NCBI GenBank assembly: GCA_030430255.1
Contig: JAUIGD010000018.1
Location: forward strand, 1 to 34,488
Direction: 5' to 3'
Length of the DNA stretch: 34,488 nt
Source: Verrucomicrobiia bacterium
GTDB taxonomy: Bacteria > Verrucomicrobiota > Verrucomicrobiia > Verrucomicrobiales > DEV007
The notes under the pieces were generated by a model that was not told where the DNA came from, ran no database searches, and saw nothing but the letters and a program-made list of their open reading frames with translations. Positions 1-34,488 of the stretch are shown piece by piece; position 1 is the stretch's first letter; each line of letters opens with the position of its first letter. The position numbers were made by a program, and so were the translations under genes.

Positions 1-39
1 CACACCCCCCCAACCCCCCCACATTCCACTCCCGCACTG

Positions 40-140
40 TCACCCTGAGCGAAGCGAAGGGCCTCCCACCGCGGTCCGCGTCTCCGGAGCCATTCGTGTT
101 GAACGACCCCAGCGCTTCCCAGGTTGGGAACCCGACTCCG
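40..140 (-). repeat. Dispersed repeat element A, copy 1
   Basis: Minus strand reads GGAGACGCGGACCGCGGTGGGAGGCCCTTCGCTTCGCTCAGGGTGACAG, shared with 4865-4918 and 24570-24623. Confidence 0.85.
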
Positions 141-239
141 CAGGGCATTTCGACGCACGATGGAAACGGTGGCACCCACGAGGATCTCCCGGAGCGAGCA
201 TCGGCTCCGTTCTCGACTCAAACCGCCGAGGTTCCCCGG

Positions 240-325
240 AGTTCCGCAGGCGCTCCACTCCGCGCTACCGTCTCCCGTGCCTCCGGCACGTCTCCTTGAC
301 CAGGCGCCATACGGGCTAAACCGCG
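240..325 (+). repeat. Dispersed repeat element B, copy 1
   Basis: GTTCCGCAGGCGCTCCACTCCGCGCTACCGTCTCCCGTGCCTCCGGCACGTCTCCTTGACCAGGCGCCATACGGGCTAAACC aligns with 24245-24326. Confidence 0.75.
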
Positions 326-1183
326 CTAAACCCGCAGGGCCGCGATCTCGCGCCCGGGGGCGAACTGGCCGTTCCGGGTGGTGACTTCGCGCACGCGGAC
401 GTCGCGACCGTCGATGTCGACCAGATAGGATTTGGACAGCGGTAAGAAAGCGCCGGTGTTGATCACGTGTTTTCCGTCCCGGGCGTGGACTTTGGCGCGG
501 TGGGTGTGGCCGAGGACGATCATCTCCGCCTCGGGCCGGAACTGGTCGCGGACCCGGTGGGCGTCGTGGTGCGAGCGCGCCCAGACCCGGAGGATCTTCA
601 GCGGCCTGGTCGGAGGCCAGGTTTCGGCGAGCACGCTCTTCAGCTTCCCGGCCGCGCCGGGCGGACCTTTGACCTGCCGGACTTTGATGTTGGCAGCGAT
701 CTGCTTGGCGGCGGCGAGGCGGAGGTCGAGGTCATCGAGGTAGCCGGCCGGGTAGCTCCCGCGAACGATCTCGCGCTGCTCGTGGATGCTATCGATGAAC
801 TTCGACCAGGGTGAGACGTCGTCGTAGAGGAGGTCGCCGTGGGTGAGGAAGACCTTGCCCCCGACGAGGTCGAGGTGGTGCAGGTCGGTGATCTCGGGGT
901 CGTGGTTGCCGGTCAGGTAGCAGGTGCGGGCGCCGGCCTCCGCGCAGAGCGCCTCGAGTTCGTGGCGCATGTCTTCGGCGAGCCGGCGCAGCGAGGCCTT
1001 GCGGAGCTCGAAGGTGTCGCCGTTGAACAGCACCGTCTGGGCGCCGTCGAACAGCGGGCGCAGCTGGGCCACCCGGGCGATGCGGCAGCCGGGGTGGCCG
1101 AGGTGGAGGTCGGACAAGATCCGCACCCGACCGCGATCGGTTGCGGTGGGTGGGGCTGTGTCGCTCGCTGGGGCCGGGGGCAT
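326..1183 (-). CDS. Metallophosphoesterase (LpxH-like calcineurin-type phosphoesterase)
   Basis: ILSDLHLGHPG, FNGDTFE, LTGNHDPE, LTHGDLLYDD and VLGHTHRA motifs of the calcineurin-like phosphoesterase fold. Confidence 0.9.
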   Translation of the reverse strand: MPPAPASDTAPPTATDRGRVRILSDLHLGHPGCRIARVAQLRPLFDGAQTVLFNGDTFELRKASLRRLAEDMRHELEALCAEAGARTCYLTGNHDPEITDLHHLDLVGGKVFLTHGDLLYDDVSPWSKFIDSIHEQREIVRGSYPAGYLDDLDLRLAAAKQIAANIKVRQVKGPPGAAGKLKSVLAETWPPTRPLKILRVWARSHHDAHRVRDQFRPEAEMIVLGHTHRAKVHARDGKHVINTGAFLPLSKSYLVDIDGRDVRVREVTTRNGQFAPGREIAALRV

Positions 1184-1263
1184 CGGGGGCGACCATCGGG
1201 GGCGCGGCAGGCGCCCGCAAGCGCCGGGCGACAGCCGCCCCGAACGCGGCTATGGAGACGGCC

Positions 1264-2055
1264 ATGGCGCGCGCTCCGATCGCACTCACGTTCCTCGGTA
1301 CGGGGACCTCCGTCGGCATCCCCGTCGTGGGGTGCCGCTGCGGGGTCTGCACCTCCGCCGACCCGCGCGACAAGCGGCTGCGGGCGTCCGTGCTGGTCGA
1401 ACTGCCCTCGGCGCGGGTGTTGGTGGATGCCGGCCCCGACCTGAGAACGCAATGTCTCCGCGCCGGCATCGCCGATCTCGATGCGGCGCTGATCACCCAT
1501 CCGCACGCCGATCACGTCTGCGGCTTCGACGACCTGCGCCGGTTCTCCATCGGCGCCGACGAGGTGTTGCCGGTCTACGCGCCCGCCTCGTGCCTGGCCG
1601 TGCTGCGGCGGATGTACCCCTATGCCTTCGACGGCGAGAACCGCTATCCCGGGTATCTGAAACCGGAGCCGCGACCGGTCGCCGGGGCGTTCGAGCTGGG
1701 AGGGGCAAGGGTCTGCGCGCTGCCGGTCGACCACGGCAAGGTCGAGTGCGTGGGCTACCACTTCGATGCCGGCCCGGGCTCGCGCGTCGCCTACATCCCG
1801 GATTGCAAGCGGGTGTCCCCTGCGGCGATGGAGACCCTGGCGGGGGTCGATCTGCTCGTCATCGACGCTTTGCGGGAGGCCCCACACCCGACGCACCAGA
1901 GTTTCGGTGAGGCGCTCGATGTCGCGCGGGCGTGCGGGGCGCGGCGCACCTGGTTCACCCACATCGCGCACGAGGTCGCCCACGCTGCGGCCTCCCGGTC
2001 GTTGCCGGGGGGGGTGCGCATCGCCCACGACGGGTTAAAGTTGCTCCTGCCATGA
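1264..2055 (+). CDS. MBL-fold metallo-hydrolase, PhnP-like
   Basis: FLGTGTSVGIPVVGCRCGVCTSADPRDKRLRAS N-terminus plus THPHADHVCGFDDLR; start chosen at ATG 1264 (ATG 1252 also possible). Confidence 0.88.
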   Translation: MARAPIALTFLGTGTSVGIPVVGCRCGVCTSADPRDKRLRASVLVELPSARVLVDAGPDLRTQCLRAGIADLDAALITHPHADHVCGFDDLRRFSIGADEVLPVYAPASCLAVLRRMYPYAFDGENRYPGYLKPEPRPVAGAFELGGARVCALPVDHGKVECVGYHFDAGPGSRVAYIPDCKRVSPAAMETLAGVDLLVIDALREAPHPTHQSFGEALDVARACGARRTWFTHIAHEVAHAAASRSLPGGVRIAHDGLKLLLP

Positions 2056-3665
2056 GTCCCCGAACCACCGCCGCCCTCTGCCGTACCGCGCTCTCCGCCA
2101 CGCTCGCCGCGGCGCCGGGCGCGTGGGCCGGCGACCCCGTCGAGAGCGGCAAGTACGCACCGCTGACGGTGGTGATCTACAATCAGAACCTCGACGCCTC
2201 GCGCGAGCTGGCCGCCTACTACGCCGCCGAGCGCAGCGTGCCGCTGGAGAACCTGATCGGCTTGGCGGTGCCGGAGGGCGAGGTGATCTCGCGCGCCGAC
2301 TACGAGCGGACGGTGCGCGGGCCGCTGCGGGCGAAGTTCGACGCGCAGGGCTGGTGGGATCGCGAGGAGGACGCGGGGGGCGTGATGCGGCCGGTGCGCA
2401 ACACCATCAAGTTCGCCGCCGTCATCTACGGCATGCCGTTGAAGATCGAGGCGACCCCCGGTGAGCCGACGGGCGCGACCGACCCCGCGACGGGCGAGCC
2501 GGTGCGGGCGAAGCGCACGCTGCAGAACACCGACGCCGCGAGCCTCTGCTCCGAACTGGCGCTGCTGGGCGTCGATCTGCCCGACCTCTCGGGCCCGGCC
2601 CCCAACGCCTACTTCCGGGCGGCCGACGCCTATGGCCGGCCGGAGCTGCTGCTCGCCTCCCGGATCGACGGCCCCACCTACGAGGATGCCAAGCGGCTCG
2701 TCGACGATGCCGCGGCGATCGAGGCGGGCGGCCTGTGGGGCACGGCGGTGATCGACATCGCGAAGCTCGCCGAGAGCAAGGGGCCCGGTTACGGGATCGG
2801 CGATGATTGGCTCGAGAACGGTGCGCTGTTCTACCACAAGGCGGGCATCCCGGCCTTGGTGGACCGCTCCCCGGCCGTGCTGCCGTCGGGTTACCCCTTG
2901 CGCGACGACGTGGTGCTCTACTTCGGTTGGTACACGGGGCACGTGACGGGCGCGCTGAAGGACACGGCGTTCCGCTTCAAGCGCGGCGCGGTCGCCTGCC
3001 ACCTGCACTCGTTCTCCGCCAGCACCCTCCAGACCGACACCCAGTTCTGGGTCGGACCGCTGCTGGCGCGGGGGGCTTGCGGCGTGCTCGGCAATGTCTA
3101 CGAGCCGTTCCTGACGATGACGACCCACTTCGACCTGTTCAACGCGCGCTTGCTGGGCGGCTTCACCTTGGCCGAGGCGGCGTGGATGGCGACGCCTGCC
3201 GCGTCGTGGATGACGACGGTGGTCGGCGACCCGCTCTACCAGCCGTTCCGGCGCGGCGTGCGCTACGACATGGCGACCGAGCGCGAGCACAAATCGTTCC
3301 GGCTGGCGGTGCGCCGCTGGGGCGGCGACCGCGACGCCCTGCTGGCCAACCTCGAACGCGCGGCGACGAATTTGGAGAGCGCCGCGTTGCGGGAGATGGC
3401 GGCGCTCCACCTGCTCGGTGAGAAGGACTACCCGGCTGCGGTCGCGGCGTTCGAGAAGGCGGAGGCCGCCTACACCGAGCCGGCTGACAAGCTGCGGCAA
3501 ATTTTCCACCGCGCCCGTGCGATGAGCGAGTCCGGCGATGAGGAGGCGGCGGTGGCGCTGTTGCGGGCGGCCGCCGGGGAGCGCGCCGGCACGCCGGGCG
3601 GCACCTGCGCGATGGCGCTCGCCAACCAGCTGGACCCGCCCCCGCCCCCGCCGCCGGCGCAGTAG
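2052..3665 (+). CDS. TIGR03790-family-like secreted protein of unknown function with a C-terminal TPR-like region
   Basis: Signal peptide followed by YAPLTVVIYNQNLDASRELAAYYAAERSVPLENLIGLAVPEGEVISRADYERTVRGPL, typical of TIGR03790; ATGA overlap with the upstream MBL gene. Confidence 0.75.
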   Translation: MSPRTTAALCRTALSATLAAAPGAWAGDPVESGKYAPLTVVIYNQNLDASRELAAYYAAERSVPLENLIGLAVPEGEVISRADYERTVRGPLRAKFDAQGWWDREEDAGGVMRPVRNTIKFAAVIYGMPLKIEATPGEPTGATDPATGEPVRAKRTLQNTDAASLCSELALLGVDLPDLSGPAPNAYFRAADAYGRPELLLASRIDGPTYEDAKRLVDDAAAIEAGGLWGTAVIDIAKLAESKGPGYGIGDDWLENGALFYHKAGIPALVDRSPAVLPSGYPLRDDVVLYFGWYTGHVTGALKDTAFRFKRGAVACHLHSFSASTLQTDTQFWVGPLLARGACGVLGNVYEPFLTMTTHFDLFNARLLGGFTLAEAAWMATPAASWMTTVVGDPLYQPFRRGVRYDMATEREHKSFRLAVRRWGGDRDALLANLERAATNLESAALREMAALHLLGEKDYPAAVAAFEKAEAAYTEPADKLRQIFHRARAMSESGDEEAAVALLRAAAGERAGTPGGTCAMALANQLDPPPPPPPAQ

Positions 3666-3757
3666 CCGCGGCGCCTCCGACCGGGATGGGTATTCGCTCC
3701 GGGCCGGGGGGCGGGCGGGCGTGAGATCGCGTCGCGCAAAGCGGTGATTCCTGCACC

Positions 3758-4705
3758 ATGAACTGGTTCCCCCCCGTCCCGCTCGCGCTGATGCTGCTCG
3801 TGTGCTCGGCGTCGCCCAGCGTCGCCCAGGGCTTGTTCGATTTCGGCGGCGAGGCCGGGGAGTTGTTCAGCAAGGGCAGGGCGGCGCAGGACGCGGGCGA
3901 CAAGAAGGCGGCGGCGCAGTTCTACAAGCAGGCGATCGACGTCGACCCGAAGTATTACCAGGCGCACAACAACCTCGGCTACCTCTACGCCAGCGTCGGC
4001 CACCACGAGCGGGCGGCCGAATGCTACCGGGCGGCGGTCGAGGCGCACCCGGAGTACGTCGACGGCTACGCGAACCTCGGCAATGCCTTGTTGGAGCTCG
4101 GGCGCCACGAGGAGGCCCTGGCGGCTCTCGGGAAGGCTGTGGATCTCGACACCGGATCCGCGGTGGCGCTCACCAACCTCGCCGCCGCCTTGAAACGCGC
4201 CGGCGAGACGGAGCGGGCCGACGCGCTGTTGGCCAAGGCGCGCGAGGCGGGTGCGCCCGACGGCGCCGGGGACGCCGACCGGGGTTGGTTGCTGCAGCAG
4301 CAAGGCGACTTGGCGGGCGCCGAACGGGCCTACCGGGCGGCGCTCCGTTCGCAGCCCGGCGCGGCGATGCCGAGGCTCAACCTCGGCCTCATGCTCGCCC
4401 AGCGCGGCGAGTTCGAGGAGGCGGAGGGGCTGTTCGCCCGCGCGGCCGAACTGGAACCGGACAACCCTTTGGCGCATGTGAACCTCGGTTACGCAAGGCT
4501 CGGTCAGCAGAAGTGGTCGGAGGCGGAGGCGGCGTGCGCGCGGGCGGTCGAACTCGATCCGCGCTCGGTGTTGGGCTGGACGAATCTGGGCCTGGCGCGG
4601 GCGAACCAAGGCAAGACGGCCGGCGCCAGGGATGCCTGGCAGCGGGCGCAGGCGCTCGACCCCAGCAACGAGACGGTGAAGCAGAATCTGGCGAACCTGC
4701 GTTGA
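3758..4705 (+). CDS. Secreted TPR-repeat protein
   Basis: Signal peptide MNWFPPVPLALMLLVCSASPSVAQG and serial TPR units (AAQFYKQAIDVDPKYYQAHNNLGYLYASVG, AAECYRAAVEAHPEYVDGYANLGNALLELG, etc.). Confidence 0.9.
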   Translation: MNWFPPVPLALMLLVCSASPSVAQGLFDFGGEAGELFSKGRAAQDAGDKKAAAQFYKQAIDVDPKYYQAHNNLGYLYASVGHHERAAECYRAAVEAHPEYVDGYANLGNALLELGRHEEALAALGKAVDLDTGSAVALTNLAAALKRAGETERADALLAKAREAGAPDGAGDADRGWLLQQQGDLAGAERAYRAALRSQPGAAMPRLNLGLMLAQRGEFEEAEGLFARAAELEPDNPLAHVNLGYARLGQQKWSEAEAACARAVELDPRSVLGWTNLGLARANQGKTAGARDAWQRAQALDPSNETVKQNLANLR

Positions 4706-4779
4706 CCGGACCATCCGTGGTTGCCCTCCGCGTCCCCGAGGGATCGATGCTCGCTCCAAGAGACCTTGGCTGCTGCCGT

Positions 4780-5127
4780 GGCAAGCGCGCACCGGAGTGC
4801 CTCGCCGCCGAGACGAGTTCGCACGCGAGCCGGGGGGGCGCTTGGGTCATCGACCAGCGGAGGGCTCCGGAGACACGGGCCGCGGGGAGAGGCCCTTCGC
4901 GTTGCTCAGGGTGACAGTCCCGCGGAGTTGAGGGCGGCGTGTGGGATGGCCACCGGCCCTTCTCAGGAAATGCGGTGTCATCCTGACGAGCGCCGCGACG
5001 GAAGGATCCCGCGCTGGATCCGGCGCGCCGAGCCACCGGGACGTCCCGGACCGCCTGCCGGGAGCGAAGCGCGCGGGCGAGGGGGCGCCTCCCCGTCGAT
5101 GCCCTACCTCAATTGAGCCCGGGCTAG
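4780..5127 (+). repeat. Dispersed repeat element A, copy 2, with an internal insertion of a related unit (about 4964-5060)
   Basis: GGAGACACGGGCCGCGGGGAGAGGCCCTTCGCGTTGCTCAGGGTGACAG; GCGAAGCGCGCGGGCGAGGGGGCGCCTCCCCGTCGATGCCCTACCTCAA matches copy 3. Confidence 0.85.
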
Positions 5128-5343
5128 GAGGCGGCGCAGCCGAGATCGGCAGCGGCGAGATGCCGACGCCCCGTGCGGCGGTGTCGCCGATCTGAGAACG
5201 GGGCTCGGACTTGGGAATCAAAGCCGAGCAGCGCGGTGATTTTGCAGCGTGTCCGACCCCGCGGATGGCAAAAACTTAATGAAAGTTAAGTATCTGCCTT
5301 GACCGTATGGGGGCGTGCTTGGAGAGTTTGCGAGCCTCTCCGG

Positions 5344-5838
5344 ATGTCCTACTTCAACGATCCCAGCTCGCTCAGCGAAGCGCGCCTGCAAGCGGTGCAG
5401 GGTTACCTCGAACTCGGGATGTACCCCGAGGCTTGGACCGAGTTGGAGGGGGTCGAACGCGCGTTCCCAGCCTCCCCGTCGACGGTGGGGATGCGCGTGC
5501 AACTGTTGATGAAGGAGCGGCGCTGGGCGGACGCCTTCGAGGAGAGCCGCGAGCTGCGGCGCATGCTGCCGCACGGCGGCGCGGGATACATCCACGGCGC
5601 CTTCTGCCTGCACGAACTCTGCCGCACCGAGGAGGCGCTCGAGCTGCTCGAATCCGCCCCCGAACCGGTGCGGGGCCAGGCCATTTTCTACTACAACAAG
5701 GGCTGCTATCAGGCGGCGCTCGGGCGGGTGGAGACGGCCCATAGCTGTCTCATGCGCTCGTTCGACCTCGACCACAACCTGCTCGACGTCGCGCGCCACG
5801 ACCCCGATCTCGTGGTGCTTCGCGACGTGCTGATCTAG
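5344..5838 (+). CDS. Small TPR-containing protein
   Basis: Helical repeat composition (LQAVQGYLELGMYPEAWTELEGVERAFPASPSTVGMRVQLLMKERRWADAFEESREL); start taken at ATG 5344. Confidence 0.75.
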   Translation: MSYFNDPSSLSEARLQAVQGYLELGMYPEAWTELEGVERAFPASPSTVGMRVQLLMKERRWADAFEESRELRRMLPHGGAGYIHGAFCLHELCRTEEALELLESAPEPVRGQAIFYYNKGCYQAALGRVETAHSCLMRSFDLDHNLLDVARHDPDLVVLRDVLI

Positions 5839-6105
5839 CAGGGGCTTGAAGAACTCCGCCCCCCATCGTTTCGCATGGAAGAAGCATTTCAGATCAGCGG
5901 CTCCGCCGGTTTCGTAAGAGCGCAACCCTCCGGGCACAAGCCTCTGACACCGAGGGCGTTGTTCCGCCTCAGTCGAGGAGTTCCATCCACTCCTCCGGCG
6001 CACCTAATCCTCGCTGCCAGAGGCTTGCGCGCTGGGCTCCGGACTTCGTCAACACCCTGCTAGGAGCCCCTCGGACTTGCCCGGTTCCGGCGCGCGAATC
6101 AGAAG

Positions 6106-7251
6106 ATGGAACTCGCTCGCATCGCGGAGGCCTTCGCCGAGAATTTTCAGTCGCGCGGCGAGTTGGGCGCCTCGCTCTCGGTGTGGGCGGACGGTGCGGA
6201 GGCGGTGTCGCTGGCGGCCGGGTTCGGCGAGAAGGCGCGGCGGCGACCGTGGACGGCCGCGACCCCGGTGCCGTTCTGGTCGGCGACCAAGGGCCTCGCC
6301 GCCGCCTGCGCGCTCAAGGCGCTCGACGCCGCCGATCTCGAGCTGGACGAGGCGGTCGCGGCGCTGTGGCCCGGGTTCGCGACCGCCGGCAAGGCCGGGA
6401 TCACCTTCGCCCAGGTGCTCTCCCACTCGGCGGGCCTGCCGGCGCTCGACCGCGAGGTCTCGATGTTCGACCGCGAGGGGGTGGTCGCCGCCCTGGAGGC
6501 ACAGGCACCGCTCTGGGAGCCGGGGACGGCGCACGGATACCACCCGCGCACGTTCGGGTTCCTTCTCGACGAGATCGTGCGCCGCGCCGCAGGGGTGGCG
6601 CTGGGCGAGTATTTCAGGCGCGAGTTCGCGGCGCCGCTCGACCTCGAACTCTGGATCGGGCTGCCGGAGTCTGAGGACGGTCGGGTCGCCACCTTGTACC
6701 CCGGGAAAATGTCCGACCCCGAGGGGGAGGCGGCGTTCTACCGGGCCTTCGGCGACCCCGGGTCCCTAACCCGCCGGGCGTTCGGTTCCCCCTCGGGTCT
6801 GGCGGCGATCTCCGGGATGAACGCGCCGGAAGCGTGGCGGGCGGGCTGGCCGGCGATGGGCGGGGTCGGCACCGCGCGGGGTTTGGCGAAGTTCTACGCG
6901 ATGCTGGCGGCCGGCGGCGAACTGGGGGGGCAGCGGTTTCTCCCCGAGCGCCTGGTGGCCCGGATGCGCGGGCCGATCGCCGCCGGTGACGACCGGGTGT
7001 TCCTGTTGCCGACCGCGTTCTCGGCGGGGTTCATGAAGGACGCCCCCGGTTCGGCCAAGCGGCTGTTCGGCCCCTCGCCGTCCGCGTTCGGCCACCCCGG
7101 TGCGGGCGGTAGCCTCGCCTTCGCCGACCCCGAGCGCGGGCTCGCCTTCGCCTATGTGATGAACCAGATGAACTACGGCGTGCTGCCCGGGCGCCGGGCG
7201 CTGGGCCTGGTCGAGGCGGTGTATGGGGGCGACTTTTCAAACACGCCTTAA
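6106..7251 (+). CDS. Serine hydrolase, beta-lactamase/class C-like family
   Basis: PFWSATKGLAAACALKAL (SxxK), VLSHSAGLPALD, GYHPRTFGFLLDEIVRRAAG, C-terminal FGHPGAGGSLAFADPERGLAFAYVMN. Confidence 0.9.
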   Translation: MELARIAEAFAENFQSRGELGASLSVWADGAEAVSLAAGFGEKARRRPWTAATPVPFWSATKGLAAACALKALDAADLELDEAVAALWPGFATAGKAGITFAQVLSHSAGLPALDREVSMFDREGVVAALEAQAPLWEPGTAHGYHPRTFGFLLDEIVRRAAGVALGEYFRREFAAPLDLELWIGLPESEDGRVATLYPGKMSDPEGEAAFYRAFGDPGSLTRRAFGSPSGLAAISGMNAPEAWRAGWPAMGGVGTARGLAKFYAMLAAGGELGGQRFLPERLVARMRGPIAAGDDRVFLLPTAFSAGFMKDAPGSAKRLFGPSPSAFGHPGAGGSLAFADPERGLAFAYVMNQMNYGVLPGRRALGLVEAVYGGDFSNTP

Positions 7252-7257
7252 CGCGCC

Positions 7258-9060
7258 TTAACGCGTTTCGGCTGCGGCCTCCATCTCCTCGTCCAGGTTC
7301 TCCTCGTTCTCGCCTTGGAGGTAGTTGCGCTCCCGGTAGAGGAGTGCGTAGGGGACGAAGAGGATGGCGGTGAGGAGCATCAGTTTCGTGAAGAACCAAA
7401 AGTAGGCGGCGCCCTCGAGCTTCGCCCCGCCTCCGGCGGTGTAGGTCGTCGCGAGCGGTTCGGAAGGGGCATCGGCGTCCGCCTCTCCCCGCCTCCGCTT
7501 CTCCCGGTAGAGCCAGGTGCCCTCCTCCGCCTCGACATCCTTCTCCGTCAAGGTCACACCGAGGTCCCACCGGGTCTTCGGCTCTCCGTCGGGGCCATCC
7601 GAGGAGATCCGCGCCTCACCCGAGTGGGGGCGGTGGTAACGGAACGGGCGGCCCCATGGATCCTGCGGCAGTCCACCGAGTTCGGCCGGGAATTCCTCGG
7701 TCTCGGCGTAGATGGATTTGACCTGCTCCGCGAGCGTCGCGAGCTGGTCTGCGGCGGCAGATTCGATGCGGTCGCCGTCCAGGGTGAGGTCGTCCAGCGT
7801 CCCCTGCTGACCGTCATATCCAGCATGGGTTTGCGCAGCCACGGGGACGGTCGGGATCTCGATGTACGAATTCACGATGCCGGTGAAGGTGTTGCCGATA
7901 AAAACGGAGAGGAGAAAGATGCCCATCATCAGCGACTTCATCCTCCGCGGCGCCTGGGTGTAGAAGAACTCCAGCCCGACGATCGAGATCATGATCTCCG
8001 CCGAGGTGAGGATCAGGTAGGAGAGGAGCTGCCAGGCCACGTGGGGGGTCTCGCCGCGGTCGATCGCCTCTTGGGCGAGGGCGACGACCACGAACGAGCC
8101 GACCATGATGAACAGGCCGGCGCCGATCTTGCGCAGCGGGGTGAATGGTGAGAGGCGGTCGACGAGAGGGTAGACGACGAAAGTGAAAAGCGGGATGAGG
8201 ACGAGGATGAGGAACGGGTTCACCGCCTGGATCTGGGACGGCAGGACCTCGAACCCGAAGAAGCTGCGATCCATCTTCTCCGCTTGGAAGACGAAGGTGG
8301 ACGCGGTCTGGTCGAAGAGGCACCAGAACATCGCGATGAACAGGATCAAGGGGGCGAGTTTGAGGATCGCGTTGATGCCCTCGCGGCTCGTGAGCTCGTC
8401 GACGAACCGCTCGGGGTGCGCTGGGACGTGGATGAATTTGCGGCGGCCCATCCAGAAGAACAGCGTGGCGAGGGCCATCAAGATCCCGGGGATGCCGAAG
8501 GCGAGGTGGGGGCCGTGCCACTTCAACACCCAGGGGATCAGGATGTTGGAGATGACCGCCCCGAAGTTGATGGAGAAGTAGAAGATGTTGAAGACCTTGG
8601 TGAGCAGGTGCTGGTTGTTCTTCCCGAACTGGTCGCCGACGTGGGCGGACACGCAGGATTTGATCCCCCCCGCGCCGAGGGCGATCAGGCCGAGGCCGGC
8701 CAGCAGCCAGACCTGGACGACGCCGCCGATCCCCATGAGCGCGAGGCTGAAATGGCCGAGGCAGTAGACGATCGATAGCGTCATGATCGTCCTGTACTTG
8801 CCGAAGAAGGTGTCGGCGATCAGCGCGCCGAGGAGCGGGGTGAAGTAGACCGCGCCGGTGAAGAAGGCGACATAGGAGGTCGCCTTGGTCTCCGACATGT
8901 CCTCGCCGCCGAGGACGCCGAGGTAGCGGGCGAGGAAGATCGCGAGCGCCGCCTTCATCCCGTAGAAGCTGAACCGTTCGGCGGCCTCGTTCGAAATGAT
9001 GTAGGGGATGCCTTTGGGCATCTTCGACGAACTGGAAGGGCGGGTGCGATACTCGGACAT
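7258..9060 (-). CDS. POT/PTR2-family MFS oligopeptide transporter with a GspG-like insert
   Basis: IISNEAAERFSFYGMKAALAIFLARYLG, YFTPLLGALIADTFFGKYRT, FNIFYFSINFGAVISNILIPW are POT signature regions; insert near residues 410-500. Confidence 0.93.
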   Translation of the reverse strand: MSEYRTRPSSSSKMPKGIPYIISNEAAERFSFYGMKAALAIFLARYLGVLGGEDMSETKATSYVAFFTGAVYFTPLLGALIADTFFGKYRTIMTLSIVYCLGHFSLALMGIGGVVQVWLLAGLGLIALGAGGIKSCVSAHVGDQFGKNNQHLLTKVFNIFYFSINFGAVISNILIPWVLKWHGPHLAFGIPGILMALATLFFWMGRRKFIHVPAHPERFVDELTSREGINAILKLAPLILFIAMFWCLFDQTASTFVFQAEKMDRSFFGFEVLPSQIQAVNPFLILVLIPLFTFVVYPLVDRLSPFTPLRKIGAGLFIMVGSFVVVALAQEAIDRGETPHVAWQLLSYLILTSAEIMISIVGLEFFYTQAPRRMKSLMMGIFLLSVFIGNTFTGIVNSYIEIPTVPVAAQTHAGYDGQQGTLDDLTLDGDRIESAAADQLATLAEQVKSIYAETEEFPAELGGLPQDPWGRPFRYHRPHSGEARISSDGPDGEPKTRWDLGVTLTEKDVEAEEGTWLYREKRRRGEADADAPSEPLATTYTAGGGAKLEGAAYFWFFTKLMLLTAILFVPYALLYRERNYLQGENEENLDEEMEAAAETR

Positions 9061-9106
9061 TCGGTGGGCGCTGGATGCTGGCTGGCGTGGGTGTTCGGGG
9101 AGGCGG

Positions 9107-11494
9107 TCAGAGGTCCAAGCTCAGATCGAGCCCGGCCGGGTCGTCCGGCTGGGAGGGTTTGATCGGGCCGGAGGGGGACTCGAGGAGGGAGCCGCGGAAG
9201 CCGGCGTCGTCGCTTTCGGGGCTGCGGCCTTCGAAGAGGGCGGTGAACCCGTCGCTGTCGGCGGGCGGCCCGGGGCGAGGCCGCGGGGGGAGGCCGAGCC
9301 GCGGGGAGCCGGTGGCGGGATCGGCCCCCGCGGCGGTCGGGCCGTCGCCGAACACGGGCCGGAATTCAGGGCGGGCTGGGGCGGCCAGCGCGCCGGCGCC
9401 CTGGGGCGGCGCCTGGCGCCCGCTCCCCCGGAGCGACCCTCCGCCGGGTTCGAGCATCAGCTTGCCGCCGGCGATCGCCAAGCCGACCAGGGCGGCGGCG
9501 CAGGCGGCGACGAGGCCGGCCTTGCCGCGCCGCGGCGGCCGGCGCACCGGCCCGTCCGGCAGCGCATAGAGGTCGGGAGAATTGGGGAAACGGAGCAGCT
9601 GGCCGGCAGCCTTGCCCATCTCCTCGGCGTCGGCCCGGAAGGTCGCGAGGGCGTCGATGGGAACGTGGTCGCGCTTTGACCAATAGCGGTAGGTGGCGTC
9701 CATGGAGCGGCCGCCGACGGTGATCTGGGAGCGGAAGCCGAAGGCGGCGGAGTCGATCTCGCGCTCCTGCTCTTCGGCGGGGAGGTCGAACGGCAGGTCG
9801 AAGTGGATCTCGTGGCGGACGCGGCACGGGTAGGGCAGCGCCCAAGGGGAGCGCCGGTCGGCTTCGTCGGGGACGCCCGGGAAGCGGCTGTAGATCGAGC
9901 GGGGACCGAAGGGGGTGGCGCGCTCGCCATCGCCCCCTTTGAGCGCGAAGTCGGCGATCTCGTAGTGCTCCAAGATCTCGCCGCTGCCATCGGCAGCATC
10001 GGTGGCGAACAGCCAATCGCCCACGGCGTTGGCTCTGGGGTAGAACTCCTGGAGTTGGGCGGTGCGGAGCTCGCGGTACTTGGACCTCCCGAGCGTGCCG
10101 ACCAATTCCCGCAACCGTTCGGCCTCGACGCCCTCGCCGGAGACTCTGATCTCCAGCGCGACCGGCCGGTCGGGGTGCTTGATCTGGAAGTGGTCTCTGA
10201 CGACCAGCAGCGAGGCGTCGGCGGGTGGGGATGGGATGGTGACGAGGCTGGTCGCTTTCGCGGACACGGGCAAACCGGAGCCGAACGGCGGCGGGGCCTG
10301 TTCGGTGAGCGGGGCGGTGGCGCCGCGGCGGGTGGGGTCGGCCCACAAGGTGCGCCCGCCGGGGCGGGTGCAGACGAGGACGTGGTCGAAGGCGCCCGGC
10401 GAGGGGAGCATCTGGCGTGCCGCGCGTCCGGCGACGGTGTTCACCAGCACCGGCGTGGCCGGCACCTTGAGCAGCCGCAGCAGCAGGGTGAGCAGGAGGG
10501 CCTTGTCTTTGCAGTCACCGAAGCGCCTCCGCAGGACCTCGGCCGGCGGGTGGGGTTTCAGCGAGCCGATGCCGCCGCCGAGACCGAGGTAGCGGACCTC
10601 GTCGCGGACGAAGGCGAAGGCGCGTTCGGTGCGGGCGAGTGGGTCGTCACCCGCCTCGGCGGCGATGCCCCGGGCGATCTCTTTGAGGTCCGCAGGAGGC
10701 TCCGGTTTGCCCCACAGTCCGGCGACCCAGGCACCGACTTCCGCCCAGCCTGCGAAATCGGTGAACTCGACGGCGGAGCCTTGGAGGTGCCACCCCGGGG
10801 CGTTGGGTTCAGGCTCGCTGGCGGCGACGTCCTCCCGTCTCCAACGGTGGAGCTTCCAACCCGGTTTGACCTCGCGCTCTTCCGCGTCCGGGAGTCCGGC
10901 GGGGACCGTCCAGCGGAGCTCCGACCCTCCCTCGGCGATGACCGAGAGCGACCAGCGCTGGAGCGCTACGGGGAGCGCGGTGGGGACCGCCTCCGAGAAC
11001 CGCTCGCGCAGGCCGGCGGCGTCGGTGAAGTGGGTGGCGGCGATGTCGATGATGTCGCCGGCCCGCACGTCTTCGAGGAGGGTGAGGGCGGAGAGCCGGC
11101 CGTCGAAGATCTGGCGCTCGAGCTGGGGCTCGCGCTGGATGAGGCGGAAGCGGTCGCGGTCCGCGCGTTCGCCTGCCTTGCCGTCGCGCCAGACGCGCAC
11201 CGAGTGGAGGACGAGGCGTTCGGCCGCGGGGTCGAAGTCGAGGCCGACCTGGGAGTGGGCTTCGACCCCTTGGGCGTTGTTGACGCGCAGCGCGCGGCGC
11301 TGATAGCGCGCGGCCTTGGCGGGGAAGAGCTGATGGTCGAGGAGCAACAGGTCGGTGGGCGCTCCGCCGTCGAGAGCGCGATCCACCTGAGGTGGAGCGG
11401 CTTTGAACCCGTGGACCCAGCGCGGCGGCGGGCCGACCTCGAAGCGGTCGGCGCCCGCCCCGGACGCGGCCTTGTTGTCTCCTTCGTGTGGCAT
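9107..11494 (-). CDS. DUF3857 + transglutaminase-like domain protein with a C-terminal TM helix and low-complexity tail
   Basis: FRLIQREPQLERQIFDGRLSALTLLEDVRAGDIIDIAATH (DUF3857-like), VRDEVRYLGLGGGIGSLKPHPPAEVLRRRFGDCKDKALLLTLLLR (transglutaminase core), TM segment GLVAACAAALVGLAIAGGKLML. Confidence 0.85.
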   Translation of the reverse strand: MPHEGDNKAASGAGADRFEVGPPPRWVHGFKAAPPQVDRALDGGAPTDLLLLDHQLFPAKAARYQRRALRVNNAQGVEAHSQVGLDFDPAAERLVLHSVRVWRDGKAGERADRDRFRLIQREPQLERQIFDGRLSALTLLEDVRAGDIIDIAATHFTDAAGLRERFSEAVPTALPVALQRWSLSVIAEGGSELRWTVPAGLPDAEEREVKPGWKLHRWRREDVAASEPEPNAPGWHLQGSAVEFTDFAGWAEVGAWVAGLWGKPEPPADLKEIARGIAAEAGDDPLARTERAFAFVRDEVRYLGLGGGIGSLKPHPPAEVLRRRFGDCKDKALLLTLLLRLLKVPATPVLVNTVAGRAARQMLPSPGAFDHVLVCTRPGGRTLWADPTRRGATAPLTEQAPPPFGSGLPVSAKATSLVTIPSPPADASLLVVRDHFQIKHPDRPVALEIRVSGEGVEAERLRELVGTLGRSKYRELRTAQLQEFYPRANAVGDWLFATDAADGSGEILEHYEIADFALKGGDGERATPFGPRSIYSRFPGVPDEADRRSPWALPYPCRVRHEIHFDLPFDLPAEEQEREIDSAAFGFRSQITVGGRSMDATYRYWSKRDHVPIDALATFRADAEEMGKAAGQLLRFPNSPDLYALPDGPVRRPPRRGKAGLVAACAAALVGLAIAGGKLMLEPGGGSLRGSGRQAPPQGAGALAAPARPEFRPVFGDGPTAAGADPATGSPRLGLPPRPRPGPPADSDGFTALFEGRSPESDDAGFRGSLLESPSGPIKPSQPDDPAGLDLSLDL

Positions 11495-11607
11495 GGAGGC
11501 GGCGCAGTATGGGGCGCCGGAGGGGGCAAGGGAAGGGGGAAGTTCGTGCGGACGGCCTGCGGCGACATTGGGCCGCGCGGCGCCGGGAAGCGGGTTACGG
11601 TGTCACC

Positions 11608-13014
11608 GTGATCGCGCTTCCCTCCCGAGTCTCCCTCCCGCTGGCCGCCGCCGCTGCGGTGTGGGCTTCGCATCGTCCGGCCGCGGCCGAGCCACCGGTG
11701 ATCCGGGTGGCGTCGTTCAATGTGTCGCTGAGCCCGAACTCCGCCTCGTCGCTCCCGTCCGTGCTGGCGAACCCGGCGTCGAGCGCGCCGCGCCGCGTCG
11801 CCGAGATCATCCAGCGGGTGGCTCCCGACGTGATCTTGCTCAACGAGCTGAACGACGATGCCGCGGCTTCGGGGGCGAACCTCGATGCGTTCGCGGAGAA
11901 TTTCGTCGCGGTGTCGCAGGGCGGGCAAGCGGCGCAGTCATACCCGCACCGCTTCACCGCGCCGGTCAACACCGGCGTGCATTCTGGCCTGGATCTCAAC
12001 AACAGCGGCAGCGTCAACGCGACCCCGGGGACCCAGGTGTATGCAGACGATTGCTATGGGTTCGGGCGCTTCCCGGGCCAGTACTCGATGGGCGTGCTGT
12101 CGAAGTTCCCGCTCCGCACGGACGGGGTGAGGACCTTGCAGAACTTCCTGTGGCCGGACATGCCCGGGGCGCTGCTGCCCGACATCCCGGGGACCCCGGC
12201 GCCGGGGGACTACTACAACGCGGCGGAGCGGGCGGTGTTCCGGCTGTCGTCGAAGTCCCACTGGGACGTGCCGTTCGAGGTCGGCGGGCACGTCGTCCAC
12301 CTTCTCGCCAGCCACCCGACGCCGCCGACCTTCGACGGGTCGGAGGACCGCAACGGGCGGCGCAACCACGACGAGATCCGGCTCTGGGCAGATTACGTCG
12401 ACCCGGCGCGCGATGCCTACATCTATGATGACGAGGGCTCGGGGCGGGGGCTCGGGGCGGACCGGCGGTTCGTGATCGTCGGCGATCAGAACGCCGACCC
12501 GGTCGATGGCGACAGCTCCCCAGGGGCGGCGCGGCAGCTCACCGGGCACCCGCTCATCTGGGGTGGGTTCACCCCGGCGGCGAGCGATGGGGGGACCGAC
12601 ACCGCCGGGTTCGCGGGCGGCCTGCGGGTCGATTACGCGCTGCCGTCGCGGGCGGGGTTCTCCGTGCTTGGGGGCGGGGTGTTCTGGCCGCGCGGCGACG
12701 AGCCCGGCGCCGACCTGGTGTCGGTTTCAGACCATCGGTTGGTGTGGGTAGACCTCCGTCTGGAGCCGGTGATCGCCGAGGCGGTGCGGGATCTGAAGGT
12801 CGCTGCCGAGGGCGGGGACCTCGTGCTCAGCTGGGGGGCGCAGGAGGGCGTCCTCTACGAGGTGCAGGGCAGCGAGGACGTGGGCGAGGGGGGCTGGGCC
12901 GCGTTGGCCGGGGTCGAAGTCGAGGTGGGAGCGGGGGGCGCCTCGGTGCGGATCGCGGGTGCGGTCACCGCGGGAGGGCGGAGCTTCTACCGGGTGGGGG
13001 CGGTGTTCGATTGA
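11608..13014 (+). CDS. Secreted endonuclease/exonuclease/phosphatase family protein
   Basis: IRVASFNVSLSP, RVAPDVILLNELND, FGRFPGQYSMGVLSKFPL, FVIVGDQNADPVDGDS, VSVSDHRLVWVDLRL; GTG start assumed at 11608 with signal peptide. Confidence 0.82.
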   Translation: MIALPSRVSLPLAAAAAVWASHRPAAAEPPVIRVASFNVSLSPNSASSLPSVLANPASSAPRRVAEIIQRVAPDVILLNELNDDAAASGANLDAFAENFVAVSQGGQAAQSYPHRFTAPVNTGVHSGLDLNNSGSVNATPGTQVYADDCYGFGRFPGQYSMGVLSKFPLRTDGVRTLQNFLWPDMPGALLPDIPGTPAPGDYYNAAERAVFRLSSKSHWDVPFEVGGHVVHLLASHPTPPTFDGSEDRNGRRNHDEIRLWADYVDPARDAYIYDDEGSGRGLGADRRFVIVGDQNADPVDGDSSPGAARQLTGHPLIWGGFTPAASDGGTDTAGFAGGLRVDYALPSRAGFSVLGGGVFWPRGDEPGADLVSVSDHRLVWVDLRLEPVIAEAVRDLKVAAEGGDLVLSWGAQEGVLYEVQGSEDVGEGGWAALAGVEVEVGAGGASVRIAGAVTAGGRSFYRVGAVFD

Positions 13015-13026
13015 CGGGGGAGCGGA

Positions 13027-14682
13027 TCACCCATCGACCGGCGCCCCCTCCTCCCGGACGAATCGGCGGATCCGCCGCTTGTGGCGGTGCAGGCTGAGGG
13101 CGAGCGCGAGCAGCAGGGCGACGTGGGCGAGGGTGGAGAGGGTGGCGCCGAAGCGCATCAGCCGGGTGGTCATCCCGAGGGTGTCGCTCTCGAGTAGCGG
13201 CAGGGTGAGGAGATAGAAGGGGGCGGCCAGGGCGGAGAAGGCCGCGCCGAGCACCGCGAGGTCGGTGGCGCGGGCGGCGGTGAGCAGCAGGGCGAGGAGG
13301 AGCGGGACGATCCAGGCGAAGAGGACGAACATCAGCGAGGCCTTGCGCCCGAAGCGCTCGTAGACGCCGTGGAAGCAGAGGATGAGCACCGCGAGCGCCA
13401 GCGGTGCGCCGACGCCGAGCATCCCGAGGTGGTGACCGGGGACTTCATGGATCGCCTTTGAGGCGAAGAGGTGGCGGTTGAAGGCCGACCAGAAGGCCGC
13501 GGCGAGGAGGGCGAGGACGAGGGCCCAACCGCCCGCTCCGGCGGCGTCGGCCCGCAAGGGGATGCGGCGCAGGCCGAGCTTGCGGGCGCGGCGCAGGCCG
13601 GCGCGGTACTGGTCGGCGCTCGGGGACACCACGGCGATGGCGCAGGTCGCGAGGACGAGGGCGCCGACCCCCATCAGCGACGCCAGGACGAAGGCGTTCT
13701 TCACGTTCACCTCCGGCCGGTGCGAGGGATACATCTTCGGATAGAACCCCGGGTCGGCCATGGCGGGGATCGTGTTGCCCAACAGCGCGAGGAAGATCCA
13801 GCCGACCAGGAGGGCGGCGTAGCCTTTGCCGAGCAAGTGGCTCTCGGCATCGCGCCAGCGCCGGTGGAGGATCAGGAAGAGGGTGGTGATGAGCGTCAGC
13901 TGGACGAGCGCCGTGAACTGGACGCGGGTGAACGAGCGGTCGAAAAACTGCGCCTCCGGCACCGCCGACTGCTGCTGGAACAGGTTGCCGAAGATCGGCA
14001 TCCCCTCGACGCCGGCGAACACTTCGATCACCACGGGCCGCAGGGTGAGGTATTCGAAGAACGTGAGGCCGACGTTGCTGAAAGCGGGGAGCGCGAAGTA
14101 GAGGACGAGGATGAGCGCCCGGGTCGTGCCCGAGGCGAAGCGCGGGTTCTTCACCACCGTGCCGACGACGCAGCCGGCGAGGTGGTAGCCGATCGCGATG
14201 AGCGCCAGCACGCCGTAGAGCGTCAGCGCCCGGTCGAAGCCAATGGTGCCGCGCAGCAGGCAGAAGAGCGAAAAGGGGAGGGTGAGGGCGGCGAGCGCCC
14301 ACTCGCGCACAGGCAGTCCGCAGAGGTAGCCGGCGATCTTCGCCGAAGGTTTCATGGGCACCAGCCGCATGTATTGGGTCATGCCGTCGGCGCATTCGCG
14401 GTTGATGCCGTTGGCGACGCTGCCCGTGCCGGAGAACAGCAGCAGGAAAGCTTGGAGGATATAGAGCGGGAAGAAGGCGTCGTTGGCGGCGTGCGCCGGG
14501 GAGGTGCCGTTGCTGGTGTCGAGGATGTAGATCAGCGAGAAGGCGAAGGCGGCGCCGATGAGGATGACGACGGCCCATGGCAGCGCCGAGCCGAGCCTGA
14601 GCCGCGAGCGGGCGAAGCGGATGAAGATCGGGTTCGCCCAGATGGCCAAGAGGGGTGCGGGTTTGGCTTGCGATGCCGTCAT
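13027..14682 (-). CDS. ABC transporter permease (multi-TM)
   Basis: Start MTASQAKPAPLLAIWANPIFIRFARSRLRLGSALPWAVVILIGAAFAFSLIYI and many TM helices; ATGA overlap with the upstream ATPase stop. Confidence 0.82.
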   Translation of the reverse strand: MTASQAKPAPLLAIWANPIFIRFARSRLRLGSALPWAVVILIGAAFAFSLIYILDTSNGTSPAHAANDAFFPLYILQAFLLLFSGTGSVANGINRECADGMTQYMRLVPMKPSAKIAGYLCGLPVREWALAALTLPFSLFCLLRGTIGFDRALTLYGVLALIAIGYHLAGCVVGTVVKNPRFASGTTRALILVLYFALPAFSNVGLTFFEYLTLRPVVIEVFAGVEGMPIFGNLFQQQSAVPEAQFFDRSFTRVQFTALVQLTLITTLFLILHRRWRDAESHLLGKGYAALLVGWIFLALLGNTIPAMADPGFYPKMYPSHRPEVNVKNAFVLASLMGVGALVLATCAIAVVSPSADQYRAGLRRARKLGLRRIPLRADAAGAGGWALVLALLAAAFWSAFNRHLFASKAIHEVPGHHLGMLGVGAPLALAVLILCFHGVYERFGRKASLMFVLFAWIVPLLLALLLTAARATDLAVLGAAFSALAAPFYLLTLPLLESDTLGMTTRLMRFGATLSTLAHVALLLALALSLHRHKRRIRRFVREEGAPVDG

Positions 14683-15674
14683 CGGTTGGGGGGCAGCGGC
14701 GGTGGCTGCGTTGGCGACGCGGTGCGGGTCTCGAGGTCGAGCAGCACCTGCTCCATGGTGGCGCGCCGTTCGGCGAGGGACTTCACGCGCAGGCCGGCGG
14801 CGACCATGGCGGCGAGCAGGTCGGCCTGGTCGGCATCGCCCCCCGCCAGGGTGAACTCCACCCCCGCCGGGGTGGCCGCGCCCGGCGAAGTGCCCTCCCG
14901 CTCGTCGAGGAATTGGAGGAGCGGGCTGGGGTCGCCGAGGACGTTGGCGAGGAGGGTGCGCCCGGCGGCGCCGGCGTGGCGGGCGAGCACGTCGGCGACG
15001 GAACCGGAATCGACGAGTCGCCCCTCGCGCATGAAGCCGACCATCGTGCACATGTCCTCGAGCTCGGTGAGGATGTGGGAGGAGACGATCACCGAGGCGC
15101 CCTCGGCGGCGAGCGATCGCAAGGTCTCTCGCAGGGCGGCCCGCGAGGTCGGGTCCATCCCGCTGGCGGGTTCGTCGAGGAGGTAGAGCGACGGCCGGTG
15201 GAGCAGGACCTTGGCGAGCACCAGCCGCTGGGTCATCCCGCGGGAGAGCTCTTTGCACATCGCGCCGGCGCGGTCGTCCAGCCCGACACGTTCCAAGCAC
15301 TCGCCCACCCGCTGTCGCTTCGCATCGCCACCGAGACCGTGCGCGGCGGCGAAGAGGTCGAGGAACTCCCACACCTTGAGGTCGCTGGCGGCGGGGGCGA
15401 GGTCCGGCATGTAGCCGAGGCGGCGCCGGGCTGCTTCGGGCCGCAGGGCGATGTCGATCCCGCCGATGAAGACGTCGCCGTAGGTGGGGCGCATCAGGGT
15501 GGCGAGGACTTTGAAGCTGCTCGTCTTGCCGGCTCCGTTCGGCCCGACCAGGCCGAACACTTCGCCTGGCGGCACCGAGAGGCTCAACCCGTCGACGGCC
15601 ACGCGTTCGCCGTAGTCGACGCGCAGGTCGCGGGTCTCGACGGCGTGGGCTGAGTCGGCGTGGGCGGACGGCAC
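14679..15674 (-). CDS. ABC transporter ATP-binding protein
   Basis: Walker A GPNGAGKTSSFKV, signature LSRGMTQRLVLAKVLLHRPSLYLLDEPASGMDP, H-loop VIVSSHILTE; GTG start. Confidence 0.95.
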   Translation of the reverse strand: MPSAHADSAHAVETRDLRVDYGERVAVDGLSLSVPPGEVFGLVGPNGAGKTSSFKVLATLMRPTYGDVFIGGIDIALRPEAARRRLGYMPDLAPAASDLKVWEFLDLFAAAHGLGGDAKRQRVGECLERVGLDDRAGAMCKELSRGMTQRLVLAKVLLHRPSLYLLDEPASGMDPTSRAALRETLRSLAAEGASVIVSSHILTELEDMCTMVGFMREGRLVDSGSVADVLARHAGAAGRTLLANVLGDPSPLLQFLDEREGTSPGAATPAGVEFTLAGGDADQADLLAAMVAAGLRVKSLAERRATMEQVLLDLETRTASPTQPPPLPPNR

Positions 15675-15736
15675 GGATCACCTATGGCGGGCGGCGGACG
15701 CCTGCGCCACCCCGAAGTGCATCGCCCGGGCGCGGC

Positions 15737-15967
15737 TCAGAGCTCACCCGCGCGGTACTTCGCGTAGGCGCGAAGCAGGGCCGCGTCCGACACGTAGCTC
15801 CTGGGCAGGGGCTTGCCCTCGACGACGATCGACTCGAACCGGGGCACACCCGAGATGCTGCCGGACAGGGAGAAGTGGATCTCTGCCTCGACGCGCTCGG
15901 GGGGGGTCTTGAAGCCTCGGGTGATTTCGATGGTCGCAGTAAATGAGTTTTCGCCTTCGATCCGCAC
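15737..15967 (-). CDS. Small hypothetical protein (76 aa from GTG; possibly longer from a non-canonical start)
   Basis: Open frame, non-arginine-rich protein-like composition (MRIEGENSFTATIEITRGFKTPPERVEAEIHFSLSG...). Confidence 0.5.
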   Translation of the reverse strand: MRIEGENSFTATIEITRGFKTPPERVEAEIHFSLSGSISGVPRFESIVVEGKPLPRSYVSDAALLRAYAKYRAGEL

Positions 15968-16051
15968 GAATTGGGGGGGTGGTTCGATGGTTGCTCCCTC
16001 TCCTTAGAGCACGCTGGATCTTATTTTGAATAACCATAGCCGCAAGCGGTT

Positions 16052-16143
16052 CTAGCCCGAATCGATCACCGGGCTCCGGGCTGAGGCTTGACCCCGTTGA
16101 TGCTGAGGGTGTTGGCCTCGGTGAGGGTTCGGGCGGGGTGGCC
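16052..16143 (+). repeat. Dispersed repeat element C, copy 1
   Basis: CTAGCCCGAATCGATCACCGGGCTCCGGGCTGAGGCTTGACCCCGTTGATGCTGAGGGTGTTG. Confidence 0.85.
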
Positions 16144-16273
16144 ATCCGGCTGCGGCACCGGTCCCCGCCGCCGCCTGCTCAGCGTCAAGCGCCTGGGGAA
16201 ATGGAGATCGATCCCGCCCAGTCGGATGGGTGAACCCCTTGCACATCGATCGCCGCCGTCGGATAGGTCGTGG

Positions 16274-18199
16274 ATGGATCACGACGCCGACCCGAGCGCT
16301 GCGCCTCGCGCCCGCGAGTTGGGCTGGGGGGCGCTGTCGGTCGTGGCGCTGGCACTGTGCTGGCTCGTCTTCGGAGGGAAGCCGTGGGAATCGGGATTGG
16401 CGGCTGCGCGGGAGGCGTCGATCGAGCCGAGGACGGGTCACTACTTGGTCTCAGGCTTGTGGGGGGCCGCTTGGGCTTGGCTCGGGATCGGGGGGCTGGG
16501 TTGGGTGTTGCGCCGTTGGTTGGGCCGCCCGCTGACGGCGGAGATCGGTGACCGGAGCGCGAGCTGGGCCGGGGACGAGCGGGAGAAGGGCGGGCCGGTG
16601 GGGTGGCTGCTGCTGGCCTCGACCCTGGCGGCGATGGTGCTGCTCGCACAGCACGCCGTGCCCCGCCTTGGGCACGGCCTCTGGCACGACGAAGGCAAAG
16701 GGGTGCGCAACTTCGTCGTCGGCCGCTACCAGATGAAGAAAGACGGCTCGATCGCCTACCGGCCGGTGACCTGGGCGGAAGCGGCGTGGGACTTCCGCTT
16801 CCCGAACCACATCTTCCACGGCCTGCTGGCGAAGGCGAGCCACACCCTCTGGCCGCCGGCCGAGAAGTGGGGCGGGACGAGCTATGTCAACGAGCGAGCG
16901 CTGAGGCTGCCGTCGCTGATCGGCGGCTTGGGCGGGCTCGCGGCCGCCGCCTGGATGTTGGCGGTCGCCGGGTTCCGCCGGGCGGCGTTGATCGCGCCGT
17001 GGCTGCTCGCCGCCCATCCGTGGTACCTCCGCTACGCGGCCGAGGCGAGGGGCTACAGCCTCCTCTTCTTGCTCGGTCCCGTCTGTGTCGGTATCGCCTT
17101 GCTAGCGGTGCGGCGCGGTTCTTGGGGGTGGTGGGTCGCGTTGGGGGGCTGCCAGTTCCTGTTGGTCTGGACCGTGCTGAACTCGCTCTACCTGGCCCTG
17201 GTGATCAACGCGGCGGTCGGCGTCTGGCTACTCGCCCGGCGACGCGAGGCGTCGACCCCCGTGCTCGCGCGCCGCTGGGCGGTCTCCGTGGCGGTGTCCG
17301 CGCTGTGCTGCCTGCCGGCCTTCCTGCCGGTGCTGCCGCAGTTCGCGCTCTACGTCGAGGACACCGGGGGGGACGTCGGCAAGTACGACAAGGACATGGT
17401 GCGCGACATGGCGAGCGCTTACACGGCCGGGATGCGCTACCAGGAGTGGGGCGGCGGCGGTGGTGGGCACCTGCGCCGGAACGCGGCGGGCACGGTCGCG
17501 GCGGCGCTCTCCGCCTTGGCGGCCGCGGCCGGTGCGGTCGCGCTCTGGCGGCGCGGCCTTTCGGGGCGCTTGCTGGCGGGCGTGCTGCTGCTGCCCGCGC
17601 CGCTCTTCTTCCTCCACTGCACGATCTCGAAGCCGCACATCTTCTACTGGTACTCGATCTTCGGGCTGCCCCTGTTCTGGGGGGTGGCGGCCATCGGCTG
17701 CGCCCGGGCTGGCGAGTGGATGCGCGGGAGGTGGGGGGGCGCCTTCCTCGCGGCGGTCCCCGCCGCGCTGGTTCTCCTCGGCCTGGCGGTCGGCGGGGCG
17801 GAGAAGCGCCGGTTCCTGCGCGAGCACCCGATCGAGGCGGAGCGCGAATCCGTGCTCGCCGCGCGCGGGTCCTTCGTCGACCCCCAGAGCCCCGCCTTCC
17901 GGGAGGTGACCATGCTGGGTTTCTGCCGCGAGCCGGTATTCTACGATGTTTCCAGCGTTCGCGCCACCGACCGGGAGGCGTTCTTGGCGGAGCTCAGACG
18001 CGCCGATTCCGAAGGCAAACCACTGTTCGTGAACTACGGGCCTTACAAATCCTATCAACATTTTGCCGACATCATGGAGGTCGTGGACGACCCCGCGGTG
18101 TTCGAGCTCGTCGCGGAGTTCGAGGGGGTCGATGAGGGCTCTGACCGCACGGTGAAACGGTATCTGACCGGAGGCGCCGGGCGCGCGAGGAGACGATGA
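16274..18199 (+). CDS. Polytopic membrane protein, glycosyltransferase family 39/ArnT-like
   Basis: Repeated hydrophobic helices, LWHDEGKGVRNFVVGRYQ acidic motif in the first loop, PWLLAAHPWYLRYAAEARGYSLLFLLG as in GT39/PMT-like enzymes; start at ATG 16274. Confidence 0.72.
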   Translation: MDHDADPSAAPRARELGWGALSVVALALCWLVFGGKPWESGLAAAREASIEPRTGHYLVSGLWGAAWAWLGIGGLGWVLRRWLGRPLTAEIGDRSASWAGDEREKGGPVGWLLLASTLAAMVLLAQHAVPRLGHGLWHDEGKGVRNFVVGRYQMKKDGSIAYRPVTWAEAAWDFRFPNHIFHGLLAKASHTLWPPAEKWGGTSYVNERALRLPSLIGGLGGLAAAAWMLAVAGFRRAALIAPWLLAAHPWYLRYAAEARGYSLLFLLGPVCVGIALLAVRRGSWGWWVALGGCQFLLVWTVLNSLYLALVINAAVGVWLLARRREASTPVLARRWAVSVAVSALCCLPAFLPVLPQFALYVEDTGGDVGKYDKDMVRDMASAYTAGMRYQEWGGGGGGHLRRNAAGTVAAALSALAAAAGAVALWRRGLSGRLLAGVLLLPAPLFFLHCTISKPHIFYWYSIFGLPLFWGVAAIGCARAGEWMRGRWGGAFLAAVPAALVLLGLAVGGAEKRRFLREHPIEAERESVLAARGSFVDPQSPAFREVTMLGFCREPVFYDVSSVRATDREAFLAELRRADSEGKPLFVNYGPYKSYQHFADIMEVVDDPAVFELVAEFEGVDEGSDRTVKRYLTGGAGRARRR

Positions 18200-18915
18200 G
18201 CTTCGCCTGCCAGATCATCGGCGCCTGGCCCGGGGCCGGCTGGCTCCTGCCGTTCGCCGCAGGCATCGGCGTGGCCTTGCTGGGGGTCCTGGGGCTTTGG
18301 CTGTTGCAGGTGAACCTCGACCTCCGCCGGACGCGGGAGGAGACAGAGCGGATCGCCGCTTCCGCGGAGGGCGGCGAGCGGCACGAGCGCGCGTGGGCGC
18401 TGGCGGCGGAGTCGCGGCGCCGGTTGCGCATGCGCAAGCAGCTCAACCCGGAGTGGGTGGCGCCGTTGTATGAGGAGCTTCCCGGGCTGGTGCGGGGCAT
18501 CGCCGGCTGCTTCCATCCGGACGCCGCCGACCCCCTGCGGGCGCCGAAGCTCAGCGAGTTCAGCCGGGCGATCGAACTGGTGGCTGCGGACATCTCAAAC
18601 TTTCTTCAGGAGCGGCGGGTGGGGCGCCTCGTCGACCTCAGCGCGGGCAGCGCCTATCGCGCGTATGCGAAGGGGCGCGAGCTCGCGGCGAAGCCGAAGC
18701 TGCGCAAGGCCGGGAGCGTGGTCGCGAGGCTCTACCGCCGCTTCCGCCCGGCGGCGCAGGCGCTGCGCTACCGGTCGCCGCTGACCTGGGCCGGGCTGGC
18801 CTTCACCAATGCCGCCACCCGCACCCTGCAGCCGGCGATCGTCAACATCGTCGCCCGCCGCGCGATCCAGCTCTACAGCGGGGAATTGGCGGCGGGGATG
18901 CGCGTTCGGGAATAA
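18196..18915 (+). CDS. Hypothetical membrane-anchored protein, translationally coupled to the GT39-like gene
   Basis: N-terminal TM (WLLPFAAGIGVALLGVLGLWLLQV), C-terminal amphipathic/TM segment; ATGA overlap at 18196-18199. Confidence 0.72.
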   Translation: MSFACQIIGAWPGAGWLLPFAAGIGVALLGVLGLWLLQVNLDLRRTREETERIAASAEGGERHERAWALAAESRRRLRMRKQLNPEWVAPLYEELPGLVRGIAGCFHPDAADPLRAPKLSEFSRAIELVAADISNFLQERRVGRLVDLSAGSAYRAYAKGRELAAKPKLRKAGSVVARLYRRFRPAAQALRYRSPLTWAGLAFTNAATRTLQPAIVNIVARRAIQLYSGELAAGMRVRE

Positions 18916-18957
18916 ACTTGCCGCCCGCGGCTCGCAAAGGGACAATCCCGTATCGAT

Positions 18958-19137
18958 ATGAAGAAAATCCTCATTGCCCTGTCCACCGCCGCGGTCGCCT
19001 TCACCTTCAGCTCTTGCGCCACGACCGGCAGCACTTGTTCCAAGGGCGACTGCTGTGGGAAGTGCCAAGCGAAGATCGAGTGCTGCGGCAAATGCGGCGG
19101 CGCTGCGGACAAGTGCTGCGGCACCTGCAAGAAGTAG
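18958..19137 (+). CDS. 59-aa Cys-rich putative lipoprotein with three CCGxC motifs
   Basis: Manual translation MKKILIALSTAAVAFTFSSCATTGSTCSKGDCCGKCQAKIECCGKCGGAADKCCGTCKK*; signal peptide with FSSC lipobox; 11 Cys in total; followed by a strong terminator. Not in the ORF track (below its size cut-off). Confidence 0.85.
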   Translation: MKKILIALSTAAVAFTFSSCATTGSTCSKGDCCGKCQAKIECCGKCGGAADKCCGTCKK

Positions 19138-19192
19138 CCCGGCCGGTGCTGCGCCCGTGGGCGCACGTCTCCCCGGAAGGAACCCATCACGA

Positions 19193-19226
19193 GGCGCCGG
19201 CGGTTGCTCCCGCCGGCGTCTTTTTT
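19193..19226 (+). terminator. Rho-independent terminator
   Basis: GGCGCCGGCGG-TTGCTC-CCGCCGGCGTC 11-bp stem (one G-T pair) followed by TTTTTT. Confidence 0.88.
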
Positions 19227-19239
19227 GCGGGCGGTCAGG

Positions 19240-20253
19240 TCAGAACCCGCCCCCGAGGAACTCGAGTTGATCGGTGCCTCTGAGCGACCAGGCCTCGTGG
19301 CCCCGCCGGCGCAGATCGGCGGCGAACTCGGCGGCGTAGCCGTGGGTGGTGAGCACCCGCCGCGGCGCCGCCGACTGGACGAAGGCCAGCAGGTCGTCGT
19401 AGTCGGCGTGGTCGGAGAGCGGGAAGACCTCGTCGCAGCGGAACCGATAGCGTGCGGAGCGGTCGGCGCCCCACCCAGAGAACATCGCCGTGCGGTAGCG
19501 GCTGCCGGCCGGCGGATCGGGCAGCTTGCCGCCGGGTGGAGCTAACAAAACACTGCCGGGCAAGGGGCCGGCCCCGATCGGGCGGTGCGGCGCGAACTCG
19601 ATCCCCGCCTCTCGATACGGGCCGAGGAGGTCGAGGACCCGCTCGTGCGCGGCGACCTCGAATCCCGAACCGGCGAGCATGGCGAGGATCTCCTGTGCCT
19701 TGCCGAAAGAGTACCCGAGCAGCAGGGGGACCTCACCGGCATCGATGGCGGCGCGGCAGAACGACCAGGTGCGCGCCCTGATCTCCTCGGGCGGCGGGAA
19801 TCGATAGCGGGGCACCCCGAACGTCGTCTCCATGATCACGGTGTCGGCGGTCATCCACCGGGGCGCTTCCGCGCTCAATCCGGGGCGGGTTTTGAAATCG
19901 CCGGTGTAGAGCAGGCTGGCGCCATCGGCGAGGCGGGTGACGTGGATCATCGCCGAACCGAGCGCGTGGCCCGCCGGGGTGAGGACGATCCGGTGACCCG
20001 CGCGCTCCAGGGGCCGATCGTAGGGGAGCTCGATGTACTCCCGCTTGCCCCCATAGCGCGCGCGGAGCAGGGCGGCATTGGTCGGCGAGCAGAGGATGGT
20101 GGCGTGGCGGGCGTAATGATCGGCGTGGGCGTGGGAGACGAAAGCGAAGGGCTTTCTGCGCGAGGGGTCGAGCCAAAGCTCCGCCCCGGGCAGGTAGATC
20201 CCGCCGTCTCGCGGTTCGACGGGGATGGCAGGTGCGGAGGATTCGCAGGGCAC
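19240..20253 (-). CDS. MBL-fold exonuclease/RNA-processing-like protein (beta-CASP-like; related to ligase-associated DNA exonucleases)
   Basis: FVSHAHADHYARHA, TPAGHALGSAMIHV, LLYTGDFKTRPG, TVIMETTFGVPRYRFPP, FPLSDHADYDDLLAFV; GTG start. Confidence 0.82.
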   Translation of the reverse strand: MPCESSAPAIPVEPRDGGIYLPGAELWLDPSRRKPFAFVSHAHADHYARHATILCSPTNAALLRARYGGKREYIELPYDRPLERAGHRIVLTPAGHALGSAMIHVTRLADGASLLYTGDFKTRPGLSAEAPRWMTADTVIMETTFGVPRYRFPPPEEIRARTWSFCRAAIDAGEVPLLLGYSFGKAQEILAMLAGSGFEVAAHERVLDLLGPYREAGIEFAPHRPIGAGPLPGSVLLAPPGGKLPDPPAGSRYRTAMFSGWGADRSARYRFRCDEVFPLSDHADYDDLLAFVQSAAPRRVLTTHGYAAEFAADLRRRGHEAWSLRGTDQLEFLGGGF

Positions 20254-20481
20254 GAAACCGACAAACTAACGCGCGTGGCTGGACCGAATCCACCTCCAAG
20301 CTCCGGATCGCCTTCGAGACCGCTGTGGGCGTCGACGTTGGATCCGGCTCGGGCAGGGTGTTCATCCGGGCCGCTTCACCGATCCCTACCGCCGCCCATT
20401 CAACGTCAACGCATGATGGCGCCTCGCCTGCGGAGGGGGTGATCGATCTGGATCGCGGTCGGTGAGACAAAATAAAAACAG

Positions 20482-20520
20482 TTGTCATAATTTTCAAAAA
20501 TAATACCATTGTCATTATTG
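20482..20520 (+). promoter_or_regulatory. AT-rich putative promoter/operator with near-repeat TTGTCATAAT ... TTGTCATTAT
   Basis: Very AT-rich stretch (20466-20520) in a high-GC background, immediately upstream of the 20546 CDS; two near-identical decamers at 20482-20491 and 20509-20518. Confidence 0.45.
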
Positions 20521-20545
20521 CGTCGTATCGGCGCGTTCTGCCTTG

Positions 20546-21502
20546 ATGAATCCACCCGCTTCGCCCTCATTCACGGACGGTTTTTCCCTGGGGGCAATGC
20601 CCGGGCGGCGCTGGGATGCCGATTTGCTGCTGCGCTTGGATTGGAAGCGATTTCAAGACTTGGTGCGAGTGCTGGTGACGAAGGCGGGATACCGCGTGCG
20701 CCCGCTTTTGGTCGGCGAGGCGGGGGTCTGCCTGATGTCCCTGGTGAACGGGTCGCGGCGCCGCCCGGAGGCCTTGCTCGGCTGTGCGCCGTGGAACCAA
20801 CCCGTGGTGTCGGGCCGGCTGCTGGCGGGCTTCCATCAGGAGGTGGTCAATCGCGGCTTCCCGCGCGGCACGTTCTTTACGCCAGGGCGATTCCATAGCG
20901 ACGCCGCGGACTTCGCCGGAGTGCGCCCGATCGAGCGGGTCGACGCGCGCGATTTCGTCGCTGTCTTGGCGCGGCTGTCGGCGGCGGAGGCCGAGCACCT
21001 GCTGAAGCTGACGACCGCCGGCGAGTTCGGTGTGCCGACCTGTCCAGCCTGTTCGATCAAGCTCGCGCTCCGCGATTCGGAGATGCCGGAGGGGGCGGGG
21101 AAGCTGAAGAACCTCACCGTGCGCCGCTCGGAGACCTTCGTCGGGGATGTGCGCTGCAACCGGCTCACCATCGGCAGGGGCGCCGAGGCGCAGTTCCTGA
21201 AGGGGGTGTATGCGAACCGCTTGGTGGTGCACGGCAGGGCGATGGGGAATTTCACCTGCCGCGGTGCGGCGAAGATCGGCGTCGGCGCGTGGGTCGTCGG
21301 CTCGGTGGCGGCGCGCTCGGTCGAGCTTGAGCCCGGCGGCATCGTGGACGGAGAGATGCGGATCCTCGACGAGGTCGAGGTCCGGCCGGTGCGCGTCCCC
21401 CCCCACGAGCCGATCTGGGGCTGCCCGAACTATCCGAAATGCCGGGTCGTCCTGCCGGTGCGGAAGCTCGATGCGCCGGGCGGCCAAGCGGGGGAGGCGT
21501 AG
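20546..21502 (+). CDS. Degenerate Mrr-like domain + zinc ribbon split by a bactofilin-like beta-helix
   Basis: WKRFQDLVRVLVTKAGYRVRP...RGTFFTPGRFHSDAADFA (Mrr_cat-like); CPAC ... WGCPNYPKCR (topoisomerase-type zinc ribbon halves); LTVRRSETFVGDVRCNRLTIGRGAEAQFLKGVYANRLVVHGRAMGNFTCRGAAKIGVGAWVVGSVAARSVELEPGGIVDGEM (bactofilin-like). Confidence 0.8.
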   Translation: MNPPASPSFTDGFSLGAMPGRRWDADLLLRLDWKRFQDLVRVLVTKAGYRVRPLLVGEAGVCLMSLVNGSRRRPEALLGCAPWNQPVVSGRLLAGFHQEVVNRGFPRGTFFTPGRFHSDAADFAGVRPIERVDARDFVAVLARLSAAEAEHLLKLTTAGEFGVPTCPACSIKLALRDSEMPEGAGKLKNLTVRRSETFVGDVRCNRLTIGRGAEAQFLKGVYANRLVVHGRAMGNFTCRGAAKIGVGAWVVGSVAARSVELEPGGIVDGEMRILDEVEVRPVRVPPHEPIWGCPNYPKCRVVLPVRKLDAPGGQAGEA

Positions 21503-21648
21503 GAGACACCGCTTTGCCGTTGCCAACGCCGCCGAGACGAGTTTGAATCTGGGGATGCGCCGGGGGCGCTTCCCGGATTCCTCACCGGCATGAGCTTACC
21601 CGTTTCTGTAACAACCCTGATACGTTCGCCGGGGAGCGACTAGCTGTC

Positions 21649-22227
21649 ATGAATGTCAATAGGTGGGTTCCCTTCGCGACAGCGGTTGTTGTGTCCGTGT
21701 TGTTCGCCGGATATCGGAGAGTGCAATGGCACGGAAGCTATCCTCTCGCTGAGTACAGATTGACTCCAATAGACGCACACGGAAGCGTTATCCATGGCGC
21801 AAGACTCTGGGTTGAGAGCGATCGAACGATGCCGCCATGCGGTCCATTCCTAGAGTGTGGGAGCTCTCCGATCGGTCAGGGGGAATCGGGAGAGTTCGTG
21901 CTGACACAGGGCGTCCTCGGGTCGCGGTTTGGTGGAGAGGCAGTTACCTTTTTTGGATTGCGGGTGTTTGGTGAACTTCCGGGTGCGATTCGACTGAAGA
22001 TTGCGGCGGGCGGCGGCCAGGTGGCAACCGTCCCATATGGCGAACTCTATTCGGAGGTGGCAGCGAAGAGTGAGGATCTCCCGAGGGCCGAGCGATGGAT
22101 CTGCGCTTCCGGCAGCGAGCTTCTCCGCAAGGATGAGCCTCAAGCCTTGGAGCTTGAGAAGAGGGTTCCGGTTGAGATCCCGTTGGTTGAGAGGCGGGTG
22201 CTCGTTGTGAGCTCCCAGCAGCGCTAG
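21649..22227 (+). CDS. Hypothetical protein with N-terminal TM anchor (accessory)
   Basis: MNVNRWVPFATAVVVSVLFAGYRRVQW...; non-artefactual composition; lower-GC than flanks. Confidence 0.6.
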   Translation: MNVNRWVPFATAVVVSVLFAGYRRVQWHGSYPLAEYRLTPIDAHGSVIHGARLWVESDRTMPPCGPFLECGSSPIGQGESGEFVLTQGVLGSRFGGEAVTFFGLRVFGELPGAIRLKIAAGGGQVATVPYGELYSEVAAKSEDLPRAERWICASGSELLRKDEPQALELEKRVPVEIPLVERRVLVVSSQQR

Positions 22228-22250
22228 CCCGGATCGATCACCACATCCGG
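22221..22250 (+). repeat. Element C terminal motif at a gene 3' end
   Basis: GCGCTAGCCCGGATCGATCACC; the TAG is the stop of the 21649 CDS. Confidence 0.75.
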
Positions 22251-22253
22251 TCG

Positions 22254-22805
22254 ATGGCAAAGGGATTGGTTTTTGCGATTTTAGCCGCCCTCGCTGTGAT
22301 CGCCTTTGCGGTTTTTCGCCCCAAGCCGCAGACGACGGTAGTGAGAGTCGAACACGTGACCGTCGTGGAACGAAGCGGGATCGTCTCCCTGTGCGCCCGG
22401 GTCGATCTCTCCGACATGAACGATGTGCTCTTAATGGAGTTTGTTCGCGATGGGGTTGTGGTTGCGGCAAGGTCGCGGAGCAAACTGGACTGCGAGATTG
22501 AGAGGAATCCATTTTGGGCGAGCCACCCGTACTCGATCGCCAAGTGCTGCTTGGTTCTCGGGACGAAGCCGGTGGATGTTTCTCAGGGAGCCGAGGTCGG
22601 ATCTGTAGACGCTGTTTCTGATTCGCCCGTATCCGATCCTGGCTTCTTATCTGGGATGAAGACGGGGGCGGGGGAAGCCATCGAGTTGGTTCCTGGATCG
22701 AGGGCGGTTGTCTATTCTTCAACCTCAGAGGCCGGGGAGGAGATTTCCATTCTGCTTTCAGTGTTGGCTGCCGGATCTCACTACAATCCCCATCGGGGTC
22801 TATAA
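22254..22805 (+). CDS. Hypothetical protein with N-terminal TM anchor (accessory)
   Basis: MAKGLVFAILAALAVIAFAVFRPKPQ... followed by a soluble domain; 26 nt downstream of the previous gene; lower-GC. Confidence 0.58.
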   Translation: MAKGLVFAILAALAVIAFAVFRPKPQTTVVRVEHVTVVERSGIVSLCARVDLSDMNDVLLMEFVRDGVVVAARSRSKLDCEIERNPFWASHPYSIAKCCLVLGTKPVDVSQGAEVGSVDAVSDSPVSDPGFLSGMKTGAGEAIELVPGSRAVVYSSTSEAGEEISILLSVLAAGSHYNPHRGL

Positions 22806-22982
22806 GTGGCGCCCGCAGCCACCTCCTCGGTGGGCCGGGCGAGGGGCGCTCCGATGTGCTGCGGCGATGCCGGCTCCCGTGTCATCGTCCGTGGGGGCGT
22901 GCGATCGGGGAGGCCCCGGCCGAGGGCGGGCAGGCGCTTCCTCTGGACGGTGTTCTCATCAGGGCTACTTTGTTCTGCTGCC

Positions 22983-24149
22983 ATGATTCGCTACGTCGTC
23001 CTTCCGGTTTTCGCGATCGCCGCTCTGGCGCCCGGCCGTGGGGATGCGGCGGAGGGGGCGGCATCCGTGGGGAGGCAGATCTTCTTCGACACGCGACTCT
23101 CAGAGCCGGAGGGGCAATCGTGTGCGAGTTGCCACGACCCCAGGCACGGCTTCGCCGACCCAAGACCGGTTTCACCCGGTGCCGTGGTGGGGCGCGAGGG
23201 GACGCGCAACGCGCCGAGCTTGATGTATGCCTCGTTGATCCCCGCGATGGTCCTCGAGGAGTTTTACGACGAGGATGGTGTGCAGAGCATGGTGCACGAG
23301 GGCGGACTGTTTCTCGACGGGCGTGCGCACGACCAGTTCCAGCAGGTGCAGCAGCCATTTTTCGATCCGAGGGAGATGAACCTACCCGATGCCGGTGAGT
23401 TGGCGGCGCGACTCCGCGAGGCCGAATACGCAGGGGCGTTGCAGGAGCTGGTTGGCGATGGGTCTTGGGGGCGTGACTCCGCAGTCAACTTCCACGCCTA
23501 CCGCGCGTTGGTCGAGTTCCTCAAGGATCCGCTGTTCCGGCCATTCGACGCCCGCATCGACGCCTTCTGGGCGGGGGATGAGAGCGCGCTTACAGCGGCT
23601 GAGCGGCGCGGATTGGAGGTGTTCAAAGTCGAAGGCAACTGCGTGAAATGCCATTTGGTCGGCACGCTGACCTGGCCTGAGCCGCTGTTGAGCGACTACG
23701 GCTACGACAACGTGGGTGCGCCCTCGCGCGGCGAGAGGGATCCCGGGCTGGGCGGTCACACCGGCGATCCCGAGGAACTGGGGCAATTCAAGGCGCCGAC
23801 CTTGCGCAACATCGCCCTCACCGCCCCCTACATGCACAACGGATCCATCGCGACCCTCAAGGAGGTGATGGAGTTCTACAACAAGCGTGACCTCGAGCCG
23901 CACCGTTGGGGCGAGACCGACTATCCCGATACGGTGAATCGCGAGGACATGGGCGACCTCGGACTGACCGACCAACAGGTGGAAGATCTCACGGCCCTGA
24001 TGGATGCGTTCACCGACCGCAGCCTCCTTGAGATGGAGCCCGGCGATCGTTTGCCGAGAGCGAGGCCGGGCACCCCGAGTACGGAGGCGAGAAAGAACTA
24101 CTTCCCGGATTGGTCGCACCGCCTCGACCCCGAATTCCGCTCTCCATGA
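22983..24149 (+). CDS. Di-heme cytochrome c peroxidase / MauG family
   Basis: Signal peptide, QSCASCHDPRHGFADPRPVS and GNCVKCHLVG heme motifs, FKAPTLRNIALTAPYMHNGSIATLKEVMEFYNK. Confidence 0.95.
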   Translation: MIRYVVLPVFAIAALAPGRGDAAEGAASVGRQIFFDTRLSEPEGQSCASCHDPRHGFADPRPVSPGAVVGREGTRNAPSLMYASLIPAMVLEEFYDEDGVQSMVHEGGLFLDGRAHDQFQQVQQPFFDPREMNLPDAGELAARLREAEYAGALQELVGDGSWGRDSAVNFHAYRALVEFLKDPLFRPFDARIDAFWAGDESALTAAERRGLEVFKVEGNCVKCHLVGTLTWPEPLLSDYGYDNVGAPSRGERDPGLGGHTGDPEELGQFKAPTLRNIALTAPYMHNGSIATLKEVMEFYNKRDLEPHRWGETDYPDTVNREDMGDLGLTDQQVEDLTALMDAFTDRSLLEMEPGDRLPRARPGTPSTEARKNYFPDWSHRLDPEFRSP

Positions 24150-24244
24150 GAGAATGGCGCTCGGATCAGGTGGTGCATCGCTTTGCCGCGGCTTCTCCCG
24201 CCCCTGCCGGGGCGGATCGCGCTGCTCCTTCCAAGTGCCCCGGA

Positions 24245-24328
24245 GTTTCGCTGGTGCTGCACTCCGCGCTCCCTTCTCTCGGACTTCCGGCACTTCCCCT
24301 CAACCAAGCGCCATTTGGGCTTGGTTAG
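24245..24328 (+). repeat. Dispersed repeat element B, copy 2
   Basis: GTTTCGCTGGTGCTGCACTCCGCGCTCCCTTCTCTCGGACTTCCGGCACTTCCCCTCAACCAAGCGCCATTTGGGCTTGGTT aligns with 244-325. Confidence 0.75.
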
Positions 24329-24385
24329 GCCTGATTTCCGGCGCTTCGAGTCGGAGTTTGGAAGAGATGCTCACTCCTGGAGACC

Positions 24386-24480
24386 CTAGCCCGAACCGAT
24401 CACCAAGCTCCGGGCTGCGGCTTGCCCTCGTTGATGCTGAGGGTGTTGCCGTTGGGAACGGCTCGGGCAGGCTGGGTGCT
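24386..24480 (+). repeat. Dispersed repeat element C, copy 2
   Basis: CTAGCCCGAACCGATCACCAAGCTCCGGGCTGCGGCTTGCCCTCGTTGATGCTGAGGGTGTTG. Confidence 0.88.
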
Positions 24481-24483
24481 GCC

Positions 24484-24725
24484 GTTGCAAGCGCGCGCCG
24501 CAGTGCCCCGCCGAGTCGAGTTCGCAAGCCAGCCAAGGTGCGCTGGGATCATTGAACAAGCGGAGGTCTCTGGAGACGCGGACCGCGGTGAGAGGCCCTT
24601 CGCGTTGCTCAGGGTGACAGCTCCGGAGAGTTGGGGGCGGTGTGTGGGGACGGCGACCAACCCTTCGGAGGGTGCGAAGCGGGCGGGCGAGGAGGCGCCT
24701 TCCCGCCGATGCTCCACCTCAACCT
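24484..24725 (+). repeat. Dispersed repeat element A, copy 3
   Basis: GGAGACGCGGACCGCGGTGAGAGGCCCTTCGCGTTGCTCAGGGTGACAG; GCGAAGCGGGCGGGCGAGGAGGCGCCTTCCCGCCGATGCTCCACCTCAA. Confidence 0.88.
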
Positions 24726-24781
24726 AGCCCGGACTGTTCACCAAGCTCCGGGCTGCGGCTTGCCCGTGCCCCACCTCAGGG
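24724..24781 (+). repeat. Dispersed repeat element C, copy 3 (short, with perfect hairpin)
   Basis: CTAGCCCGGACTGTTCACCAAGCTCCGGGCTGCGGCTTGCCC; AGCCCGGA (24726-24733) / TCCGGGCT (24747-24754) inverted repeat. Confidence 0.85.
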
Positions 24782-24800
24782 GTACGGAAGTCGCTCCGGG

Positions 24801-26495
24801 TCAGCGCGGCTTCCCGACCTCGGCGAAATGCGCGATCTTTTCAGCGGAAAGGGCGCGCCCGAAAAGCGCGAATTCGTCGATGCGCCCGTGGAAATGGCGG
24901 ACGGGGCGGTGTCCGCGATCATCACAGTAACCGCCGTTGCCGATCTCGGAGCGGGCGGGCGTGAGGGCGATGGCGCGGGAGGCATCCATCTTTCCTGACC
25001 ACACGGGGCTTCCGTCCAGGTAGTGCGTCGCGGTGCCCCCGGCCGCATCATAGACGGTGGCCAAGTGGTGCCACTCGCCGAGCGGGCGGTCGCCGCCGAG
25101 GATGGGGGGCGATCGGAAGATGCTCTGGTTGTTGCCATTGGACATCGTCACGCTGAGCGAAAGGCTTCCATCCGGATTCAGGAACCATTCGAAGGCGCCG
25201 GGGGCCCGTTCGTTGCTGCTGAAGAGCGAGTTGGGACGGTCGTTGGAGAGCGAGTCCGGGCGCACCCAAGTCGAGAGCGTCATCTGTTCGTAGGCGCTTT
25301 CGGTCTGGACGGTGACGCGGTCGCTGGCGCGGCTGAACTCCAGTGCCCCTTTGGAGGGCCAGCGGCCGGTCGTCCAGCGGCAGCCGACGATGCCACCGTG
25401 GGTCGCGCGGTTGAGGTAGCTGGCTTCATTGACGAGCGATCGCTCGCGCGGACCCTGTTCGTCGAAGGTGTAGAGCGCGATGAGGTCGGCATCGGATCGC
25501 AGGTCTTCGGCGAGCTGGCGCCAACGTTCGTGGCGCATGGAGGCGTCGGCGAGCGCCGTATCTTTGAGATCGGCGAAGGAGATGAACGACATGGCGTCGG
25601 CGTCGATGCGTCGGATCCCGCTGGCGCGGAGCCGAACGGCCTCGTCCGAGCTCAGTTGCCTAGTCAGCTGGGGCGTGCCGATCGCGCCGCCCTCGGTGAT
25701 GTCGAGGGAGCCGTCGAAACAGTGGATCTCGGTGACGTGGCCGTCATCGTGGATGCTGATCCCGAATTCGGAGCCGCTGTTGGCGATCTCGAACTGGGCG
25801 GTAGCGAGGGTGAACTCGCGCGTGCCGGACGGGACCTTGACGCGCATGCGCCCCTCGTGGAGGTAGCCGCTGCGGTCCGAGGTCAGTTCGAAGACGGCGG
25901 GGCTCTCGATGAGCACGCGCACGCCCGAGTAGAATTCGATTTCGGCGAGGCCGGATTCGAGCCGGAGTTCGCCGCGGTTCAGCACCCCTCCGGATTGGCC
26001 GGGGTGTTGGCCTCCCTTCCCGTAGCTGGCGCCGACGGACTCCATCAGGACGGCGACGCCGCTGTGGCCCGGAGCCAGCTCTTCGGCAACGGCCTCACCC
26101 GGGGCGAGCGGATTCTTCTTGGTCAGGAAGAAGGTCGCGCCGGCGGCGAGGATCACCGCGGCGGCGGCGGCGCCCAAGGTGAGCGGCCGCCACTTCGGGC
26201 TGAGGATCTGGCGGGTGTTTTGCCCTTCGAAGAACAGGGCGGTCGACTTGGCGATCGCGAGCGGAACCGTCTTGCTGCCGACTTCGAGTGGCGGGCGGGC
26301 AGCGACTTCGTCTTCGATGCCGGCGACGAGTTGGGAGTAATCGATGTAGAACTCACAAGCCTCGGGATCGCCGTCGAGGATGGATTCGATGCGCGCGATC
26401 TCCTGCGGGCTTGCCAGCCCGTCATGCAGTTGCGAGAGGAGCTTCTCGAGCTCCACAAAGCGTTGGTGGTGAGGTTCGTGTTGAGGCGCGCCCAT
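24801..26495 (-). CDS. FecR-domain anti-sigma-like protein with a C-terminal LamG/concanavalin-like domain
   Basis: N-terminal ELEKLLSQLHDGLASPQEIARIESILDGDPEACEFYIDYSQL, TM, FecR-like LESGLAEIEFYSGVRVLIESPAVFELTSDRSGYLHEGRMRVKVP, C-terminal LamG (MTLSTWVRPDSLSNDRPNSLFSS... RIDEFALFGRALSAEKI). Confidence 0.9.
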   Translation of the reverse strand: MGAPQHEPHHQRFVELEKLLSQLHDGLASPQEIARIESILDGDPEACEFYIDYSQLVAGIEDEVAARPPLEVGSKTVPLAIAKSTALFFEGQNTRQILSPKWRPLTLGAAAAAVILAAGATFFLTKKNPLAPGEAVAEELAPGHSGVAVLMESVGASYGKGGQHPGQSGGVLNRGELRLESGLAEIEFYSGVRVLIESPAVFELTSDRSGYLHEGRMRVKVPSGTREFTLATAQFEIANSGSEFGISIHDDGHVTEIHCFDGSLDITEGGAIGTPQLTRQLSSDEAVRLRASGIRRIDADAMSFISFADLKDTALADASMRHERWRQLAEDLRSDADLIALYTFDEQGPRERSLVNEASYLNRATHGGIVGCRWTTGRWPSKGALEFSRASDRVTVQTESAYEQMTLSTWVRPDSLSNDRPNSLFSSNERAPGAFEWFLNPDGSLSLSVTMSNGNNQSIFRSPPILGGDRPLGEWHHLATVYDAAGGTATHYLDGSPVWSGKMDASRAIALTPARSEIGNGGYCDDRGHRPVRHFHGRIDEFALFGRALSAEKIAHFAEVGKPR

Positions 26496-26537
26496 GGTTT
26501 CTGTTTCCAGTGGAGTATGGCCTGCAGGAGAGTTTTC

Positions 26538-27068
26538 TCAACCTGCGGCGCGTTCGGCAGCCAAGGTTTTTTCGATGCACTGCATGAGGTTGTGGCGGAT
26601 CCGGTACAGGGTTTGGGATACCGAACCCACGGTGCGTCCCTGTTCGGCCGCGATGTCCTGGACGGAGGCTTTGGGTTGGTAACGGGCCTCGACGAGTTTC
26701 CGGTGGTGTTCGGGAAGTTTCTTGAGGCAGCGTTGCAGGGCGCGGTTGCGGGCCAGGGCGGCATCCTCCTCGAGGCGGTCGTCACTGCGCTCGGCGAGGT
26801 AATCGAGGATGTCGTCGTCGAACACCAGCCGCTCGCGAGCCATTTTCCGGCGGAAGGCGAGCACGTGAAAGTAGGCGACCTTGCAGGCCCAGGCGTTGAA
26901 GTTCGTGCCTTCCTCGAAGGTCTCGGCCTTCTTCCACAGGGTGATGTTCGTCTCCTGGAGCAGATCGCGGGCCCGGGAGCGATCGGGGCAGAGCGTCAAG
27001 ATGTAGCCGAACACGGGCCCCTGAGCTTCGGTGAGCAGGCGCACGAACTCTTCGGAATCGGATTTCAT
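26538..27068 (-). CDS. ECF-type RNA polymerase sigma-70 factor (Rhodopirellula/Verrucomicrobium-type family)
   Basis: FVRLLTEAQGPVFGYILTLCPDRSRARDLLQETNITLWKKAETFEEGTNFNAWACKVAYFHVLAFRRK and a region-4 helix-turn-helix (VQDIAAEQGRTVGSVSQTLYRIRHNLMQCIEKTL). Confidence 0.93.
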   Translation of the reverse strand: MKSDSEEFVRLLTEAQGPVFGYILTLCPDRSRARDLLQETNITLWKKAETFEEGTNFNAWACKVAYFHVLAFRRKMARERLVFDDDILDYLAERSDDRLEEDAALARNRALQRCLKKLPEHHRKLVEARYQPKASVQDIAAEQGRTVGSVSQTLYRIRHNLMQCIEKTLAAERAAG

Positions 27069-27240
27069 GGATGGTGTGGTGGGGTTTGGATCCCGGGGGG
27101 AGCCGATCAAGATACGGCGGAAAGGCGGGAAATCTAGCAGGCGGGAGACGTGGTTTGCGGCGCCTGCCGCCCTTCCCCCTGTTTGGGCGTGAGCGACGTC
27201 TCCGTCGCGACTGGGGGGAGGGAGCGCCTCGCCGGCAAGC

Positions 27241-27259
27241 GATCGATCCGGGCTAGCGC
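27241..27259 (-). repeat. Element C terminal motif at the CotH gene 3' end
   Basis: Minus strand GCGCTAGCCCGGATCGATC, a 19-nt exact match to 22221-22239; the TAG is the stop of the CotH CDS. Confidence 0.78.
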
Positions 27260-30200
27260 GGGGTGAACCTCAATCGCATGTAGAAGCTTTCGGGGGCGGT
27301 GATGGCGCCGGAGTGGGTGGTGGTGCCGTCGGGGTGGGGCGTGTTGGTCGAGGCGCCCCAAGGGATGCCGGGCTGCCAGGTTCGGAGGTCGAAGCTGTGC
27401 TCGAGGGTGGTGGAGGCTTCCGCTGCGGCGTTGCGGGAGGTGTAGGACCAGGAGGCGGAGCCGACGTCGTGGGTGATGCCGAGAGGGGCGGCCAGGAGGT
27501 AGTCGGCGAGGCTGCCGCCGGCGAAGGGGATGGAGGGGTCGGGGGTGCCGGGGCTGCCGCCGTAGGACGTGCTCGGGCGCCAGTTGGCCGGGTCGGAGAG
27601 GTCGGGGTCGGAGGCGGGTTCGATCAGCGTCAGGCTCGGGCCGCCACCGTCGGGGGTCGTCGGCCAAGGGGCGCGATCGTCGTAGCTGAAGTCGAAGATC
27701 GCCGACCCGTCGGCGGCGGCGAGGGCGATCCGCTCGCCGTTGTTGGCGAGGGCGGTGTCGTTGAGAAAGTCGTCGGCTGTCAGGACGAGGCGGGCGCCCG
27801 GGGCGAGGACGGACGCGGTGGCGAAGGAGAAATCGACCCCGCGGGTGAAGGTGCAGCCGAGCAGGTCGATGGGGGTGGCTCCGATGTTGGCCAGCTCGAG
27901 GAACTCTGGCTCTCCGCCGTCGGCGGGATGGTACATCAGCTCCGAGAGGGTGAGGTTGCCTGCGGCGGCGGGGGTGCCGACGATGAAGGTCGCTGCGGCG
28001 AGTGCGGACCACTCGCCTTCGTGGAGCACGCGGGCGCGGACCGTGCCCGAAGCGGTCAGCGGGACGGTCGCCGGCCCACCGGCGGCGCGCCCGCCGGTGA
28101 GGGAGGCGTCGAGGACGAGGTCGCTGCTGGCGACGCTGGACTGGTGGACCTCGACGGCGAGGACGTTGTCGCCTTCGAGCAACAGGCCGGGGGAGAGGGG
28201 GACCGGGAAGTCGAAGAAAACCGTCTCGTCGGCGCCGGCTGCGCTCGAACCGGCCAACGTCTCGAAGCGGACGGTGCCGGGCGGCATGCTGCTGCGTGCG
28301 ATCTCGTGGCCGTTGAGGTAGGCGATCGCGCCGTCGTCGCGGCGCAGGGAGAGGACCAGATCGGTGAAGGCGCCTGCGTCGGACACGGTGAAGGTGTTGC
28401 GGAAATAGGTGGTGGGGTGCCGGTCGGCGATGTCGCCGCCGAATTCGATCTCCGGTGTGGTGGCGGGCGGGTCGCCGACGCCGCCGTAGCCGAGCGGCGT
28501 CGTGCCCGACTCCCAACCAAGGTCGTCGAAGTCGGGGTGTTTCCAGTCTGCCTCCCCGAAGCTAGGCGCGCCGGCGACCGAGCTGCTGTCGCTTTGAGGC
28601 TCGCCGGTGTCGAGGTAGCGCCAGCCGGCGGTGCTCCGCACGATCAGGGGCTCGATGACGGTGCCGCCGGGCAGGCTGGAGGCGCCCGGATTGACGGAGC
28701 CCGACCAGGCTTCGCGCGGATCGGAGCCGTCGAGGGTGTAGTGGATCGTGCCGGCGTCTGCGGTCAAGCCGAGCCGGAAGCCGGAGGGCACGGCGCCGCC
28801 GTGTCGAGAGAACACCGGTGGGTCGATCGAGGGGAAGAGGCCGTGGATGCGGAGCTGGGAGACGACGTGTCCGGGGCGGGCCGGGAAGAACTCGCCGCGC
28901 AGGCGCTCCAGCTCCGCGCGCCATTCGGCGTCGCGTGTGTAAGGGGTCGCCCTCTGCTGGTCGCCCCAGCGGGCGGATTCGGCGACCACGGCCGACTCGA
29001 TCTCGGCGGCGCGGGCGTCGAGGCGCTCCGCGGCGTTCCCGGCGGCGAGGGCGCCGCCGTGGAAGAGGTGTTGGTAGGCGCGGTCGGCGTAGCGGAGCCG
29101 GAACTCCGGGTTGTGATCTTTCAGTCGGATGTAGACCGAGGCGATGCTGTCGGTGATGTCGCGGGCGCCGGACCGGGGGCTGGAGTAGACCGGGAACGGG
29201 TAGGAGTAGTCACGCGTGCCGAAGGAGTCGATCATCGAGTACTCCATGTCCCATGGGTAGAGGCGGAAGGGGCCGGGGGGGGAGTTGCGGCGGACGAGGC
29301 GCATGTTGTTGTGCCCGAAGTCGTCCGGGCCGTCGCGCGTCTGCATGTACTGGTGCAGCAGCATGTAGTCGATGAGGTTGTCGATGTCGATGTAGCCCGC
29401 GAGCTGATCGTATTCCGCGGGGGAATCGAGCAGGCCGGCGGAGAGGGCGATCATCTCGTCCCAGTGGGTTTTCGACCCGGAGAGGACCTCGACGCTGAAC
29501 CGCCGGTTGAGGGAGTCGTAGTCCTCCTCGCCGCCGCCGAAATGCTCCTCGCCGAAGCCGCCATCGGGGCGTTCGGTGGGGTTGTAGAGGCCCCAGTAGG
29601 TGCCGTTGAGGTAGAGGTGGACAAAGGTCGAGCCAGCGGTGGGGTGGCCCATGGAGCCCATGCTGTCCTTGGCGAAGGTGTCTTGGAGGAAGGTCGTGAC
29701 CATGCGGTCTTCGGCGCGTGTGCTGGTCCAGCTGTTGGCGTTCTGGGCGCGCAGGACGACGGTGTCGAAGCGGGTCGCCGGCCAGCCTTCGCCGAACAGT
29801 GGGTATCCGAGCTTCTTGGCGCCGTAGCTCCCCCGGAAGAGGAGGCGGAGGGAGTTCTTCGGGTTGCCACGCGAGCCGTTGCCGTGCACGCGGAGCCCCG
29901 CGTCCGTCTGGAAGTCGGCCCCCGGGTCGATCGGATCTAGAAATTCGATGGATACAGGGCGCTCCCAGGCGATCCCGCGGCCTCCGGTGTTGGCGAGGAT
30001 GCCGGTCGAGGAGCTGAAGAGGTGGTCGGGGTCGGTGACGATCGAGAGCGTGCGGACCGATTGCAGGGCGGGCGCCATCTCGGCGGCGTAGGCCGGGTCG
30101 CCGGTGACGTCGGGATCCATGGCCGGCTGGGCGATGATGTCCGCAGGGAAGAGGTAGGTCATGGTGTCGACGTCTGTCGGGGCGAGGCCATCTTTGAGCG

Positions 30201-31683
30201 CCGCGGCGCGCAGGACCGTGGTGCCGGAGATCGGGATCGAGGCCGAGCCCGGGGTGTCCGGCGAAGGGGGGGCGACGGCGGTCCCGTGGGTGGCGGACGG
30301 TTCGGTGCCGTCCGTGGTGTAGACGACCGTGGCGCCCGGGGTCGCGGAGGTGACGGTGACGGTGAAGGGGGCGTCGAAGAAGCCGCGGTCGACGTCGAAC
30401 CGGGTATCGGCGACGAAGCCGGCGAAGGCGGGGCCGTTCGGGGCGCCGGGGGTCGGCTCGAGGTGGTGGCCGGCGGCGCTGTAGGAGACGTCGGTGCGCT
30501 GGCGGGGGTAGTCCGCGAAGCGTTCGATCACGGTGGTGCCATCGGGGGCGACGAGGGCGAGTTCGCCGCCGTCGGCGTCGAGGCGGAAGCCCGCGTGCAG
30601 CTCACCGGTAGGGGCGGGGTCGGCGGCGGAGGCGAAGACGAGGAGGTAGCCGTCGCCGGCGACGATGCTGCCGGCGGGAAAGTGCCATCTCGCGGGGTTG
30701 GCGAGGTCGTCCGTGAGGCTGTAGCCGGCGAGGTCGAGGTCGAAGGGGTTGGGGTTGTGGAGCTCGATCCAGTCGGGGGAGCCGCCCGCCGCGTCGCGGA
30801 GGCCGGTGTCGTTCGAGGCGAGGAATTCGCTGATGGTCGGCGGCAGCACGGGGAGGTCGACGCCGACGGTGACCTGGGCGGTCGTGGAACCGGCGGCGTT
30901 GGTGGCGGTGAGGGTGTAGGTGGTGGTCTCCGTCGGGGAGCCCGACCGCTCGCCGGAGACCGCGTCCACCGCGCCGATGGCAGGGCCGATGCTCGCCTCG
31001 TCGGCGCCGGTGATCTGCCAGGCGAGGGTGGTGCTTTGTCCCGAGCTGATCAGGGCCGGGGTCGCGGTGAAGGAGCCGATGACCGGAGCGGAGGCGGCGG
31101 TGCGGATCTGGTAGGCGGTGAGGTGGCAATTGCCGAAGCCCTCGGTCGCCATGCTCAGGGTTTGGGTCGCGGCGTCGGCGGTGAAGGTGCCGATGGCCGC
31201 TTGGCCGAAAGCGCCGGCGCCCCCGGAGGCCGAGACGGCGACCTCGTTGCCGGTGCCGTCGCCGAAGCGCATGACGCGTCCGCTGCAGCAGGCGCGGAGG
31301 TCGGTGAAAAAAACCTGGATCCGGTAGGTCGCGCCCGCGGTCAGCGCGCCGCCGCCGACAGTGATCGAGGTCGCAGTGCCGCCGCCGTAGTCGAGGGTGG
31401 TGAGGAGTTCGTCGAGCGCGGCGTCGAGGGAGGTGGCGCCGTCGAGCGCGTTGGCGATGGCTCCGTTGGCGAGCAGGGCGTCCGAGGCGGTGAACGGGAC
31501 GTCGGCCGGTGTCGCGGCGCCGCTGTCCGGGGAGCCGTTGAAGGCTTCGACGAGGGTTCCCGCGGTGAGGATGGCGCCGGGGCCACTGATGTCGGCCGCG
31601 GCCTGCCAGCTGATCTCCGCGCCGGGGAGGGGAGCGGAGAGGTGGAGCGCCGCAGTGAGGGCCGCGAGGCGGGGGAAGGGCAT
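27253..31683 (-). CDS. Large secreted CotH-kinase / lamin-tail-domain protein (1476 aa)
   Basis: Two LTD-like domains (ISEFLASNDTGLRDAAGGSPDWIELHNPNPFDLDLAGYSLTD; LTLSELMYHPADGGEPEFLELANIGATPIDLLG), CotH core (IDNLIDYMLLHQYMQTRDGPDDFGHNNMRLVRRNSPPGPFRLYPWDMEYSM), chitobiase-like C-terminal modules (VVYTTDGTEPSATHG; IHYTLDGSDPREAW). Confidence 0.92.
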   Translation of the reverse strand: MPFPRLAALTAALHLSAPLPGAEISWQAAADISGPGAILTAGTLVEAFNGSPDSGAATPADVPFTASDALLANGAIANALDGATSLDAALDELLTTLDYGGGTATSITVGGGALTAGATYRIQVFFTDLRACCSGRVMRFGDGTGNEVAVSASGGAGAFGQAAIGTFTADAATQTLSMATEGFGNCHLTAYQIRTAASAPVIGSFTATPALISSGQSTTLAWQITGADEASIGPAIGAVDAVSGERSGSPTETTTYTLTATNAAGSTTAQVTVGVDLPVLPPTISEFLASNDTGLRDAAGGSPDWIELHNPNPFDLDLAGYSLTDDLANPARWHFPAGSIVAGDGYLLVFASAADPAPTGELHAGFRLDADGGELALVAPDGTTVIERFADYPRQRTDVSYSAAGHHLEPTPGAPNGPAFAGFVADTRFDVDRGFFDAPFTVTVTSATPGATVVYTTDGTEPSATHGTAVAPPSPDTPGSASIPISGTTVLRAAALKDGLAPTDVDTMTYLFPADIIAQPAMDPDVTGDPAYAAEMAPALQSVRTLSIVTDPDHLFSSSTGILANTGGRGIAWERPVSIEFLDPIDPGADFQTDAGLRVHGNGSRGNPKNSLRLLFRGSYGAKKLGYPLFGEGWPATRFDTVVLRAQNANSWTSTRAEDRMVTTFLQDTFAKDSMGSMGHPTAGSTFVHLYLNGTYWGLYNPTERPDGGFGEEHFGGGEEDYDSLNRRFSVEVLSGSKTHWDEMIALSAGLLDSPAEYDQLAGYIDIDNLIDYMLLHQYMQTRDGPDDFGHNNMRLVRRNSPPGPFRLYPWDMEYSMIDSFGTRDYSYPFPVYSSPRSGARDITDSIASVYIRLKDHNPEFRLRYADRAYQHLFHGGALAAGNAAERLDARAAEIESAVVAESARWGDQQRATPYTRDAEWRAELERLRGEFFPARPGHVVSQLRIHGLFPSIDPPVFSRHGGAVPSGFRLGLTADAGTIHYTLDGSDPREAWSGSVNPGASSLPGGTVIEPLIVRSTAGWRYLDTGEPQSDSSSVAGAPSFGEADWKHPDFDDLGWESGTTPLGYGGVGDPPATTPEIEFGGDIADRHPTTYFRNTFTVSDAGAFTDLVLSLRRDDGAIAYLNGHEIARSSMPPGTVRFETLAGSSAAGADETVFFDFPVPLSPGLLLEGDNVLAVEVHQSSVASSDLVLDASLTGGRAAGGPATVPLTASGTVRARVLHEGEWSALAAATFIVGTPAAAGNLTLSELMYHPADGGEPEFLELANIGATPIDLLGCTFTRGVDFSFATASVLAPGARLVLTADDFLNDTALANNGERIALAAADGSAIFDFSYDDRAPWPTTPDGGGPSLTLIEPASDPDLSDPANWRPSTSYGGSPGTPDPSIPFAGGSLADYLLAAPLGITHDVGSASWSYTSRNAAAEASTTLEHSFDLRTWQPGIPWGASTNTPHPDGTTTHSGAITAPESFYMRLRFTPR

Positions 31684-31716
31684 GGGGGAGTTTGGCTTGG
31701 GGAGAGGGGGGATGTC

Positions 31717-31842
31717 GAATGCGGAATGCGGAATGACGAATGCGGAATGCGGAATGACGAATGACAAATGCCGAATGCCGAATGCCGAATGCTGAATGCT
31801 GAATGCTGAATGCTGAGTGCTGAGTGCGGAATGCTGAGTGCG
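31717..31842. repeat. 18 tandem copies of a degenerate heptamer, consensus GAATGCN
   Basis: Read directly: gaatgcg gaatgcg gaatgac gaatgcg gaatgcg gaatgac gaatgac aaatgcc gaatgcc gaatgcc gaatgct x4 gagtgct gagtgcg gaatgct gagtgcg. Confidence 0.98.
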
Positions 31843-31879
31843 GAGGTGGAGCGATTGTGTTCGGTGGGGAGGGAGTGGG

Positions 31880-32560
31880 TTACGGGGGAGGCGGAGTTCC
31901 GCCCTCCGGGGGCGAGGGCGATGCTCGCGCTTCGGGCTTCTGCCACATGTCGGAGCGGAGGAATCCGGCGTTGGTGACTTGGCGCTTCACCAGCTGGAGA
32001 TGGACGGCTTCGAGCGCGGGGTCGGGATCGCTGAGCCGGTCCGTTTCCAAACCGGTAGCGAGGTGGAAGAAACGGTACATGGTCCAGAGCAGGGTGCGGG
32101 CGCGAAGGCGGGCGAGCGCCCCGCTCGGGGGCATTTGGAAGTCGGCGATGAGGAGGGTGCCGCCGGGGCGGAGGGCGCGGTCGATGATGGCGATCTGCCC
32201 GCGTTGTCCGGCGGGATCGAAGCAGTCGAGGAAGAAGTGCGCGGCGACCAGGTCGTAGGCTTCCGGATCCGGTGCGGTGTCTTCGAGTCTCGATCGGTGG
32301 AAGGTGACCGGCGCGCCGCCGGGGAGCGTGCGCCGTGAGCGGGCGATCATCCCGGCGCTGGGTTCGACGACATCGACGCGGGTGCCGGGGTGGCGGTCGA
32401 GCAGGGCGCCCAAGAAGCGGCCATCGCCCTCGCCGACCAGCAGGGTGCGGCGGGGTGGCGGGGCGGCATCGAGGTGCGTGCAGCGGGCGCGTTCGAGGGC
32501 GCGGCCGTAGGCGAGGCGCTCCAGCCCGGCGTAGGCGCGGGCGATGCGGTCGGCGTTCAG
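31880..32560 (-). CDS. Class I SAM-dependent methyltransferase; start extended upstream to a CTG
   Basis: Motif I RTLLVGEGDGRFLGALLDRHPGTRVDVVEPSAGMIARSRR; YDLVAAHFFLDCFDPAG; LRPGGTLLIADFQMP. The ORF track starts at TTG 32413, which would remove motif I. Confidence 0.8.
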   Translation of the reverse strand: MNADRIARAYAGLERLAYGRALERARCTHLDAAPPPRRTLLVGEGDGRFLGALLDRHPGTRVDVVEPSAGMIARSRRTLPGGAPVTFHRSRLEDTAPDPEAYDLVAAHFFLDCFDPAGQRGQIAIIDRALRPGGTLLIADFQMPPSGALARLRARTLLWTMYRFFHLATGLETDRLSDPDPALEAVHLQLVKRQVTNAGFLRSDMWQKPEARASPSPPEGGTPPPP

Positions 32561-33672
32561 AGCTTCAGCTTCTGGTGGAGTTCCTGGAGGTAGGCGAGGG
32601 GTTTATTGTAGCGTGAGAGCTCGGCGGCGTCCTCGATCCGGCGGCTGGCGGCACGCCGCGCGTCGGCGACGGCGAGGAAGTCGGCGACGAGCTGTGGGTC
32701 GCGTGCCAGGAGGTTCAGCTCGGCGCTGTTGCGCATGGAGAAGATCGACAGGTTCGCCGAGCCGCTGAAGACGGTCTGGCGGTCGAAGGCGAGCATCTTC
32801 GCGTGGATCATCCGCGGGGTGAAGTAGACCTGGACGGGTGAGGATCGGAGCAGGCGTTCGGCGGCGCGGTGGTTGTTGTCGTTGCCGATGTTGGCCTTCT
32901 CCGAGAGCAGCAGGTGGACGGCGGCGCCGCGGTGGGCGGCGGCGGCGATCGCGGCATCGACCTCGGGGTCGCCGATGTAGGCCACTTCGATGTGCACTTC
33001 CTCGCGGGCGCCCGCCAGGAGCTCGAGGAGCAGAGGTTTGATCTCGAATCGCGACTCCCCGTTCATCGTCTGGTTGAAGACGAACTCGACCTCGCGCCCG
33101 GGGTCGAGCGGTTCGGCGCCGGATTCGCGGGCGAGGAAGCGGGCGGCGAGCTCGGGGCAATCGAGGTGCACCATGTAGTCGAAGTAGCGGCGGTGGCGGT
33201 CTTCGATGTTGATGCTGCCGGTGACGAGGTGGCGGCGGTCGAACAGGTAGTATTTGGTGTGGGTGTGGACGCCCTCGACCCAGGTCAGCTCCGTGTTCGG
33301 GTGCGCGGCGAGCTCGGCGCCGGCCCCGTTTTGAAACTCGTCCTCGAGGAAGGTGTCGGGGAAGGTCGGCGAGATCGTCTTCCACCAGAGCCGCCGCCCG
33401 GCGGAGGGTTCGCGCGGGAAGAAGGACTTCCGGTTCATCTCGATGCGTTCGTACATCATCGCGCCCGAGTCCTTGAGGATGCGCACTTTGACCCCTCGGC
33501 GGGCGGCCTCCAGCAGGGCGTGGCCGACCCGGTTGCCGATCTCGTCCGAGCGCCAGACGTACATGTGGATGGCGATCTCCTGGCGCGCCTCGCCGATCAA
33601 GCGCAGGACGGTATCGAAGGCCGCCGCGGCGCCGTCTTGTTCATCGGGGTCGTGGAGGAGGGTGGCGGGCAT
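32557..33672 (-). CDS. Phospholipase D-like / cardiolipin synthase-like protein
   Basis: Two HKD motifs: HTKYYLFDRRHLVTGSINI and HAKMLAFDRQTVFSGSANLS. Confidence 0.92.
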   Translation of the reverse strand: MPATLLHDPDEQDGAAAAFDTVLRLIGEARQEIAIHMYVWRSDEIGNRVGHALLEAARRGVKVRILKDSGAMMYERIEMNRKSFFPREPSAGRRLWWKTISPTFPDTFLEDEFQNGAGAELAAHPNTELTWVEGVHTHTKYYLFDRRHLVTGSINIEDRHRRYFDYMVHLDCPELAARFLARESGAEPLDPGREVEFVFNQTMNGESRFEIKPLLLELLAGAREEVHIEVAYIGDPEVDAAIAAAAHRGAAVHLLLSEKANIGNDNNHRAAERLLRSSPVQVYFTPRMIHAKMLAFDRQTVFSGSANLSIFSMRNSAELNLLARDPQLVADFLAVADARRAASRRIEDAAELSRYNKPLAYLQELHQKLKL

Positions 33673-33720
33673 GCTCGGTGGGGCGGGCGCTGCGGTCAGT
33701 CGGGGGGGCTCCCCCGGTGC

Positions 33721-34488
33721 TCAGCGGTGCAGTTTCAAGATCCGGGCGACCTCGGTGATGGTGTCCGAGTGGTCGAAGGCCTTGTGGGGGGCAGCGACGA
33801 TCTTCTCCGAGGCGGCGCCCTCGAGGTGGGCGCTCGGGTAGCGGACGAGGCCGTCATCGGTCGAGGCCAGCGGTTCCGCCGCGCCGTGGGTGCCGACGGC
33901 GATGATGCTGTGGAAGGGGGTGCCCGGGGCGATGGTGTCGCCGCCGAGCGCGCGCATGAACTCCGAGTCGGGGCGCAGGTCGTCGACGCTGTTCATGCTG
34001 TCGATGGTGGCGTCGGCGATGAGGCCGATCTCGGGGTTGAGGTTCACAGTGGTGAGCACGGCCTCCTTGAGTTCGCGGGGCACCTGGATGATGGCGGCGG
34101 CACGCTGGACGATCTTGCGCGCGGCGACGTCGCTGCCGCGATGGGGGGTGGCGATGAACACGGCGCGGCCGACGTATGGCTGTGGTTCGAACTGGAACAT
34201 CTCCTGCGTCATGGCGGCGAGGTCGGGTGGGAGGTTGAGTTCGTCGAGCGGCTTGTCGGACCAGTCGCGGAGCTTGCCGTTGCTCGGCGAGATCATGAGG
34301 CGCGAGAGGATCCCGCCCATGCTGTGGCCGACGAGCACCATGCGGTCGAGGTGCGAGTTCGTCCCGCTCGGGTCGTAGTGGGCGCGCATCGCCCGCAGTT
34401 CGGCGCGCAGGCGCATCGCCGAGTAGAGGATGGGGACCCCGGTGGGGTAGGAGAACGCCCAGAATTGGTAGCGGTCGCGGATCTCGGG
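33721..34488 (-). CDS. Alpha/beta hydrolase (lipase-like), 5' end truncated by the window edge
   Basis: MVLVGHSMGGILSRLMIS nucleophile elbow, AVFIATPHRGSD; the frame stays open upstream of ATG 34416 to the window end (PEIRDRYQFWAFSYPTGVPILYSA). Confidence 0.88.
   Translation of the reverse strand, partial: PEIRDRYQFWAFSYPTGVPILYSAMRLRAELRAMRAHYDPSGTNSHLDRMVLVGHSMGGILSRLMISPSNGKLRDWSDKPLDELNLPPDLAAMTQEMFQFEPQPYVGRAVFIATPHRGSDVAARKIVQRAAAIIQVPRELKEAVLTTVNLNPEIGLIADATIDSMNSVDDLRPDSEFMRALGGDTIAPGTPFHSIIAVGTHGAAEPLASTDDGLVRYPSAHLEGAASEKIVAAPHKAFDHSDTITEVARILKLHR

Follow-up and report, generated by a model that had tools for sequence, protein, structure and literature searches.

A bactofilin module apparently nested within the topoisomerase-type zinc ribbon of an Mrr-like protein family of Verrucomicrobiales

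The DNA analysed here, referred to as the window, is a 34,488-nucleotide stretch from a Verrucomicrobiia bacterium. On its + strand, an open frame of 318 amino acids (20546..21502) begins with an ATG at 20546 and ends with the stop at 21502; homologues begin in the same region, and a TTG at 20543, one codon upstream of the ATG, is an alternative start. The frame on the strand opposite 20546-21502 is a mechanical ORF without support. The encoded protein carries an Mrr_cat domain at residues 29-140 (20630..20965; E 1.5e-6, 28.8 bits against a Pfam cut-off of 21) and a bactofilin domain matched at residues 192-271 (E 1.9e-8, 34.9 bits against a cut-off of 27.9), so that two of the three pieces named by the original prediction score above their Pfam cut-offs. 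Two short Cys-containing segments flank the latter. The first, PTCPACSIKLALRDS (residues 164-178; 21035..21079), contains C166 and C169; the second, the PIWGCPNYPKCRVVLPVR region (21410..21463), contains W291, C293 and C299. Between them lie the bactofilin beta-helix, residues 189-275 (21110..21370), and a flexible linker that joins it to the second segment (21371..21409), with low pLDDT around residues 276-286. The original prediction had placed about 115 residues of bactofilin repeats between the Cys pairs; the placement holds, but of the 123 residues from C169 to C293 only ∼85 form the beta-helix, the remainder being two linkers. NCBIfam holds no model for the 318-residue fusion, and the single protein matched nothing in the PDB by sequence; with the profile, the only PDB matches above noise were bactofilins.

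The catalytic motif of Mrr domains is PD-QxK (PMC12707154, PMC11037411). We aligned the active-site region of 40 proteins, comprising 37 fusions and three short relatives, of which 39 are matched by the Mrr_cat profile at E≤1. The Lys of QxK is missing from all 40; the window protein has Gly79-Cys80-Ala81 (20780..20788) where active-type relatives have QCK. The position of the catalytic Asp, Leu63 in the window protein (20732..20734) and the Asp of GGVD in active-type relatives, is mostly hydrophobic, with Asp gone from most of the aligned proteins, while the Trp following QxK is retained in the fusions. Relatives with an uninterrupted ribbon (L118, L119, L120, L125 and L126) read GGVD or GGID followed by QCKAW (QCKAF in L120). 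Judged from these alignments, the Mrr domain of the fusion family is catalytically dead, and the ‘DNA/nuclease-type module’ of the original prediction finds no support as an active nuclease, because the catalytic Lys has gone throughout the family. Foldseek matched the Mrr part to MspJI, AspBHI and AF1548, and likewise to RPB5, with E-values like those of the Mrr enzymes; the RPB5 superposition is poor (rmsd 14–17 Å). Many members also show a weak match to the NA-iREase1 profile, which is clearer in the short relatives L010 and L074. The window genome also encodes a second, short Mrr protein, a 124-residue frame (G000:C196:15883-16194, L082) with the intact motif GADGGLDL...VQCKRQ.

The two Cys segments were then considered as halves of one topoisomerase-type zinc ribbon. 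In the intact protein, the second half alone matches Zn_ribbon_Top1 (residues 292-305; E 1.6e-4, 21.9 bits, below the Pfam cut-off of 32) and the first half scores weakly. When residues ∼179-286 between the halves were removed in silico and the product rescored against Zn_ribbon_Top1 (PF01396), a single match spanning positions 3-36 of the 39-position profile was obtained (E 5e-7), with 29.8 bits compared with 19–22 bits for the second half alone, and still just below the cut-off of 32. The pattern C-P-x-C ... W-x-C-x(5-12)-C is kept in 38/38 aligned fusions, the halves being 118–126 residues apart, and conservation of four Cys and a Trp in every one of these proteins is far beyond chance. The second half is divergent in the fusions of Verrucomicrobiaceae, and one of them, L005, has no Top1-ribbon score even when spliced.

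An AlphaFold2 model built with 38 sequences had a mean pLDDT of 83.9; almost throughout, the Mrr and helix parts exceed 84, with most of the inserted helix at ∼94–98, and the second ribbon half lies at 57–72. In both structure models, strands at 174-176, 290-292 and 302-304 occupy the positions expected of a three-stranded ribbon. Homology and model secondary structure thus support the prediction that both Cys pairs converge on one zinc site. We infer that both linkers are flexible and long enough for the ribbon halves to meet across the short helix. The original proposal of a topoisomerase-type ribbon split by a bactofilin is supported, its halves being C166/C169 and C293/C299, which the splice test rejoins.

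The bactofilin profile matched 37 of the 40 proteins scanned at E≤1, equal to the number of fusions in that alignment. The fold of the insert is that of a bactofilin beta-helix (Foldseek to BacA 2n3d, TM 0.60 by target), comprising ∼85 residues as against ∼110 in the canonical domain. Position 267 aligns with F130 of Caulobacter crescentus BacA, the Phe of the polymer interface (PMC12448750); among 38 fusions it is Leu in 34, Met in two, Val in one and Phe in one, and so always hydrophobic. The insert profile was also compared with a second bactofilin family, which we call ZnBac, having two N-terminal zinc ribbons and a long bactofilin helix and encoded beside BacA in Verrucomicrobiales. Against ZnBac it scores 44–74 bits, in one continuous match on the C-terminal half of the helix, whereas against BacA it reaches at most 33 bits, mostly in partial matches. 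Since the insert scores better on ZnBac than on BacA, it most likely derives, by sequence, from the C-terminal half of ZnBac or of a ZnBac ancestor.

ZnBac is also present in 50 of the 59 genomes that carry a fusion. It is widespread in Verrucomicrobiales and was not found in the literature searched; its loci (L009:541-1827, L019:547-1803, L023:727-1908 and others) adjoin classical BacA, sometimes just before nadA. In parts of its helix Cys recurs every ∼17 residues (L019:547-1803, L021:199-1815), suggesting a Cys ladder on one face; the insert retains two of these positions. A scan of the assembly from which the window comes revealed no further bactofilin. That result does not make the fusion the sole bactofilin of the genome, as the assembly breaks off where bacA would be expected: the relevant contig stops 4 bp past the gene found just before bacA in G013, the genome encoding the sister of the window protein.

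A search for the same domain order in other genomes, as originally suggested, recovered the fusion from 59 of 387 sampled genomes of the order: 56 in Verrucomicrobiaceae (family f4), two in family f3, one of these cut by a contig end, plus the window's own. Further fusion records are mostly from Verrucomicrobiaceae and Prosthecobacter; two labelled Akkermansia may be mislabelled. The contig profile search used a Verrucomicrobiaceae alignment and covers close relatives. Even sampling of the class (286 genomes) and the phylum (388 genomes) turned up no full fusion outside the order. In usable close pairs, dN/dS is 0.03–0.18 for the Mrr part and the insert alike (the pair L054/L060 was left out, being misregistered by a start-site difference); both parts are under purifying selection. 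Many Verrucomicrobiaceae fusions (L005:1456-2400 and others) share an N-terminal motif, MLDPFxTLxEAGFS (residues 1-14), possibly a short interaction motif.

Five class and phylum matches confined to residues 20-187 (L118, L119, L120, L125 and L126) were examined as candidates for other ribbon insertions and rejected, being uninterrupted and of active type. These are apparently membrane-anchored Mrr plus Top1 zinc-ribbon proteins of other Verrucomicrobiota, with hydrophobic segments of transmembrane type N-terminal to Mrr, where the fusions have none. The ribbon of L118 reads TCPGCGVKM...FWGCRNYPRC without interruption; those of L120, L125 and L126 are similar, and L119 has a longer second loop. 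L125 and L126 have an additional N-terminal zinc ribbon.

A tree of the Mrr and ribbon sequence, computed without the insert, unites all fusions in one group (98/95) with an uninterrupted protein, L003 of G013, which is the sister of the window protein (99/97) and from which the bactofilin insert is absent. Two changes suffice on this tree. The simplest order would be one gain of the insert and one loss in G013; this is a preference rather than proof, given a number of long branches and an uncertain root. The spacer of L003, REVPAGPG, resembles the first linker of the fusion, RDSEMPEGAG, and this resemblance in sequence would be compatible with secondary loss of the insert. In G013 (L131:3295-4959) ZnBac is missing from its usual site, BacA being followed directly by nadA; this co-loss of insert and ZnBac is a single case. 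The existence of relatives with and without the insert makes the order of events testable.

No gene neighbour of the fusion is conserved across genera. Wider clustering of ORFs was noisy and revealed local synteny only, among close Verrucomicrobiaceae. Neighbours in the window include an ABC transporter ATPase, an RMMBL/lactamase-type hydrolase and a di-haem cytochrome c peroxidase; two ORFs of ∼700 residues (16088-18196 and 25023-27134) have no Pfam match at E≤0.001. Neither the fusion nor its sister matches a PADLOC model at E≤0.1, and none of the genes near the fusion is a defence gene, the neighbours being ordinary. The suggestion of a ‘novel sensor/defence component’ thus gained no backing from either search.

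We propose, with about even confidence, that the fusion is a nuclease-dead Mrr protein turned cytoskeletal adaptor, whose inserted module keeps it on bactofilin polymers. The likely ancestor would have resembled the membrane-anchored Mrr plus Top1-type zinc-ribbon nucleases. Its Mrr active site would have been lost, and a bactofilin module akin to the C-terminal half of ZnBac would have entered the ribbon loop, leaving both knuckles intact; the resulting fusion has been kept under purifying selection. The two knuckles may have kept a single shared zinc and may act with the Mrr fold in contacting nucleic acid, or a partner bound to nucleic acid, while the inserted beta-helix would dock on, or co-assemble with, BacA/ZnBac polymers of the same cell. 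In this way the fusion would link the bactofilin scaffold to DNA or to some other client, and localisation, once the task of the lost transmembrane anchor, may have passed to the bactofilin module. Recognition parts have been kept, cutting has been lost and a polymer module has been gained, so the simplest use of such a protein would be as a tether between a nucleic-acid-bound site and bactofilin polymers. The fullest form of the proposal, that a beta-helix placed in a nucleic-acid-binding zinc ribbon made a membrane-anchored restriction nuclease into a non-cutting DNA–bactofilin tether, its anchor exchanged for the cytoskeleton, is put forward only tentatively, and we think it somewhat more doubtful than true. 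Against an adaptor stand the lack of a conserved neighbour that would name the client, the low confidence and, in Verrucomicrobiaceae, the divergence of the second ribbon half, and an assembly for the window that shows no other bactofilin, though there the expected bacA site coincides with a contig end.

The loss of the catalytic site would also suit a scaffold in which the dead Mrr domain and the ribbon bind a protein partner, DNA is uninvolved and the fusion is simply an accessory of the bactofilin cytoskeleton. The match to RPB5 from eukaryotic RNA polymerases, with E-values comparable to those of the Mrr enzymes, and the lack of a conserved DNA-processing neighbour point the same way; the ribbon Cys and Trp are, however, kept in every member and the RPB5 alignments have the high rmsd noted above, and we regard a purely protein–protein role as unlikely, if a serious candidate. 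A DNA-associated filament, as first predicted, is possible but unproven. For the inserted helix to polymerise alone, lining up Mrr–ribbon heads along DNA, is improbable in our estimation: the position of the polymer-interface Phe stays hydrophobic and the window assembly shows no other bactofilin, but the helix is short and tied to the ribbon at both ends, most fusion genomes contain ZnBac too, and a contig end coincides with the bactofilin locus missing from the window genome. Given how short the insert is, and its apparent descent from the C-terminal half of ZnBac, docking or co-assembly on existing polymers is likelier than independent filaments.

Two further explanations have very little in their favour overall. 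A dead restriction module might detect foreign or modified DNA and signal through the cytoskeleton; it shares its fold with MspJI and AspBHI, Mrr_cat is typical of type IV restriction, and many members show the weak similarity noted above, clearer in L010 and L074, to NA-iREase1, which NACHT proteins carry as an inactive restriction domain. Set against the negative PADLOC search, the ordinary neighbours and a steady retention in Verrucomicrobiaceae that differs from the patchy pattern usual for defence genes, these similarities leave a defence sensor highly improbable. Similarly, low model confidence at the second ribbon half and its divergence in Verrucomicrobiaceae might indicate that each Cys pair forms a metal knuckle of its own, or is a relic, with the insert holding the two apart. 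That they share no ribbon is hard to credit, however, when close and distant relatives carry the same halves as one uninterrupted ribbon, splicing restores a near-full profile match, and the modelled strands fit a three-stranded ribbon.

Bactofilins organise chromosomes in Myxococcus via separate adaptors. If the adaptor reading is true, a single chain with DNA-type and bactofilin modules would provide a direct link between chromosome and cytoskeleton. The family is concentrated in Verrucomicrobiaceae, to which belongs Prosthecobacter, a stalked genus of cytoskeletal interest. The fusion also documents the insertion of a domain into a zinc ribbon that was kept intact, together with the apparent loss of a nuclease active site.

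The original statement that no protein with this architecture had been described agrees with our search of the open-access literature, in which no paper joins a bactofilin to Mrr or a zinc ribbon as an architecture; the component domains are known and their nested arrangement appears new. Mrr plus Top1-ribbon nucleases (L118, L120, L125, L126; PF04471 plus PF01396) resemble the fusion in domain order, Mrr fold and TCPxC...WGCxNYPxC ribbon, but have active-type GGVD/QCK motifs, an N-terminal hydrophobic anchor and no insert, whereas the fusion is catalytically dead, lacks the anchor and bears a bactofilin in the ribbon. Bactofilins proper (BacA, PF04519; 2n3d, 6ria), which form non-polar filaments, have in common with the insert the right-handed beta-helix repeat, with a significant profile and fold match; the insert is shorter, lies inside another domain instead of standing alone and lacks the usual free tails, and any polymerisation by it is putative. 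The C-terminal half of the ZnBac helix is closest to the insert, including conserved Cys positions, but ZnBac has no Mrr domain, and its zinc ribbons, which differ in type, stand ahead of the helix. RPB5 and NA-iREase1, the latter inactive according to Pfam, have, like the fusion, an endonuclease-like fold without known cleavage, but lack a bactofilin and occur in unrelated contexts. A functional analogy, and only that, is offered by PadC of Myxococcus xanthus, an adaptor that links ParA to BacNOP polymers and whose ParB-like nuclease domain is of a type described as having no nuclease activity (PMC5703909). There, too, an adaptor with a nuclease-like domain joins DNA-segregation machinery to bactofilin polymers; PadC, however, has a ParB-like domain, is itself no bactofilin and binds the tail of BacP.
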